64,000 nt of DNA from Bradyrhizobium sp. (GTDB lineage: Bacteria > Pseudomonadota > Alphaproteobacteria > Rhizobiales > Beijerinckiaceae): assembly GCA_004799435.1 (NCBI GenBank), contig SSMV01000056.1, positions 1-64,000 of the forward strand. The letters run 5' to 3'. The notes under the pieces were generated by a model, which was not told the DNA's origin, did no database searches, and saw nothing but the letters and a program-made list of their open reading frames with translations. Of this stretch, positions 1 to 64,000 are shown piece by piece (position 1 is the stretch's first letter; every line of letters begins with the position of its first letter). The position numbers and the translations under genes were made by a program.

Positions 1-733
1 CGGCGGCGAAAATCTGATTGCGCTCGCCATCGCCCTCGCCGCGGATCTGCTCGGATTGCTGCTGCGCCTGGGCGACCGTCACCGTCACTTTGGCGTCCGC
101 GTCAGCCTTGATCTGCTGGCTCTGCTGCGAGCCTTGGGCGCGGAAGGAGGCCGCGAGGCGCTGGCGCTCCGCCTGCATGCGGTGGAACACCGCCTCCGAG
201 TTTTCCTGCGGCAGGTCGGCGCGTTTGATCCGCACGTCGATGATGTCGAGGCCGAAGCGCTCCGCGCCGCCCTTCACCTGCTGGAGGATGTCGGCCATCA
301 GCGCGTCGCGCCGGTTGCGGACGATGTCGATGATCGAAGCTTCCGACAGCGTGCGGCGAAGCGCCGAATTGAGCATGCCCCCCAATTGCGCGTTCGCGCC
401 TCTAACGTCGAAGACCGACTGATAGAAGAGCAGCGGGTCGGCGATCTTGTAACGGACGAAGGCGTCGACCTCGAGGCGCTGGTTTTCGGCCACCAGAACT
501 TCCTGCCGCTCGTTGTCGAGCGCGAGGATGCGTTTGTCGATATAGACAACCGCGTCGATGAACGGCACGCGCGCATGCAGGCCAGGCTCGCTGACAAGGT
601 CGTTCACCGGTTTGCCGAACCGCAGCACAAGCGCCTGTTCGGTCGGGTCAACGGTGAAGAGGGTGAAATTGGCGAGAACGATCGCCGCCACGACGATGAC
701 GAGGACGGCGAAGCCGGAGAGAGGGTTTCTCAT
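1..733 (-). CDS. hflC: HflC, FtsH protease modulator (3' end outside window)
   Basis: This is the N-terminal 244 codons of HflC; the gene runs off the left edge. HflC pairs with HflK in a large inner-membrane SPFH/prohibitin complex that surrounds and restrains the FtsH protease. The sequence shows a short cytoplasmic start, one membrane helix at about residues 6-26, then the SPFH domain (LRFGKPV, PGLHARVPF, DNERQEVLVAE) and the start of an Ala/Gln-rich coiled coil (QAQQQSEQIRGEGD). The start ATG overlaps the hflK stop as ATGA, so the two are translationally coupled. The order hflK-hflC is the usual one. The identification is secure; the C-terminus cannot be judged. Confidence 0.95.
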   Translation of the reverse strand, partial: MRNPLSGFAVLVIVVAAIVLANFTLFTVDPTEQALVLRFGKPVNDLVSEPGLHARVPFIDAVVYIDKRILALDNERQEVLVAENQRLEVDAFVRYKIADPLLFYQSVFDVRGANAQLGGMLNSALRRTLSEASIIDIVRNRRDALMADILQQVKGGAERFGLDIIDVRIKRADLPQENSEAVFHRMQAERQRLAASFRAQGSQQSQQIKADADAKVTVTVAQAQQQSEQIRGEGDGERNQIFAA

Positions 734-1830
734 TTCGGCGCTCCCGCGGGCTTCGAGGTCGATGGGTCAAGCGCCAGATAGGGCACCGGCGCGCTCACGC
801 CCGCCGCGTCGATGATTGTCTTGCTCATGCCGCCGAGCACGCGCTCCATCGTTTCCAGATACATGCGCTCGCGGGTGACGCCGGGCGCGTTTTTATATTG
901 CGCGTAGATCTGGCTGTAGCGCGCGGTCTGGCCCTGGGCCTCAAGGATCGTCTGCTGCTTATAGGCCTTCGCCTCGGCGAGGATGCGCGAGGCGCGCCCT
1001 TCCGCCTCCGGCACGACGCTGTTGGCGTAGGTTTCGGCGTCGTTGACGGCACGCTGCTGATCCTGCTGGGCGGCGGTGACGTCGCGGTAGGCGGGGATCA
1101 CTTGCGTCGGCGCGTCGACCGACTGCAACTGCACCTGCTTGACCAGAACGCCGGCCTGATAGCTGTCGAGCACCTTCTGCATGCGAGCCTGCACGTCCGG
1201 CTCGATCGACTTGCGATCGCTGGTCAGCACGCCGTCGATCGATTTCAGACCGACGACCTCGCGCATGATGCTTTCGGCCACCGCCTTGACCGTCTCGCGC
1301 GGGTTGAGAACGTTGAAAATATAATATTCGGGATGGGCGGGATCGATCTGCCAGCTGACGCGAAAACGAACGTTGACGATGTTCTGGTCGCCCGTCAGCA
1401 TCTGGCTTTCGGTGATAACGTCGGAGCTTGCCGCGTCGTTGACATAGCCGACTTCGGTGATCTGCTGATCCCAGACCGGAACCTTGATCGCCTCGCCGAT
1501 CGGCCATGGCCAATTGGCGTTAAGGCCGGCCGCCGTCTTGCCGGTGTAGCGGCCAAAGACGAGATTGACGCCAACCTCATTGGGCTGAACGGAGTAGAAC
1601 GAGCCGAGCGCGAACCACGCGACCAGCGCGATCAGCGCCAGCAAAAGAATGAGCCGGCCGCCGCCGGTCGCCGAACCGCCGCCGCCGGGAACCAACCCGC
1701 GCAGCCGTTCCTGCAAGCGGCGCAGCCATTCCTCGAGATCGCCCGGCGGTTGCGATCCCCCCGGGCCCTGGCCCCAGGGCCCTTGCCCGGACGAACGCCA
1801 TGGTCCGCCGCCTTGATTGTTCCAGGACAT
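730..1830 (-). CDS. hflK: HflK, FtsH protease modulator
   Basis: HflK is the partner of HflC in the FtsH-regulating membrane complex. The 366-residue protein has the typical Gly/Pro/Trp-rich cytoplasmic tail (residues 1-58), one membrane helix (about 59-77), then the periplasmic SPFH domain with VQPNEVGVNLVFGRYTG, and a long coiled coil containing VVPEAEGRASRILAEAKAYK. Length and domain order are normal for the family. It is the first gene of the hflKC pair and overlaps hflC by four bases. The ATG at 1830 has a GAGG ribosome site just upstream on the minus strand. Confidence 0.96.
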   Translation of the reverse strand: MSWNNQGGGPWRSSGQGPWGQGPGGSQPPGDLEEWLRRLQERLRGLVPGGGGSATGGGRLILLLALIALVAWFALGSFYSVQPNEVGVNLVFGRYTGKTAAGLNANWPWPIGEAIKVPVWDQQITEVGYVNDAASSDVITESQMLTGDQNIVNVRFRVSWQIDPAHPEYYIFNVLNPRETVKAVAESIMREVVGLKSIDGVLTSDRKSIEPDVQARMQKVLDSYQAGVLVKQVQLQSVDAPTQVIPAYRDVTAAQQDQQRAVNDAETYANSVVPEAEGRASRILAEAKAYKQQTILEAQGQTARYSQIYAQYKNAPGVTRERMYLETMERVLGGMSKTIIDAAGVSAPVPYLALDPSTSKPAGAPK

Positions 1831-1843
1831 GCGACCTCATCTT

Positions 1844-1877
1844 GGCGCTCAGGCGCCATTCGCGCGGCCTATATAGG
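1844..1877 (-). promoter_or_regulatory. Possible hflK leader hairpin and palindrome
   Basis: In the 96-base gap upstream of hflK there is a perfect 5-bp hairpin GGCGC-TCAG-GCGCC (1844-1857) and a perfect palindrome CCTATATAGG (1868-1877), the only AT-rich spot in the gap. It could hold the hflKC promoter or an operator. This is a positional argument only, since no consensus -35/-10 pair is clear. Confidence 0.25.
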
Positions 1878-1926
1878 GGAGCGCCGCCCCCCCGGCAACG
1901 AGCAGGGCCGCTAGGGAGGGTGCGCT

Positions 1927-3252
1927 TTACGGCTCGGCCGCGTCGGCCGGCGCAGGCGTATTGGCCGTCGCCGGCTTGCGCGGGCCGCCCTCGCGGGGCG
2001 TTAGCGGCGTGACCCGCAGCGCGGCGATGCGATTGCGTTGGCGGCGCAGAACCTCGAAACGAAGACCGTGAAAACTGAAGGTTTGTTTGGGCTCGGGGAT
2101 CGTCCGCGCCTCATGAATGACCAGGCCGGCGATCGTCGCCGCCTCGTCGTCGGGCAGATTCCAGTCCATCGAGCGGTTGAGATCGCGGATGGTCACCGAC
2201 CCATCGACGATCAGCGAACCGTCGAGCTGCTTACGCACGCCGTGAACGGTGACGTCATGCTCGTCCTTAATGTCGCCGACGATCTCTTCGATGATGTCTT
2301 CGAGCGTCAGCAGGCCCAGCACGACGCCATATTCGTCGACCACCAGCGCGGAGTGAATCTTGCGGCGCAGGAAGGCCTGCAACTGGTCGCGCAGCGTCGT
2401 CGCCTCCGGCACGAACCAGGCCTCCAGCGCAATGTCGGCGGCGTTGATCCGGCTTGGATCGCCGCCCGCCGCGGCGAAGGCGCGCAGCAGATCCTTGGCG
2501 TGGAGCATGCCGATGATGTTGTCGGGTTCGCCCCGCCACAGCGGCATGCGGGTATAGGGCGAAGCCAGCACCTCGCGCACCAGTTCGGCGGCCGGCAGGT
2601 CGGCGTCGAGCGTGCGCATCTTGGTGCGATGGACCATTACGTCGGAGACGGTGACTTCGGACAGTTCGAGCAAGCCGCCGAACATGTCGCGCTCGTCGCG
2701 CGCGACTTCGCCCTCGCTATGGAGAATGTCGACCGCGCCGCGCAGCTCATCGTGACCCGAGACGCCCGATTGGCCGGACAGGGAGACGCCACAGAGGCGC
2801 AGCAGCAGGCGCACCAGCGCGCCGACCGCGCTGACGATCGGCCCGAAGACGGTGACGAAAAACGACGCGACCGGGGCGATCATCAGCGAGACTTCGTCGG
2901 GATAGGCGATCGCGATGGTCTTGGGCAGCACCTCGCCGAAGACGACGATCAGCGCGGTCATGATGACGGTCGCGTAGACGACGCCGCGCTCGCCGACCGC
3001 GGAAACCAGTTCATTGGTGGCGAGCGCCGAGGCGGCGATGGTCACGAGCTGGCCGCCGAGCAGCATCGCGCTGATGAAGCGGCCGCGCGTCGCGGCCAGG
3101 CGGGCGACCAGCGCCGCTCGCCGGTCGCCAGCCGTCTCAAGCGCGCGCAGGCGCGCGCGCGAGGCGGCGGTCAGCGCGGTTTCGGCGCCGGCGAAGAAGG
3201 CGGCGGCGAAGAGCGCGATCACGATGAAGAGAATGGCGAAAGGGGTCGACAT
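1927..3252 (-). CDS. CNNM/CorC-HlyC family membrane protein with CBS pair
   Basis: This 441-residue protein has the hemolysin C/CorC-like architecture. An N-terminal DUF21 (CNNM) membrane domain occupies about residues 1-185, with GAETALTAASRARLRAL and the hallmark FGEVLPKTIA. A CBS-domain pair follows (about 205-330: VMVHRTKMRTLDADLP, SALVVDEYGVVLGLLTLEDIIEEIVGDI), then the CorC_HlyC C-terminal domain (about 345-430). Family members are linked to magnesium or cobalt efflux and are not cytolysins despite the old name. Substrate is not evident here. It is a monocistron-like gene between hflKC and a GntR regulator on the same strand. Length is normal. Confidence 0.9.
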   Translation of the reverse strand: MSTPFAILFIVIALFAAAFFAGAETALTAASRARLRALETAGDRRAALVARLAATRGRFISAMLLGGQLVTIAASALATNELVSAVGERGVVYATVIMTALIVVFGEVLPKTIAIAYPDEVSLMIAPVASFFVTVFGPIVSAVGALVRLLLRLCGVSLSGQSGVSGHDELRGAVDILHSEGEVARDERDMFGGLLELSEVTVSDVMVHRTKMRTLDADLPAAELVREVLASPYTRMPLWRGEPDNIIGMLHAKDLLRAFAAAGGDPSRINAADIALEAWFVPEATTLRDQLQAFLRRKIHSALVVDEYGVVLGLLTLEDIIEEIVGDIKDEHDVTVHGVRKQLDGSLIVDGSVTIRDLNRSMDWNLPDDEAATIAGLVIHEARTIPEPKQTFSFHGLRFEVLRRQRNRIAALRVTPLTPREGGPRKPATANTPAPADAAEP

Positions 3253-3284
3253 GGCCGTCTTTTAGCACAGCCGAGGCTGCGCCA

Positions 3285-4070
3285 TTAGGGGTCGCCGGCC
3301 GCCAGCGCCGACTGGGGCGCGCCGACGGCGCTATCCTCGATCAGCGCGCGACGCACGTCAGCCGCTGATTCTCCTAGCAATTTCGCCATGGCGGCCCTGG
3401 CGGCGTCGGGCTTTTGCGCCGCGATCGCCTGCATCACGTCGCGGTGCTGATGGAGCCGATCATCCTTAATGGCGAGCGAGCGCCAGCCCATGCGGAACGT
3501 GCCGACCAGCGCCATTTCGATCAGGCTGCCAAGGCCGACTAGCAGGCCATTGCCGGTGGCGGCGAGGATCGCCTTGTGAAAGCGGACGTCGGCGCCGATC
3601 AGGTCACCGTCGCCGGTCTTGAAACGCTCCATATCGGCATAGGCCGCTTCGATAATCTCAAGCGAGGCGGCGTCACGAAATTCGGCGGCGAGCGCGGCCG
3701 CCGCCGGCTCGAAGATTCGGCGCAACTGGAAGACGTCGTTGACGAAATCCTCGGTTGGCGCAGCCAGCATATGCCAGGCGAGGAAATCGGAATCGAGCAT
3801 GTGCCAGTCGGACTTCGGCCGCACCATCGTGCCGACCTTCTGGCGCGACACGATCAGGCCTTTGGCCTCGAGCGCCCGGAAGGCTTCACGCAATGTCGGA
3901 CGGGAGACGCCGAAGCGCACCAGCAGGCGGGCTTCGGTCGGCAGGCGGGAGCCGGGCGGATAGAGACCGGCGATGATCTCGTAGCCAAGCACGGCGGCCA
4001 GCGAATCATTAACCCTGCGCCTGGCGATCGGCGCGCTCTCCGCTACCTCGTTGCGCTCGGGCGCGGACAT
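3285..4070 (-). CDS. GntR family (FadR/FCD subfamily) transcriptional regulator
   Basis: The protein has an N-terminal winged helix (YEIIAGLYPPGSRLPTEARL, FGVSRPTLREAFRALEAKGLI) and a C-terminal all-helical FCD ligand domain (DVRFHKAILAATGN). This is the FadR layout, used for regulators that sense small organic acids. I chose ATG at 4070 (261 residues) because GAGG lies just upstream; a GTG at 4136 would add 22 Arg-rich residues. The target is unknown: neighbours on both sides are unrelated and no sugar-acid or fatty-acid genes adjoin it. The 260 bases upstream (4071-4330) hold no convincing gene and may include its own operator. Confidence 0.85.
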   Translation of the reverse strand: MSAPERNEVAESAPIARRRVNDSLAAVLGYEIIAGLYPPGSRLPTEARLLVRFGVSRPTLREAFRALEAKGLIVSRQKVGTMVRPKSDWHMLDSDFLAWHMLAAPTEDFVNDVFQLRRIFEPAAAALAAEFRDAASLEIIEAAYADMERFKTGDGDLIGADVRFHKAILAATGNGLLVGLGSLIEMALVGTFRMGWRSLAIKDDRLHQHRDVMQAIAAQKPDAARAAMAKLLGESAADVRRALIEDSAVGAPQSALAAGDP

Positions 4071-4330
4071 CCGCCTCGCCGTTGCACGCCGTTTGGGTCT
4101 CGTCGTTTCGACCACGACCTCGCTCCGTTCGCCCACCGGCCGCCAGCCTCGCCCGCTACGCGCGGCTCGGGAGGCGCCGGGACGAAATCGCCGATTTCGA
4201 TCCCGCAGACCCCTGTAAAGCGGGCCTTTGACCTCCGCAATAGCCTATCTGGCGGCGGCGGCCCGGCCGCTCGCCTCCCGAAGCCCGGAATCGCAGGTTT
4301 GACGACCCTGTCGCAATCGCGATTCGCCGC

Positions 4331-4543
4331 TCAGCCGAGCCGGCGATCCTTGCGCAGGCGCTCGCTGTCGCGCCGTTCCCGCACGATCACCATCCAGGCG
4401 ACGACGACGACGAACAAGGCGCCGTCCGTGATCGCCAATTTGAGAAACGTCTCGGGGGTAAAAATCTGACCCCATAGCTGGGCGAGGCCGAGCGCGATCC
4501 CGGCGAGAAACAGCGCGAAGGCGACGGCGCCGGGCGCGCTCAT
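4331..4543 (-). CDS. Small two-helix membrane protein, unknown function
   Basis: This is a 70-residue protein starting MSAPGAVAF. It has two hydrophobic helices (about 6-26 and 38-55) and a basic, charged tail ([14 protein letters not shown]). Its ATG overlaps the stop of the YbjQ gene as ATGA, so it is very likely translated by coupling. I do not recognise a family. The coupling suggests it works with the YbjQ protein at the membrane, but that is inference. Confidence 0.72.
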
Positions 4544-4875
4544 CGCGTCGGCTCGGCGACCACCGCCGTCCCGTAGCAGATGACCTCGGTGACGCCGGCC
4601 ATGATTTCGGTTGCGTCGTAACGCATCGCGACGACGGCGTTGGCGCCGTTGCGCTCCGCATGGTCGCACATCATGTCATAGGCCTCGGTGCGCGTGCGCT
4701 CGCAGAGGTTGGTGTAGATCGAGATATTGCCGCCAAACAGCGTCTGAATCGCTCCGGCGAAATTGCCGACCACCGAGCGCGAGCGCACGACGATGCCGCG
4801 CACGACGCCGACATTGCGCACGATGTTGAGGCCGGGAATCTCGAACCCCGTCGTCACCATGTCCGGCGTCATCAT
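4540..4875 (-). CDS. YbjQ/UPF0145 family putative heavy-metal-binding protein
   Basis: The 111-residue protein matches the YbjQ (UPF0145) family: [14 protein letters not shown] at the start, [15 protein letters not shown], and the later [12 protein letters not shown]. These are small soluble pentameric proteins often labelled heavy-metal-binding, with no proven role. It starts 30 bases after the trpB stop on the same strand, in the place where trpA is often found in related bacteria. It is coupled to a small membrane protein by ATGA overlap. Confidence 0.9.
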
Positions 4876-4905
4876 GGGCGTCTCCCAGGCTGGATCGGCG
4901 GGAGC

Positions 4906-6126
4906 CTACATCCCGCCGAGCAGGTCGGCCACGGTGAAGATGTCCTTGTCGCCGCGGCCCGACAGATTGACCACCATCAGGTGATCGGGCGCTTTCCTGG
5001 GCGCAAGCTCGATCACCTTGGCCAGCGCATGGGCCGGCTCGAGCGCCGGAATGATGCCCTCAAGCTCCGAACACAGTTTGAAAGCCGCCAGCGTTTCTTT
5101 GTCGGTCGCCGAGAGATAGGTGACGCGGCCGGATTCCTTCAGCCAGGAATGTTCGGGGCCGATGCCGGGATAGTCGAGGCCGGCCGAGATCGAATGGCCC
5201 TCGTTGATCTGGCCGTCGTCGTCCATCAGCAAATAGGTGCGATTGCCATGCAGCACCCCTGGCCGGCCGCCGGCCAGCGACGCTGCGTGGCCATTGGCGA
5301 CCTCAAGCCCGTGGCCCGCCGCCTCGACGCCGTAAATCTCGACGCTCGGGTCGTCGAGGAACGGATGAAAGAGGCCAATCGCGTTGGAGCCGCCACCGAT
5401 ACAGGCGATCAGGCTGTCGGGCAGGCGGCCCTCGCGTTCCTGCATCTGCGCGCGGGTTTCCTCGCCGATGATGCATTGAAAATCGCGCACCATCGCCGGA
5501 TAGGGATGGGGTCCGGCGCAGGTGCCGATGCAATAGAATGTGTCGGCGACATTGGTCACCCAGTCGCGCAGCGCCTCGTTCATCGCATCCTTCAGCGTGC
5601 GGGCGCCCGACTGCACTGGCCGCACTTCGGCGCCGAGCAGTTTCATGCGGAAGACATTGGGCTTCTGGCGCTCGATGTCGACCGCGCCCATATAGACGAC
5701 GCATTTCAGGCCGAAGCGGGCGCAGGCGGTGGCGGTGGCGACGCCATGCTGACCGGCGCCGGTCTCGGCGATGATGCGGGTCTTGCCCATGCGTCGGGCG
5801 AGCAGGATCTGGCCCAGCACATTGTTGATCTTATGCGCGCCGGTGTGATTGAGCTCTTCGCGCTTGAAATAGATTTTTGCGCCGCCGAGCTTCTCGGTGA
5901 ACCGCTCGGCGAAATAAAGCGGGCTCGGGCGCCCGACATAATGGGTCAGCAGCCCGTCGAGCTCGCGCTTGAAACCCGGATCGGCCCTGGCCTCGCGATA
6001 GGCGTCCTCGAGCGACAGCACCAAGGGCATCAGGGTCTCGGCGACGAAGCGTCCGCCGAAAATGCCGAAATGGCCGTGTTCGTCGGGGCCGTTGCGGAAC
6101 GAATTGGGCGTGTCGACTTTGGTCAC
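4906..6126 (-). CDS. trpB: Tryptophan synthase beta subunit
   Basis: TrpB condenses indole with L-serine to give L-tryptophan, using PLP in an alpha2-beta2 complex with TrpA. The 406-residue protein shows the PLP lysine in HTGAHKINN (Lys99), the GAGQHG segment, and the phosphate-gripping GGGSNAIG loop. Length is normal. It is coupled to trpF by ATGA overlap. No trpA lies downstream: the next gene is a YbjQ protein. The partner subunit must therefore be encoded elsewhere. Confidence 0.97.
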
Positions 6127-6827
6127 GCGGAGCTCCTTGCCGCTCTTGTCGCTTCTTGCGTTTTCCGGCCGTCCTGGGCGCGCGCGAAGGCGGCGCGCGC
6201 GGCGGCGGCGAAGGCGGCGATTTGCGCTTCGTCCTTGACGCCGGGCGCACGCTCGACGCCCGAGGAGACGTCAACGCCCTCAGCGCCCGAGAGCGCGATC
6301 GCCTCGCCGACATTGGCCGCATCGAGACCGCCCGACAGTAGCCAGGGAGTGGAAGGGGCGAAATCGCGCGCCAGGCGCCAGTCAAAGGCGCGCCCGTTGC
6401 CGCCCGGCCGCGTCGCGTCCTTGGGTGGTTTGGCGTCGATCAACAGCCAGTCGGCGACACCGGTAAAATCACGCGCCTGGGCAAAGTCGCCGGCTTCCGA
6501 GACGCCGATCGCCTTCATCACCTCTCGGCCGAAGGTTTGCTTGATCGCCGCGACGCGATCGGGCGTTTCGCGACCATGCAACTGCAGAATGTCGGGCGAG
6601 ACCCTGGCGACGATCGCCGCCAGTGCTTCGTCATCGGCGTCGACGCTGAGCGCGACGATCCTCGCGCGCCCGCGCGCCCGCGCTGCGAGTTCCTCGGCGC
6701 GATCAAGGGTGACGAAGCGCGGGCTCTTGGCGAAGAACACCAGCCCGACCATGTCGGCGCCCGCGCCAATCGCCGCTTCCAGCGTCGCCGCGGTCGACAG
6801 GCCGCAGATTTTGACGGTCGAATGCAT
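6123..6827 (-). CDS. trpF: Phosphoribosylanthranilate isomerase
   Basis: TrpF isomerises N-(5-phosphoribosyl)anthranilate to CdRP, the third step of tryptophan synthesis. The 234-residue TIM barrel has the catalytic Cys8 in VKICGL and the catalytic Asp131 in LLIDAKPPK. The phosphate loop [11 protein letters not shown] and the closing GVDVSSGVE follow. Length is slightly above the family norm because of a C-terminal Arg-rich extension. It heads the trpF-trpB pair and is coupled to trpB by a 4-base overlap. Confidence 0.96.
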
Positions 6828-6894
6828 GCGCCTCTTTCGGGCAAACCCGGCGCGAAGTCAAAACTTTCGCCCGTTTCGAGGCTAGGAGCGCGGC

Positions 6895-7464
6895 CTAGCC
6901 CTGCGCGCCGAGCCCCGATTTGGCGATATGCTCGCGCAGTTCGGCGCTCGCGGTCTCGGCGCGCTCGGCGAGCGCCTTCACATTCTCCGTCAGTTCGGTG
7001 TTCTGACGCAGCAGGGCTTCGACGCTCTCCGTCAGCGCGGTGTTCTTGGTCAGCATCTCGACCAGCAGCGCCGTCTGTTCGCGCATCTGCTGCTGACGCT
7101 GCTCGTTGATCTGATGCAACTCCTCGCGATGCTGCGCGTCGGCGACGCTATTGGCCTTGTCGCGATCGGCCTGACGGGTCTGGGCGAGCAGGATCAGCGG
7201 CGCGGCATAGGCCGCCTGCAACGAGAAGGCGAGATTGAGCAGGATGAAGGGATAGACGTCGAATTGCGTCCAGCCGGCGACATTGACCCAGATCCAGACG
7301 CCGACAATGAACGTTTGCGCAATCAGGAAGGTCGGCGTGCCGAAGAAGCGGGCGAAGGTCTCCGCTCTCGTGCCGAACCAGTCGCTGCCGAAAGCCGACT
7401 CGATATGGGCGTGGGGCAGATGAAATCGCCTGACCCAGGCGTGATGCGATGTGTCCTGCGTCAT
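6895..7464 (-). CDS. DUF1003 family membrane protein
   Basis: The protein matches DUF1003. Two membrane helices lie in the first half (TFLIAQTFIVGVWIWVNVAG and PFILLNLAFSLQAAYAAPLI), followed by the typical LAQTRQADRDK. A long heptad-like coiled coil runs to the C-terminus (NTALTESVEALL, NTELTENVKALAERAE). Function is unknown. I chose ATG at 7464 (189 residues) because GGGGGG sits five bases upstream; an ATG at 7476 would add four residues. It stands alone between trpF and an ornithine-cyclodeaminase-like gene. Confidence 0.88.
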   Translation of the reverse strand: MTQDTSHHAWVRRFHLPHAHIESAFGSDWFGTRAETFARFFGTPTFLIAQTFIVGVWIWVNVAGWTQFDVYPFILLNLAFSLQAAYAAPLILLAQTRQADRDKANSVADAQHREELHQINEQRQQQMREQTALLVEMLTKNTALTESVEALLRQNTELTENVKALAERAETASAELREHIAKSGLGAQG

Positions 7465-7557
7465 GCGTCCCCCCATTTCGGCTTCCGGCGTCCGTCCGGA
7501 CCTTTGGAGCGGTCAGATGAAACTCTTGTGACAAGCCGTTCCGGCGATCCTACGCCT

Positions 7558-8508
7558 TCAGTTCCCGCCTGTCCGCCGCCACACCAGGGCCGCCGCCGCC
7601 AAATCTTCGATGGCCGCGCCGACCGATTTGAACAGGGTGATCTCGTCCGCCGCCGTCCGGCCTGGTGCGCCGCAAACCAGCGAGGCGAGATCGCCGGCGA
7701 CATCGGCCTGAACGATCGCCCCGCTTCGCAATGCAATCGCGACGTCGCCGCCTTCGCTGAGCGCACCCTCGGCATCGACAAAGATGCGCGCTCGCTTCAG
7801 CGCCGCGTCGTCGGCCTCGCGCATATGCATCGAAAAGGCGCCGACCAGATCGATATGCTGACCGGGCTTGAGCCAGGCGCCGGCGATCAGCGGCGCCGGC
7901 GAAAGCGTGGCGCAGGCAATGATGTCGGCCTCGGCGACCGCCTCCGGCAAATTCTCGACCGCGCGGGCGTCATAGCCTTCCGCGGCAAGCGCAGCGGCGA
8001 GCCGGCGGGCGCCCTCGGGCCGGTGGTTCCACACCGCGATATGTTCGATCGGCCGCTGGCTGGCGTGGGCGCGCGCGAGAAAAGGCGCGAGCGCGCCGGC
8101 GCCGACCATAAGCAATCGCCGAGCCCGGGGCGGGGCGAGGAAGCGGGCGGCCAGCGCCGAAGCGGCGGCAGTGCGCCAGAGCGTCAGGCGCGTTCCGTCG
8201 AGCGTCGCCAGAGTCGCGCCAGTGACGCCCGATTGCAGCGCGTAAAGCCCCTGAACGGCGGAAAGGCCACGTGCGCCGTTGCCGGGAAAGACATTGACGA
8301 TCTTGACGCCGAGAATGTCGCCGGCGCCGCCGAGGCGTCCCCAGGCCGGCATCAGCAACATTGTCGCCGCCGCCTCGCCCGGCCGTTCGATTTCGTGATG
8401 GCTGCGCGCTGGCGCCTGGAAGCCGCCTCGAAACGCCTCGGCGAGGGCGTCGATCAGCGAGGGAAAATCCAGCGCGGCGTCGATCTCAGGGGCGGTGAAA
8501 TGACGCAT
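7558..8508 (-). CDS. Ornithine cyclodeaminase / mu-crystallin family protein
   Basis: This 316-residue enzyme belongs to the ornithine cyclodeaminase/mu-crystallin family, NAD(P)-dependent enzymes acting on amino or imino acids (ornithine, alanine, ketimines). It shows the N-terminal dimer region, LTLWRTAAASALAARFLA, and a Rossmann motif LLMVGAGALAPFLARAH with the later IIACATLSPAPLIAG. The exact substrate cannot be assigned; ketimine or delta1-pyrroline-2-carboxylate reductase are as likely as ornithine cyclodeaminase. I chose ATG at 8508 (MRHFTAPEID) because the in-frame extension to 8580 would overlap the upstream lapA gene. Its start lies 14 bases from the lapA stop, so it may be in the same transcript. 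Confidence 0.86.
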   Translation of the reverse strand: MRHFTAPEIDAALDFPSLIDALAEAFRGGFQAPARSHHEIERPGEAAATMLLMPAWGRLGGAGDILGVKIVNVFPGNGARGLSAVQGLYALQSGVTGATLATLDGTRLTLWRTAAASALAARFLAPPRARRLLMVGAGALAPFLARAHASQRPIEHIAVWNHRPEGARRLAAALAAEGYDARAVENLPEAVAEADIIACATLSPAPLIAGAWLKPGQHIDLVGAFSMHMREADDAALKRARIFVDAEGALSEGGDVAIALRSGAIVQADVAGDLASLVCGAPGRTAADEITLFKSVGAAIEDLAAAALVWRRTGGN

Positions 8509-8522
8509 GAGGGCTGGCGGGT

Positions 8523-8843
8523 TCAGTGCGGCGGCACTGCGGGCAGGCGGGTCCGGGCCGCATCGGCCTCCGCCCGCCAACGATCGGCCTCGGCGCGATT
8601 GCGCCGCTCGGCGCGCCGATGCCGCCCTTGGGCGAGCCAGGTCGCCACGCCGCCGGCGATCACGCCCAGCATCGCGGTGAGGATCAGCACGACGAACAGC
8701 GGCGCGTTGAAAGCGAAAGCGGGAATGTCGCCCGACGGGAAGGGATCGAAATAAACGGTGACGAACTGCCGGTTGGCGAAGGCGAACAGCAACAGCAGGA
8801 TCGCGATCGGCGCGACGGTTGCGAATTTGAGAATGCGAAGCAT
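8523..8843 (-). CDS. LapA-domain (DUF1049) inner-membrane protein
   Basis: The 106-residue protein has two membrane helices (residues about 5-22 and 42-66) separated by a short periplasmic turn with FANRQFVTVYFDPFP, which is typical of DUF1049/LapA. A charged, Arg/Ala-rich cytoplasmic helix follows (RRAERRNRAEADRWRAEADA). In enterobacteria LapA is tied to lipopolysaccharide assembly control; here the function is not known. The gene follows ihfB, an arrangement common in alphaproteobacteria. ATG at 8843 gives the usual MLRILKF start. Confidence 0.85.
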   Translation of the reverse strand: MLRILKFATVAPIAILLLLFAFANRQFVTVYFDPFPSGDIPAFAFNAPLFVVLILTAMLGVIAGGVATWLAQGRHRRAERRNRAEADRWRAEADAARTRLPAVPPH

Positions 8844-8933
8844 GACGCTATCCGGCGGTTCGGTTCGCGACCGCAAATCGCGACAATGCCGTGAAAGCCG
8901 GTTTCAGTCGACCGGCTTGTCAGTCGGGCGGCG

Positions 8934-9224
8934 TCAGTCGAGCGGCTTGAGGTTGAGCCGCTCGCGCAATTCCTTGCCCGTCTTGAAGAAGGGAACCAGC
9001 TTCTCGGTCACCGGCACCTTGTCGCCGGTGCGCGGGTTGCGGCCGGTGCGGGCGAGCCTCTGCTTGGTCGAGAAGGCCCCGAAGCCGCGCAACTCGACCC
9101 GTTCGCCGCGCGATAGCGCGTCGGCGATCTCGCCCAGAATTGCGTCGACGATGTTCTCGATGTCGCGTTGATAGAGATGCGGATTGCGCGCCGACATGCG
9201 CTGCACGAGTTCGGATTTAATCAA
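8934..9224 (-). CDS. ihfB: Integration host factor subunit beta
   Basis: IHF-beta is the DNA-bending nucleoid protein that pairs with IHF-alpha. The 96-residue product has the family start IKSELVQRM, the dimer helices, [17 protein letters not shown], and the DNA-arm proline region [12 protein letters not shown]. The start appears to be TTG at 9224: it gives the conserved M-IKSEL N-terminus and has a GGGGGG ribosome site just upstream. An in-frame upstream start would add eight non-conserved residues. The gene lies between sppA and lapA on the same strand. Confidence 0.95.
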
Positions 9225-9265
9225 TGGACGCCCCCCAGAAACGACCACGAACCCCGTCGCAAAAC

Positions 9266-10225
9266 TTAATTCTCATCAGACAGTTGCCAAACCGAGACCA
9301 ATCCGTCAACCGGCGTCTCGGAATTGCTGTGGCGCAGCGAACTCGCCAGCGCCGACAGTCCGAGCCCATCGGCCGTCGCGGCGGCCAGGCTGGTCAAGTT
9401 CAGCGAGCCCCAGCGGGCGTCGGGCTTATAGTCGCGCACCGGCAGGCCTTTGGCCACGCCCTTGTCGGCCTCAAGCCAGGCGATCGCCTCGCGCTCGCCG
9501 CCAATGGCGTCGATCAGCTTGAGCGGCAGGCCCTGCCGGCCGGTGAACACCCGCCCGTCGTCGACCTTGGCCAGTTCGTCGTCGCTCATCGCGCGCCGCT
9601 CCTTCACCAGATCCTTGAACCAGGCGAAGGAATCGGCGATCAGCGCCGCCATTGCGGCTTTCGCCTCGTCGCTGGTCGGCTCGAAACCGTTCGGGGCCGC
9701 TTTCAGCGGCGAGGATTTGATCGATTCCAGCTTGACCCCGAGCTTGTCCATCAAGCCCGAGACATTGGGATATTCGACCAGCACGCCGATCGAGCCGACA
9801 ATGGAATTGCCGCGCGCAAACACCCGGTCGGTCCCGAGCGCCGCGATATAGGCGCCCGAAGCGGCCATTGTGCCGACCACCGCCGCCACCGGCTTCTTGG
9901 CGGCGAGCAGGCGCAATTCGTCGTAGATTTCCTCGGAGCCCTCGGTGGTGCCGCCGGGACTGTCGATCTGGATCAGCGCGGCGACGGCGGAGGAAGAGTC
10001 GCGCGCGTCGCGGATCAGCTTCAGGCTCTCCTCATTGCCCGAGACGAAACCCGACACAGTGAGCCGCGCGATATGGGGACCGGCGAGCCGCAATCCGCCG
10101 GCCCAGCGCGCGGCGAGCGCGAGAACGAACAGCGCTACAGCGACGAATGCGACGATGCGCCAGAATCTCAACTGGCGTCCCAGGCGACGGCGATCGACGA
10201 GATAATCGGCGGCGGACGATGACAA
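9266..10225 (-). CDS. sppA: Signal peptide peptidase SppA
   Basis: SppA is an inner-membrane serine protease of family S49 that degrades cleaved signal peptides. The 319-residue protein is the short (single-domain) form. A membrane helix lies at about 21-42, followed by the substrate-binding strand with DSPGG. The nucleophile is Ser123 in [10 protein letters not shown], and the general base is probably Lys175 in [19 protein letters not shown] is also conserved. It lies 41 bases upstream of ihfB on the same strand and is probably co-transcribed with it. Confidence 0.95.
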
Positions 10226-10362
10226 GCGACAGCTCCGCGGCGTCTAAAGCGCGCCGGCGGCCGGTGGCGCGAGCGGGCAAACTAGTCGCCGCGTCGTCGG
10301 CGCGCAAGGCTGATCGACGAGCGCCGCAAGAGACGCCCGTTCGCCGGACCAACGCCGCAACC

Positions 10363-10695
10363 TCACGCCGCGTTGGCGGGCTCCGGTGACGGCTCGGCAG
10401 GCGTCTCCGCGGGCGCGTCCGGCGCCGGCGCTTCGCCTGTCGCCTCGGCCGCGGGTTCGGCGGCGACGGCTTCAGGCGGCGGCGCGTCGGCAGTCGCTTC
10501 GACAGGGGCCGGCGCGGGTTCGGCGGCCGGCGCAGCGTGCGAGTTCGAGAAAGGGGCAATGACCCCTTCAAAGAAAGCGACGAATTTATCTCTCATTTCG
10601 CGCGTCTGGTGCTCTCGGCCGGAGTCATAAGCGGCGCGCAGGGACGCGGCCACGGCGCTCTGCGTATGGGCGATGATGTCCTCTATGCTTTGCAT
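10363..10695 (-). CDS. Hypothetical protein with Pro/Ala/Glu-rich tail
   Basis: The 110-residue protein starts MQSIEDIIAHTQSAVAASLR. It has a helical, moderately conserved-looking first half (to FEGVIAPFSN, about residue 51), then a low-complexity tail of Ala, Pro and Glu (AEPAPAPVEATADAPPPEAV). I do not recognise a family. There is no signal peptide or membrane helix. A GAGGGG ribosome site precedes the ATG. It sits behind a roughly 400-base non-coding leader. Codon use fits the genome, so it is probably a real gene. Confidence 0.65.
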   Translation of the reverse strand: MQSIEDIIAHTQSAVAASLRAAYDSGREHQTREMRDKFVAFFEGVIAPFSNSHAAPAAEPAPAPVEATADAPPPEAVAAEPAAEATGEAPAPDAPAETPAEPSPEPANAA

Positions 10696-11095
10696 GTCTG
10701 CCCCTCGATAGGATTTGAAAACCGTCTTCTCATTACGAATCCTCGGCGAATCCTCCTCCGCGCGCGCCGCTGGTCGCGGCGACGCTGGGTCCGGCGCGGT
10801 TAACGCCCGAAGAAGGAAATCCTGTCCGCTCTCGGGCGTTCACGTATGCGGAGGAAACTCGCCCTCATCGCGCTGCGCGTTGAATACGAATCGCGATGAC
10901 GACATGCGAAGGATAACACCGAGCGCGAGTCAGCGGCGCGCGCGCAGTGACAAAATGCGTCTCGTCGTAACAAGATTCAACCTAGCGAGAGTCGTGACAA
11001 CGCGATGCACAGAGATCGCGCGCGCGTTGCTGACATGAGTGTAAGCTTGCCGTCAGATTCCGCGTCGCCAGATTGCGCGTCGATCGCGCAAACGA
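10696..11095. other. 400-base intergenic region without a gene
   Basis: This stretch is upstream of the 110-residue hypothetical and downstream of the NDUFA9-like gene, both on the minus strand. It is visibly lower in GC than its surroundings and has stop codons in every frame with no plausible start. I see a long hairpin at 10802-10840 and several AT-rich hexamers on the minus strand that could be promoter parts (for example TTGTTA and TTGAAT), but no clear consensus pair. An unannotated small RNA is possible. Confidence 0.4.
10802..10840 (-). promoter_or_regulatory. Long stem-loop in leader of the 110-aa gene
   Basis: AACGCCCGA (10802-10810) and TCGGGCGTT (10832-10840) form a perfect 9-bp inverted repeat around a 21-base loop that itself contains AGGAAATCCT. 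It lies 107 bases upstream of the hypothetical gene start. No T-run follows on either strand, so a simple intrinsic terminator is unlikely. A leader structure or protein site is possible. Confidence 0.4.
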
Positions 11096-12103
11096 TCAGG
11101 TCGCGCGTCGCGCCGCATATTGGCCGGTCTTGCGGAAGCGATAGAGATAAGACGGCGCGATCGCTTCCACGCCCTGCGGTTCGACGCCAAGCCCGCGCAG
11201 CGTGCGGCCGTCGGCGAGCGCGGCGGCGGAGACGACATTATCGTGGCGCAGCAGTTCGATTTCGTCGCGCGTTGTCGTCAGCGTCTTGGGGAAAGCGCCG
11301 AGCGATAGCGCGGAGGCGATTTCGGTCACGCGCGCCAGCGCCAGCGACAGGCCGAAGGGGAGGGGAACGAGCGGACGCCGCCGCTCGATCACCTTGAGCG
11401 TCAGCGCCATGATCTCGCGCAGGCTCATGACCTCGGGTCCGCCGAGTTCGTAAACCTTCCCCGCCGTCGCGCTATCCTTGAGAGCGGCGAGCGCGGCGAG
11501 CGCCACATCGCCGACGAAGGCCGGCTGCAACCTGGTCGCGCCGCCGCCGAACATCGGCAGCACGGGCAGGGCGCGCGCCAAAGCGCCAAAGCGGTTGAGG
11601 AAGTCGTCGTCCTGCCCGAACATCACCGAGGGGCGCAGGATGGTCGCGCTCGCCAGCGCCGCGGCGACCGCCTGTTCGCCGCGTCCTTTGCTGGCGATAT
11701 AGGCATTGGGCGAACCCGCGTCGGCCCCGATCCCCGAGACATGGACGAGCCGCGCGATCCCGCTTGCGGCGCTGGCGCGGGCAACGGCCTCCGCCCCGGC
11801 GACATGAACCGCTTCATAGGTCTGGCGCCCGCGCTGGCGTTTGACGCCGGCCGCGTTGACGACGGCGTCGGCGCCTTCGATCGCCCGCTCGACCGACTCG
11901 GGATAGCGCAGATTGGCCTGCACCAGTTCAACCTGGCCGACGACCCCAAAGGGGCGGATAAATCCGGCAAGGTCGGGCCGTCGCACCGCGACGCGGATGC
12001 GCCAGCCGTCGCGCGCCAAGGCGCGAACGATATGGCGGCCGACGAAGCCCGAACCGCCAAAAACCGTCGCCAGTCGATCGGGGCTGTCGGCAAATTCGGC
12101 CAT
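11096..12103 (-). CDS. NDUFA9-like atypical SDR, NAD(P)-binding protein
   Basis: This 335-residue protein is an atypical short-chain dehydrogenase with the Rossmann motif GGSGFVGRHIVRAL near the N-terminus, then VNAAGVKRQRGRQTYEAVHV, and LVHVSGIGAD. A segment with YIASKGRGEQAV takes the YxxxK place. In alphaproteobacteria and mitochondria this family (NDUFA9) is an accessory subunit of respiratory complex I that binds NADPH. No complex I genes adjoin it here. ATG at 12103 is a natural start. It is divergent from the STAND NTPase gene across 173 bases. Confidence 0.9.
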   Translation of the reverse strand: MAEFADSPDRLATVFGGSGFVGRHIVRALARDGWRIRVAVRRPDLAGFIRPFGVVGQVELVQANLRYPESVERAIEGADAVVNAAGVKRQRGRQTYEAVHVAGAEAVARASAASGIARLVHVSGIGADAGSPNAYIASKGRGEQAVAAALASATILRPSVMFGQDDDFLNRFGALARALPVLPMFGGGATRLQPAFVGDVALAALAALKDSATAGKVYELGGPEVMSLREIMALTLKVIERRRPLVPLPFGLSLALARVTEIASALSLGAFPKTLTTTRDEIELLRHDNVVSAAALADGRTLRGLGVEPQGVEAIAPSYLYRFRKTGQYAARRAT

Positions 12104-12276
12104 CGTCGCGCCGCTCCGTCTTCAAGGGAATTCCACCGTCTCAATAAGCGAAGGCGTCTCGCCTGTACAGAAGCGCTTTCCGTCGATTTCGCCGTGGTTT
12201 GACGCAGCGGGACGGTTGTGGATCAGTGCCGGGGCCGCGACCCGGATGAGGCGCGCGAGGCCGGCTCGGGCGGTCC

Positions 12277-15200
12277 ATGGGGCAAGCGTTCAGGATTTTC
12301 ATTTCCTCGCCGGGCGACGTCGCCGACGAGCGGCGACGCGCGGCCCTCGTGGTGAGCCGGCTCAAGCGCGAATTCGCCCGCTTTTTCGAGATTTCGGCGG
12401 TGCTGTGGGAATACGAGCCGATGCTCGCCTCCGGGCACTTCCAGGATTTGATCGATCCGCCCGGCGAGACCGATGTTGTCGTGCTGATCCTATGGTCGCG
12501 GCTCGGCACGCCGCTGCCGGAACGCACGCCGACCCGCGAATATCGCGGCCTTGACGGTCGCGCCCCGGTCACCGGCACGGAATGGGAGTTCGAGCAGGCG
12601 CTGGACGCCAGGGCGAAGCACGGCGCGCCCGATCTGCTCGTCTATCGCAAGACGGCCGAAAATGTCGCGCGCTTCAGCCGCGCCGAGCAACTCGAACAGG
12701 CGAAACGCCAATGGGACGCGCTCAGCGCCTTCTGGACCCGCTATTTCGAGGACGAGAAAGGTTCGTTCAAGCTCGCCTTCAATCCTTTCGACGGCATCGA
12801 CGCGTTTGAGACGATGCTCGAGGCGCATTTGCGCGAGGTGATCCGCCGTCGGTTACCGGAGCGGCCGGCGCGCGCCCAAAGCGCGGACAAGCATGTCGAA
12901 TGGTGGTCTGGTTCGCCCTATCGCGGGCTGCAGGCCTTCGATGTCGGCCATTCGGCGGTGTTCTTCGGCCGCGAAAGGGCGGTGCGCGACATCGCCGAGG
13001 CGCTGGCGCGCCGCCCGGCCGGCTTCGTCGTGGCGCTGGGGGCGAGCGGGGTCGGCAAATCGTCGCTGGCGCGCGCCGGGGTCGCGCCCGATCTGATGAC
13101 GCCCGGCGTCGTTCCCGGAATCTCGCAATGGCGCTACGCCATTCTCGAAGCCGGCGATCTCGCGCCCCATCCCTTCGCCGGCCTCGCCGCGGCGATCTTG
13201 CGCCCCAGGGCGCTGCCGGAACTCGCCGCGCTCGGCTACAGCCCGCAGGAGGTTGTGACGCTGATGCGCGCCGACCCGACGTTGGTCGTCTCGCAATTGC
13301 GCCGGGCGCTGTCGGTCGTCGACGGTTCGCCCACTCAGGAATCGCGGGTGGGTCTGTTGCTGATCGTCGATCAGATGGAGACGCTGTTCGCCTCGCCCGC
13401 TGTGGACGGCGCGACGCGCGGCGCTTTCGACCGCCTGCTGGCGGCGCTGATTAGGAGCGGGACGGCGCGGGCGCTGGCGACGATGCGCAGCGATTTCTAT
13501 CCGCGTCTCGTCGAATTGCCCGAACTCGCGGCGTTGTCGCGCGGGGAGGGGCAATATCAGCTTGCGCCGCCAAGCGCCGCCGAACTGGAGCTGATCGTGC
13601 GACGCCCAGCGGAAAGCGCCGGCCTGACGTTTGAAGAGGATCCGCGCAGCGGCGTCGGTCTCGACGCGACGATCCGCGAGGCGGCGGCGCGCGACCCGGC
13701 TTCGCTGCCGCTGCTCTCCTTCGTGCTCGACGAGCTTTACCGGCGCGATGTCGAACAGGGCGGCGGCAACGCCTTGACCTACGCCGGCTACGAGGCGCTG
13801 GGGCGGTTGGAGGGCGCGATCGCCCGCCACGCCGACGCTCTGGTTACGGCCCTCTCGCGCGAATTGAAAGCGGCGCTGCCGCGCCTGCTGCTGGCGCTGG
13901 TCGAGATCGACGAGGTCAAACAGACCGTCGCGGCCCGCGTCGCCCTGCGCGCCGAGCTAGCGGGAGCGCATGAGCGCGAACTTGCCGACCGGCTCGTCGC
14001 GGCGCGGCTCGCCGTCGCCGATGTTGCCGCCGATGGCGAGACGCTGCGCCTTGCCCATGAGGCGCTGTTGAGCCGCTGGCCGATGCTCGCTGGCCTGATC
14101 GCCGAGCATCGCGACTTTCTCGCCGCTCGCCGCCGATTGCAGCGCGGCGCGGGTGACTGGCAGCGCAACGCCCGCCACGAGGATTTTCTTCTGCCGTCCG
14201 GCCGCCAGCTCGCCGAGGCGGAAGAGCTCATCGCCAATCGTCGCGACGAACTTGCTCCCGAGGCGGTCGCCTTTGCCGAAGCGTCAAGCGCCCGGGCGCG
14301 CGCGCTCATTGAGGCGGCGCAACGGGCCAAGGAAGCGGCGCTGCGTCGTGAGCTTACACGCAGCCGCCGGGTGGCGGCGGTCGTCTCCCTGCTGCTGGCG
14401 GGGGCGCTGGCCGCCGGCGGCTACGCCTGGCGTCAGCGAACAATCGCCAGCGCCGCGCTGCATGACGTCGAAATCAATTATCAGGCAGCGCTTGATCAAG
14501 CGGCCGGCAGCGTCGCGCTGCTCGTCAATTCCAATGACAGCGGCGCACTATCGACCGATCTGATGCGCCGCTTGGTCGAACAGGCGCGCGACACGGTCAC
14601 CGGCCTGCCGGGACAGAGCGACGCGGCGAGTGCGGCGCAGATCAAGCTGCTTGACGCGATGAGCGTCGCCTATCTGTCGCTGTCGGGCGCGACGACGGCG
14701 CGCCAGATGGCCGAGCGCGCCAATGATCTTGCCGATCAGCTCCACGCCAAGGCGCCCGCCGATGCGGATTGGACGGTCTTGTGGCTCGAGGCGCGCGGCC
14801 GACGCGCCGACGCCAAGGCCGCGCTGGGCGATATGGAGGGCGCGCTCGCCGACGCGCGTCAGGGTCAGGCCGCCGCGCTGGCGCTCGCCGGTCCGAAGCC
14901 TCATGCGCCGCCGCCCCCAGCCGGCGTCGACGCCGTCGAAAACCAGCTCGCCGTCGCCGATCAGCGCATCGGCGACCTTTTGCGCGCCCGCGGCGATTTT
15001 GACGGCGCGCGCTTCGCCTATGAAGACTGGCGCGCTCGCTCAGCTTCTTTGCGCGCCGAACAGCCGACCGACACGCTGTGGCTGCGCAATGACATGTTCT
15101 CCATTCAGCGGCTCGGCGATCTCGCCATGTCGTCCGGTTCCGCCGACGGCGTCCAAATGGCGTCGGCGCTATTTGGCGATTATCTCCTGCTTGCCAGCGA

Positions 15201-15858
15201 ATTCTCGGCAGCGCGGCCGCAGGACGCGATCGGCGTCGAAGCGCTCTTCAACGCCCATGAGCGGGTGGGCGACGCGGCGCTGGCCGGCGGCGACGCCGAC
15301 GCGGCGAAACGCGAATATCTCGACATGCAACGCCACGCCGAAGGTCTGATCGGCTTTGACGCGGCGAATTTCCGTTGGCGCGAAGATTTCGCAGTTGCCT
15401 CGCAGCGGCTCGGCGCGGCGCGTTTGGCGCAAGCCGACGCCATGGGGGCGCTCGCCGAGTTTCAGACCTACCTATCTCTGTCGCAAGCGCTGGCGGCCAA
15501 GGATCCCGATGTCGCGGGCGCCAAATATGACGTCGCCAATGCCGAGGAGAAGGTCGGCGACGCCTTGCGCGCGCTCGGTCGTCTCCAGGAGGCGCGCCAG
15601 GCCTATGCGTCGGACGAGAGCGTCATGGCGACGCTATCGGGCGATCATCCACAGAACGCGATCTGGCGACGCGGTCTATCGACTAGCCGTCAAAGGCTCG
15701 GCCTCGCGCTCGCCGCGCTGGGAGATTCCGTCAACGCGAAGGCGGCGTTTCGCGACTGCGCCAAGGCCGATCTGCCAAGCACAATCTGGAGTCCGCGCGA
15801 CCTTTGGCCGCGCGATGTGACCGCCTATTGTCGGCGCGAGAGCGAGGGCGCGCAGTGA
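12277..15858 (+). CDS. STAND NTPase: DUF4062 domain, nSTAND1 NTPase, TM helix, TPR-like repeats
   Basis: This is a 1193-residue multidomain protein. Residues 1 to about 190 look like a DUF4062/TIR-like domain (FRIFISSPGDVADERR, later TGTEWEFEQALDA and LLVYRKT). A STAND NTPase of the nSTAND1 type follows: YRGLQAFDVGHSAVFFGRE, Walker A GASGVGKS (255-262), Walker B LLLIVDQME (360-368), and the sensor-like MRSDFYP (403-409). A helical part then carries LRLAHEALLSRWP. One membrane helix lies at about 699-717, after a run of Arg. Residues from about 885 onward form six repeats of about 48 residues (GD in the middle, often W at the end) resembling TPRs. STAND proteins are signal-gated switches; the architecture of effector-like head, NTPase and sensing repeats recalls antiviral or programmed-death sensors. 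Function is not known, and a stress or signalling role is equally open. It stands alone and no known defence gene adjoins. Confidence 0.88.
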   Translation: MGQAFRIFISSPGDVADERRRAALVVSRLKREFARFFEISAVLWEYEPMLASGHFQDLIDPPGETDVVVLILWSRLGTPLPERTPTREYRGLDGRAPVTGTEWEFEQALDARAKHGAPDLLVYRKTAENVARFSRAEQLEQAKRQWDALSAFWTRYFEDEKGSFKLAFNPFDGIDAFETMLEAHLREVIRRRLPERPARAQSADKHVEWWSGSPYRGLQAFDVGHSAVFFGRERAVRDIAEALARRPAGFVVALGASGVGKSSLARAGVAPDLMTPGVVPGISQWRYAILEAGDLAPHPFAGLAAAILRPRALPELAALGYSPQEVVTLMRADPTLVVSQLRRALSVVDGSPTQESRVGLLLIVDQMETLFASPAVDGATRGAFDRLLAALIRSGTARALATMRSDFYPRLVELPELAALSRGEGQYQLAPPSAAELELIVRRPAESAGLTFEEDPRSGVGLDATIREAAARDPASLPLLSFVLDELYRRDVEQGGGNALTYAGYEALGRLEGAIARHADALVTALSRELKAALPRLLLALVEIDEVKQTVAARVALRAELAGAHERELADRLVAARLAVADVAADGETLRLAHEALLSRWPMLAGLIAEHRDFLAARRRLQRGAGDWQRNARHEDFLLPSGRQLAEAEELIANRRDELAPEAVAFAEASSARARALIEAAQRAKEAALRRELTRSRRVAAVVSLLLAGALAAGGYAWRQRTIASAALHDVEINYQAALDQAAGSVALLVNSNDSGALSTDLMRRLVEQARDTVTGLPGQSDAASAAQIKLLDAMSVAYLSLSGATTARQMAERANDLADQLHAKAPADADWTVLWLEARGRRADAKAALGDMEGALADARQGQAAALALAGPKPHAPPPPAGVDAVENQLAVADQRIGDLLRARGDFDGARFAYEDWRARSASLRAEQPTDTLWLRNDMFSIQRLGDLAMSSGSADGVQMASALFGDYLLLASEFSAARPQDAIGVEALFNAHERVGDAALAGGDADAAKREYLDMQRHAEGLIGFDAANFRWREDFAVASQRLGAARLAQADAMGALAEFQTYLSLSQALAAKDPDVAGAKYDVANAEEKVGDALRALGRLQEARQAYASDESVMATLSGDHPQNAIWRRGLSTSRQRLGLALAALGDSVNAKAAFRDCAKADLPSTIWSPRDLWPRDVTAYCRRESEGAQ

Positions 15859-15895
15859 CAGATTCCGCGCGCCCCGTTCCGAATGCTCGGCCTAA

Positions 15896-16009
15896 TCAGC
15901 AGTTGGAGCCGCTGCAATTGTTGTTGCCGCCGCCGTTGGTCGCCGAAGCTGGCGCCAACGCCGCGCCAACGCCGAAAATGAGCACTAATGCCGCAAGCAG
16001 GATTCTCAT
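15896..16009 (-). CDS. Small secreted Asn/Cys-rich peptide
   Basis: This 37-residue ORF begins MRILLAALVLIFGVGAALAP, a clear signal peptide with a likely cleavage after ASA. The predicted mature peptide is only about 14 residues: Gly/Asn-rich with two cysteines (NGGGNNNCSGSNC). An excellent ribosome site, AAGGGGG, lies eight bases before the ATG. No family name is known to me. It is convergent with the STAND gene 37 bases away. The signal peptide plus ribosome site make it likely real despite its size. Confidence 0.6.
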   Translation of the reverse strand: MRILLAALVLIFGVGAALAPASATNGGGNNNCSGSNC

Positions 16010-16117
16010 GGTGGTCGCCCCCTTCGGGAATTCCCATCGCCGCCAAGCGTTATCGGGAGGCGACGGGCTTGTCAAAGCCGCGCGAGCCAAGATGCGCCGC
16101 CGCGAGAGGCCGTTCGG

Positions 16118-16834
16118 ATGAGCGAGCGCCGGGTCGCCGACGCGCTCGACGGCGCGCCGCTCGACGCGATCAAAATCGTCGCCGCGGCTTCGATGGTCTG
16201 CGATCACCTCAACGATATGGCGTTCCACCATCGCTATCTCGCCCTATGGTACGCTGGGCGCCTCGCCTTTCCGCTGTTCTGCCTTGTTCTGGCGCTCAAT
16301 CTGGAGCGCGGCGCCTCGGCCACGCGTTATGCGGCCTATCTGACGCCTTTCGCCATTGTCTCGCAGCCGATCTACAAGGCCGCCTTTCACGACGGGCTCG
16401 ACAATGTCCTCATCACCTTGCTGCTTGCGATCTTTGTCGCCGAGCTCATGCTGCGTTTGCCGCGATGGGGTCAGCACGTCGTCTTCGCGACCGGCGCGGC
16501 GGCGTCTTTCGCCGCGCCCTGGACGGCGATCAGCACCGGCCTGTGTTTTGGCGTCGCCGGCCTGCTGCTGCCAAGCGCGCTGACGCTCATCCTTCAGGGT
16601 CGGCGCGATGCGGCGCCCTGGGCGCTGCTGCTTTATGTCGGGCTCAACTGGTTCCCGCGCGACGAATTGTTCGACAGCCTGTTCGCGCCGCTCGTCGTCC
16701 TTATCGCCGCCGCGGCAATCCTCGCGCTGGCGCGACGCCTTGCCGGGCGGCGGCGTTTTCTGCCGCGCTTCGCGCTCTATGCGTTCTATCCCTTGCACCT
16801 GCTGGCGCTGATCGGCTGGCGCGCCTTGGCCTGA
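16118..16834 (+). CDS. TraX family membrane protein
   Basis: The 238-residue protein has about seven or eight membrane helices and TraX-family signatures: LDAIKIVAAASMVCDHLN at the start, AGRLAFPLFCLVLA, and ALYAFYPLHLLAL near the end. In the F plasmid TraX acetylates pilin, and the family belongs to the acyltransferase-3-like membrane enzymes. Here no pilus or transfer genes are nearby, so the substrate is unknown. It ends 15 bases from the convergent EF-G paralogue. Confidence 0.85.
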   Translation: MSERRVADALDGAPLDAIKIVAAASMVCDHLNDMAFHHRYLALWYAGRLAFPLFCLVLALNLERGASATRYAAYLTPFAIVSQPIYKAAFHDGLDNVLITLLLAIFVAELMLRLPRWGQHVVFATGAAASFAAPWTAISTGLCFGVAGLLLPSALTLILQGRRDAAPWALLLYVGLNWFPRDELFDSLFAPLVVLIAAAAILALARRLAGRRRFLPRFALYAFYPLHLLALIGWRALA

Positions 16835-16849
16835 GGGTTTTCGCGCCCA

Positions 16850-18919
16850 TCAGGCGGCGTTGGCGCGTTTGCGTTCGGCGATCACGGTGTCGGCGACGCG
16901 ACCGCTGAGTTCGGCCAGATGATCGAACTTCGTCTCGAAAGCGCCGACGCCTGAAGTGGCCGAGCGCAGTTCGATGATCAGATCGCCGATCTCGGCCTCC
17001 GGGATCAGCGCCTTCAGCGCTTCCCAGCTCGGCCAGCCGTCGCGCGACTCGAAGCCGAGGATCTGGCCGCGGCGCGCGCTGACCAGCGCGCTGGCGCGGG
17101 CGAGCGCGTCGGAGGGCACGTAGATCGTCACCGCCAGGATCGGCTCGAGCAGCACCGGGCGCGCCATCGGCAGCGCTTCGGCCAGCGCGAGTTTGGTCGC
17201 GGCGCGAAACGCCATGTCGGAGGAATCGACCGTGTGGTAGGAGCCGTCGACCAGCGTCACGCCGACATCGACCACCGGAAAGCCGAGCGGACCGCGCGCC
17301 ATCGCGTCGCGGGCGCCGATCTCGACGGACGAAAAATACTGGCGCGGCACGGTTCCGCCATGGACTCGTTCGCCGAAAGCAAAGCCCGCGCCGCGTTCGC
17401 GCGGAGCGACTTCGACCAGCACGTCGCCGAATTGCCCGTGGCCGCCCGATTGTTTCTTGTGGCGTCCGCGCACCGTCACCGGTTCGCGGATCGTTTCGCG
17501 ATAGGCGACCGTCGGCTTGGCGGAGTCGATCGCCACGCCGAAGCGCTCGGCGAGCCGCTCGACAATCACCCTGAGATGCATTTCGCCCTGACCGTAGAGC
17601 TTGAGCTCGCCCGATTCCTGGTCATGCACATAGACGAGCGAAGGATCCTCCTCGCAGAGCTTGGCGAGCGCCGCGGCGAGCCGGACTTCGTCCTTGCGGT
17701 CCTTGGCGGCGATGGCGATCGCCTGTGTCGCCGGCGGGCGCGGCACCGCGCGCGCCGCCTCCGGTGGCTTCTTGCCTTCGCAGAAGCGATCGCCAGTGAC
17801 GAAGCTTTCAAGGCGGGCGAAGGCGACAGTGTCGCCTTCCTCGGCGCGCGGCATTTTGGTCGAAACGGCGCCCATCAGCCGGGAAAGGCCAGCGATGCGC
17901 TCCTCATGCTCGCGCGCGCAGGCGACAGTCGCGCCATCGGCGAAGGCGCCGCGCAGCACGCGCGCGACCGAGAGCTTGCCGCCATGCGCGGTGTGGATCG
18001 TGCGCGCCACCTGGGCGAGCGCGGGGCCGCCCTCATTGACGCCGAGCCTTTTGCGCGTCTTGGCGACGCCCGGCGCCTCATGGCGCAGCGCCTTGAGGAG
18101 ACGCGTCACGCCATGTCCGGCCGAAGCCGAGCCGATCATCACCGGCACGACATGGCCCTCGCGCAGCTCCTGAGCGAGGTCGAGAAAGATGCGATCGCGC
18201 GGCGGCTCGATATCGGAGATGAGCTGCTCCATCAGCGCGTCGTCATAGTCGGCGAGCTTCTCCAACATGCTGTAGCGTGCCTGTTTCTCGTCGTCGGCGG
18301 CGCCGGCCGGCATCTCGACGACCTGAGAAGGCGCCGATTCGCGATAGACGAAGGCGCGCTCCAGCGCGAGATCGATGAAACCTGTCGCGACGCCATTTTC
18401 CCAGATCGGGATCTGCCGCAACAGCAGCGGCGAGCGCGACGCCGGCTGCAGCATCTCGAGCGCCTCGCGAATCTTCGCCCCTCCGGCAAGGTCGATCTTG
18501 TTGAGAAACAGGATGCGTGGCACCCCAAGTTCCTCGAGCTCGCGCAGGATCACCTGCAGCGCCGGCGTCTTGCGCGGATCGGCTTCGCACACCACGATTG
18601 CCGCGTCGCAGACCGGCAGAACGAAGCGCATGTCATGGGCGAATTCGATCGAACCGGCGCAATCGAAGAAGGTGAAGCGGTCGCCCATATAGTCGACGCT
18701 GGCGATATTCGGCTCGACGCTCATCGCGTGAGCGCGCGCCTCTGGGCTGGAATCGCCGACGCTGGTTCCCTCGCGCACCGAGCCCTGTCGCGCCGCCGCG
18801 CCGGCCCGCGTCAACAGGCTTTCGAGCAGGCTGGTCTTGCCGCCTTGGAAGGGGCCGACGATTGCGATCAATCGCGGCCCGGCGACTCGCGCATCGCCAT
18901 GGTGACCGTTTGCGTCCAT
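16850..18919 (-). CDS. Elongation factor G-like GTPase (EF-G paralogue)
   Basis: The 689-residue protein has the five-domain EF-G layout but diverged G motifs. The P-loop is GPFQGGKTS (residues 22-30), G3 is DCAGS (86-90) where EF-G has DTPGH, and G4 is NKID (140-143). Domain IV keeps GRHKKQSGGHGQFGDV, and the C-terminal part keeps a domain V-like stretch (LLEPILAVTIYVPSDAL). This fits the EF-G-like (FusA2-type) paralogues whose role is uncertain, possibly in ribosome recycling or stress. The ATG at 18919 has a near-perfect AGGAGGG ribosome site; longer in-frame starts would overlap the divergent aroKB gene. The main fusA must be elsewhere. Confidence 0.88.
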   Translation of the reverse strand: MDANGHHGDARVAGPRLIAIVGPFQGGKTSLLESLLTRAGAAARQGSVREGTSVGDSSPEARAHAMSVEPNIASVDYMGDRFTFFDCAGSIEFAHDMRFVLPVCDAAIVVCEADPRKTPALQVILRELEELGVPRILFLNKIDLAGGAKIREALEMLQPASRSPLLLRQIPIWENGVATGFIDLALERAFVYRESAPSQVVEMPAGAADDEKQARYSMLEKLADYDDALMEQLISDIEPPRDRIFLDLAQELREGHVVPVMIGSASAGHGVTRLLKALRHEAPGVAKTRKRLGVNEGGPALAQVARTIHTAHGGKLSVARVLRGAFADGATVACAREHEERIAGLSRLMGAVSTKMPRAEEGDTVAFARLESFVTGDRFCEGKKPPEAARAVPRPPATQAIAIAAKDRKDEVRLAAALAKLCEEDPSLVYVHDQESGELKLYGQGEMHLRVIVERLAERFGVAIDSAKPTVAYRETIREPVTVRGRHKKQSGGHGQFGDVLVEVAPRERGAGFAFGERVHGGTVPRQYFSSVEIGARDAMARGPLGFPVVDVGVTLVDGSYHTVDSSDMAFRAATKLALAEALPMARPVLLEPILAVTIYVPSDALARASALVSARRGQILGFESRDGWPSWEALKALIPEAEIGDLIIELRSATSGVGAFETKFDHLAELSGRVADTVIAERKRANAA

Positions 18920-19090
18920 TGAGCCCTCCTGCTCCCCGGCGCCAGTCGTTTTGACGTAAGGTTGCAAGTCTCGGCTTCCGGCGCAAGCTGGCGTTAGGCG
19001 AGGGTCAAGCGCGTTCTGGCCATCGGCCGGCGGTTGGGCTAATGAGCGGCGGCGCAAGGGCGCCGCGACGGCGGCGCCGGAATCAGGGCC

Positions 19091-20830
19091 ATGACCGACG
19101 CCGCCATCTCTCAAACGGGCGATTTAGACGCCGGCGCGCCGACGCCCGACGGGTCGCCGATCGACGCCTTGATCGGCGCGCTCGCCGGCCGTTCCGTCGT
19201 GCTTGTCGGCATGATGGGGGCGGGCAAGACCTCGGTCGGCCGGCGTCTGGCGCAGCGTCTCGGGCTCCCCTTCGTCGACGCCGACGAGGAGATCGAAGCC
19301 GGCGCGCGCCTGACCATCCCCGAGATTTTCGAGCGTTTCGGCGAGCCCTATTTCCGCGACGGCGAACGGCGGGTGATCGCCCGCCTGCTGGCCGATGGCC
19401 CGAAAGTGCTGGCGACGGGCGGCGGCGCCTTTCTTAGCGCCGAGACGCGCGAGCGTATCGCCGAGCGCGGCGTGTCGATCTGGCTCAAGCCGGAGTTCGA
19501 AGCCATGCTGCGCCGGGTTCGCAAGCGCAGCAATCGCCCCCTGCTGCGCACCGCCGATCCCGAAGCGACGCTGCGCAAGCTGCTCGAGGAGCGCAGCCCG
19601 ACTTATGCGCTGGCCGATCTGACGATCGAGTCGCGCGATGGGCCGCATGACTGGGTGGTCGAAGAGGTGATTGCGTCGCTTCAGCGCCGTTTCGTCGCCT
19701 CGTCCTCGGCGAACGCGACGAGCCGCGAGGTCGTGGTGGCGCTGGGGACGCGCAGCTACCGCATCGTCATCGGTCCCGGCCTGATCGAAGCGGCGGGGGC
19801 GCAAGTCGCGGCGCTGGCGCCGGGCGCGCGCTGCGCCATCGTCACCGACGCGACGGTGGCGGGTCTGCATCTCGAAGCCCTGCAGCGCAGCCTTGAGGCG
19901 GCCGGGTTGAAGACCGCTGTCGTCATCTGTCCACCGGGCGAGGTGACGAAATCCTATGCCGAATTCGCGCGTGTCAGCGACGCGCTGCTCGAAGCGCGGG
20001 TCGAACGGCGCGATGTCGTCGTCGCCTTTGGCGGCGGCGTCATCGGCGATCTTGCCGGTTTCTGCGCCGCGAGTCTCAGGCGCGGCGTGCGTTTCGTGCA
20101 GATCCCGACGACCCTGCTCGCCCAGGTCGATTCGAGCGTCGGCGGCAAGACGGGCATCAATGCGCCGGCCGGCAAGAATCTGGTGGGCGCCTTTCATCAG
20201 CCGGCCCTGGTGCTCGCCGACAGCGGCGTCCTCGACACGTTGCCGGAGCGCGAATTTCGCGCCGGCTATGCCGAAGTCGCCAAATATGGGTTGATCGACA
20301 ACGCCGAGTTTTTCACCTGGCTGGAGGCGAATTGGCGCGACGTGTTCGCCGGCGGCCCGGCGCGGCTCAAGGCGATCGCGACGAGCTGCGCCGCCAAGGC
20401 GCGCGTCGTCGCCGCCGACGAGATGGAGCAGGGCGAGCGCGCGCTGCTCAATCTCGGCCACACGTTCGGCCACGCGCTGGAGCGGCTCACCCATTATGAT
20501 GGCGAGCGTCTGGTTCACGGCGAAGGCGTGGCGATTGGCATGGCTTGCGCCTTTCGTTTCTCGCGCGACCTCGGTCTCTGTCCGGAGGCCGACGCGGCGC
20601 GGGTGGAGCGCCATCTCGAAGCGGTCGGCCTGCCGACCCGCATCGGCGCGCTGCGCGGCCTCAACGCCGACGCGAAAGCGATTCTCGAAGCGATGCGTCA
20701 GGACAAGAAAGTCGAGCGCGGGCGGCTAACCTTCATTCTGGCGCGCGCGATCGGCGCGAGTTTCATCGCCAAGGACATCGAAGAGAGTCAGGCGCTCGCC
20801 TTCCTCGAACGCGAGCTGGCGGCCGGCTAG
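19091..20830 (+). CDS. aroKB: Fused shikimate kinase / 3-dehydroquinate synthase
   Basis: This one polypeptide of 579 residues carries two steps of the shikimate pathway. Residues about 35-200 are shikimate kinase, with the P-loop GMMGAGKTS (40-48), the shikimate-binding FVDADEEIE, and the lid-region RSNRPLLR. Residues about 212-579 are 3-dehydroquinate synthase, with FGGGVIGDLAGFCAA, PTTLLAQVDSSVGGKTGIN, and the zinc ligand region LNLGHTFGHALE. The linker is SSSANATSRE. Kinase and synthase genes are often adjacent; this fusion has been seen in Hyphomicrobiales. It is divergent from the EF-G paralogue across 171 bases. Confidence 0.95.
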   Translation: MTDAAISQTGDLDAGAPTPDGSPIDALIGALAGRSVVLVGMMGAGKTSVGRRLAQRLGLPFVDADEEIEAGARLTIPEIFERFGEPYFRDGERRVIARLLADGPKVLATGGGAFLSAETRERIAERGVSIWLKPEFEAMLRRVRKRSNRPLLRTADPEATLRKLLEERSPTYALADLTIESRDGPHDWVVEEVIASLQRRFVASSSANATSREVVVALGTRSYRIVIGPGLIEAAGAQVAALAPGARCAIVTDATVAGLHLEALQRSLEAAGLKTAVVICPPGEVTKSYAEFARVSDALLEARVERRDVVVAFGGGVIGDLAGFCAASLRRGVRFVQIPTTLLAQVDSSVGGKTGINAPAGKNLVGAFHQPALVLADSGVLDTLPEREFRAGYAEVAKYGLIDNAEFFTWLEANWRDVFAGGPARLKAIATSCAAKARVVAADEMEQGERALLNLGHTFGHALERLTHYDGERLVHGEGVAIGMACAFRFSRDLGLCPEADAARVERHLEAVGLPTRIGALRGLNADAKAILEAMRQDKKVERGRLTFILARAIGASFIAKDIEESQALAFLERELAAG

Positions 20831-20856
20831 GGCACGGCGAATTGCGCCGGCGATTG

Positions 20857-20873
20857 CGGTCCGCGGCGGACCG
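20857..20873 (+). terminator. Hairpin downstream of aroKB
   Basis: CGGTCCG and CGGACCG form a perfect 7-bp stem around CGG, 27 bases after the aroKB stop. There is no T-run immediately after, so termination is only a possibility. The rest of the 212-base gap before the next gene shows nothing else clear. Confidence 0.35.
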
Positions 20874-21042
20874 GATCGGCAATGCGAAGAATTCTTTAGG
20901 AAACGCGGGGTAGTCTTCGCCTCTGCGCCTGGGAGAATCCCTCGCGCCGCCCGCTAAAGCCCGGATCGTCCCGACCGATCGGCTTCATGGACGCCGGCGA
21001 CAGTTTCGAACAGCCCGTCGGGCGGCTGCGCGGAGCGAAGCG

Positions 21043-22539
21043 ATGCCGTCCGAAGCGCCGGTCGATGCAATGTTTCTGTCGACCATGCCGGCGGGGCGGC
21101 CCGAGCGCCGCCTCGCGCTCGCCTTCGTGCTCGCCTCGACCTTCGTCTTCCTCGTCCTTGCGCCGATCGCCACGCGGCCGCTGGCGCAGGTCGGCGCCTT
21201 CATTCCCGCCTATGAGGCGACGCTGGCGCTCAACGATGTGATCACCGCCACGATCCTGCTCGCCCAGTTCGGCGTGCTGCGGATGCGCGGTCTGCTGCTT
21301 CTCGCCTGCGCCTATCTGTTCACCGCCGCGCTGGCGATCGCCCATCTCCTGAGCTTCCCCGGCCTGCTCTCGCCGACCGGTCTGCTCGGCGCCGGAAACC
21401 AGACGACCGTCTGGCTCTACATGTTCTGGCACACGGGCTTTCCGATTCTTGTCATTGTCTATGCGCTGACCGGCCAGCGTCGCATTGCGGAGCGCGCCAG
21501 CGCGCCCAGGGCGATGCTCGGCGCGGTCGCGGCGACGCTGGCCGCCGCCGCCGCGCTGACGCTGCTGACGACTTCCGGCCATGATTTGCTGCCCGTTCTC
21601 CTGCAGGACGGCCATTATCAACCGATGCTGTCGGTCGTCGTGACAGGCATCTGGTCGCTCTGCGTCGTGGCGCTTCTGGCGCTGGCGCGCCGTCGCCCCT
21701 ATTCGGTGCTCGATCTGTGGCTGATCGTCGTTGTCTGCGCTTGGCTCTTCGACATCGGGCTCAGCGCCGGCGTCAATGCGGCGCGCTTCGATCTCGGCTT
21801 CTACGCCGGACGCATCTATGGCCTGATATCGGCGAGCTTCATTCTGCTGGTGCTCCTGGCGCGCAACGGCGGTCTCTATGCGCGGCTGGTCGCCGCACAT
21901 GAGACCCAGCGCCAGCTCGCCGCCGAATTGCAGCGCCTTTCCAGCACGGACGGTTTGACGGGCCTCGCCAACCGCCGCGCTTTCGATCAGGCGATCGACA
22001 GCGAGTGGCGGCGCACCTTGCGTTACAAGACGCCGCTGTCGCTGCTGGTTATCGACGTCGATCATTTCAAACGCTTCAACGACACCTATGGCCATGTCGC
22101 TGGCGACGAGTGCCTGCGCCGGGTCGCCGAAGCCGTGGGCGGCAAGGCGCGGCGCGCCGGCGACCTCGCGGCGCGCTACGGCGGAGAGGAATTCGTCGTG
22201 TTGCTGCCCCACACCGAAACCGTCGACGCGAGACGACTGGCCGAGCGCATTTGCGAGGCGGTTCGGGAACTGCGGATTCCGCATGCGGCTTCGATGGCGG
22301 CCGATCATGTCACCGTCAGCGTCGGCGTCGCCGGCGCCGTGGCGGCGATGCGTTTCGATCCGAAAGCGGACGCCCGCAGCGCCAATGACAACCGGACCGC
22401 GGTTGCGCCGCCGGCCCCCGCGACGCTCGTCGCCAACGCCGATCGCGCGCTCTACGCCGCCAAGGCGACGGGGCGCAACCGCGCCTGCATGTTGAATGAC
22501 GAGGGCGAACTCGATTCCGCGGTTGATCCCGCCGCCTGA
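21043..22539 (+). CDS. Membrane diguanylate cyclase, MASE4-like sensor plus GGDEF
   Basis: This 498-residue protein probably makes cyclic di-GMP. Residues about 22-272 form a membrane sensor with about eight helices, resembling MASE4 (AFIPAYEATLALNDVITATI, FWHTGFPILVI). A short linker helix leads to the GGDEF domain (about 300-485) with DGLTGLANRRAF and the active site GGEEF at 380-384. The product-inhibition site RxxD is present as RAGD (371-374), so feedback control is expected. All active-site residues look intact. No EAL domain is present. The signal sensed is unknown. Confidence 0.93.
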   Translation: MPSEAPVDAMFLSTMPAGRPERRLALAFVLASTFVFLVLAPIATRPLAQVGAFIPAYEATLALNDVITATILLAQFGVLRMRGLLLLACAYLFTAALAIAHLLSFPGLLSPTGLLGAGNQTTVWLYMFWHTGFPILVIVYALTGQRRIAERASAPRAMLGAVAATLAAAAALTLLTTSGHDLLPVLLQDGHYQPMLSVVVTGIWSLCVVALLALARRRPYSVLDLWLIVVVCAWLFDIGLSAGVNAARFDLGFYAGRIYGLISASFILLVLLARNGGLYARLVAAHETQRQLAAELQRLSSTDGLTGLANRRAFDQAIDSEWRRTLRYKTPLSLLVIDVDHFKRFNDTYGHVAGDECLRRVAEAVGGKARRAGDLAARYGGEEFVVLLPHTETVDARRLAERICEAVRELRIPHAASMAADHVTVSVGVAGAVAAMRFDPKADARSANDNRTAVAPPAPATLVANADRALYAAKATGRNRACMLNDEGELDSAVDPAA

Positions 22540-22549
22540 GGGCTGGCGG

Positions 22550-22780
22550 TCATTTCGCCGAAGTCGTCAGGGCCAGCGCGTGCAATTCGCCGCCCATCCG
22601 GCCCTTGAGCGCGGCATAGACCATCTGATGCTGCTGGACCTTGCTCTTGCCGGCGAAGGCGGCGCTCGTCACACTCGCCGCATAATGATTGCCGTCGCCG
22701 GCGAGATCGCGAATCTCGACACTCGCGTCCGGCAGCGCCGCGCGGATCATCGCCGCAATATCGTCAGCCGCCATCGCCAT
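22550..22780 (-). CDS. BolA/IbaG family protein
   Basis: The 76-residue protein has the BolA fold signature: an N-terminal helix (DDIAAMIRAALPDASVEI), GDGNHYAASVTSAAFAGKSKVQQHQMVYAAL, and the conserved tail ELHALAL. BolA proteins partner monothiol glutaredoxins in iron-sulfur cluster handling. In alphaproteobacteria a BolA gene often lies near purL and a glutaredoxin gene; no glutaredoxin gene is seen here. Its start overlaps the stop of the preceding 70-residue gene by one base (TGATG), so it is part of the purL transcript. Confidence 0.9.
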   Translation of the reverse strand: MAMAADDIAAMIRAALPDASVEIRDLAGDGNHYAASVTSAAFAGKSKVQQHQMVYAALKGRMGGELHALALTTSAK

Positions 22781-22992
22781 CAGATCGCCTCCGGCTCCGG
22801 CACAGGCTGCGCATTCATCGCCGCGTCGAGGCGGGCGACGACGTCCTTCGCCGTTTCCGCCGAGGACACCATCACGCCGCCAGCCATATAGATGTTGCAT
22901 TTGGTCTGTTCGGCGGTCGCCACCGCCATCACGGAATCGGCGCGCACGAAATTGAAGCCTGCAAGCGTCTTGACCGAAACAAATTTCGTCAT
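22780..22992 (-). CDS. Small protein between purL and bolA, unknown function
   Basis: This is a 70-residue protein starting [20 protein letters not shown]. It has no membrane helix; the middle [22 protein letters not shown] suggests a small beta-rich fold, loosely like FlbD or LytTR-type domains, but I cannot name a family. Its ATG overlaps the purL stop (ATGA) and its stop overlaps the bolA start. It is therefore tightly co-translated with purL and bolA, which argues it is real. Confidence 0.7.
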
Positions 22993-25211
22993 GTGCGTTC
23001 TCCTCCGGGACCATCCATATAATGCGGCAGCCAGGATTCGTGAGCCTGACGAAGCGCGTCGAGACTGATCGGCGCCTCGGCGCCAAGCCGCAGCGCCTCG
23101 CCGCCAGTTACGCCGATGCGCGCTGCGGGAACGCCGGCCTTGGCGGCGGCGGCAAGGATCGCCTGCGCGTTGGCGGCGCTGGCGCTGATGACATAGCGGC
23201 CCTGATCTTCGCCGAAGAAAAAGGCGTGGGCCGGGCCGATGACCGCGCTTTGCTCGATTGTCGCGCCGATCCCGCCGGCCATGGCCATTTCGGCCAGCGC
23301 CACGGCAAGACCGCCGTCGGAAAGATCGTGGACGGCGCTCGCCTCGCCCCTGCCGATCGTTGAGAGAATGAATTCGCCGTTGCGCCTCTCTGTGGCAAGA
23401 TCGACCGGCGGCGGCGCGCCTTCGTCGCGTTGAAGCACCGTCGCCAGCCACGCCGACCGTCCGAGCCAAGTCGGCGCGCCGCCAATCAGCAGCAACGTTT
23501 CGCCGGCGCGTTTGAAGCCAAGCGAGGCCGCCTTGGCGACATCGGCGACGAGGCCGACGCCGCCAATCGCCGGCGTCGGCGGAATGCCGACGCCCGAGGT
23601 CTCGTTGTAAAGCGACACATTGCCCGACACGATCGGGAAGTCGAGCGCGCGCGCCGCCTCGCCGATTCCTTGCAGACAGCCGACGAACTGGCCCATCGCC
23701 TGCGGCTTCTCGGGATTGCCGAAATTGAGATTGTCGGTCAGCGCCAGCGGCCGCGCGCCGACCGCAACGAGATTGCGCCAAGCCTCGGCGACCGCCTGCT
23801 TGCCGCCCTCGACCGGATCGGCCTGGCAGTAACGTTCGCTGGCGTCGGTGGTCAGCGCCAGGCCTTTCGGCCCGTCGCCGAGCCGGATCACCGCCGCGTC
23901 GCCGCCCGGCCCCTCGATAGTGTTGCCGAGGATCAGCGTGTCATATTGCTCCGTCACCCAGCGCTTGGAGCAAAGATCGGGCGAGCCGATCAGCGTAACG
24001 AGCGCTTGCGCGACCGAGATCGGCGCGGCGAGGCTTGCCGCGTCGAGCACCAGGGATTTCGCGGTCGCCGTCCACGGCCGGTCGTAAAGCGGCGCCTGAT
24101 CGCCGAGTTCGCGGATCGGCAGGTCGGCCTTGACCGCGCCGCCATGCTTGACGACGAAGCGCTTGGTGTCGGTGGTCTTGCCGATGATCGAGAAATCGAG
24201 GCCCCATTTGCGGAAGATCGCTTCCGCTTCGTCCGCCTTCTCCGGCTTGAGCACCATCAGCATGCGCTCCTGGCTCTCGGAGAGCATCATTTCATAGGCG
24301 GTCATGCCGTCTTCGCGGCAGGGCACGCGGTCGAGATCGAGTTCGACGCCGAGATCGCCCTTGGCCCCCATCTCGACCGCCGAGGAGGTCAGCCCCGCCG
24401 CGCCCATGTCCTGAATCGCGACGACCGCGCCCGAAGCCATCAGTTCGAGACAGGCTTCTAGCAACAGCTTTTCCGCGAAAGGATCGCCGACCTGCACGGT
24501 CGGCCGCTTCGCCTCGGCGTCGGCTTCGAAGGCGGCCGACGCCATCGAGGCGCCATGGATGCCGTCGCGTCCGGTCTTCGAGCCGAGATAGACGATCGGA
24601 TTTCCGACCCCGCTCGCCGCGGCATAGAAGATCGCGTCGGCGCGGGCGACGCCGACCGCCATGGCGTTGACCAAAATATTGCCGTCATAGCCCTTGTTGA
24701 AGCCGACCGAACCGCCGACCGTCGGCACGCCAAAGGAATTGCCGTAGCCGCCGATCCCGGCGACCACACCGGCGACGAGATGTCGGGTCTTGGGATGATC
24801 GGGCGAGCCGAAGCGCAGGAAATCGAGCGAGGCGACCGGGCGCGCGCCCATGGTGAAAACGTCGCGTAAAATTCCGCCGACCCCGGTCGCAGCGCCCTGA
24901 TAGGGCTCGATGAACGAGGGGTGATTGTGGCTTTCCATCTTGAAGACGACCGCGTCGCCGTCGCCGATGTCGATGACGCCGGCGTTTTCGCCGGGCCCCT
25001 GAATGACCCAGGGCGCCTTGGTCGGCAGTTGGCGCAGATGGAGCCGCGAGGATTTGTAGGAGCAGTGCTCGTTCCACATCGCCGACACGACGCCAAGCTC
25101 GGTGAAGCTCGGGGTGCGGCCGATCAACCCGACAAAGCGCTGATATTCTTCAGGTTTCAGCCCATGCGCGACGCCCAGCGCCTCATCGACCTGCGGTTCC
25201 CTGTGGCTCAA
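22989..25211 (-). CDS. purL: Phosphoribosylformylglycinamidine synthase, PurL subunit
   Basis: PurL is the ATP-dependent synthase subunit of the small-type FGAM synthase, which works with PurQ and PurS in purine synthesis. The 740-residue protein is the expected length for this form. It shows the catalytic-loop [38 protein letters not shown], and in the second half the [18 protein letters not shown] pattern. purQ and purS are not in the window. It begins a three-gene transcript with a small unknown gene and bolA. Confidence 0.97.
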
Positions 25212-25305
25212 CTGCGCCCACCCGATGCTGAAGGGGAAGATCAGCCGGGAATAGCGGCGCGCGTCCGCCGTGGCAATGGCCGGTTTGCAGCGTTCAGGCG
25301 GGAAA

Positions 25306-26817
25306 TCAAGCCGGCGGAATCACCGTCACGATGAAGCGCATGGGCTGGCCGCGATGGCCGAAGGCGTCATGGGCGAGCGTGACGTCGCGCCGCGTCGCCG
25401 CGGGCGTCGCGAGCGCCTCAGTGGCGGCAAGACAGGCCAAATCCTCCGCGACGCAGACCGACAAGAGGCCGGATCGCGTCAGTTTCTCCGGCGTGACCCA
25501 TTGATTGCGCCAGAAATCGAAACCGATGAAGCCGTGCGGGTGGTCGGGGCTGTAAAAGGCGACGCCATAATCATAGCGCGCGGTGCCGCTGACATAGGTG
25601 AGCGGCGCGTCGGTCGCGGCGCGCCAGATTTGCGTTGCGGCTTCGGCGAGTTCCTTGCGCGGCTCGACGTCGTTTTGATCGTGCGACAGCCACGCGCGGG
25701 CGAGCGCGACGCCGGGCGAGACGACAAGCGCGGCGAGGCTCAGCGCCGCCGCCAGCTTCACCGCGAGCGTAGCGAGCCTCGCGACGCCGCGTCGATCGAC
25801 GATCTCGATCGCCAGCAAGGGCGCCAGCGGGAATGTGCCGATCAGCATATTGGTCGAGACTTTATTGTGCAGGACGAAAGCGGCGAGCGTCGTGAGAATG
25901 AGCGGCGCGATCGTCAGGCTCGTAAGCATGCGAAAGCGCGCGTCGCGCCAATGGGCGCCGGCGCTCGCGGCGATCTCGTGCGGGCGCATGCGCGCGACAA
26001 AAAGGACAATCGCCAGCGCGACGGCGTTTTGCGCCAGAGCGCCGAAAAAGGCGCCCGCCGCATAGCGCGCGGTCTCGCCCCAGCCGCGCCCCGAAATGCG
26101 CGCGAGATAATGAAGCGGCGGCGCGCCATGCGCGACGAGCCACCCAAAATGCGGGGCGACGGCGAGCGCCGCGACGGCCGCGGCGAGATAGGGCGACGGG
26201 CCGGCGAACCAGCGCCGCCGCTCGGGATGCTGAAGCGCGGCGATCAGGCATGTGGCGGCCAATTCAAGCGCGAAATATTTCGACAGCAGCGCCAGCCCCA
26301 TGAGGAGGCCGAAGAGCAGCGCGTCACGCAACCGTCGCTCGTCGATCGATCGGACGAAAAAATAAAGCGTCCACGGCCATAGCGAGAGGAAGATCGCGTT
26401 CGCGTTATATTTATAGGCGAGGAACGTATAGAAGGGCGTCAAGATGAGCAGCGCGGTCGCCGCGATGCGCGTCGCGCCGCCGGCGAAACGACCGATCAAC
26501 GCCCAGGCGCCGAGCAGGCCGATCGCCGCATTCAGCGTCGAGAGCAGGCCGAAGGCCCAGCCGGCGCGCGGAAAGACGAGAAACCACAGGCCGCAGAGCC
26601 ACGCCCAGAAGGGCGGATGCTGATTATAGCCGAGCTGGAATTCGCGGCCCCAGACATAGGCCTCAGCCATATCGTTATGGATCGCGGTCGCGACTTCCGA
26701 AATCGCGAAATAACCCGACCAGACGAGCACGAAGGCGATGATGATCGCCGTCAGGGTCAGGCCGTTCGGCTTGGGCCAACGATTGGCCCCGCCGTCATTC
26801 GCTTCTGTATTGGCCAT
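25306..26817 (-). CDS. GT39-type membrane glycosyltransferase (ArnT/PMT family)
   Basis: The 503-residue protein has about a dozen membrane helices and the N-terminal periplasmic acidic motif of polyprenyl-phosphate sugar transferases ([27 protein letters not shown] is the region; acidic residues sit between the first two helices). It should move a sugar from undecaprenyl phosphate to lipid A, glycan or protein at the periplasmic face. The acceptor is unknown. ATG at 26817 starts [10 protein letters not shown], with a Gly-rich cytoplasmic tip. It lies 170 bases from the divergent beta-lactamase gene. Confidence 0.85.
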
Positions 26818-26987
26818 GCCGATCCCTGCCGCCGCGGGCGCGTCGGAATAGCCGGATTGGCGGGCAAGGCCAAGCCGCAAGGCGCGATTGGGGCGGCGAG
26901 ACAAGAAATGCTATCAGCGGACGCCGGCGCGCGCGGGCGCGAAAACGCAGAGCGCCGAAGAAAACGGATTGTCTCGGAGCCAGCCCG

Positions 26988-27863
26988 ATGCCTGTCCTTG
27001 TTCCCCGTCGCGCCTTTCTCGCCGGCGTCGCCGCCGCGGCTTTCACCGCGCCGGCGCGCGCCGACGATTCCACCGCCTCGGCCGAGGCGCTGATCGCGGT
27101 CATCGAGCAGGCGGCTGGTGGGCGGCTTGGCGTCGCGGTCATCGATTCCGGTTCCAAACGGAGCATCGGCCATCGGGCCGACGAGCGCTTCCCGATGTGC
27201 TCGACCTTCAAGGTTCTCGCCGCCGGCGCGGTTTTGAAACGGGTCGACGCCGGGACGGAGCGGCTCGACCGGCGGCTTCCCTATGGGCCTTCCGACCTGC
27301 TCGACTATGCGCCCATCGCCAAATCCCATGTCGGCGAAGGCGCGATGAGCCTCGCCGACGCCTGCGCCGCGGCGATCCAATGGAGCGACAACACCGCCGC
27401 CAATCTCGTGCTGGCGACGATCGGCGGCCCGGCCGGGGTCACCGACTTCGCCCGTTCGCTCGGCGACGTCGTGACGCGCCTCGATCGCAACGAGCCGAGC
27501 CTCAATAGCGCCATTCCCGGCGACCCGCGCGACACGACCTCGCCGTACGCGATGGCGCGCGATCTGCAGGCGTTGCTCCTCGGCGACGCTTTGTCGGAAG
27601 CCTCGCGCAAACAACTCGAAGCCTGGATGGTCGGCAATCAGACCGGCGGCCCGCGACTGCGCGCCGGCCTGCCGGCCGATTGGGGGATCGGCGACAAAAC
27701 CGGCAGCGGCGATCATGGCGTCGCCAACACCATCGCCATTCTGCGGCCGCCGGGTCGCGCGCCGCTTTTCGTCGCCGTCTATTACGCCGAGTCGGATCGG
27801 TCTATGGATGACCGCAACGCCGTCAATCGCGACGTCGCGCTGGTGATCGCCGCGGCGATGTGA
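26988..27863 (+). CDS. bla: Class A beta-lactamase
   Basis: This is a serine beta-lactamase, a periplasmic enzyme that hydrolyses beta-lactam rings. The 291-residue protein carries a probable Tat signal (PRRAFLAGVAAAAF) with cleavage near ARA. All four catalytic motifs are present: STFK (Ser72, Lys75), SDN (133-135), EPSLN (Glu169), and KTG (237-239). The Ser72 motif is preceded by Cys71 (MCSTFK), as in several chromosomal class A enzymes. Spectrum cannot be predicted. No LysR-type ampR-like regulator adjoins it. Codon use matches the chromosome, so recent acquisition is unlikely. Confidence 0.96.
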   Translation: MPVLVPRRAFLAGVAAAAFTAPARADDSTASAEALIAVIEQAAGGRLGVAVIDSGSKRSIGHRADERFPMCSTFKVLAAGAVLKRVDAGTERLDRRLPYGPSDLLDYAPIAKSHVGEGAMSLADACAAAIQWSDNTAANLVLATIGGPAGVTDFARSLGDVVTRLDRNEPSLNSAIPGDPRDTTSPYAMARDLQALLLGDALSEASRKQLEAWMVGNQTGGPRLRAGLPADWGIGDKTGSGDHGVANTIAILRPPGRAPLFVAVYYAESDRSMDDRNAVNRDVALVIAAAM

Positions 27864-27892
27864 CGTTTGGTGAGGCTTCGACGGGAGACGAG

Positions 27893-29437
27893 ATGAACGG
27901 CGCCGAGGCCATTTTGCGCACGCTCGCCGACAATGGCGTCGAAGTCTGCTTCACCAATCCCGGCACCAGCGAGATGCAGTTCGTCGCCGCTTTCGACCGC
28001 GAGCCGCGGCTGCGACCCATTCTCTGCCTCTTCGAAGGCGTCGCCAGCGGCGCGGCCGATGGCTACGCCCGCATCAAGGGCAAGCCTGCCGCGACGCTGC
28101 TGCATCTTGGTCCCGGCCTCGCCAACGCCTCGGCCAATCTGCACAATGCGCAGCGCGCGCATACGCCGATCGTCAATCTGGTCGGCGATCACGCGACCTA
28201 TCATCGCAATCTGGAGGCGCCGCTCGCCTCCGACATCGCCGCGCTCGCCAGACTGAACTCGATCTGGACCAGGACGGGCGAGACCACTGACGCCTTGGTC
28301 GCGCTGGCCTCGGAAGCGGTTGCGGCGTGTCAGGCCGGCGCCGGCGGAACGGCGACGCTGATCCTGCCGGCCGATTGCGCCTGGTCGGACGCGAGCGGGC
28401 TGGGTCCGAGGGTCGTGGCGCCGCCGCGTTCGCGCTGCGATGTCGCGCGCATCGCCAAGTTTGCGGCTGCGCTGAAATCGGCGCGGGCGCCGGCGATCCT
28501 GATGGGCGGCGGGGCGCTGAGCGAGGCGGGTCTCTTCGCCGCCGGGCGCATCGCGCGCTTCGGCGTGCGCATCGTCATCGACACATTTTTCGCGCTTCAG
28601 CCGCGCGGCGCCGGACGCTTCGCGCCCGAGCGGCTGCCCTATTTCGGCGAGGCGGCCGTTGCGAGCCTCGCTGGCGTCGATTTTCTGGCGCTGGCCGCAA
28701 CCAAGCCGCCGGTCGCCTTCTTCGCCTATCCCGGCGTGCCGAGTCTGCTAGCGCCGCCGGATTGCACGCTCGAAACTCTGGCGACGCTGGAAGAGGACGC
28801 GAGTTTCGCGCTTCAATCGTTGGCGGATGCGCTTGATGCGCCGGCCGCGCCGATCCTCGCGCCGCAGACGATCGGCGACACCTCGCCGGACGGTCCGCTG
28901 ACAGCCGAGGCGATCGGGATCTCGCTCGCCCGCCATATGCCGGAGGACGCGATCATCGCCGAAGACGCGGTGACCTCGGGCCTGCCGGTCTATACGCAGA
29001 CCCTCGGCGCCCGTCGGCACGACTGGCTCTGTCTGACCGGCGGCGCCATCGGCCAGGGCCTGCCGGCGGCGGTCGGCGCCGCGGTCGCCGCGCCGGAGCG
29101 CAAGGTCATCGCGCTCACCGGCGACGGCTCGGGCGCCTATGTGCTGCAGAGCCTGTGGACCATGGCGCGCGAGAAGCTCGATGTCGTCACGATCGTCTGC
29201 GCCAATCGCGCCTATCGCATTCTCGATGTCGAATTCGCCCGCACCAAATCGGGCGAGCCGGGCCCGCAGGCGCGCCGGATGTTCGCGCTCGACGAGCCAC
29301 ATCTCGACTGGACGGCGCTGGCGCGCGGCTTCGGCGTTCCCGCCGTGCGGTGCGAGAGCGGCGAAAGCTTCGACGCCGAACTTGCGCGCGCCGTCGCGAC
29401 CAAGGGCCCGACGCTGATCGAGGCGGTCATCCCATAG
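27893..29437 (+). CDS. ThDP-dependent enzyme of the acetolactate synthase large-subunit family
   Basis: The 514-residue protein has the three-domain ThDP layout. The N-terminal Pyr domain has the catalytic Glu48 in CLFEGVASGAADGYAR and starts NGVEVCFTNPGTSEM. A central domain follows, and the C-terminal PP domain has the ThDP motif beginning GDGSGAY at 410. It is the acetolactate-synthase-like clade, often used for 2-keto acids other than pyruvate, such as benzoylformate. There is no FAD-specific regulatory-subunit partner (ilvH) nearby, so branched-chain amino-acid synthesis is unlikely. I chose ATG at 27893 because GGGAGACGAG precedes it. It starts 30 bases after the beta-lactamase stop and may be co-transcribed. 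Confidence 0.86.
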   Translation: MNGAEAILRTLADNGVEVCFTNPGTSEMQFVAAFDREPRLRPILCLFEGVASGAADGYARIKGKPAATLLHLGPGLANASANLHNAQRAHTPIVNLVGDHATYHRNLEAPLASDIAALARLNSIWTRTGETTDALVALASEAVAACQAGAGGTATLILPADCAWSDASGLGPRVVAPPRSRCDVARIAKFAAALKSARAPAILMGGGALSEAGLFAAGRIARFGVRIVIDTFFALQPRGAGRFAPERLPYFGEAAVASLAGVDFLALAATKPPVAFFAYPGVPSLLAPPDCTLETLATLEEDASFALQSLADALDAPAAPILAPQTIGDTSPDGPLTAEAIGISLARHMPEDAIIAEDAVTSGLPVYTQTLGARRHDWLCLTGGAIGQGLPAAVGAAVAAPERKVIALTGDGSGAYVLQSLWTMAREKLDVVTIVCANRAYRILDVEFARTKSGEPGPQARRMFALDEPHLDWTALARGFGVPAVRCESGESFDAELARAVATKGPTLIEAVIP

Positions 29438-30677
29438 CGCGCGCCGGCGCCAGGGCGGCGATCGCCTGTTCGGCGGCGGCGACGCCGGTGAGATAGGCGC
29501 CATGGGCGGTCGAGTAATCGGCGCGCGAGCAGGCTTCGCCGGCGAAGAACAGACGGTTCTCGACCGGCTCGGCGAGCGCGGCGCGATCGTCGGCGCGGCC
29601 GGGCAGGGCGTAGGAATATGCGCCGCGGGCGAAGGGGTCGTCGCCCCAGCCGTGGAAGGCGAGTGGCGCAATGCGCCGCGCGAAATCGCCGCCGTAAAGG
29701 CCGATGAGTTCACCGCGCGCGAAATCGAAGAAGGCCGCTTCGCCGCCCGCCTCAAGATCGGCGGCCAGCGCGCCGCCGAAATAGCATTCGATCATCGGCC
29801 GGCCGAGCGGACGGAACTGATAGCCAGCGGTGGCGACGGAATTGAGTTTGCCGAAGACGCGCGTATCCGGTTCGAAACCTTCCGCGTCGGCCAGCGAGAG
29901 GAACAGCTTGTCGTCATGGCCCAAGGGCAGCCCCGCCGCCGCGCGCGTCTTGGCCGGCAACGCGGGCGCGAACAGCGCCTCATTGGCGGCGATGATTGCG
30001 CTCGGCAGGGTCACGATCGCCGCGTCGGCCTCGATCGCGCCGCGCGCCGTCTCGATGCGCAGGCGGCGACCGCCGTGATCGATGCGGGTTGCGACGCTGT
30101 CGAAAGCGAAATCGAGGCCTGCGCCATGGGCGACGATCGTCGCGCCATAGCCTTGCGCGATACGCCAATTGACGCCGTCGTCGCCATAGCGGCCGAGATC
30201 GCGCGCCGAGACGCGTTCGAGCGCCGCGCCGCTGTAATAGCCGCTGACGGCGTCGAGCAGCGCGTTCCATTTTCCGCCTCTTTCGAGCAGGTCGGCGAGC
30301 GGGCGGTCGGGCTCGCTCTCGCTCAACGCGTCGGCGCGCTCGTGCAGCGCCCAGAGCGCGGCGCGCAATTCGCCCGATTCGGCCGCCGACAATCCCGGCT
30401 GCGCCGAAGCGCGCGACCAGGGCGGCGGCGTGCGGTCGATTGTTCGCCCTTGCGCTTCGGCGATGCTGGTCCACGGGTTGCGCTCGGCCGAATGCAGCCA
30501 GCCGCAGCCGAGATCGAGCGGAAAGCTGCCGGCCTCGACGGTCCAGGCGCGACCGCCTGGACGCGACCTGGCTTCGACGATCAGCGCTGTAAGGCCGGCC
30601 TCGCGAAGTCGCCGCGCCGCGCCGATCCCCGCCGCGCCGCCGCCGATCACCGCGACTTGAACGTCGCTCCTGGCCAT
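29427..30677 (-). CDS. FAD-dependent amine oxidase family protein
   Basis: The 416-residue flavoprotein starts with the FAD-binding VAVIGGGAAGIGAARRLREAG followed by the glutamate of VEARSRPGGRAW. The body has the amine-oxidase pattern (LDLGCGWLHSAERNPW, IVTLPSAIIAAN) and the C-terminal FAD clamp RLFFAGEACSRADYSTAHGAY. Such enzymes oxidise amines, polyamines or amino acids; the substrate is not evident. I chose ATG at 30677. Its 3' end overlaps the convergent ThDP gene by 11 bases. Confidence 0.86.
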   Translation of the reverse strand: MARSDVQVAVIGGGAAGIGAARRLREAGLTALIVEARSRPGGRAWTVEAGSFPLDLGCGWLHSAERNPWTSIAEAQGRTIDRTPPPWSRASAQPGLSAAESGELRAALWALHERADALSESEPDRPLADLLERGGKWNALLDAVSGYYSGAALERVSARDLGRYGDDGVNWRIAQGYGATIVAHGAGLDFAFDSVATRIDHGGRRLRIETARGAIEADAAIVTLPSAIIAANEALFAPALPAKTRAAAGLPLGHDDKLFLSLADAEGFEPDTRVFGKLNSVATAGYQFRPLGRPMIECYFGGALAADLEAGGEAAFFDFARGELIGLYGGDFARRIAPLAFHGWGDDPFARGAYSYALPGRADDRAALAEPVENRLFFAGEACSRADYSTAHGAYLTGVAAAEQAIAALAPARAMG

Positions 30678-30756
30678 CCGAACTCCTATCGGCGTCGCCT
30701 CGCGCAGCCGGCTGCGACGCGACATGCGAGAGGCGGCTTGCGGGCAAACCGGCCGC

Positions 30757-32085
30757 TCAGGCCCGCGTCTGCCCGTCGCCGCGCACGCGATATTTGAAGG
30801 TGCAGAGCTGTTCGACGCCGACCGGTCCGCGCGCATGCATGCGGCCGGTGGCGATGCCGATTTCGGCGCCGAAACCAAACTCGCCGCCATCGGCGAATTG
30901 GGTCGAGGCGTTGACCAGCACGATCGCCGAATCGACTTGCCGCAGGAATTTTTCCGCCGCCGCCTTGTCCTCGGTGACGATGCAATCGGTGTGATGCGAG
31001 CCATAGGTCTCGATATGGTCGATCGCCGCGTCGAGCCCGTCGACCACCTTCACCGCGATGATCGCGTCGAGATATTCGGCGCGCCAGTCGAATTCGCGCG
31101 CCGGCGTCACCGCGCCGTTCACGGCGCGCGTCGCTTCGTCGCCGCGCACCGCGCAGCCGGCGGCGATCAGGGCCTCGACAAGCGGCTTGAGCATGGTGGG
31201 CGCGGCTTCGCGATCGACCAACAGCGTCTCCGCGGCGCCGCAGACGCCGGTGCGGCGCATCTTGGAGTTGACGACGATTTTCAGCGCCTTGCCGAGGTCG
31301 GCGGCGCGATCGATATAGACATGCACCACGCCTTCGAGATGGGCGAAGACCGGCACCCGCGCCTCGCGCTGCACGCGCTCGACCAGGTTCTTGCCGCCGC
31401 GCGGCACGATGACGTCGAGCGCGCCGCCCAAACCTTCAAGCATCTCGCCGACCGCTTCGCGCGAGGTCGAGGGCGCGCGCGAGATCGCCGCTTCCGGAAG
31501 CCCGGCTTCGCGCAAGCCGGCGACGAGGCAGGCGTGGATCGCGGCGGAAGAGTGAAAACTGTCCGAGCCGCCGCGCAGCACCACCGCGTCGCCGGCCTTG
31601 AGGCAAAGCGCGCCGGCGTCGGCGGTCACATTGGGCCGGCTCTCATAGATGACGCCGACGACGCCGAGCGGCGTCGCGACGCGCTCGATGATAAGGCCAT
31701 TGGGTCGCTCGAAGGTCGCCAGCAAGCGGCCGACCGGATCGGGGAGGGCGGCGACCGTCTCGACGCCGCTCGCCATGGCTTCGATGCGCGCCGCGTCAAG
31801 CGCCAGCCGATCGAGGAAGGCCGGCGCGACGCCCTTGGCGCGCGCCGCTTCGAGGTCGCGGGCGTTGGCCGCCAGAATTTCGCTGCCGCGCTCGCGCAAT
31901 ATCCGCGCCGCGGCGATCAGGGCGCGGCTCTTGGCCCCGGCCGGCGCATTGGCGAGAATGCGCGCCGCGCGCTTGGCCTCCGCGCCGATCGCCCGCATTT
32001 CAGCCCGCGCTTCCGCCGCCTCGGAGAGAGGCTTTGACGAAACGATCTTCGGCGAGGCGATGTTGGGCGTGGCGGACTGGGTCAT
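30757..32085 (-). CDS. proA: Glutamate-5-semialdehyde dehydrogenase (gamma-glutamyl phosphate reductase)
   Basis: ProA reduces gamma-glutamyl phosphate to glutamate semialdehyde for proline synthesis. The 442-residue ALDH-fold protein shows [28 protein letters not shown], the catalytic Cys282 in [11 protein letters not shown], and the late [20 protein letters not shown] with GPVGVEQL. Length is normal, with a short Ser/Pro-rich N-terminal extension. proB is not adjacent. The gene is 93 bases downstream of lysC on the same strand. Confidence 0.97.
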
Positions 32086-32178
32086 TGGCGGGTTGGGGGG
32101 TGGCGTTGAGGCGCCCTTTTAGCACGCGGGCGCGCCGCTGACACCCCAAACGATGCTCCTTGCGCGGGCAGGCGACGC

Positions 32179-33417
32179 TCAGGCTTTGACGTCGAGCCCG
32201 TAAAGCGTGTGCAAAGTGCGCACGGCGAGCTCGGTATAGGCCTCGTCGATCAGCATCGAGAACTTGATCTCGGAAGTGGTGATCGCGCGAATGTTGATCC
32301 CCTTCTCGGCCAGCGCCTTAAATGCGCGGGCGGCGACGCCGGAGTGGCTGCGCATGCCGATGCCAATCGCCGAAATCTTCACCACATCGGGCGTGCCCTG
32401 CAGCGCCGTATAGCCGATCTTGTCGCGTCGCGATTCGAGCAGCGCCTTGGCGCGATCGAATTCGGCGCCCGGCACGGTGAAGGTGATGTCGGTCGTCGCC
32501 GCGTCGTCGGAGACGACCTGGATGATCATGTCGACATTGATATTGGCCTCGGCGAGAGGCCCGAAGATCGCCGCCGCGACGCCCGGCTTGTCGGCGACCT
32601 TGCGCAGGGTGAGTTGCGCCTCGTCGCGCGAAAAGGCGATGCCGGTCACCACCTGCTTTTCCACGATGTCCTCCTCGTCGCAAATCAGCGTGCCGAGCCT
32701 GGGGTCGGCGGGATCGTCGAAAGACGAGCGCACGTAGGTGCGCACATTATGCACCATGGCGACTTCGACCGAGCGCACCTGCAGCACTTTGGCGCCGAGT
32801 GACGCCATTTCCAGCATTTCCTCGAACGACACCCGATCGAGCCGCTGAGCCCTTGGCACGACGCGCGGATCGGTGGTGTAGACGCCGTCGACGTCGGTGT
32901 AGATATCGCAACGATCGGCGTGGAGCGCCGCGGCGAGCGCGACGGCTGACGTGTCCGAGCCGCCTCGGCCGAGCGTCGTGACCTGGCCCGTCTCGGCGTG
33001 CACGCCCTGAAAGCCGGCGACGACCGCGATCTCTCCCTTGGCGAAGCCGGCGATGATCCTGGCGCCGTCGACGCTCTCGATGCGGGCCGCGCCATGGGCG
33101 GCGTCAGTGGCGAGCGGGATCTGCCAGCCCTGCCAGGAGCGGGCGTTCAAGCCCATGTCCTTGAGCACGATCGCCAGCAGGCCGGCGGTGACGAGTTCGC
33201 CAGAGGCGACCACCGCGTCATATTCGGCCGGGTCATAGACCGGCGCCGCCTCGCGACACCAGGCGACCAGTTCGTTTGTCTTGCCCGACATGGCCGAGAC
33301 GACGACCGCCACCTCCGCGCCGGCGTCGACTTCGCGTTTGACGTGCCGGGCGACATTGCGAATGCGCTCGACGTTGGCGACCGAGGTGCCGCCAAACTTC
33401 ATCACCAGACGCGCCAT
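32179..33417 (-). CDS. lysC: Aspartate kinase
   Basis: Aspartokinase phosphorylates L-aspartate, the first step toward lysine, threonine and methionine. The 412-residue protein has the kinase motif VMKFGGTSVANVERI at the start, GRGGSDTSAVALAAAL, and IYTDVDGVYTTDPR. Two ACT domains at the C-terminus carry feedback control (SRDEAQLTLRKVADKPGVAAAIF and KISAIGIGMRSHSGVAARAF). It is a single-domain-kinase form with no fused homoserine dehydrogenase. It is divergent from ubiG across 130 bases. Confidence 0.97.
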   Translation of the reverse strand: MARLVMKFGGTSVANVERIRNVARHVKREVDAGAEVAVVVSAMSGKTNELVAWCREAAPVYDPAEYDAVVASGELVTAGLLAIVLKDMGLNARSWQGWQIPLATDAAHGAARIESVDGARIIAGFAKGEIAVVAGFQGVHAETGQVTTLGRGGSDTSAVALAAALHADRCDIYTDVDGVYTTDPRVVPRAQRLDRVSFEEMLEMASLGAKVLQVRSVEVAMVHNVRTYVRSSFDDPADPRLGTLICDEEDIVEKQVVTGIAFSRDEAQLTLRKVADKPGVAAAIFGPLAEANINVDMIIQVVSDDAATTDITFTVPGAEFDRAKALLESRRDKIGYTALQGTPDVVKISAIGIGMRSHSGVAARAFKALAEKGINIRAITTSEIKFSMLIDEAYTELAVRTLHTLYGLDVKA

Positions 33418-33547
33418 GACGATTCCAGGAGCCCGGGATTCCAGAAGCCCAGGCAGTCTCTTACCCGCGCGGCTCGCGCCGTCGCGCTGGCGCGCGTATA
33501 AAGGCGCTTCCCAGGCCGGTCAACGCCTGCAAACCGGGATTAGCCGC

Positions 33548-34300
33548 ATGGTCGCCGCCGCCGGCGTCATCGACGAGGAAGTCAGACGCTTCGCCGCGCT
33601 GGGCGACGAATGGTGGAATCCATCGGGGCCGATGGCGGCCTTGCATCGCATCGCGCCGCTGCGGATCGGCTGGATGCGCGATACGATCCTCGGCCATTTC
33701 GGCCGCGCCGCCGGAGCCGATGCGGCGCCGCTTGCGGGCCTGAGGCTGCTCGATGTCGGCTGTGGCGGCGGCCTCGTTGCCGAGCCTCTCGCGCGCCTCG
33801 GCGCCGAAGTCCTCGGCCTCGATCCCGCCGAGGCGGCGATTGCCGCCGCGCGCGCCCATGCCGAGGCGACCGGCGCACGGCTCGCCTATCGGGTCGGCAC
33901 GGTGGAGGATCTCGTTGCCGAGGGCGCGCGCTTCGACGTGGTGAGCGCAATGGAAGTCGTCGAACATGTTCCAGACGTCCCGGCCTTTGTCGCGGCGGCG
34001 ACCCGTCTCGTCGCGCCGGACGGATTGTTCCTCGCTTCGACCCTCAATCGCACGCTAAAAAGCTTCGCACTGGCGATCGTCGGGGCCGAATATGTGCTGG
34101 GCTGGGTGCCCAAGGGCACGCATCGCTGGGAGCAATTCGTCACGCCGGCCGAATTCGCCGCGGCGTTTGAAGCGGCCGGATTCCGCGAGACGGCGCGGCG
34201 CGGAACGGTGCTGGATGTGGCGCGCGGCGCATGGCGTCTGTCGCGCGACGACAGCGTGAACTATTTCATCGCAGCGCACAGGGCGGAAGGCGTTCGATAG
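33548..34300 (+). CDS. ubiG: 3-demethylubiquinone-9 3-O-methyltransferase
   Basis: UbiG performs the two O-methylations in ubiquinone synthesis. The 250-residue SAM-dependent methyltransferase has the family start IDEEVRRFAALGDEWWNPSGPM, motif I LRLLDVGCGGG (66-76), the acidic GLDPAE, and VVSAMEVVEHVPD. Length is normal. Longer in-frame starts were rejected because they run into the lysC coding strand. It is followed 50 bases later by an FkbM-family gene on the same strand. Confidence 0.95.
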   Translation: MVAAAGVIDEEVRRFAALGDEWWNPSGPMAALHRIAPLRIGWMRDTILGHFGRAAGADAAPLAGLRLLDVGCGGGLVAEPLARLGAEVLGLDPAEAAIAAARAHAEATGARLAYRVGTVEDLVAEGARFDVVSAMEVVEHVPDVPAFVAAATRLVAPDGLFLASTLNRTLKSFALAIVGAEYVLGWVPKGTHRWEQFVTPAEFAAAFEAAGFRETARRGTVLDVARGAWRLSRDDSVNYFIAAHRAEGVR

Positions 34301-34350
34301 GCCGGACGGTCCGCCCGAGCGGGCCAAGGAAAGCGAGGGCGCGCAGGCCA

Positions 34351-35295
34351 ATGTCCGGCAAACCGTCAGACGCGGATCAGACGTTGCTGAAACCCGCCGC
34401 CGGCCTCCTCGGCCTGATGCGGCGCCTCGCCGCCGCGCTGCCGCCCGCCGAGCGCCGCGCGCTGGCGATGACCCTCGTCGAAAACGACGCCGACGAGATC
34501 AAGTTTCGTCGCAGCGGCGCGACTTGGACAATTGCGCCCTGGGACCGGGTGATCTCGCAATTCCTGTTCGCCAACGGCAGTTTTCAGGGGGACGAAATTC
34601 ATGCAGTCCTCAACTGGATGCGACGCCACAATCGCTTCGCCGCTCGGCGCGACTGCATCGTCGATGTCGGCGCGAACATCGGGACTACCGCCATCCCCTT
34701 CGCGCGCGCGACGACGTGCCGGGTTGTCGCGATTGAGCCTATGCCCGAGCCGTTCGCCTTGCTAACGCGCAATGTCGCGGACAATGACCTCACTCGGCGC
34801 GTGAGTTGCGTTCGCGCCGCCGTCATCGCCGGAGCCGCGAAGACCGTTCGCGTGGTCGTTCCGGTCGACAATGGCGGCGCCGGCGAGGTCGTCCGGCCCG
34901 GTCGCCGGCCGAGCTTCGACGGGCGGGAGGAGGTGCGCGTCGAGGCGCAGTCGCCGGCCGACGGTCTGAGCGCCATTCTCGATCGGCAGGGCGTGGCGCC
35001 CGAGCGCATCGCCTTCGTGTGGAGCGACACCCAGGGATGCGAAATCGACGTCATTGAGACCGGCCTCCCGCTGTGGGCGGCAGGCGCGCCGCTGTTCACC
35101 GAATTCGATCCCCGCTTCTACGGCCCCGAAGGGAGCGGTCAACTTGCCGAAGCCGCGCGCAAGCGCTTCGCCGCTTTCATCCCCAGCGAAAGGTTGATCG
35201 AAGATCCCAAGGCGGCGCCGAGCCCCATCGCCGATCTACCTGCCTATTGCCGGAGCCGCGGCGAGGCGACCAGCGATTGCCTGCTCATCCCCTAA
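34351..35295 (+). CDS. FkbM family methyltransferase
   Basis: The 314-residue protein contains an FkbM-type SAM domain with motif I IVDVGANIGTTAIPFA (103-118), the acidic VVAIEPMPEPFALL, and the later WSDTQGCEIDVIETG that matches the conserved DvqGaE-like segment. These enzymes usually O-methylate sugars or secondary metabolites. The first 90 residues are unusual for the family and may bind the acceptor. It may share a transcript with ubiG, but the link to ubiquinone is doubtful. Substrate unknown. Confidence 0.82.
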   Translation: MSGKPSDADQTLLKPAAGLLGLMRRLAAALPPAERRALAMTLVENDADEIKFRRSGATWTIAPWDRVISQFLFANGSFQGDEIHAVLNWMRRHNRFAARRDCIVDVGANIGTTAIPFARATTCRVVAIEPMPEPFALLTRNVADNDLTRRVSCVRAAVIAGAAKTVRVVVPVDNGGAGEVVRPGRRPSFDGREEVRVEAQSPADGLSAILDRQGVAPERIAFVWSDTQGCEIDVIETGLPLWAAGAPLFTEFDPRFYGPEGSGQLAEAARKRFAAFIPSERLIEDPKAAPSPIADLPAYCRSRGEATSDCLLIP

Positions 35296-35363
35296 GTCGC
35301 GCGGGGGAAGCGTCGGCGAGGCGGCGAGAGCCCAAGCGGCGCCGCGCCGCCGCGCGGTTCGCT

Positions 35364-35981
35364 TCAGGTCCCGCCCGCGCAATCCTTGATTGCGCGGTCG
35401 ATCGCCTGGCCGAAGCCGGAGAGCGAATAGGTGTCGGTCGTCAGGTTGCCCTTTTTCGAGGTCGCCTTGATGACCAATTTGCCGCCCTTGCGCATCCCAG
35501 TGATCAGATCGCTTTCCTGAGCGGCGTTCTTCACCCAGAGATTGCCGCCCTTGGGTAGCAGGTCGAACGTGTCGTCGCTGAGTTCGGCTGTTGGGGCGAT
35601 GAGCTTTTTCTTCTTGTCCTTGGGGTCGTCGCTATCGGGGTTTGGCGCGCCGACGTCGAAGCCCATGATGAAGGAAACCTCGTTGCGCACGCCTTCGCCC
35701 GGCCGCTCGGAGATGAAGGCGTAGGCGGGGTCGCGCTTCAAATCGTCCGGATCGCGTTGCTTGGGCTGGGCGAGCGCGTAGCAAATCCGGGTCTTGCCGG
35801 ACTGGGAGTGAAATACGCTCCAGTCGCCATAAGAGCCGACCGATTCCGGCTTGGCGGCCGGCGCGTCCTTCGACTTGTCGTCGCTTTTCGTTTGGGCTGC
35901 GGCGCCGCTGGCGATCAGGGCGAGCGCGACGCCCAGCGCGAGGATCGTCGCGCGGGCGGATTTGGGCGCGGCAAGCGGCAT
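35364..35981 (-). CDS. IalB family (invasion-associated locus B) secreted protein
   Basis: The 205-residue protein has a signal peptide (MPLAAPKSARATILALGVAL, cleavage near AAA), a Lys/Asp-rich linker, and the IalB signature GSYGDWSVFHSQSGKTRICYA. The family was named in Bartonella, but is widespread in harmless alphaproteobacteria, so the name does not imply virulence. It includes KNAAQESDLITGMRKGGKLVI and a terminal Cys. Start ATG at 35981 gives a clean signal peptide. It is probably monocistronic. Confidence 0.85.
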   Translation of the reverse strand: MPLAAPKSARATILALGVALALIASGAAAQTKSDDKSKDAPAAKPESVGSYGDWSVFHSQSGKTRICYALAQPKQRDPDDLKRDPAYAFISERPGEGVRNEVSFIMGFDVGAPNPDSDDPKDKKKKLIAPTAELSDDTFDLLPKGGNLWVKNAAQESDLITGMRKGGKLVIKATSKKGNLTTDTYSLSGFGQAIDRAIKDCAGGT

Positions 35982-36258
35982 GGAAAAGGCTTCCCTCGTC
36001 AATTGCGTCGGCAATTCCTCGCCGCGGCCGCTATTTGCGCTGCGATCCGGGCGAAATTCTGGTGCGCCGACCCGCATAGGCCCGTTTTCTATGCTCGCTC
36101 ATGGTTAATGAAAAATGAGTAAAGGGAAAGACGCCCGCTCGCCGAAGGGCCAGCGACGGCCTCGTTGCCGTTATTATCGTTTTCACTATGTATTATGGTT
36201 TCCATTTCGCGGCTCGGCCGTGACGGCCGCCGAATCGGATCGAACGAGCGCCTGCGCC

Positions 36259-37038
36259 TCAGGAGCGTCGGTCGGCGATCATGCCCTTGATATTCGAGAT
36301 CGCCTTGGCCGGGTTCAGGCCTTTCGGGCAGGTCTTGGCGCAATTCATGATCGTGTGGCAGCGATAGAGGCGGAACGGGTCCTCAAGCTCGTCGAGCCGT
36401 TCGCCGGTCGCCTCGTCGCGCGAATCGGCGATCCAGCGATAGGCCTGCAGCAGCGCAGCGGGACCGAGATAGCGGTCGGCGTTCCACCAATAGCTCGGGC
36501 AGGCGGTCGAGCATGAGGCGCAGAGAATGCATTCATAGAGGCCGTCGAGCCGGGCGCGGTCCTCCGGCGTCTGGCGCCATTCCTTCTCCGGCGTCGGCGA
36601 GGTGGTCTTCAGCCAAGGCTCGATCAGGGCGTGCTGGGCGTAGAAATGGGTCAGGTCGGGCACCAGATCCTTGACCACTTCCTGATGCGGCAGAGGCAGA
36701 ACGAGGATCGTTCCGACGATTTCGTCCATGCCGCGCGTGCAGGCGAGCGTATTGACCCCGTCGATGTTCATCGCGCAGGAGCCGCAGACGCCCTCGCGGC
36801 AGGAGCGGCGAAAGGTCAGGGTCGAATCGACTTTCGATTTGATCCAGATCAGCGCGTCGAGCGCCATCGGACCGCAATCGTCGCGATCGACCCAGAATGT
36901 GTCGATGCGCGGATTGCCGCCATCGTCGGGATTCCAGCGATAAATGCGAAATTCGGTCAGGCGTTTGGCGCCCGGCGGCTTGGGCCATTCCTTGCCCGGC
37001 GTCGGACGGGAGTTCTTGGGCAGGCTGATCTCGACCAT
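36259..37038 (-). CDS. sdhB: Succinate dehydrogenase iron-sulfur subunit
   Basis: SdhB passes electrons from SdhA to ubiquinone via three clusters. The 259-residue protein has the 2Fe-2S ligands Cys80, Cys85, Cys88 and Cys100 (CREGVCGSC), the 4Fe-4S set Cys170, 173, 176 with Cys237, and the 3Fe-4S set Cys180, 227, 233. Length is normal. It is the last gene of the sdh operon, but unlike the usual layout a glycosyltransferase gene lies between it and sdhA. The ribosome site is AGGA. ATG at 37038 gives the usual [10 protein letters not shown] start. Confidence 0.97.
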
Positions 37039-37063
37039 TGCGTCATCCTGTCGGGCGGCCGGA

Positions 37064-37093
37064 GGCCAAAGCTTTTTGGGCCAAAGCTTTTTG
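37064..37093 (-). repeat. Tandem 15-bp repeat upstream of sdhB
   Basis: Two exact tandem copies of GGCCAAAGCTTTTTG (37064-37078 and 37079-37093) lie in the 74-base gap between the glycosyltransferase stop and the sdhB start. The tract is AT-rich against its surroundings. It looks like a slippage duplication in the sdhB leader. Confidence 0.9.
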
Positions 37094-37112
37094 AGCAAAG
37101 CGGGCGGCGCCG

Positions 37113-38402
37113 TCAATCCTCCTGCGTCGGGGGCGGCGGGGTGTCCGCCGGGCGCCATTTCCGCCTGCGCAGGCCGGCGATGAGAAGCCGCCGCAGACTG
37201 GTGAGCGGCGGCCGCCCGTGATGGGCGCGCCAGAACACTGCGGCGAGGTCATGAAACTTCATCATCGCCCGCAATTCGCGAATGACCTTGCGCTCGCCGA
37301 ATGTTTTCACGAGACGCGGATAGGCTCTCGCCAGCGCCGCGATCGCTTCAGGCGTCTCAAGCACCGAGCCGCGGGCCGAGATCGAGTCGACCGAATTGTT
37401 GACGACCATTTCGAGGACTTTGAAATAGCGCATCGGCGGAATAACCGCGGCGACGATTGTTTCGCACCGCTCGATGAGCGTCAGCACCGACAGCGCTTTC
37501 GCCTCGGTGTTGCGGGAATAGGCCGCTTCGTTGCCGACCCGAATGCCTTTGATCTGCGGCAGCCGCGAATGATCGTTGGCGCCGTGAAGCCGGTAGGCCG
37601 AGAGTGGCGCGCCAATCAGATTGACGCCGCAAAGGGCGAAGAGCGGAATGAGAAAATAACCATCGACGCCGCCAAGCAGCGGCTTCTTTACCTCGATCGC
37701 CAGCAGGTTCAGCATTTCGCGCTGGATCACATTGGCCGAACCTTGCGACCAGCACCATCTGCCGATGTCGGCGGGGGCGTCGCGGGTCACGCCGCGCAGG
37801 ACGGCGTATTGCGCTTCGCCTATGCTCGGCAAGGCCGGAACGCGCGACTCGCGCAGGCATTTTGGCAGCTTTCGCCAGCTGACGTCATCGATTGGCGCGT
37901 ATTGGCCTGTCACCAGAGCGTCGTTGGCGTCGATGGTCACATAGTTGGAAGAGGTGAATCCGGCCGGCGCGTTGGACGCCAGATGCGCCTGGACATGGAA
38001 GGAGAGGAAATTGTCGAACAGAAGGTCGTCGGCGTCGAGGAAGTTGACGAACTGGCCCTTCAGCTCGGGAAGGATCTTCAGCGCCGCGCCGAGATGTCCG
38101 TAGTTCTCGGACAGGCTCACAAGCCGGAACCGGTCGTCGCCAGAGATCGCCGCATTGATGACGGCGACGCTGTCATCGGTCGAGCAATTGTCGACGATGA
38201 CGCATTCAAATCGCCGATAGTCCTGCCGCTTGACCGATTCGATCGCGGCGCCGACAAAGCGCGCGTAATTCCAATTGACGATGACGACGGAAACGAGCGG
38301 AAGCTCGAAGCGTTGCGCGATTTGCGCGCCGATCTCCTCGCCCGCAGCGCTGGCGGGAGATTTCGTCGCCTCCGGCTCCTTTTCGGATGTGTCGTCTCTC
38401 AA
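37113..38402 (-). CDS. Family 2 glycosyltransferase inside the sdh operon
   Basis: The 429-residue protein has an N-terminal GT-A domain of family 2: [35 protein letters not shown], and the metal-binding DADD at 123-126. The C-terminal 200 residues are helical and end basic ([13 protein letters not shown]). It transfers a sugar from a nucleotide donor to an unknown acceptor. Its ATG overlaps the sdhA stop (ATGA) and it precedes sdhB, so it splits the succinate dehydrogenase operon. GC looks a little lower than its neighbours, consistent with later insertion. Confidence 0.88.
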
Positions 38403-40231
38403 TAGACGCGCGCCTTCGGCTCGATATAGGCGACGTCATTCGACATCGTGTAGGCGTGCACCGGCCGGTAATCGAGCCGGACGTCATATTTGTCCGCGTC
38501 GATCCAGGCCAGCGTGTGCTTCATCCAATTGACGTCGTCGCGCGTCGGATGGTCCTCGCGCGCATGGGCGCCGCGGCTCTCGGTGCGGTTGAGCGCGCCC
38601 TCCATCGTCACCACCGCCTGGACGATGAGATTGTCATATTCGAGCGTCTCGATCAGGTCGGAGTTCCAGATCAACGAGCGATCGGAGATGCGCGCGTCCG
38701 TTCCCGAACGCCAGGCCTCATGGATCATCTTCTGGCCTTCGGCGAGTGTCTCGCCAGTGCGGAACACCGCGCAATGGCTCTGCATGATCCGTTGCATGGC
38801 GAGGCGAAGCTGGGCGGTCGGCGTCTTGCCATTGGCGTGGCGGAAGCGGTCGAGCCGCGCCAGCGCCGCTTCGGCGCTGTTAGGGGGCAGGTCGGGCTGG
38901 CTTGCGCCGGCGCTTAGCCGCTCGGCGGCGCGTTCGCCCGCCGCGCGTCCGAAGACGACGAGATCGATCAGCGAGTTCGATCCAAGCCGGTTCGCGCCAT
39001 GCACCGAGACGCAGGCCGCTTCGCCCAGCGCCATCAAGCCCGGCACGACAGCGTCGGGATCGCCATTGGCCTTGGTCAGGACCTCGCCGTGATAATTGGT
39101 CGGGATGCCGCCCATATTATAGTGCACAGTCGGCAGCACCGGGATCGGCTCCTTGGTCACATCGACGCCGGCGAAAATGCGCGCGCTCTCGGAGATGCCG
39201 GGAAGCCGCTCGTGCAGCACCTTGGGATCGAGATGGTCGAGGTGCAGGAAGATGTGATCCTTGAGCTTGCCGACGCCGCGGCCCTCGCGGATTTCGACCG
39301 TCATCGCGCGACTGACGACGTCGCGCGAAGCGAGATCCTTGGCCGAGGGCGCGTAGCGCTCCATGAAGCGCTCGCCCTCTGAGTTAACAAGGTAGCCGCC
39401 CTCGCCGCGCGAACCTTCGGTGATCAGACAGCCGGCGCCATAGATGCCGGTCGGATGGAATTGCACGAACTCCATATCCTGCAGTGGGACGCCAGCGCGC
39501 AGCGCCATGGCGCTGCCGTCGCCGGTGCAAGTGTGGGCGCTGGTCGCCGAGAAATAGGCGCGACCGTAGCCGCCCGTCGCCAGAACGGTCGTCTGGGCGC
39601 GGAAGCGATGAATCGTCCCGTCGTCCATCTTGAGGCAGACGACGCCGCGCACTTTGCCCTCGGCGTCGCGGATGAGATCGAGCGCGAAATATTCGATGAA
39701 GAAGGCGCATTTGGCTTTCAGCGCCTGGCCGTAGAGCGTGTGCAGAATCGCGTGTCCGGTGCGATCGGCGGCGGCGCAGGTGCGCTGCGCGATGCCCTTG
39801 CCATAGTCGGTCGTCATGCCGCCGAACGGGCGCTGATAGATCTTGCCTTCCTCGGTGCGCGAAAACGGCACGCCCCAATGGTCGAGCTCATAGACCGCGC
39901 TCGAAGCGTTGCGGCAGAGATATTCAATCGCGTCCTGGTCGCCGAGCCAGTCTGAGCCCTTGACGGTGTCGTACATGTGCCAGCGCCAGTCGTCCGGCCC
40001 CATATTGCCAAGCGCCGCCGAAATGCCGCCCTGGGCGGCGACGGTGTGCGAGCGGGTGGGAAAGACCTTGCTGATGCAGGCGGTCTTCAGCCCCGCCTGG
40101 GCGCAGCCGACCGAGGCGCGCAATCCCGCGCCGCCCGCGCCAACCACCACCACGTCGAAAGTGTGATCGAAGATCGGATAGGCGTTGCCCCCAAGCTTTG
40201 GAGCGCTGACGTCCGGGGAGCCGTTAGCCAT
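38399..40231 (-). CDS. sdhA: Succinate dehydrogenase flavoprotein subunit
   Basis: SdhA oxidises succinate to fumarate with covalent FAD, linking the TCA cycle to the respiratory chain. The 610-residue protein has the dinucleotide motif GAGGAGLRA (31-39), the FAD-linking His62 in [13 protein letters not shown], and the active-site [21 protein letters not shown]. The conserved [19 protein letters not shown] is also present. Length is normal. It is preceded by sdhC and sdhD and followed by a glycosyltransferase, not directly by sdhB. Confidence 0.98.
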
Positions 40232-40258
40232 GTCGAAGCAAGCCCTTTGTCGACGGGG

Positions 40259-40648
40259 TCAGACGAAGCCGATGCGCAGCACGGCGTAGACGCAAGCGAG
40301 CGCCAGCCCGCCGGCGTAGCAGGCGCTGGCGATCAGCGCCCATTCGCGGGCTCGGCCGTGCACATAATCGAGGATGACCGAGCGCATTCCAAGATGCATG
40401 TGAAAGCAGGCGACAAGTGCGAAAAGCGCGATCAGGATCGCCGGCAGCGGATGGCCGAGTTCGGCTCTGACGCCATTGTAGTCCTTGTTGAGGAGCGACA
40501 GCGACAGCCAGACGAAACCGATCGACAGGGGAACCAGCGCCGCCGAGGTGACGCGCATCAGCCAGGCTTCCTGCGCGCCAAGTCGCGCCGAGCCGAGATA
40601 GCGCGCGCCGGCGGCGGCGGTGCGTAGCGATTTGCCCGATTGCGTCAT
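40259..40648 (-). CDS. sdhD: Succinate dehydrogenase membrane anchor subunit
   Basis: SdhD anchors the enzyme in the inner membrane and helps bind haem and ubiquinone. The 129-residue protein has three membrane helices and the family pattern ARLGAQEAWLMRVTSAALVPL, with HMHLGMRSVILDYVHG containing the likely haem-ligand histidine region. Length is normal. It lies between sdhC and sdhA, 10 bases from sdhC. Confidence 0.95.
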   Translation of the reverse strand: MTQSGKSLRTAAAGARYLGSARLGAQEAWLMRVTSAALVPLSIGFVWLSLSLLNKDYNGVRAELGHPLPAILIALFALVACFHMHLGMRSVILDYVHGRAREWALIASACYAGGLALACVYAVLRIGFV

Positions 40649-40658
40649 TGTCGCCCCC

Positions 40659-41066
40659 TTAGCGAATCGCGTAGCCGATCGCCCAGACGATCAGCGTCAG
40701 CACGACGCCGCCGATCAGTGTCCCCTGCGCGAGCCATTCGCGCTCGGGGGCGTCGAGCCCATAGCCGGCGTCCCAGATGAAATGTCGGATGCCGCCGAGC
40801 AAATGGTGGAACAGCGCCCAGGTGAAGCCGAGCAGGATCAACCGGCCGAGGATCGACTGGATGAAGCCGGAAAAAACGGCGAAGGCGGAAGCGTCCAGCG
40901 AGGCGGCGAGCAGAAACCAGGTCAGCATCATCACGCCGAGGTAGAGCCCGACGCCGGTGATGCGATGGACGATCGACATCGCCATGGTCAGGGTGAAGCG
41001 ATAGATGCCAAGATGGGGCGACAGAGGGCGCGCGGGCGGCTTTGGCGCGGTCTGGGTCGAAGCCAT
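40659..41066 (-). CDS. sdhC: Succinate dehydrogenase cytochrome b556 subunit
   Basis: SdhC is the large membrane anchor, with SdhD forming the haem b and quinone site. The 135-residue protein shows the family start RPLSPHLGIYRFTLTMAMSIVHRITGVGLYLG, where SIVHRITG carries the conserved Ser and Arg of the quinone pocket, and the haem-ligand segment ALFHHLLGGIRHFIWD. Three membrane helices are visible. It is the first gene of the operon; the promoter should lie in the 204 bases before the divergent monooxygenase gene. Confidence 0.96.
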   Translation of the reverse strand: MASTQTAPKPPARPLSPHLGIYRFTLTMAMSIVHRITGVGLYLGVMMLTWFLLAASLDASAFAVFSGFIQSILGRLILLGFTWALFHHLLGGIRHFIWDAGYGLDAPEREWLAQGTLIGGVVLTLIVWAIGYAIR

Positions 41067-41270
41067 GGCGGAGAGTCCTCGTCAATTCGCGCCTCGTTCC
41101 TTAACGCCCCCGGCGTTGCGCCGCAACATCGGGCGGCCGCCCGGGGCGCGGTGGATCGAGACCCTATCCGCCCCGCGCAGTCGCCCGTCTGGTCGCGACT
41201 TGCAAAATCGGCGAAGTTCCAGCTTCCTTGAGTGTCTCGCGCGGCTTGGCGCATCGGCGGGAGGCGGGTC

Positions 41271-42416
41271 GTGGAAACTCTGGATGCGGCCATTATCGGC
41301 GCAGGTCCGGCTGGGCTCGCGGCGGCGCGCGAGCTCAAGGCGCGCGGGCTCAACCCGGTCATATTCGAGAAAGCCGAGACAGTCGGCTCAGTCTGGCGGC
41401 GCCATTACGACCGGCTGCATCTGCACACTGCCCGCATGCATTCGGGCTTGCCAGGCATGGCGATACCGTCAGCCTATGGGCGCTATCCCTCGCGCGCCCA
41501 GTTTGTCGACTATCTCGAAAGCTACGCGGCGAGGTTCGAACTTCGCCCGCGCTTCAATAGGCCAGTCGGCGCGGTCCGGCGCGACGACCGCCTCTGGCGC
41601 ATCGAGGCGGGGAGCCAGTCCGCGACGGCGCCGATTGTAGTGATCGCGACCGGCTGGGCCGATTTTCCCTACACGCCCGTTTGGCCGGGCATGTCGGCCT
41701 TCGGCGGCGCGATTGTCCATTCGAGCCGCTATCGCGCCGGCGCGCTTTACGCCGGCAAGCGGGTGCTGGTGGTCGGCTTCGGCAATTCCGGCGCCGAAAT
41801 CGCGCTCGATCTCTGCGAGGCGGGCGCCGATGTCACGCTCGCGGTTCGTGGGCCGGTGCGCGTCGTGCCGCGCGATCTGCTCGGCGTGCCGATTCAGACC
41901 TTCTCCATCGCGCAAAGATTCCTGCCGACGCGCGTCGCCGATTTTCTCAACGAGCCGGTCATTCGGCTCGCCATCGGCCCGCTTGAGAAACTCGGCCTGA
42001 AGCGCGCGGCCAAGGGGCCGTTGCGAATGATCGAGGAAGACGGTCGCGTGCCGGTGATCGATATTGGCGCAGTCGCCAAGATCAGAAGCGGCGCGATCAA
42101 GGTGCGTGGCGCGATCGATCGATTCACGCCCGACGGCGTGGCGTTCGTCGAGACTGGCGAAGAGCGTTTCGACGCCGTCATCCTCGCCACCGGCTTCCGC
42201 CCCGATCTGCGCGCCCTGTTGCCCGACGGCGAGGGTGTTCTCGACGCTCAGGGCAAGCCGCTGGTGAGCGATCGGGCGTCCGCGGCGCCCGGACTTTTCT
42301 TTGTCGGCGCGACACCTTCGCCGAGCGGGCAATTGCGACAGATCGCGATTGGCGCGACGCAGGTCGCCGATCTCGCGAGCCGGTCTGCGCGCGGCGAAAG
42401 CGCGCGCCCGCACTAA
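41271..42416 (+). CDS. Flavin-containing monooxygenase-like NAD(P)/FAD oxidoreductase
   Basis: The 381-residue protein has two dinucleotide motifs: GAGPAGLAAARELKARG near residue 10 for FAD and GFGNSGAEIALDLCEAG for NADPH. The pattern VWRRHYDRLHLHTARMHSGLPG follows the first and is typical of YUCCA/FMO-like enzymes. Such enzymes oxygenate nitrogen, sulfur or ketone carbon of small molecules; the substrate is unknown. The start is probably GTG at 41271 with GGGAGG upstream; a GTG at 41232 is an alternative. It converges on the PfkB gene. Confidence 0.84.
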   Translation: METLDAAIIGAGPAGLAAARELKARGLNPVIFEKAETVGSVWRRHYDRLHLHTARMHSGLPGMAIPSAYGRYPSRAQFVDYLESYAARFELRPRFNRPVGAVRRDDRLWRIEAGSQSATAPIVVIATGWADFPYTPVWPGMSAFGGAIVHSSRYRAGALYAGKRVLVVGFGNSGAEIALDLCEAGADVTLAVRGPVRVVPRDLLGVPIQTFSIAQRFLPTRVADFLNEPVIRLAIGPLEKLGLKRAAKGPLRMIEEDGRVPVIDIGAVAKIRSGAIKVRGAIDRFTPDGVAFVETGEERFDAVILATGFRPDLRALLPDGEGVLDAQGKPLVSDRASAAPGLFFVGATPSPSGQLRQIAIGATQVADLASRSARGESARPH

Positions 42417-42438
42417 GCCGCTGCTTCGATCCCGACCC

Positions 42439-43371
42439 TCAGCTCAGCCCGTGCTCGGCCATTTCGCGCCGCGTCGGCGGATTGGAGCCCTTGCGGGTGC
42501 AGGTGATCGCCGAGGCGGCGGCGGCGAAGCGCAGCCACGCGGCCAACTTTTCGCCGTTTGGCGCGCGCGCGCCCGCCCCGAGCGCGCCATCGCGATCCAT
42601 CGCGGCGAGCAGCGCCGACATGAAACTGTCGCCGGCGCCGACCGTGTCGACCACCGCGACCTTGGGCGCAAGCGCGCTGAAGCGCTCGCCGTCGAGATAA
42701 GCGACCGCGCCTCGCTCGCCCAGCGTCGCCACACAAAAGCGCGGACCGAGCCGCGACCATGCTGCCAGCGATTGCTCGATCGGGCGGTCCGGATAGAGCC
42801 AGGCGAGATCTTCCTCGCTCGCCTTGGCGATCGTCGCTAACGCAACCTGCCGTTCGACCAGCGTGAGGACGCTTGTGCGATCGGGCGTCACCATCGGGCG
42901 AATGTTGGGATCGAAGCTGGTGGTCGCGCGGGCGCGCGCTTGCGCGAGCGCCGCAACGACCGTTTCGGCGTGACGCGGTTCGACGGCGGAGATCGAGCCG
43001 ACATGAAGATGGCGCGCTTCCTGGGGCCACGCGGGGGGAAACGGCCACTGGCCGTCGAAGGCTGTCGCGTCGAAATAGAAGGAATAGCGTGAGCCGGTCT
43101 TGGCGGTGCCGCGCATGACGAAGGCGAGCATGCTTGGGCGTGGGTCGCGGGCGATGAGGCTCAGATCGACCCCGTCGGCGACCAGCGCGGCGGCGAGCGC
43201 CTCGCCATTCGGGTCGGCCGACAGCCGGGAGACGAAGGAGACCGGCGCGCCCAGACGCGCGAGGCCGATGGCGACATTATAGGGCGACCCGCCAAGCGCC
43301 GCATCATAGCGGCCATCGACCAAGGGATCGGGGATGAGGTCGATCAGCGCCTCACCGGAAACGAGTATCAT
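42439..43371 (-). CDS. PfkB family carbohydrate kinase (fructokinase-like)
   Basis: The 310-residue protein is a ribokinase-fold sugar kinase. It has the N-terminal GGSPYNVAIGLARLG and the ATP/catalytic motif DTVGAGDSF (242-250, catalytic Asp248). Fructokinase or 2-keto-3-deoxygluconate kinase are plausible; sequence alone does not decide. It is the third gene of the leftward arm of the sugar-acid cluster, 24 bases after the dehydrogenase stop, which favours a sugar-acid or keto-sugar substrate. A lone fructokinase is the alternative. Confidence 0.88.
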   Translation of the reverse strand: MILVSGEALIDLIPDPLVDGRYDAALGGSPYNVAIGLARLGAPVSFVSRLSADPNGEALAAALVADGVDLSLIARDPRPSMLAFVMRGTAKTGSRYSFYFDATAFDGQWPFPPAWPQEARHLHVGSISAVEPRHAETVVAALAQARARATTSFDPNIRPMVTPDRTSVLTLVERQVALATIAKASEEDLAWLYPDRPIEQSLAAWSRLGPRFCVATLGERGAVAYLDGERFSALAPKVAVVDTVGAGDSFMSALLAAMDRDGALGAGARAPNGEKLAAWLRFAAAASAITCTRKGSNPPTRREMAEHGLS

Positions 43372-43395
43372 AGCCGATCAATCCCCCGCCTTATG

Positions 43396-44835
43396 TCACG
43401 CCATCGTATAGGCGGTCTTGACCGTCGTGTAGAACTCGACCGCATAGCGGCCCTGCTCGCGCGCGCCCAGGCTTGAGCCTTTGCGGCCGCCAAAGGGCGC
43501 ATGATAATCGACCCCCGCCGTCGGCAGATTGACCATCGCCATTCCGACCTCGGCGTTGCGCTTATAATGCGACGCATATTTGAGGCTGGTCGTGCAAATG
43601 CCGCCGCACAGGCCGAATTCGGTGTCGTTGGCCAGCGCGAGCGCGTGGTCGTAATCGCGCGCCGGGATCATTGTGGCGACGGGACCGAAAATCTCCTCGC
43701 GCGCGATCCGCATGTCATTGTCGGCGTCGACGAAGAGCGCCGGGGCCATATAAAAGCCGGGCGTCGCGCGATTGAGTCGCTCGCCGCCGAGCTTGAGCGT
43801 GGCGCCCTCGCCCTTGCCGATCTCGACGTAAGAGAGATCCTGCTGGAGCTGTCCGTCATCGACCACCGGGCCGATATGGACGCCGGGCTTGCGCGCGTCG
43901 TCGACCGTCAGCGCTCGCATGCGTTCGGCGAGCGCATCGGCGAAACGCCCGTAAACGCCTTTGGTGACGATCAACCGCGAGGAGGCGGTGCAGCGCTGGC
44001 CGGTTGAGAAATAGGCGCCATTGACCGCAACCTCGACCGCCGTCTTAAGATCGGCGTCGTCCAGCACGATCAGTGGGTTTTTGCCGCCCATTTCGAGCTG
44101 GAATTTGCGCATGCGCGCCGTGCAGGCCTCGGCGACTTTGCGCCCCGTCGCCACCGATCCGGTGAAGGTGAGCGCGTCGATGCGCGGATGATCGAGCATC
44201 GCTTGCCCGACTACGGAGCCGCGCCCCATCACGAGGTTGAATACGCCGGCGGGAACGCCGGCGCGAACGATGATCTCGGCCAGCTTATGCGCCGAGGCCG
44301 TGACCAATTCGGCCGGCTTGAAGATGATGCAATTGCCGTAGCAGAGCGCCGGCGCAATCTTCCAGGACGGGATGACCAGCGGGAAATTCCACGGCGCGAT
44401 GACGCCAACGACGCCGACGCCTTCGCGGGTCACCTCGACATCGACGCCCGGCCGCAGGCTGCCGAATTTCTCGCCCGGAATACGCAGCGCTTCGCCGGCG
44501 AAGAAATCGAAGGTAAGCGCGGCGCGCGAGACTTCGCCGATCGCCTCGGGCAGGGTCTTGCCCTCCTCGCGCGCCAGAAGATCGCCGAGTTCGTCGCGGC
44601 GCGCCGTCATTTCGGCAGCGATGCGGGCGAGGATGTCATGGCGCTCCAACGGTGTCGTGCGCGACCAGGTGGGGAAGGCGGCTCGCGCGGCGGCGACGGC
44701 GGCCTCGACATCGGCGGCGCTCGCCTGGGCGTAAAGGCCGACGAGGTCATTGGTGTCGGAGGGATTGAGGTTGCGCGAGGCGCTTTCAGAGCCTCTCCAT
44801 TCGCCGGCGATGTAATTTTTATGGGTTTCGGTCAT
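43396..44835 (-). CDS. Aldehyde dehydrogenase, 2-oxoglutarate-semialdehyde type
   Basis: The 479-residue NAD(P)-dependent aldehyde dehydrogenase has VIAPWNFPLVIPSWKIAPAL, the general base Glu248 (LEMGGKNP), and the nucleophile Cys282 (GQRCTASS). Overall pattern (NYIAGEWRGS start, ALTFTGSVATGRKV) resembles alpha-ketoglutaric semialdehyde dehydrogenases that end non-phosphorylative pentose and aldarate pathways by making 2-oxoglutarate. Its place next to an FAH-fold dehydratase supports this. A succinate- or lactaldehyde-type substrate cannot be excluded. Confidence 0.87.
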   Translation of the reverse strand: MTETHKNYIAGEWRGSESASRNLNPSDTNDLVGLYAQASAADVEAAVAAARAAFPTWSRTTPLERHDILARIAAEMTARRDELGDLLAREEGKTLPEAIGEVSRAALTFDFFAGEALRIPGEKFGSLRPGVDVEVTREGVGVVGVIAPWNFPLVIPSWKIAPALCYGNCIIFKPAELVTASAHKLAEIIVRAGVPAGVFNLVMGRGSVVGQAMLDHPRIDALTFTGSVATGRKVAEACTARMRKFQLEMGGKNPLIVLDDADLKTAVEVAVNGAYFSTGQRCTASSRLIVTKGVYGRFADALAERMRALTVDDARKPGVHIGPVVDDGQLQQDLSYVEIGKGEGATLKLGGERLNRATPGFYMAPALFVDADNDMRIAREEIFGPVATMIPARDYDHALALANDTEFGLCGGICTTSLKYASHYKRNAEVGMAMVNLPTAGVDYHAPFGGRKGSSLGAREQGRYAVEFYTTVKTAYTMA

Positions 44836-44883
44836 CGTGTCTTCGCCTTTTGAAAAGGATGCTGTCCGCTCCGCAGATTCAAA

Positions 44884-46071
44884 TCAAGCCGTTCCAATCA
44901 GGCCGCGCCGCGCCAGGTTCTGCATCAGCGCGCCAACGCCGAAGCGCCAGGGTTCGCAATCCTGACAGTGGCGCATCCGGTTGGTCAGCGCGCCGAGCTT
45001 TTCCGTGCTCACAGTGACGAGATCGCCCTGCTTATGGGTGAAGCCGCGACCCGGCGTGTCGCGGTCGGCGACGGGAGCGAACATCGTCCCGAGGAAGAGC
45101 GCCGCGCCGTCGGGATATTGATGCGACGCTCCGATGAGCTGGGCCACCAGTTCGGTCGGATCGCGGCTGATGCGCGCCATCGACGAGCCGCCCTGGAGCC
45201 TATATCCGTCCTCGCCCTCGATGCTGAGGCCGATTTCGGCGTTTCGCACGTCGTCGAGCGTGAAGGTTGAGTCGAACAGGCGCAGGAAGGGACCGATGGC
45301 GCAGCTTGCGTTTTGATCCTTGGCCTTGCCGAGCAGCAGCGCTGACCGCCCCTCGAAATCGCGCAGATTGACGTCGTTGCCAAGCGTCGCGCCGACGATC
45401 GCGCCGCGCGAATTGATCGCCAGCACGACTTCCGGCTCCGGATTGTTCCAGGCGGAAGCGGCGTGGAAGCCGGCGTCCGCGCCAGTTCCGATCGCCGACA
45501 TCGGCTGGCTCTTGGTGAAGATCTCGGCGTCCGGGCCGAGCCCGACTTCAAGATATTGCGACCAGGCGCCGGCCTCAACCAGCGCCTGTTTCAGCCGCTC
45601 GGCGGCGGGCGAACCCGGCTTCACTGTCGCCAGCTCGCCGCCGACCCTCTGGGCGAAGTCGCGGCGAATCGCTTCCGCCGCGGCGCTTTCGCCGCGCGCC
45701 CGCTCCTCGATCACCCGCTCGATCATCGAGGCGGCAAAGGTGACGCCGGCCGCCTTGATCGCCTGCAGGTCGATGGGGGCGATGAGCCAGGGCCGATTGG
45801 GATCGCGACGGTCAGGGGGCGTATTGGCGAGGATCGCGGCTAGGCTCCCCAGCCGCTCGCCCTTGGCTTGGCGGGCCGCTGCGGCCGGGTCAGGCGATTC
45901 GCAAAGCGCGCTGACGGTCGCAAAGGCGGACGTGACGTCATAGAGGGCGCCGTCGCGGGCGATAACGACCGAAGGGCCGCCGGCGTCGGGCCGCCAGACG
46001 CGGCCAACCAACGCGCCGGTGAATCCATCGCGCGGAAGGGTCGTCTCCTCTTGCAATCGCACTATGGCCAT
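44884..46071 (-). CDS. FAH-family protein, probable 2-keto-3-deoxy-sugar-acid dehydratase
   Basis: The 395-residue protein has a C-terminal fumarylacetoacetate-hydrolase fold with metal-binding acids in WNNPEPEVVLAI and the loop AGVTFAASMIERVIEERARG. Length and pattern match the XylX/KdxD-type enzymes that dehydrate 2-keto-3-deoxy-pentonate to 2-oxoglutarate semialdehyde. With the adjoining dehydrogenase this would complete a Weimberg-like route. It starts the leftward arm of the cluster and is divergent from the GntR gene. The exact stereochemistry of the substrate is unknown. Confidence 0.82.
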   Translation of the reverse strand: MAIVRLQEETTLPRDGFTGALVGRVWRPDAGGPSVVIARDGALYDVTSAFATVSALCESPDPAAAARQAKGERLGSLAAILANTPPDRRDPNRPWLIAPIDLQAIKAAGVTFAASMIERVIEERARGESAAAEAIRRDFAQRVGGELATVKPGSPAAERLKQALVEAGAWSQYLEVGLGPDAEIFTKSQPMSAIGTGADAGFHAASAWNNPEPEVVLAINSRGAIVGATLGNDVNLRDFEGRSALLLGKAKDQNASCAIGPFLRLFDSTFTLDDVRNAEIGLSIEGEDGYRLQGGSSMARISRDPTELVAQLIGASHQYPDGAALFLGTMFAPVADRDTPGRGFTHKQGDLVTVSTEKLGALTNRMRHCQDCEPWRFGVGALMQNLARRGLIGTA

Positions 46072-46138
46072 GTTGGTTTTCGTCTCCCTTCACCCCTTGC
46101 ATTTGACGGCGGGCAGCCGCATCTCTAGCGTCTGACAT

Positions 46139-46157
46139 GCCAGCCTTGAAGGTTGGC
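46139..46157. promoter_or_regulatory. Candidate GntR operator in divergent gap
   Basis: The sequence GCCAGCCTTGAAGGTTGGC is a 19-bp imperfect palindrome with eight of nine arm pairs matching. It lies in the 119-base gap between the FAH gene and the GntR gene, 68 bases from one start and 34 from the other. A FadR-type repressor usually binds such a site and controls both arms. This is inference from position and symmetry. Confidence 0.45.
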
Positions 46158-46190
46158 GCCTCCGGGGAGGGACGGGAGTCGATAGGAGCC

Positions 46191-46859
46191 ATGGGGGAGC
46201 GCGTCAACAGCAAGGCCGATCAGGTCTACGACGAGCTCAAGGAAGCAATCCTCGCGGGCGCGCTGGATCCCGGCGCGCCAATTGACAAGATTGCCCTGTG
46301 CGAACGACTCGGCGTCTCGCGCTTTCCGGTGTCGGCGGCGGTCAGCCGGCTCGCCTTCGAGAGCCTGGTGGTGATCGAGCCGCAACATGGTTCCTTTGTC
46401 GCCCGGATCTCCGGCGCGGAAGTGCGCGAGCGGATGTTCATTCGCCGGGCGCTCGAATGCGAGATTGCCGCCGAGGCGGCGCGCCGGCTGCCAAAGGACG
46501 GATTTCTGGCGCTGGAGGAAAATCTGGCGCGCGGGCGCGAAGCGGTCGACGCCGGCGATCGGCCGAGGTTCTACGCGCAGGATGTCGGGTTTCACCAGGT
46601 GCTGACCACGCATCTGGGTCTGCATCGGTCCAGCGAGGTGCTCGACGGTTTGCGCACCCATCTTGAGCGAGTCAGACGCATGTTAATGTTGCCTCAGGGC
46701 CGCATACGCGAGACGCTCGCCGAACATTCGGAGATCGTGGCGGCGATCAAAGCCGGCGACGTCGGCCGGGCGAGGGCCGCGATGGACCGACATCTTGCGG
46801 TGACGGCCGAGAATTTCGAATCCTTCGCCCGCGAGAGACCCGAATTGATTTCCGCCTGA
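46191..46859 (+). CDS. GntR family (FCD) regulator of the sugar-acid cluster
   Basis: The 222-residue protein has an N-terminal winged helix (VYDELKEAILAGALDPGAPI, CERLGVSRFPVSAAVSRLAFESLV) and an FCD domain with DVGFHQVLTTHLGLHR and HSEIVAAIKAGD, whose histidines normally bind a metal for ligand contact. This subfamily usually senses sugar acids or their keto products. It lies at the centre of the divergent cluster, 17 bases before the dehydratase gene. I chose ATG at 46191, which has an AGGAG site; the ATG at 46137 has none and would place the palindrome inside the gene. Confidence 0.9.
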   Translation: MGERVNSKADQVYDELKEAILAGALDPGAPIDKIALCERLGVSRFPVSAAVSRLAFESLVVIEPQHGSFVARISGAEVRERMFIRRALECEIAAEAARRLPKDGFLALEENLARGREAVDAGDRPRFYAQDVGFHQVLTTHLGLHRSSEVLDGLRTHLERVRRMLMLPQGRIRETLAEHSEIVAAIKAGDVGRARAAMDRHLAVTAENFESFARERPELISA

Positions 46860-46876
46860 TCGGTTGAAAGAAGCGA

Positions 46877-48421
46877 ATGGAAGCCCAAACTGTAAAGCCG
46901 ATGGTTACACCGCGCGCGCTGCGCCTGCATGCGCTCGACAATGTTATGGTCGCTGTCGACGAGCTGCGCCCCGGCGCTGCTCCGTCGGGCGCCCCCGCCG
47001 TCACCGAACGCGTGCCGCGCGGGCATAAATTCGCCACGGCGGCGATCGCGCAGGGCGAGCCGATCCGCAAATTCGGCCAGATCATCGGCTTCGCCTCGCA
47101 GCCGATCGCGCCGGGCCAATGGGTCCACGTCCACAATTGCGCCGTCACCCATTTCGACCGCGACTATGGTTTCTGCGAGGACGCGCGCCCGGTGGACATT
47201 CTGCCGGTCGAACAGCAGGCGACGTTCCAGGGCTTTCGCCGCGCTGACGGCAAAGCGGGCACGCGCAATTATCTCGGCATCCTCACCTCGGTGAATTGCT
47301 CGGCGACCGTGGCGCGTTTCGTCGCCCGCGAGGTCGAGCGATCGGGGATCCTCGACGACTATCCCAATGTCGACGGGGTGATTTCGCTCGTTCACGGCGC
47401 GGGCTGCGGCATGGCCGCCAAGGGCGAGGGTTTCGATCTCCTGGCGCGCACGCAATGGGGCTACGCTGGCAATCCCAATATGGGCGGCGTGGTGATGATC
47501 GGCCTCGGCTGCGAAGTGTTCCAGATCGGCCGGATGAAGGACGAGCGCGGACTCAAGGAAGGCGATCTCTTCAACAGCCTCACCATCCAGGCGACGGGCG
47601 GCACGCGCAAGTCGATCGAAGCGGGCGTCGAACGCGTCAAGACGATGCTGCCGATCCTCAATAGATCCAAGCGCGAGACGTTGCCGGCAAGCGAGTTGAT
47701 GCTGGCGCTGCAATGCGGCGGTTCGGACGGCTATTCCGGCATCACCGCCAATCCGGCGCTCGGCGCGGCGGTCGACATTCTGGTGCGCAACGGCGGCACC
47801 GCCATTCTTTCCGAGACCTCAGAAATCTACGGCGCCGAACATCTGCTGACGCGGCGCGCGGCGACGCCGGAAGTCGGCCATAAGCTCGTCGATCTGATCC
47901 ATTGGTGGGAGGATTACGCGGCCAAAAACGGCAGCGAGCTCAACAACAATCCGTCGCCCGGCAACAAGGCGGGCGGCCTGACGACGATCCTCGAGAAATC
48001 GCTGGGCGCGGCGGCCAAGGGCGGCACGACGGTGCTCAATGGCGTGTTCCGCTACGCCGAGCCGGTGACCGCCAAGGGCTTCGTCTTCATGGACACGCCC
48101 GGCTTCGATCCGGTCTCGGCGACGGGGCAGGTCGCGGGCGGCGCCAATGTGCTCGCCTTCACCACCGGCCGCGGTTCGGCCTATGGCTGCAAGCCGACGC
48201 CCTCGATCAAGCTCGCCACCAATAGCGAGATGTACGCCCGCATGTCCGAGGACATGGACATCAATTGCGGCGACGTGATCGACGGCGTTTCGATCGAGGA
48301 CAAGGGCAAAGAGATTTTCGCCAAGGTTCTGGCGGTCGCTTCGGGCGAGCGCTCCAAGTCGGAAGCGCTCGGCTACGGCGACGCGGAATTCGTGCCCTGG
48401 CAAATCGGCGCGGTGCTGTGA
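46877..48421 (+). CDS. GarD/UxaA family sugar-acid dehydratase
   Basis: The 514-residue protein resembles galactarate and altronate dehydratases. The SAF-like N-terminal domain (LDNVMVAVDELRPG, VPRGHKFATAAI) is followed by GFRRADGKAGTRNYLGILTSVNCSATVA, with HGAGCGM, LGCEV and LQCGGSDGYSGITANPALG. Cys-containing motifs may hold iron. It would remove water from an aldonate or aldarate to give a 2-keto-3-deoxy acid. Which acid is not fixed by sequence. It is full-length with both domains fused. Seventeen bases separate it from the regulator, so they are co-transcribed. Confidence 0.9.
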   Translation: MEAQTVKPMVTPRALRLHALDNVMVAVDELRPGAAPSGAPAVTERVPRGHKFATAAIAQGEPIRKFGQIIGFASQPIAPGQWVHVHNCAVTHFDRDYGFCEDARPVDILPVEQQATFQGFRRADGKAGTRNYLGILTSVNCSATVARFVAREVERSGILDDYPNVDGVISLVHGAGCGMAAKGEGFDLLARTQWGYAGNPNMGGVVMIGLGCEVFQIGRMKDERGLKEGDLFNSLTIQATGGTRKSIEAGVERVKTMLPILNRSKRETLPASELMLALQCGGSDGYSGITANPALGAAVDILVRNGGTAILSETSEIYGAEHLLTRRAATPEVGHKLVDLIHWWEDYAAKNGSELNNNPSPGNKAGGLTTILEKSLGAAAKGGTTVLNGVFRYAEPVTAKGFVFMDTPGFDPVSATGQVAGGANVLAFTTGRGSAYGCKPTPSIKLATNSEMYARMSEDMDINCGDVIDGVSIEDKGKEIFAKVLAVASGERSKSEALGYGDAEFVPWQIGAVL

Positions 48422-48431
48422 TCTGCCGGTC

Positions 48432-49106
48432 GTGACCGCGGCGCTGCTCTTCGACCTCGACGGAACGCTGATCGACAGCGACCCTGTCCATTTGCGCGCC
48501 TTCCAGAGCGTCTTCGCCGCCCATGGCGTCGCCGTCGATCAGGCGATCTTCACCGCCCGCATCCAGGGCTTCGGCAACGCCGCGATCGGCGATTATTTCC
48601 TGCCGCATCTGAGCGAGGCCGATCGCGCCGCGGCGCTCGAAGCCAAGGAAGCGCATTTCCGCCAAAGCCTCGAAGGGGCCGAGCCGATCGCCGGCATCGG
48701 CGCGTTGCTCGATTTCGCCGCGGCGCGCGACGTCGATTGCGCGGTCGTCACCAACGCCCCGCGCGCCAATGTCGAAGCGGAGCTTGCCGCATTGGGGCTG
48801 ATCGAACGCCTCACTGTGTGGGTGCTTGGCTCCGAGCTCGAACGCCCCAAGCCCGACCCCTTGCCCTATCTGACGGCGCTCGAAAGAATGGGCGCCGAGG
48901 CTGGCCGTTCGCTTGCCTTCGAGGATTCGCTCTCTGGCCTCAACGCCGCCAGGGACGCAGGCCTCGCAGTCGTTGGGCTGACGACGACGCTGCCGGCCGA
49001 TCGGCTGCTCGCCGCTGGCGCGGTCCTGGCGGTCGCCAATTTCGCCGATCCGCGTCTTGTCCCGCTGATCGAAAGCCGCATCGCCATAGCGAGGAAAGAC
49101 GCATGA
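48432..49106 (+). CDS. HAD-IA family phosphatase
   Basis: The 224-residue protein shows all four HAD motifs: LLFDLDGTLIDSDP (Asp8, Asp10), VVTNAPRANVEAE, the lysine in RPKPDPLPYL, and FEDSLSGLNAARDAG. The cap is the helical C1 type seen in phosphoglycolate and sugar-phosphate phosphatases. The start is GTG at 48432, 10 bases after the dehydratase stop. Its 3' end overlaps the next gene by four bases. In this cluster it most likely removes phosphate from a sugar-acid intermediate, but the substrate is open. Confidence 0.88.
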   Translation: MTAALLFDLDGTLIDSDPVHLRAFQSVFAAHGVAVDQAIFTARIQGFGNAAIGDYFLPHLSEADRAAALEAKEAHFRQSLEGAEPIAGIGALLDFAAARDVDCAVVTNAPRANVEAELAALGLIERLTVWVLGSELERPKPDPLPYLTALERMGAEAGRSLAFEDSLSGLNAARDAGLAVVGLTTTLPADRLLAAGAVLAVANFADPRLVPLIESRIAIARKDA

Positions 49107-50095
49107 GACTGGCGCAGATCGTCGACGAGAGCGACAAGCGCGCGCTGGTCGTCACGGCGCGGGGCGACAGCCGTCTGGTCAAGGGCCTGCGCTCAACGCG
49201 CGACCTCATGCTCGAAGCGATCGCCGAGGGCGCGCCGCTGCGCAAGATCATCGCCGATCGCGGCATCGGCAAGCCGATCAATCTCGCTGCGGCGTTGAAA
49301 GAGAAACGGGTGCTCCTGCCACTCGATCACGACGACCCGGCGCATATCTTCGTCACCGGCACCGGGTTGACCCATCTCGGCTCCGCCGAGGGGCGCGACA
49401 AGATGCATCGCACGCTTGCCGCAGCCGACGCGGCGACGCTGACCGACTCGATGAAGATGTTCAAGCTCGGCCTTGAAGGCGGCAAGCCGGCGCCGGGCGC
49501 AATTGGCGTTCAGCCGGAATGGTTTTACAAGGGCGACGGCTCGACGCTCGCTCAGCCCGGCGGCGATCTCGTCAGCCCGAGTTTCGCGCTCGACGGCGGC
49601 GAGGAGCCGGAAATCGTCGGTCTCTATCTCATCGATGACGACGGGCAGCCGGTGCGGCTCGGCTTCGCGCTCGGCAATGAATTTTCCGACCATATGATGG
49701 AGCGGCAGAACTATCTTTATCTCGCCCATTCCAAATTGCGGCCCTCCAGCGTCGGCCCCGAAGTTTTGGTCGGCGACGCGCCGATCGATTTGCGCGGCGC
49801 CTCGCGCATTCGCCGCGGCAAGGAGATCGTCTGGGAGAAACCCTTCATCTCCGGCGAGCAAAACATGTCGCACAGCATCGCCAATCTCGAGGCGCATCAT
49901 TTCAAATATGCGCAGTTCCGCCAGCCGGGCGACGTTCATGTGCATTTCTTCGGCACCGCGACGCTGTCTTTCGCCGACGGCTTCCGGCCCGAGAAGGGCG
50001 ATGTGTTCGAGATCGAAGCCGAGCCCTTCGGCCTGCCGCTGCGCAATCGTCTGACGATCGCCAAGCCGGACAAGGTGAAGCTGCGCGTGCTCTAG
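49103..50095 (+). CDS. AraD1/GguC family FAH-fold protein
   Basis: The 330-residue protein has an FAH-type catalytic domain (HIFVTGTGLTHLGSAEG, EEPEIVGLYLIDDDGQ, FSDHMMERQNYLYLAHSKLR) and ends with a conserved small barrel region (VHVHFFGTATLSFADG). It matches the AraD1/GguC group found next to sugar transport and sugar-acid genes; a dehydratase of 2-keto-3-deoxy-arabinonate-type acids has been proposed for the group. It is the second FAH-fold enzyme in this cluster. The ATG at 49103 overlaps the HAD stop. Confidence 0.83.
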   Translation: MRLAQIVDESDKRALVVTARGDSRLVKGLRSTRDLMLEAIAEGAPLRKIIADRGIGKPINLAAALKEKRVLLPLDHDDPAHIFVTGTGLTHLGSAEGRDKMHRTLAAADAATLTDSMKMFKLGLEGGKPAPGAIGVQPEWFYKGDGSTLAQPGGDLVSPSFALDGGEEPEIVGLYLIDDDGQPVRLGFALGNEFSDHMMERQNYLYLAHSKLRPSSVGPEVLVGDAPIDLRGASRIRRGKEIVWEKPFISGEQNMSHSIANLEAHHFKYAQFRQPGDVHVHFFGTATLSFADGFRPEKGDVFEIEAEPFGLPLRNRLTIAKPDKVKLRVL

Positions 50096-50274
50096 GCCGA
50101 CCGGCCGCCTTTCCGTTCAACAAAGTTTGATCGCTCTGGCCTCGCGGCCTGCCTGCGCTATAGGAGGCCGCCGACGCGGCCTCCGGGTCGCGTTCAAGAG
50201 CGGGAGAGCCGAAACTGCAAGCCAAGCCGATTATCCACCCCGACGGGCTGCCGGTTCCGCAGCGCTACTGGTCG

Positions 50275-51582
50275 ATGCTGGCGATCGCGCTGGGCATCGC
50301 CATGTCGGTGCTCGACGCGATGGTCGCCAATATCGCGCTGCCGGTGATCGCCCATGAGTTTCACGCCGCCCCGGCCGAAACCATCTGGGTGGTCAACGCC
50401 TATCAGCTCGCTGTGGTGGTGACGCTGCTGCCTTTCGCTTCGCTTGGCGAACGCATCGGCTACCGCCGCGTCTATTTCTTCGGCCTGTCGCTTTTCACCA
50501 TCGGCTCGCTCGCCTGCGTCGTCTCGGCGAGTCTACCAATGCTGATCGTCGCCCGCGTCGCGCAGGGCCTCGGCGCCGGCGGCGTCTTCGCGGTCAATGG
50601 CGCGTTGGTGCGCTTCACCTATCCGCAAAGGCTGCTCGGGCGCGGCATCGGCCTCAACGCTTTCGTCGTGTCCGTGTCCTCGGCGATCGGACCCTCGGTC
50701 GCCTCGGCGATTCTCGCCGTCGGCCCGTGGCAATGGCTGTTTGCGATCAACGTGCCGATTGGCGTGATCAACCTCGTGCTCGCCGTGCGGGCGCTGCCCC
50801 ATTCCGACCGTTCGCACCGCCCCTTCGATCTCGTCAGCGCGTCGCTGAACGCCGTGGCCTTCGGCCTGTTCTTCATCGGCGTCGACAGCCTGACCCATGG
50901 CGAGGGGCAGGGGCTTGTGGCTTTTTGCGAACTCGCTGGTGCAGTCCTTGCCGCCTGGGCGCTGATCCGGCGCGAATCGGGCGCCGCAGCGCCGCTGATC
51001 CCGATCGATCTGCTCGGCATCCGCATTTTCGCGCTGTCGGTCGTCACCTCGATCTGCTCTTTCACCGCTCAGTCGGTCGCCTTCGTCGCGCTGCCTTTCT
51101 ATTTCGAGCTGACGCTCGGCCGCAGCCAGGTCGAGACCGGCCTCTTGATGACGCCATGGCCGGTCGCGGTCGCATTCGCCGCGCCGCTCGCCGGCCGACT
51201 CGCCGATCGCTTTGCTCCCGCGTTGCTCGGCTCGATCGGTTTGACCGCGCTGGCGATCGGGCTGGCGGCGCTATCGCAACTGCCGGCGGACGCCGGCATT
51301 GTCGCGATCGCGTGGCCAATGGCGCTGTGTGGCGCGGGCTTCGGCTTTTTCCAGGCGCCCAATAATCGCATTCTGCTCTCTTCGGCGCCGCGCTCGCGGG
51401 CGGGCGCAGCCGGCGGCATGCTCGCCACCGCCCGGCTCACCGGCCTTTCCGCCGGCGCGACGCTGGCGGCGCTGATTTTCCGCGTCGCGCCGGGGCATGC
51501 CGAACCTATCGCGCTTCTGGTCGGGGCGGGTTTCGCCGTCGCCGCGGTGCTGGTCAGCCTGACGCGGCTGGCGAAGCGATAG
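50275..51582 (+). CDS. MFS transporter
   Basis: The protein has about 12-14 membrane helices and the MFS signature after helix 2 (LPFASLGERIGYRRVYFFG), with VARVAQGLGAGGVFAVNGALV in helix 4, as in DHA2-type drug/proton antiporters. In-frame codons before this ATG read PDGLPVPQRYW, which is typical of this subfamily's N-terminus. The true start may therefore be a non-ATG codon further upstream, such as CTG at 50215 after GGGAGAG. It lies 179 bases after the sugar-acid genes and could import their substrate, though the family signature favours export. Confidence 0.86.
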   Translation: MLAIALGIAMSVLDAMVANIALPVIAHEFHAAPAETIWVVNAYQLAVVVTLLPFASLGERIGYRRVYFFGLSLFTIGSLACVVSASLPMLIVARVAQGLGAGGVFAVNGALVRFTYPQRLLGRGIGLNAFVVSVSSAIGPSVASAILAVGPWQWLFAINVPIGVINLVLAVRALPHSDRSHRPFDLVSASLNAVAFGLFFIGVDSLTHGEGQGLVAFCELAGAVLAAWALIRRESGAAAPLIPIDLLGIRIFALSVVTSICSFTAQSVAFVALPFYFELTLGRSQVETGLLMTPWPVAVAFAAPLAGRLADRFAPALLGSIGLTALAIGLAALSQLPADAGIVAIAWPMALCGAGFGFFQAPNNRILLSSAPRSRAGAAGGMLATARLTGLSAGATLAALIFRVAPGHAEPIALLVGAGFAVAAVLVSLTRLAKR

Positions 51583-51612
51583 AGCTGCGCGCTCTCCCCT
51601 TATCCTGAGCCG

Positions 51613-51660
51613 CCCTCGCGTCCTTCGAGACGCCCGCTTTGCGGGCTCCTCAGGACGAGG
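51613..51660. repeat. REP-like compound hairpin between convergent genes
   Basis: The inner stem GCCCGC-TTT-GCGGGC (51632-51646) sits within an outer stem CCTCG..TCCT pairing with AGGACGAGG (51652-51660). This compound palindrome resembles an interspersed repeat known from Bradyrhizobium-type genomes. It lies between the MFS and dnaB genes and may also end transcription. Confidence 0.6.
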
Positions 51661-51665
51661 GGCGC

Positions 51666-53165
51666 TCACCTGATGTCGGGCAGTGCATCCGTGCGAGCGA
51701 GATTGCCGAAGCGGGTCAGCTCCGCCTCGAATTGCAATTCGACCATGCCGGTCGGGCCGTGGCGCTGCTTGCCGATGATCAATTCGGCGCGGCCATGCGA
51801 GCGCTCCATCTCATTCATCCAGGCGACATGCTCCTCGCTGCCCGGACGCGGCTCTTTGTTCTTGAGATAATATTCCTCGCGATAGACGAAGAGCACGACG
51901 TCGGCGTCCTGCTCGATCGAGCCGGATTCGCGCAAGTCCGAGAGCTGCGGCCGCTTGTCGTCGCGCTGCTCGACCTGACGCGAGAGCTGGGAGAGCGCCA
52001 TGATCGGCACGTTGAGCTCTTTGGCCAGCGCTTTGAGCCCGGTGGTGATCTCGGTCAGCTCTTGCACTCTGTTGTCGTTACGAGAGCCGCGCGAGCCGGC
52101 GAGCAATTGCAGATAATCGACGACGATCAGGTCGAGGCCGCGCTGGCGTTTCAAGCGACGCGCCCGCGCCGTGAGCTGGGCGATCGAAACGCCGCCGGTC
52201 TGGTCGATATAGAGCGGGATCGCCTGCATCTGGCGCACCGCTTCGGCGACATGCTGAAAGTCATTCTCGGTGATGTCGCCGCGACGAATTTTGTAGGACG
52301 GCACGCCCGACTGTTCGGCGATGATACGGGTCGCCAGTTGTTCGGCCGACATTTCCAGCGAGAAGAAGCCGACAATGCCGCCATCGACCGTCGCCGGGGT
52401 TCCGTCCGGGCGCGTTTCCGCCCGATGGGTTCTGGCGATGTTGAAGGCGATATTGGTGGCGAGCGCCGTCTTGCCCATGCCGGGGCGGCCGGCGACGATA
52501 ATCAGGTCGGAGGACTGCAAGCCGCCCATGTAGCGGTCGAGGTCGGTCAGGCCGGTGGCGATTCCCGACAGATTGCCGTCGCGCTCATAGGCCTTGGCGG
52601 CCATGTCGACCGCGGTTTTGAGCGCGTCGGAGAAACGCTGAAAGCCGCCGTCGTAGCGGCCGCCCTCGGCGACCGCGTAGAGGCGCCGCTCGGCCTCCTC
52701 GATCTGCTCGCGCGGGCTGGAATCGACCGGCGCGTCATAGGCGACATTGACGACATCCTCGCCGATCTGGATCAACTCGCGGCGGACGGCGAGATCATGG
52801 ATCGAGCGGCCATAGTCGAGCGCATTGATGATTGTCGTCGCCTCGGCGGCGAGGCGGGCGAGATATTGCGGCACGGAGACGCCGCCAAGATCATGTTCGC
52901 CCAAAAACGTCTTGAGCGTGATTGGCGAGGCGAGCTTGCCGGCGCGGATCAGCGAGCCGGCGATCTCGAAAATGCGCCGGTGGATTTCTTCGACGAAATG
53001 CTCGGGCTTGAGAAAATCCGAAATCCGGTCATAGGCGTCGTTATTGACGAGAATCGCGCCCAGCAGCGCCTGCTCGGCCTCGATGTTGAGCGGCGGCGCA
53101 CGATAGGCGCGCTCGTTGGCATTGGCGGCGGAAGGCCGGCCAGGGAAATTTTCGACAGTCGCCAT
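51666..53165 (-). CDS. dnaB: Replicative DNA helicase
   Basis: DnaB is the hexameric helicase that unwinds DNA at the replication fork. The 499-residue protein has the N-terminal DnaG-contact domain (PPLNIEAEQALLGAIL), a linker, and the RecA-like motor with Walker A GRPGMGKT (226-233), VGFFSLEMSAEQLATR, and DLIVVDYLQLL. Length is normal and no intein is present. I chose ATG at 53165, which gives the short family N-terminus. The 217 bases between it and the next upstream gene show nothing else definite. Confidence 0.97.
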   Translation of the reverse strand: MATVENFPGRPSAANANERAYRAPPLNIEAEQALLGAILVNNDAYDRISDFLKPEHFVEEIHRRIFEIAGSLIRAGKLASPITLKTFLGEHDLGGVSVPQYLARLAAEATTIINALDYGRSIHDLAVRRELIQIGEDVVNVAYDAPVDSSPREQIEEAERRLYAVAEGGRYDGGFQRFSDALKTAVDMAAKAYERDGNLSGIATGLTDLDRYMGGLQSSDLIIVAGRPGMGKTALATNIAFNIARTHRAETRPDGTPATVDGGIVGFFSLEMSAEQLATRIIAEQSGVPSYKIRRGDITENDFQHVAEAVRQMQAIPLYIDQTGGVSIAQLTARARRLKRQRGLDLIVVDYLQLLAGSRGSRNDNRVQELTEITTGLKALAKELNVPIMALSQLSRQVEQRDDKRPQLSDLRESGSIEQDADVVLFVYREEYYLKNKEPRPGSEEHVAWMNEMERSHGRAELIIGKQRHGPTGMVELQFEAELTRFGNLARTDALPDIR

Positions 53166-53382
53166 GATGCGTTGCGTTGCTGAGTTTGTTTCGATGTGGG
53201 GTGGACGCAAACGCTTAAACGCGGCGCGCAGGAGAAGAGCTTAGCGCGCTTCGAATGGCGACGGAATGGCTTTTGTCACGCCGCCATCGATGTTGCGAGC
53301 GGGCCGGACCGCGCGGCGCGAATTGTCCCCGCTACACCCAGATCGCGTAGAGGCTGTGGAGACGCCGCTTGACTCAGCCTGG

Positions 53383-54351
53383 CTAACTTGCGCAGAGGCG
53401 CGCGCGCGCCGCGGCGTATTCTTTCGCCAGTCTGTCGACCAGTTCGGCGACGCTGGTCACCGCTTTGATCGCGCCGATGCCCTGGCCCGATCCCCAGATG
53501 TCGCGCCAGGCTTTGACGCCGGCGCCGCCGGTAGCGGCGGCGAAGTCCATCATCTTGGCTTCGACCTGCGGCAGATTGTCGGGGTCGAGACCGGCGCGAC
53601 GAATCGACGGCTTGAGGTAATTGCCGAAGACGCCGGTGAACAGGCTTGAGCCGATGATGTCGTCGGCGCGGCCAGCGACGATCGCCTCCTTATAGTCGTC
53701 GATCGCGCGCGCCTCGCGCGTCGCGATAAAGGCGGAGCCGATATAGGCGAGGTCCGCCCCCATCGCCTGAGCGGCGAGGATCGCGTCGCCGGTGGCGATG
53801 GCGCCCGACAGGGCGAGCGGTCCGTCGAACCATTCGCGGATTTCCTGCACCAGCGCGAATGGCGAATAGGCGCCGGCATGACCGCCCGCGCCGGCGGCAA
53901 CCGCGATCAATCCATCGGCGCCTTTTTCGATCGCCTTATGCGCGAAACGGTCGTTGATAATGTCGTGCAGCGTCACGCCGCCATAGGAATGCACCGCGGC
54001 GTTCAAATCCTCGCGCGCGCCGAGCGAGGTGATGACAAGCGGCGCTTTCCATTTCACCGTCAGCGCCAAATCCTCTTCGAGGCGGGCGTTGGTGCGATGG
54101 ACGATCTGGTTGACGGCGAAAGGCGCGGCCGGGCTTTCGGGATGATCGCGGTCATGGGCGGCCAGCGCCTCGGTGATTTCATGTAGCCACTCGTCGAGCT
54201 GGCTGATTGGCCGCGCGTTCAGCGCCGGGAAAGAGCCGACGATGCCCGCCTTGCACTGGGCGATCACCAGCGCCGGATGCGAGATGATGAAGAGCGGCGC
54301 GCCGATCGCCGGCAGGCGCAATTTGCCGCGCAGCGCATTTGGCAAACTCAT
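53383..54351 (-). CDS. Nitronate monooxygenase family flavoenzyme
   Basis: The 322-residue FMN-binding TIM barrel resembles nitronate monooxygenase (2-nitropropane dioxygenase). It starts LRLPAIGAPLFIISHPALVIAQCKAGIVGSFPALNARP, has the mid-barrel VNQIVHRTNARLEEDL, and AAGAGGHAGAYSPFALVQEIR holding the phosphate site, then GAIATGDAILAAQAMGADLAYIGSAF. The enzyme detoxifies nitroalkanes, but related enzymes act as enoyl reductases. It appears to stand alone. Confidence 0.88.
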   Translation of the reverse strand: MSLPNALRGKLRLPAIGAPLFIISHPALVIAQCKAGIVGSFPALNARPISQLDEWLHEITEALAAHDRDHPESPAAPFAVNQIVHRTNARLEEDLALTVKWKAPLVITSLGAREDLNAAVHSYGGVTLHDIINDRFAHKAIEKGADGLIAVAAGAGGHAGAYSPFALVQEIREWFDGPLALSGAIATGDAILAAQAMGADLAYIGSAFIATREARAIDDYKEAIVAGRADDIIGSSLFTGVFGNYLKPSIRRAGLDPDNLPQVEAKMMDFAAATGGAGVKAWRDIWGSGQGIGAIKAVTSVAELVDRLAKEYAAARARLCAS

Positions 54352-54423
54352 GGCCGCCTCCTTATTCGTTCGTATCTAAACCATTTTCGACGCCGCGGCC
54401 AAGGCAAATCCTGAGCGCGTCTC

Positions 54424-55290
54424 TCAGAGCGGCGGCGTCAGCCAGTCGACGACATGCGAGCCGCCGCCGCCGCGCGTCAGCAGCTTGGCGAGCCACGGCG
54501 TCAGGACGCGCGCTTCCTCGATCAGGCGGAAGGGCGGATTGACGATAATCAGCCCGGTCCGGCGCAATGGCGCGGGCGAATGCGGTCCCGGCGCGATGGC
54601 GCCGACGTCGATTTCGAGGCGCAGCATATTGGGCGCGCCGATGGCGGCGATCGCGTTGCGAAAATGCGCGTCGTCGCGCTCGTCCTTGATCGGCCGCCAC
54701 AGGACGTAAGTTCCGCGCGGCCATTTCGCCAAGGCGCGGGCAAGCGCCGCCTCGACCCCTTTGGCTTCGCCGGGCTGCTCATAGGGTGGGTCGATCAGCA
54801 CGAGGCCGCGCCGTTCCTTCGGCGGCGTCTGGGCGTTGAGCGCGACATAGCCGTCGTCGGCGCCGATCGAGACGCGCCGGTCGCGCCCCATCGCGACAGC
54901 GAGCGCTTCGCGCTCTTCCGGATGCGCTTCGTTCAGCGTCAGACGATCCTGCGCGCGCAGCAGCGTCTGGGCGACTGCCGGCGAGCCAGGATAGGAAAGC
55001 GGGCGCCCTTCCTCCTCGTCGAACGGCCCGATCGCCTGCAGATAGGGCGCGAGCAGCGCCGCAATCTCGGCTTGCGGGCGCGCCTTCAAAAGCCGCGCCA
55101 CGCCGTCGCGCCATTCCGGCGAGCGCTTGGCGGCGTCGCCAGCGAGATCATAGCGCCCGGCGCCGGCATGGGTGTCGATGAAGCGCAGCGCGGCGTCCTT
55201 CTGCGTCAGATAGACGAGGATGCGCGCGAGGACTGCGTGTTTGAGGACATCGGCGAAATTGCCGGCGTGAAAACCGTGACGGTAGTTCAT
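54424..55290 (-). CDS. rlmJ: 23S rRNA (adenine-2030-N6)-methyltransferase
   Basis: RlmJ methylates A2030 of 23S rRNA. The 288-residue protein has the family start MNYRHGFHAGNFADVLKH, the SAM-motif segment RFIDTHAGAGRYDL, and the N6-methyltransferase tetrad DPPY in LIDPPYEQPGE. Length is normal. Longer in-frame starts give non-conserved Arg-rich sequence and were rejected. It is 32 bases from the RNase T2 gene upstream on the same strand. Confidence 0.95.
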   Translation of the reverse strand: MNYRHGFHAGNFADVLKHAVLARILVYLTQKDAALRFIDTHAGAGRYDLAGDAAKRSPEWRDGVARLLKARPQAEIAALLAPYLQAIGPFDEEEGRPLSYPGSPAVAQTLLRAQDRLTLNEAHPEEREALAVAMGRDRRVSIGADDGYVALNAQTPPKERRGLVLIDPPYEQPGEAKGVEAALARALAKWPRGTYVLWRPIKDERDDAHFRNAIAAIGAPNMLRLEIDVGAIAPGPHSPAPLRRTGLIIVNPPFRLIEEARVLTPWLAKLLTRGGGGSHVVDWLTPPL

Positions 55291-55322
55291 CGCGACGGCG
55301 CGGCGATCATCTCGCGATCCGC

Positions 55323-55979
55323 CTAGCGCAACGGCGCGACGGAGATCGACGCGGCATGGCAGGTGTGGCCAGCCACTTTCGGCGGGCATTGGGCGAAGCC
55401 GGCGAGATCCTTGGCGACGCAAATGCGCACGTCGATCAATTCGCCGCGCCCGCACGTGACCGCCATGTCGTCGGCCTGCAGACTGGGATTGGCCGCGACA
55501 AAGGCCGTCACGATGTCATCGGGCGCAAAGCGCTGCGCCTCATGGGGCGTGCGCAAGGCGTCGGGAATGGCGATCACGTCATGCAGGCGTTTCACCGCGG
55601 TGAAATAGCCCTCGGCGTCGAGGCCGGAGCAGGCGCCGTGCTTGCGAAATTCGTACCGCGCCAGGCCTTCGTCGGGATAGACGCCGTCGGTCAGCCGGAG
55701 AGCCTCGGCCGGCGCCGAGGCGCCCGATCCGCAATCCTCAGGATTAGGCCCGAAACGGCTATTGGGCCACAGGCCATGGACGACAAAGCCGGCGCCCGCG
55801 CCGCTCGCGCATTGGCTTGGCTGTTTGGCGGCGCCGCCTGTGTCGCAGAAGCCAGGCGACCAGGACAGCGTGAAGACATAGTAGTCGAAATCGCCGGGCG
55901 TTTGCGCGCTCGCCGGCGCGCTGAAGCAAGTTGCGGCGAAAAGGGCGCAGCCAAGCGCTGCCAGCGCGTTTCGACGCAT
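55323..55979 (-). CDS. Secreted ribonuclease T2 family protein
   Basis: The 218-residue protein has a signal peptide (cleavage near ASA at about 24) and both T2 catalytic motifs: CAS I in VVHGLWPN (His68) and CAS II in YEFRKHGACSG (Glu110, His114). Several Cys suggest disulfides. Periplasmic or secreted T2 enzymes break down RNA for nutrients. It lies between rlmJ and a secreted hypothetical protein on the same strand. Confidence 0.92.
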   Translation of the reverse strand: MRRNALAALGCALFAATCFSAPASAQTPGDFDYYVFTLSWSPGFCDTGGAAKQPSQCASGAGAGFVVHGLWPNSRFGPNPEDCGSGASAPAEALRLTDGVYPDEGLARYEFRKHGACSGLDAEGYFTAVKRLHDVIAIPDALRTPHEAQRFAPDDIVTAFVAANPSLQADDMAVTCGRGELIDVRICVAKDLAGFAQCPPKVAGHTCHAASISVAPLR

Positions 55980-56008
55980 GTCAGGAATTCCTCGCGGAAA
56001 AACGCGTC

Positions 56009-56494
56009 TCAATAGCGCTCGCGAAGCGCCGCCTCGCCGAGATAGCGCGAGGCAAAGGGGCGCAAGGCGCCGCAGCCCGGCGCATAGGCGAGTTCGTGGT
56101 CGAGACCGACGACGCACCATTCGACGCCCCAGCCATAGCCGAGAAGGCCGAGATCCTCGCCGATGTCGTAGATGACCTCGCGCATGCGCCCGTCGCTCAC
56201 CTGCGTGCGGGCGATGCAATAGCGGCGCGGAATATAGCTGAGGCCATTGGAGCGAAAGCCGATCTCATGAATGCGATCATAGCCGCCGATCTGCAGCGAC
56301 GAGCTCCAGAATTCCGATTCGGTCTGGGCGAAGCGGCCGCTCACATAGGAGAGGACGCCCGGATCGTCGCAGGGCGGAACGACCGCCGAATAGGGCGAAT
56401 AGCGCTGCTCGGCGGGAGAGCCGCCGTTCTCGGCCGCTTGGGCGGCAACGGTGAAAGCGGCAAGCGCCGCCAGACAAAGGAAAATGCGCTTCAT
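56009..56494 (-). CDS. Conserved-looking secreted hypothetical protein
   Basis: The 161-residue protein has a signal peptide (MKRIFLCLAALAAFTVAAQA) and a mature domain with four Cys (PPCDDPGV, PRRYCIART, VEWCVVGLDH, APGCGALRPF), which likely form disulfides. The pattern of Tyr/Trp-rich segments around ICIAR-like motifs suggests a compact periplasmic fold. I do not recognise a family name. It lies 29 bases upstream of the RNase T2 gene, so the two may be co-transcribed. Start ATG at 56494 gives a clean signal peptide. Confidence 0.75.
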   Translation of the reverse strand: MKRIFLCLAALAAFTVAAQAAENGGSPAEQRYSPYSAVVPPCDDPGVLSYVSGRFAQTESEFWSSSLQIGGYDRIHEIGFRSNGLSYIPRRYCIARTQVSDGRMREVIYDIGEDLGLLGYGWGVEWCVVGLDHELAYAPGCGALRPFASRYLGEAALRERY

Positions 56495-56577
56495 GACCGA
56501 CTCGCGCGCCAGTAAAGGACGCCTCACCATGAGGCGCGGGCCGCGCAGGGTCAAGAGTCGCGGACGGCTCCTGGCGC

Positions 56578-57066
56578 TCAGTTCAGCCGGTCTTTGAGCG
56601 CGGCGATCTCGCGCGCGGCGAGTTCCGCGCCGGCGGCGCCCTGGGTCTCCTGGCGCAACACGATTTCGGCCGCCTTGGCAGCGAAATCGGCGGCGGCGGC
56701 GCGCACCTCGGCGGTGGCCTGCGATTCGGCGAGCGCGATCTTTTCCTCGGCCTGACGGGCGCGCCGGGCGATGAAATCGGCCATGCGCGCTGCAGCTTCC
56801 TTGCCGAGCGCCTCGGCCTGGGCGCGCGCTTCGGCGACGATCGCCTCGGCGGCGGCTTCGGCCTCGTGTTTCTTTTTCTCGAAGCTATCGAGCAGGGCGG
56901 TCGCCTCGGCGCGCAGCTTGGCGGCCTGCGCCAGTTCGTCGGCGACCGCCTGGCCGCGCTTGTCGAGCCCGGCGAGCAGCGTGCGATGCGCGCCGACATA
57001 GCCGAGCACGCAAAGGAAGGCGATGAAGCCGATAAGGACGAAGAATTCGGCGCCGAATTCCATCAC
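56578..57066 (-). CDS. atpF: ATP synthase F0 subunit b
   Basis: Subunit b forms half of the peripheral stalk that holds F1 to F0. The 162-residue protein has one N-terminal membrane helix (FFVLIGFIAFLCVLGYVGAH) followed by a long Ala/Glu/Lys coiled coil. Its ATG overlaps the b' stop (ATGA). Length is normal for the alphaproteobacterial b/b' pair. It is the last gene of the F0 operon; F1 genes are not in the window, a usual arrangement in this group. Confidence 0.95.
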   Translation of the reverse strand: MMEFGAEFFVLIGFIAFLCVLGYVGAHRTLLAGLDKRGQAVADELAQAAKLRAEATALLDSFEKKKHEAEAAAEAIVAEARAQAEALGKEAAARMADFIARRARQAEEKIALAESQATAEVRAAAADFAAKAAEIVLRQETQGAAGAELAAREIAALKDRLN

Positions 57067-57632
57067 GCCTCTCCGCTCGAATTGGGTTTCTGCGCAGCGA
57101 GTGCGGCGTCCAGCGCCGCTGGTGTCACCGCGCGGCCGATCAGCCGCTCGACGATCGCGCCAGCCGCGTCACGGGCAATCGCGCTGACCTGCGACATCGC
57201 CTGAGTGCGCGTCGCGGCGATCTGCCGTTCGGCCTCGGCGAATTTGACGGCCAGTTCGGCTTCCACGCTCTGGCGCTTGGCGTCGGCGTCGGCGGCAAGC
57301 TGATCGCGCGTCGCCCGGGCGAGGCTCTGCGCCCGGGCGCGCGCCTCGGTCAGCGATTTTTGATGCGCGGCAGCGGCGGCGTCGGCCTTCTGCTGCATCG
57401 CCGTCGCCTCGTCGATGTCCTTGGCGATGCGCGCCCGGCGCTGCTCGATCGTCGCGCCGATCGCCGGCAGCGCCTTCTTTGCCATTACATAATAGAGCGC
57501 GCCAAAGGTGATCGCCAGCCACAGAAGCTGCGAAGGAAACGTCGCGCTGTCGAAGGGCGGAAAGGCGGCATGGCCGCCAGCGTCCTTGCCGACTTCGCTC
57601 TGCGTTGCTGGGGTCTGCGCGGGTTGAGCCAT
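57063..57632 (-). CDS. atpG: ATP synthase F0 subunit b'
   Basis: Subunit b' is the second stalk arm found in alphaproteobacteria, cyanobacteria and chloroplasts. The 189-residue protein has a short Ala/Gln/Thr-rich start, a membrane helix (QLLWLAITFGALYYVMAKKALP), and a coiled coil. The divergence from the downstream b gene confirms the b/b' pair. It is preceded by atpE and a hairpin. Confidence 0.94.
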   Translation of the reverse strand: MAQPAQTPATQSEVGKDAGGHAAFPPFDSATFPSQLLWLAITFGALYYVMAKKALPAIGATIEQRRARIAKDIDEATAMQQKADAAAAAHQKSLTEARARAQSLARATRDQLAADADAKRQSVEAELAVKFAEAERQIAATRTQAMSQVSAIARDAAGAIVERLIGRAVTPAALDAALAAQKPNSSGEA

Positions 57633-57657
57633 CGCGTTTTAACGTCCTGTTGCGAGG

Positions 57658-57676
57658 GAGCGCCGAAGCAGCGCTC
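57658..57676 (-). promoter_or_regulatory. Intercistronic hairpin after atpE
   Basis: GAGCGC and GCGCTC form a perfect 6-bp stem around a 7-base loop, 29 bases after the atpE stop and before the b' start on the minus strand. No T-run follows, so it may protect or attenuate the message and raise the dose of subunit c over b and b'. This is inference. Confidence 0.4.
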
Positions 57677-57704
57677 GCCCCGCTTAAGGTTGAAGCGCCG
57701 CGGC

Positions 57705-57944
57705 TTAGACGGCGAACAGCAGCAGGAAGGCGATCAGCAGCGCGAAGATGCCGAGCGCTTCGGTCACCGCGAAGCCGAAGATCAGGCGGCCGAACTGGCC
57801 GTCGACCGCGCTCGGGTTGCGCAGCGCGCCATTGAGGAACTGACCGAACAGCGTGCCGACGCCGATGCCGGCGGCGCCCGTTCCGATCGCGGCGAGGCCC
57901 GCGCCGATATATTTGGCGGCGTTGGCGAGTTCGTGCGGTTCCAT
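57705..57944 (-). CDS. atpE: ATP synthase F0 subunit c
   Basis: Subunit c forms the rotating proton ring. The 79-residue hairpin protein has the Gly-rich first helix ([17 protein letters not shown]) and the proton-carrying Glu62 in [12 protein letters not shown]. It matches the alphaproteobacterial form, with Glu rather than Asp. Length is normal. It lies between atpB and the b' gene. Confidence 0.97.
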
Positions 57945-57993
57945 GTGTCGAGACTCCTGCTTGAAGATAGCGTTGGCGTGAAGAAAAGGGCGG

Positions 57994-58764
57994 TCAGTGA
58001 CCGCCGGGGTGAAGCGCGTCGTTGAGATACATGCAGGTCAGCATGGCGAAGACATAGGCCTGCAGGAACGCGACCAGCAGTTCGAGCGCCTCGAGGCCGA
58101 TGATCATCGCGAAGGGCAGGACCGAGACCGCTTTCAGCACGACGCCGGCGCCCAGCAGCATCACCACGAAGGAGCCGAACACATAGATTGTGATGTGGCC
58201 GGCCAGCATATTGGCGAAGAGACGGACCGAATGGCTGATCGGGCGAACGAAGAACGAGAAGACCTCGATCGCCACCACCAGCGGCAGGATGTAGATGGGC
58301 ACATCGGAGGGCACGAAGAGCTTGAAGAAATGCAGCCCATGCTCCTTGAGCCCGACCACCACCACCGTGAGGAACACGGTCAGCGCCAGAGCGGCGGTGA
58401 CGATGAGGTGGCTGGTGACGGTGAAGGAATAGGGGAGTAGGCCAATGAGATTGGCGAGCAGCACGAACATGAAGATGCTGAAGACCAGCGGGAAAAAGCG
58501 CATGCCGCCCTCGCCCGCCGCCGAGCGCAGCATGCCGGCGATGAATTCATAGGCGATTTCGGCCAGCGACTGCAGGCGGCCGGGAACCCCGGGGCCGCCG
58601 CGCGCGCCAAAGAGCATCAGCGCCGAGACGAGGCCGACGACAATCAGCATCAGCAGCCCGGAATTGGTCAGCGAGAAATCATGCCCGGCGATATGGATCG
58701 GTACGATCGGCGAAAGCGAAAATTGCTCGATCGGATTGATCGCCGGTCCCGTTTCGCCCGCCAC
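57994..58764 (-). CDS. atpB: ATP synthase F0 subunit a
   Basis: Subunit a is the stator half-channel for protons. The 256-residue protein has five to six membrane helices, with the essential Arg181 in [14 protein letters not shown] and a proton-path segment [18 protein letters not shown]. Length is normal. It lies two bases after the atpI stop and before atpE. Confidence 0.97.
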
Positions 58765-58766
58765 GT

Positions 58767-59207
58767 CTAATCCTCGTCGTCATATGCCCCCGATGGGGCC
58801 GCCGGCGCGGCCGAAGCCGAGCGCCGCCCGTCTTTATCCGGGGCTTGTCCCCCAGACAAGCGCGAATTGCGGTCTATCGGCGGGCTTTTCGGTGGGTTTT
58901 TCGGTTGTCCTTTCGGTCCTGCGACACGGATGACATTGGCGACCCCGCCGATCATGCCAAGAACGAAGAAAAGAATGAGAAACCAGGGCTTCTTGCCGGT
59001 CAGCCAATCGAGGCCCCAGCCGATCAGCGCCCCGGCGGCGATCGCGCCGACGAACTCCCACGCCGCCGACATGCCCGCCAGATAGCCGGCGCGAGCGACC
59101 GACGAATTGTCGACCGCCGGCGTCCCCCCGTTGCGCGCCTCGAGCGAGGATTTCAGCGCCGCGAGCCGGGCGCGCATGGCGTCGTCGTCCTCGGGGGTCG
59201 CAGCCAA
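58767..59207 (-). CDS. atpI: AtpI, ATP synthase accessory protein
   Basis: AtpI is a small membrane protein thought to help assemble the c-ring or handle magnesium. The 146-residue product has a charged N-terminus, two membrane helices (FVGAIAAGALIGWGLDWLTG, FLILFFVLGMIGGVANVIRV) and a Pro/Lys/Ser-rich tail. The start is probably TTG at 59207 with an excellent AGGAGGG site; an ATG at 59177 would give a shorter form without one. It is the first gene of the F0 operon. Confidence 0.9.
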   Translation of the reverse strand: MAATPEDDDAMRARLAALKSSLEARNGGTPAVDNSSVARAGYLAGMSAAWEFVGAIAAGALIGWGLDWLTGKKPWFLILFFVLGMIGGVANVIRVAGPKGQPKNPPKSPPIDRNSRLSGGQAPDKDGRRSASAAPAAPSGAYDDED

Positions 59208-59379
59208 TGAAGCCCTCCTCGGCGACGTCACGGGACCGCCGATATCGTTCAGCCTTGGCGAGAAACGCTGGCGACTGTCAATTGGCTGCGCCCTCCCAAG
59301 CGCCCGCGGCCGCACTTGACCCCCATGGGCGCCTCGGGCAAGGCAGCCAAATGCCTCAACCCTTGAGGGCCGTTTCGCG

Positions 59380-60057
59380 ATGAGCGCCGATTTGGCCGCC
59401 AAGGCCCGAGCCGGCGCGTTCAAATGGCTGCGCCGCCGGGCGCGGCTGGCGGTTGGCTTTACCGCACTCGTCATCGCCTTCGTCACGGCGCCCGCCGGAC
59501 TGTCCGTGGCGACGCGGGCGTTGATCGCCTGGAATGTCGGCGCCTGGCTCTTTCTCGCCCTGATCGCCCTGATGACGCGCGGCTCGAGCGGCGACGCGCG
59601 GGCCCATGCCGCCGAGGAAGACGAGGACCAATGGGCGCTGCTGGCGGTGACCGTGATCGGCGCAATCGCGGCCGTCGCGGCGATCGTCTGGGAGCTGGGG
59701 CCGGTCAAGGATATGAGTGGCTTGCGCAAGGGCGAGCACATCGCCCTGGTCGCGGCGACCATCCTCAGCGTCTGGACCTTCATCCATGTGATGTTCGGGC
59801 TGCATTACGCGGCTGAATATTACCGGCCGGGCGAAGACGGCATTCGCGCCGGGCTGCGCTTTCCCGACGAGGATACCCCGGGCTGGGGCGAATTCTTCTA
59901 TCAGGCCTTCGTCATCGGTTGCGCCTGCGCCACCGCCGACGTAAACGCCACGTCAAGAGCGATGCGGCGCGCCTGTGTCATCCATGGCGTTGTCGCCTTC
60001 CTTTTCAACACGATCATTCTCGCGCTAACGATCAACATTGGCGCGGGTCTGTTCTGA
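59380..60057 (+). CDS. DUF1345 family membrane protein
   Basis: The 225-residue protein has five or six membrane helices and the DUF1345 signature [20 protein letters not shown] with [33 protein letters not shown]. Function is unknown. It is divergent from atpI across 172 bases and its stop is 32 bases before hisS, so the two may be co-transcribed. Confidence 0.88.
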
Positions 60058-60088
60058 AGCGCGCCCTTCGCGCCTCGCGGGACCGAAC

Positions 60089-61690
60089 ATGAGTGACGAA
60101 ACCGCCGCCAAAGTCCGCGCCGCGCTGCCGCGCGGCTTCGTCGACCGTGGCGCGGCCGACATCGCCGGCGCCGAGGCGATGATGGCGAAGATTCGCGCCG
60201 TCTATGAGCTTTATGGTTTCGAGGCGGTCGAGACGCCCTTCGTCGAATATACCGAGGCGCTCGGCAAGTTCCTGCCCGATCTCGACCGGCCGAACGAGGG
60301 CGTGTTCTCGTTCCAGGACGACGACGAACAATGGCTGAGCCTGCGCTACGATCTCACGGCGCCGCTCGCGCGTTACTTCGCCGAACATTACGAGCGGCTG
60401 CCCAAGCCCTATCGCAGCTATCGCACCGGCTGGGTGTTTCGCAACGAGAAGCCGGGCCCGGGGCGCTTTCGGCAATTCATGCAATTCGACGCCGACACGG
60501 TGGGCGCGGCTTCTCCCGCCGCCGACGCCGAGATCTGCATGATGGCGGCCGACTGTCTCGAAGCGTTGGGCGTCAAGCGCGGCGACTATGTGATCAAGGT
60601 CAATAGTCGCAAGGTGCTCGACGGCGTCATGGAGGCGATCGGCCTCGGCGGATCGGAGAACGCCGGCAGGCGCCTGATCGTGCTGCGCGCGATCGACAAG
60701 CTCGACCGTCTCGGCCCCGAGGGCGTGCGCGCCTTGCTTGGCGTCGGACGCAAGGATGAGAGCGGCGATTTCACCAAGGGCGCGGGGCTTGGGCCGGACG
60801 CGATCCACATCGTTGCAAATCTTCTGCTTCGCCCGCAAGTCAAAGGCTACTCGCGGAACCTCGGTGATTCGAAACGCCCAATCGCCGACATGGCTGCGGT
60901 ATCTCCTCCTCCCGGCGTCGATGGCGAGACGTGGCTAGATAATTTTGGAACGCTTGCTCACTGGATTTCGGCAATTGGGGCGACGGCGGGCGGCGCAAGC
61001 GCACTAGCCGAATTGCAGGAGATCGTGAGTATTTGCGAGGCGGCCGGATATGGGTCGAAACGAATAGTCATCGATCCCTCGGTCGTGCGCGGCCTCGAAT
61101 ATTACACCGGCCCGGTCTTCGAGGCCGAGCTGACCTTCGAAGTGACAGGCGACGACGGCAAACCGATCCGCTTCGGTTCGGTCGGCGGCGGCGGGCGCTA
61201 TGACGGGCTGGTGGCGCGCTTCCGTTCCGAGCCGGTTCCGGCGACAGGATTCTCGATCGGCGTGTCGCGGCTGATGGCGGCGCTCAGAGCGATCAAGAGC
61301 CCGATCGTCGCCGAGGCGGCCCGGCCCGGACCGGTGATCGTCGTCGTACTCGACCGCGATCGCATGGCCGATTATCAGCGCCTCACGGCGGCGCTGCGCG
61401 GCGCGGGGATCGCGGCGGAAATGTATCTTGGCGCAGCCGGCCTCAACGCCCAGCTCAAATACGCCGACCGGCGCGGCAGTCTCTGCGCCGTCATTCAGGG
61501 CTCCAACGAGCGCGACGCGGCCGGCGGCCCGCAGGTCGTCATTCGCGATCTTACGCTGGGCGCCGAACTCGCCAGGGCGAGCAAGGACCGCGCCGACTAT
61601 CTCGAATTGCGCCAGAAGGCCCAGTTCGCTGTCGCGGAAGCCGAGCTTGCGGCTGCCGTCGCGCAGGTTCTGGCGCGGGGCCGGGACTAG
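60089..61690 (+). CDS. hisS: Histidyl-tRNA synthetase (rhizobial long form)
   Basis: HisRS charges tRNA-His. The 533-residue protein follows the Hyphomicrobiales form: start [19 protein letters not shown], motif 2 region [22 protein letters not shown]-type pattern (here [17 protein letters not shown]), then [14 protein letters not shown] and [16 protein letters not shown]. The C-terminal anticodon-binding domain follows. Residues about 243-331 have lower GC and different codons from the rest of the gene and appear longer than in relatives. The reading frame is open throughout. ATG at 60089 is the family start. Confidence 0.95.
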
Positions 61691-61697
61691 CGCGCCG

Positions 61698-62558
61698 ATG
61701 GAGGGCGCGACGAAATCTCCCCAATTCATCTATCTCAGCTTCGGCAATTCGCCGAGCGTCAGGCGCGAACTCGTCTATAGCGTCTCGACGCTGCTCGCCG
61801 AGATCGATGGCGAGCGCTCGCGCGTCACCATCTTCACCGACCGGCCGCAGGATTTCGCCGATTGGGGGATGCCCGTCGTCGACATCGCCGATCGCCTGAC
61901 GTTTATGCGACGCGCCAGCGATCGCGACTATCGCTTTCGCGCCAAGCCGGCGACGCTCATCGAGGCGTTGCGCCTGCACCGGAGCGCCTGCGTGATGCTC
62001 GACACGGATAGTTTCATCCGGCCCGGTTTCGGTGCGGCGGTCGAGGCCGCGCTCGCGGCTGGCGCGGCGATGAACAGCTTCGTGCGCGCCGATCCCTATC
62101 CGTTTTTCGGGCCTTTCGAGACGGACCTGCCGCATCTCGGGCGCTATCGTTTCGATCGCGCCGCGCCGATGCTCAATTCTGGTCTGGTGGCGGCGCGCTA
62201 CGAACATCTTCCAGTCTTGGAGGACGCGCTTGTCCTGCTCGACCGGCTGCGGGCGGCCAAGCTGATCCGCCACGACATCGAGCAATTCGCCGTCGCCGAG
62301 GGCTTTCGCCTAGCCGGGGTGAAGGTGGCGCTGATCGAGCGCGAATTCGAGCATTATTGTCAGCATTGGACGAAGCGCTACATGCGCCGCCTGCTGCGTC
62401 GGCAGGGGCCTTCGCCCGATGCGCCGCCGAACGCGGCGCGCCCGAGCATCGACCCGAGCAAGTCGCGGGTGCGGCTTTTCAAACGGATGAAACAGGCTCA
62501 GCTCGCGCTCAGGGCGCTCAGCCGCCGTCTGCATTGGCGCGGCGCGGCGAAGCGCTAG
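61698..62558 (+). CDS. Putative glycosyltransferase-like protein
   Basis: The 286-residue protein begins FIYLSFGNSPSVRREL, has an Ile-Phe-Thr-Asp segment (VTIFTDRPQDF) and VMLDTDSFIRPG, a D-x-D motif typical of GT-A sugar transferases (GT8-like). The C-terminus is basic (KSRVRLFKRMKQAQLALRALSRR) and may contact membrane or nucleic acid. I cannot name the family with certainty. It starts eight bases after hisS and is probably co-transcribed. Confidence 0.65.
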   Translation: MEGATKSPQFIYLSFGNSPSVRRELVYSVSTLLAEIDGERSRVTIFTDRPQDFADWGMPVVDIADRLTFMRRASDRDYRFRAKPATLIEALRLHRSACVMLDTDSFIRPGFGAAVEAALAAGAAMNSFVRADPYPFFGPFETDLPHLGRYRFDRAAPMLNSGLVAARYEHLPVLEDALVLLDRLRAAKLIRHDIEQFAVAEGFRLAGVKVALIEREFEHYCQHWTKRYMRRLLRRQGPSPDAPPNAARPSIDPSKSRVRLFKRMKQAQLALRALSRRLHWRGAAKR

Positions 62559-62587
62559 AGAGTTGAGTCGGCCCGCTCGCCGGGGGT

Positions 62588-63091
62588 ATGACGGAGCGGG
62601 ACGGCGAAGGCGGAAAGGCGCGGGCGGCGATGGCGGTGAAAAGCGCCGGGGGCAAGACGCCGAAGGCGGCCTTAGCGACCGCGCCGGTGCAGGCGCGCCG
62701 CTTCGTCGCCGCGCGGCGCCGTCGCGCCAGCGCGACCTTGGAAGATTACACCGAGCTGATCGCCGACCTGATCGCACGCAAGGGCGAAGCGCGCATCACC
62801 GACATCGCCGAACGGCTTGGCGTCGCCCATCCGACCGCCAGCAAGGCGATCGGCCGGCTGGAGCGCGAAGGCCTCGCGCTGGCCAAGCCCTATCGCGGCG
62901 TTTCGCTCACGTCCGCCGGACTGACGATGGCCGAGCGCTCGCGCCGTCGTCATCGATTGGTGGTCGATCTGCTGGTCGCCGTGGGCGCGCCGCGCGAAGC
63001 GGCGGAAGCCGACGCCGAGGGCGTCGAACATTACGTGTCGCCGGCGACGCTGGCGGCCTTCGAGGCGTTTCTGGCGGCCCATAAAAAATAG
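62588..63091 (+). CDS. mntR: Manganese-responsive regulator MntR
   Basis: MntR is a DtxR-family regulator that represses manganese uptake when Mn2+ is high. The 167-residue protein has a basic N-terminal extension (1-48), a winged helix (about 50-115: YTELIADLIARKGEARITDIAERLGVAHPTASKAI is that region) and a short helical metal-binding/dimer domain with HRLVVDLLVAVGAP and EGVEHYVSP. There is no SH3 domain. It converges with the mbfA gene across 11 bases. Confidence 0.9.
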   Translation: MTERDGEGGKARAAMAVKSAGGKTPKAALATAPVQARRFVAARRRRASATLEDYTELIADLIARKGEARITDIAERLGVAHPTASKAIGRLEREGLALAKPYRGVSLTSAGLTMAERSRRRHRLVVDLLVAVGAPREAAEADAEGVEHYVSPATLAAFEAFLAAHKK

Positions 63092-63102
63092 AGCGCGTCG
63101 CC

Positions 63103-64000
63103 TCAACTGTTGCCGATGAGAATGCCCGCCGCCAGCACCAATCCGCCGCCAAGCATGACTTTGGCCGCCGCCGACAGCGGCGGCGTGTCCATGAAGCGCC
63201 ATTGAATCCAGGAAATCGTCGCCAGTTCGATGACGACGACGATGCAGGCAAGGACGGTGGCGGTGACGAAGTTCGGAATCAGATAGGGCAGCGTGTGGCC
63301 GATGCCGCCGGCGGTCGTCATCAAGCCGCAGACGAGGCCGCGCACCAGCGGCGCGCCGCGCCCCGACAATTTGCCGTCGTCGGCCAGCGCCTCGGCGAAG
63401 CCCATCGAAATGCCGGCGCCGATCGAGGCCGCCATGCCGACGAGGAAAGCGTTCCACGGCAGGTGGGTGGCGAAGGCGGCGGCGAAGACCGGCGCGAGCG
63501 TCGAAACCGAACCATCCATCAACCCGACCAGCCCCGGCTGGATGACATGGAGAATGAAGCGTTGGCGGGCGCGCTCGTCTTCGCCCTGACGCACCTCGGG
63601 CGTGAGAATCGTTTCCTCGAGATGCGCGGCGAGTTGCTCGTGCTTCACTTCCGCCTCGGCGAGATCGCCGAGCAATTTGCGGATCGCCGCGTCGCTCGTG
63701 CGCTCGATGGCGAGCCGGTAGAAACGTTCGGCGTCGCGCTCCATTTCGGCGGCGCGCGCGCGCGCGGCGTCGGCGCTGAGCGTCCTGAACTGCCAGATCG
63801 GCCTGCGGACGATATAGCCCTTGATGTCCTGGCGGCGGATGAGCGGAATGTGTTCGCCGAACTTGACGACAAACAGATCGATCAATTGCCGGCGATGGTC
63901 GTTTTCCTCATCCGCCATCTCGCTGAACATCTTGGCGCTCGAAGGATAGGAGTCGCTCAGGTTCTCGGCGAAATCGGCGAAGATGCGCCCATCCTCCTCC
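63103..64000 (-). CDS. mbfA: MbfA-like ferritin-VIT iron exporter (5' end outside window)
   Basis: The visible 298 C-terminal codons hold two parts. A ferritin-like diiron domain comes first (ENLSDSYPSSAKMF, EENDHRRQLIDL, RAAEMERDAERFYRLA, EAEVKHEQLAAHLEE). A VIT1/CCC1-type membrane domain follows (LVGLMDGSVSTLAPVFAAAF, GAGISMGFAEALADDG, and later helices). This is the layout of MbfA, an iron exporter in Bradyrhizobium and Agrobacterium that is repressed by Irr and protects against iron and peroxide. The ATG at 63930 is internal: the frame stays open to the window edge with conserved sequence. It is convergent with mntR. Confidence 0.9.
   Translation of the reverse strand, partial: EEDGRIFADFAENLSDSYPSSAKMFSEMADEENDHRRQLIDLFVVKFGEHIPLIRRQDIKGYIVRRPIWQFRTLSADAARARAAEMERDAERFYRLAIERTSDAAIRKLLGDLAEAEVKHEQLAAHLEETILTPEVRQGEDERARQRFILHVIQPGLVGLMDGSVSTLAPVFAAAFATHLPWNAFLVGMAASIGAGISMGFAEALADDGKLSGRGAPLVRGLVCGLMTTAGGIGHTLPYLIPNFVTATVLACIVVVIELATISWIQWRFMDTPPLSAAAKVMLGGGLVLAAGILIGNS

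Follow-up and report, generated by a model that had tools for sequence, protein, structure and literature searches.

A segment of the histidyl-tRNA synthetase (HisRS) encoded in the window, the 64,000-nucleotide stretch of Bradyrhizobium sp. contig SSMV01000056.1 that was analyzed, is almost certainly one allele of a hypervariable cassette that, judging from sequence comparison, is replaced as a block between conserved flanks in the hisS genes of Hyphomicrobiales. The first-pass annotation had described this part of the gene as a recombined or inserted segment in the insertion domain. Recombination at this position is supported by our analysis, and the site is now seen more widely, as hypervariable across the order rather than as a one-off mosaic.

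The hisS gene and its insertion-domain cassette

The hisS gene (60089–61690, forward strand, as are all features within it) encodes a histidine–tRNA ligase of the alphaproteobacterial (RRCH) type, and its frame is open over all 533 codons, in agreement with the earlier reading. The product scored 352.2 bits against TIGR00442, the curated hisS equivalog model, which is above the cut-off of 286.75; HisRS was the first match in a fold search, and the motif-2 loop reads NEKPGPGRF. Many conserved HisRS blocks were invariant in 72 sequences, and charging of tRNA-His is predicted. The gene was the sole match in the window's genome (i.e., single copy), an assembly of 194 contigs that is 98.88% complete. 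Elsewhere in the window, two genes lie tail to tail and form a plausible metal-homeostasis pair: the one at 62588–63091 is presumably a winged-helix regulator of the MntR kind, and we take the one at 63103–63930 to be a ferritin-like plus VIT-type membrane protein.

The boundaries of the cassette were set by two conserved anchors, which are largely invariant blocks among 72 aligned relatives. The N-side anchor, GDFTKGAGL (residues 226–234; 60764–60790), has G226, D227, T229, G231, and A232 invariant in these sequences, and the 13-residue C-side anchor (residues 333–345; 61085–61123), which we take to be a HisRS signature motif, has V333–G341 and E345 invariant. Between them lies the replaced hypervariable cassette (residues 235–332, 98 aa; 60791–61084), recognized by its third-position GC content (GC3), by allele identity, and by its single copy. 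Its core (residues 247–284; 60827–60940) is situated between two helices, and its second half (residues 285–318; 60941–61042) is helical, with low GC3 continuing through it.

The structure model of the window protein placed helices at residues 236–246, 285–296, and 300–318. Confidence was low in the core, with pLDDT below 50 at residues 252–280 in the center of the cassette, whereas block mean pLDDT was 82–98 over residues 281–320; one of the five models was good (mean pLDDT 85.1, compared with 71.5–75.5 for the other four). Another allele, that of locus L250, was modeled with a small β-hairpin at the core position and a block mean pLDDT of at least 81. Comparison with known HisRS folds puts the cassette at what we take to be the insertion domain. 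The cassette segment alone gave no Pfam match at E ≤ 1 and no significant match among PDB sequences (best E 0.12). The first-pass annotation had located the segment near the tRNA-contact surface; its assignment to the insertion domain stands by fold comparison, and the tRNA contact is putative, with net charge negative in 84 of 91 long-allele cores and zero in the window's core. The mostly acidic character of the long-allele cores does not suggest binding to tRNA.

Divergence, base composition, and distribution of the alleles

The hisS genes were gathered from the window's family and genus, from the genus Bosea, and from the order and class, using collections that hold one genome per species. 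A hisS match was present in 288 loci (within L001–L296), of which four were left out owing to failure of a motif pattern or truncation of the gene; merging of identical sequences left 248, and removal of four partial ones gave 244 distinct full sequences. Each was split into an N flank, a segment, and a C flank, and 29646 pairs were compared. Loci were taken in order of their match to a long-allele query, starting with the best, which overrepresents long alleles; their share therefore provides no frequency estimate. We call sequences Bosea-like when their flank identity to L014 is at least 0.85. Among Bosea genomes, 59 of 61 had a hisS match, 55 of the genes were divided, and the segment was longer than 66 aa in 49.

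Segments were far more diverged than the sequence around them. Flank identity was at least 0.85 in 1496 pairs; their median segment identity was 0.32, and 77% of them fell below 0.5, compared with medians of 0.86–0.97 and minima of 0.72–0.88 for four 80-column control blocks of the flanks in the same pairs. At flank identities of 0.93–0.97 (255 pairs) the distribution was bimodal, with segment identity below 0.4 in 148 pairs, between 0.4 and 0.6 in 5, and above this range in 102. The DNA of L246 and L247, compared in 90-base bins, was 0.87–0.99 identical over 3.3 kb that included both neighboring genes and 0.43–0.44 identical in the segment; the exceptions were a single bin that precedes the gene (0.52) and the one entering the segment (0.77). 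The structured helices were replaced along with the core. As had been claimed from the sequence alone, the window's segment differs from those of its relatives and is longer, with 98 aa versus 65 or 66 aa in 102 of the 201 distinct relatives first compared, and its best identity to any sampled segment was at most 37%. Lengths among the relatives ranged from 48 to 116 residues. The site also contracts, as seen in the very short segments (48–58 aa) of L104, L105, L156, L218, L225, L230, L241, L242, and L243. Two other pairs of neighboring Bosea loci, L248/L250 and L252/L253, differed by several hundred unalignable bases immediately downstream of hisS, after which conserved sequence returned.

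The base composition of the segment was also distinctive. In 150-base windows, GC was 0.57–0.61 across 60800–61149 and 0.60–0.72 elsewhere in hisS, where it was mostly at least 0.64. The GC drop noted in the first-pass annotation holds in direction; its figures of 53–58% were slightly too low for raw GC, and one flank window (60200–60349, 0.600) was as low as the cassette. Third positions separated the two better than raw GC, with GC3 of 0.602 in the 98-codon segment versus 0.832 in the hisS flanks. When 1320 overlapping 98-codon windows were drawn as a reference from other long ORFs in the window, picked by length and GC3 and not by annotation, the segment ranked at the 0.15 percentile for codon score and at the 0.9 percentile for GC3, which bears out the atypical codon usage described earlier.

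Relative to the gene that carries it, GC3 of the segment differed by a mean of −0.158 in long alleles (n = 119) and −0.041 in the common form (n = 115). The difference was −0.234 for single-member classes (negative in 51 of 53) and near zero in widespread classes such as the 75-aa Methylobacterium-type class, so that rare alleles look recent and common alleles look adapted. A GC3 deficit of more than 0.15 relative to the gene was seen in the first 60 segment codons of 72 of 119 long-allele genes, compared with 1 of 706 control blocks of 60 codons taken elsewhere in these genes. The fall in GC3 of rare alleles started about 30 codons before the segment and ended about 10 codons after it, an overrun on both sides that would follow from imported tracts with their ends in the conserved blocks. 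Candidate kinds of donor are a few members of the order with lower GC that have long alleles of their own (L028, L374, L375, L377, L381, and L382).

The 50 Bosea-like sequences fell into 23 classes at 50% identity, a number that depends on the threshold (14, 23, and 25 classes at 0.4, 0.5, and 0.6, respectively). Mapped onto a quick tree built from the flank DNA of the Bosea-like sequences, the 23 classes required at least 29 changes, the minimum possible being 22. The same segment in all near relatives, which the first-pass annotation had set against its own reading, did not occur: 10 distinct sequences from the window's genus held seven allele classes. Over all searches, 150 of 284 distinct sequences had a segment longer than 66 aa, and these formed 89 classes at 50% identity, 72 of them singletons. 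Classes recurred with diverged flanks (segment versus flank identity of 0.62 versus 0.68 for L244/L293, 0.59 versus 0.69 for L101/L173, and 0.58 versus 0.73 for L100/L262) and across families (segment identity of 0.49 for L250/L363 and 0.53 for L013/L370), and four long-allele classes, besides the common class, included both Bosea-like and other flanks. No donor was identified among long-allele pairs with flanks below 0.85, the segment being closer than the flanks in none of them; in pairs of any kind, segment identity exceeded flank identity in 49 of 29646, by 0.05 at most. Since no long-allele pair had a segment closer than its diverged flanks, shared classes in distant hosts could reflect old retention and not recent transfer.

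In the 50 Bosea-like sequences the segment correlated with the N flank at r = 0.39 (P = 0.001) and with the C flank at r = 0.11 (P = 0.055). The earlier expectation of separate histories for segment and flanks is upheld to the extent that these are only weakly shared, and it is tempered by the N and C flanks themselves, which correlated at only r = 0.22. Allele identity appears to follow ancestry in part. Lineages keeping one allele comprised 15 members of the Methylobacterium type, 15 of one 82-aa Bosea class, and 16 of the Methylocystis type. Eleven alphaproteobacterial-type HisRS sequences from outside the order had segments of 58–70 aa, without the long insert; judging from this small sample, short segments appear to be the ancestral state and long variable ones a later development within Hyphomicrobiales.

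Copies, carriers, and tRNA-His

No second copy of the cassette was found in the window's genome by protein search or by DNA search, in which the next matches spanned 16–26 bases with E of 0.45 or worse. A silent cassette, a paralogue, and a multi-copy mobile insert were rejected on this ground. A plasmid collection contained no DNA match to the segment. At the protein level 94 of its records matched, and the 15 listed contained whole or nearly whole hisS, mostly on large replicons; a 21.9-kb Cereibacter record in this collection (NZ_CP015293.1) has an annotated hisS that is 53.6% identical to the window's. Phage records gave 18 matches, of which the 15 listed were all below 60% identity and none covered 80% of the query. 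Two peptide patterns located four hisS loci on viral contigs, three with short segments and the fourth split in the cassette region, and the phage records and viral contigs searched included none that carries a long allele.

Three of the four viral-contig loci look to us like Bartonella and lie beside what are presumably prophage-like genes. An alphaproteobacterial-type hisS was seen on L434, L436, and L437 (IMG/VR, at about 2983–4460 in each), split over two frames on L436, and we assume that the adjoining genes are several prophage antirepressor-like genes. Another viral-labeled contig with hisS (L435:2917–5992) could represent a phage passenger or a mis-binned host piece; the gene that follows hisS on it is presumably tyrosyl-tRNA-synthetase-like. 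In another family of the class, genome G409 has two separate alphaproteobacterial-type hisS copies, on C24 and C51, with N parts 67% and 61% identical to that of the window. No linked variable neighbor gene was recognized in 32 Bosea-like loci, for which ORF clustering was noisy and shadow frames were dominant, and the linked genes of these loci yielded no candidate for a partner or antagonist that reads the cassette. Among the literature matches listed, none dealt in its title or abstract with a HisRS segment that is hypervariable or swapped.

The tRNA-His gene of the window's genome (L316:1498–1574, reverse strand) ends in T72-A73-CCA, and U72 and A73 were also found in the 30 Bosea tRNA-His genes read. 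In 60 of 61 Bosea genomes the tRNA-His shared 96–99% identity with that of the window's genome, and the 30 genes read comprised three distinct sequences when the base before G1 was ignored. One identical gene was shared by 19 Bosea genomes with a placed hisS; the 18 of these that were assigned to a class represent 11 allele classes. G1 is preceded by C in the gene of the window's genome, by G in 22 of the 30 Bosea genes, and by T in the other 8; this base may or may not be retained in the mature tRNA. The accessible text of PMC3937112 and PMC9976931 describes the derived HisRS and tRNA-His of the clade, with A73 and without a templated G-1, although 22 of 30 Bosea genes have G before G1. The identity of Caulobacter tRNA-His consists of A73, U72, and the anticodon according to the accessible part of PMC9976931, and these elements are kept in the genomes studied here.

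Explanations for the diversity of the cassette

The explanation that we favor as a whole, with a modest lean and no more, combines block replacement with homologous recombination and with novelty favored through an antagonist. Imported DNA would enter by ordinary homologous recombination, probably landing in the conserved coding blocks that flank the cassette, and imports would survive at the cassette since new or rare surface variants are favored there. Catalysis and the reading of tRNA-His, which lie in the conserved parts, would be retained. Judged within hisS, confinement of the putative imports and of replacement to the cassette site is strongly supported. Imports accumulate in the cassette rather than in the flanks, which are just as homologous, and numerous divergent classes persist together; on these grounds, selection for novelty probably acts at this site. 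As its driver, the foremost candidate would be a toxin, phage protein, or other inhibitor that recognizes HisRS at the cassette, and we put this antagonist forward tentatively.

The best rival to this scheme treats the segment as a permissive linker, a tolerant surface insert to which sequences immigrate without selection for novelty while recombinants are purged elsewhere. Such a linker would accord with the low-confidence loop predicted for the window's core, with lineages that keep one allele, with the tolerated range of 48–116 residues, and with a possible old age of the classes common to several hosts. We nevertheless consider it unlikely. Within classes, dN/dS of the long segments was 0.12, 0.17, and 0.21 at flank identities of at least 0.93, 0.90, and 0.85 (71, 124, and 188 long-allele pairs, respectively, with segment identity of at least 0.5), compared with 0.08, 0.11, and 0.13 in the C flank of the same pairs; another within-class estimate, 0.14, is biased downward by the prior selection of highly identical pairs. 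These low values argue that the cassettes are constrained protein and that the alleles have not decayed, which is at odds with a merely tolerated linker, as is the replacement of structured helices. Imports at the synonymous level should, moreover, survive in the conserved flanks too, yet the low-GC3 sign marked 1 of 706 flank blocks versus 72 of 119 segments, and 23 classes in a genus-sized group would be many for drift. Relaxed constraint, by which the segment would drift rapidly through point mutation and small indels, could produce the large variation in length and the low-confidence loop of the window's model, but we find it scarcely credible: it does not predict the near absence of intermediate identities (5 of 255 pairs), unrelated segments between nearly identical flanks, foreign codon usage, or within-class dN/dS values that are far from 1.

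A moonlighting or regulatory surface, by which each cassette would adjust HisRS to a local partner belonging to the host rather than allow escape from an enemy, fits with the constraint on the alleles, with the folded model of the L250 allele, and with the retention of some alleles within a lineage. It is improbable in our estimation, as a self-partner would need to change as often as the cassette and no linked changing gene was recognized in the 32 Bosea-like loci, where clustering was too noisy to exclude one. Finally, the insertion domain could have been replaced to fit changed acceptor stems. This domain adjoins the acceptor stem in known HisRS-tRNA complexes, and 4rdx was among the fold matches; nevertheless, we regard co-evolution with tRNA-His as very improbable. 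The nearly invariant tRNA-His of Bosea stands beside many alleles, including one gene that accompanies 11 classes in 18 genomes, so that co-variation with tRNA-His was rejected as the driver in this genus, and the identity elements given in the accessible part of PMC9976931 are kept here.

Favored novelty at a recombining cassette would have parallels elsewhere. Surface antigens, restriction specificity subunits, and the receptor loops of contact-dependent inhibition systems (CDI; e.g., BamA) are polymorphic loci exchanged by recombination under diversifying selection. The hisS cassette resembles them in its conserved frame, many divergent alleles, block exchange, and classes that extend across species, and differs in that hisS encodes a cytoplasmic, essential aminoacyl-tRNA synthetase for which the recognizing partner is hypothetical. 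A bolder and more doubtful view is that the cassette is a small subdomain equivalent, inside the cell, to MHC-like or receptor-loop loci, with recombining alleles under frequency-dependent selection and with widespread toxins or phage proteins that attack or hijack HisRS at this position. In the case of agrocin 84, a second, resistant whole LeuRS is reportedly carried, whereas hisS is single-copy and one cassette changes between conserved motifs. The two situations would be alike in pairing an antagonist directed against a tRNA synthetase with an altered form of that enzyme, as the accessible part of PMC5059758 describes for the self-immunity LeuRS. The RRCH-clade HisRS of PMC3937112 and PMC9976931 is the same enzyme as that studied here, with the motif-2 loop NEKPGPGRF and a tRNA-His with U72 and A73; in their accessible portions, these sources treat one ancient transfer of the whole HisRS and a change of tRNA identity, without recurrent replacement of an internal cassette.

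Aminoacyl-tRNA synthetases are usually regarded as slow, conserved housekeeping enzymes. The cassette makes this portion of hisS an unsafe marker for phylogenetics and strain typing. About two dozen unrelated insertion-domain alleles in a single genus-sized group, beside a near-constant tRNA, point to a selective agent that matches nothing described that we found, and the allele pairs in near-identical backgrounds offer a direct handle for finding it.
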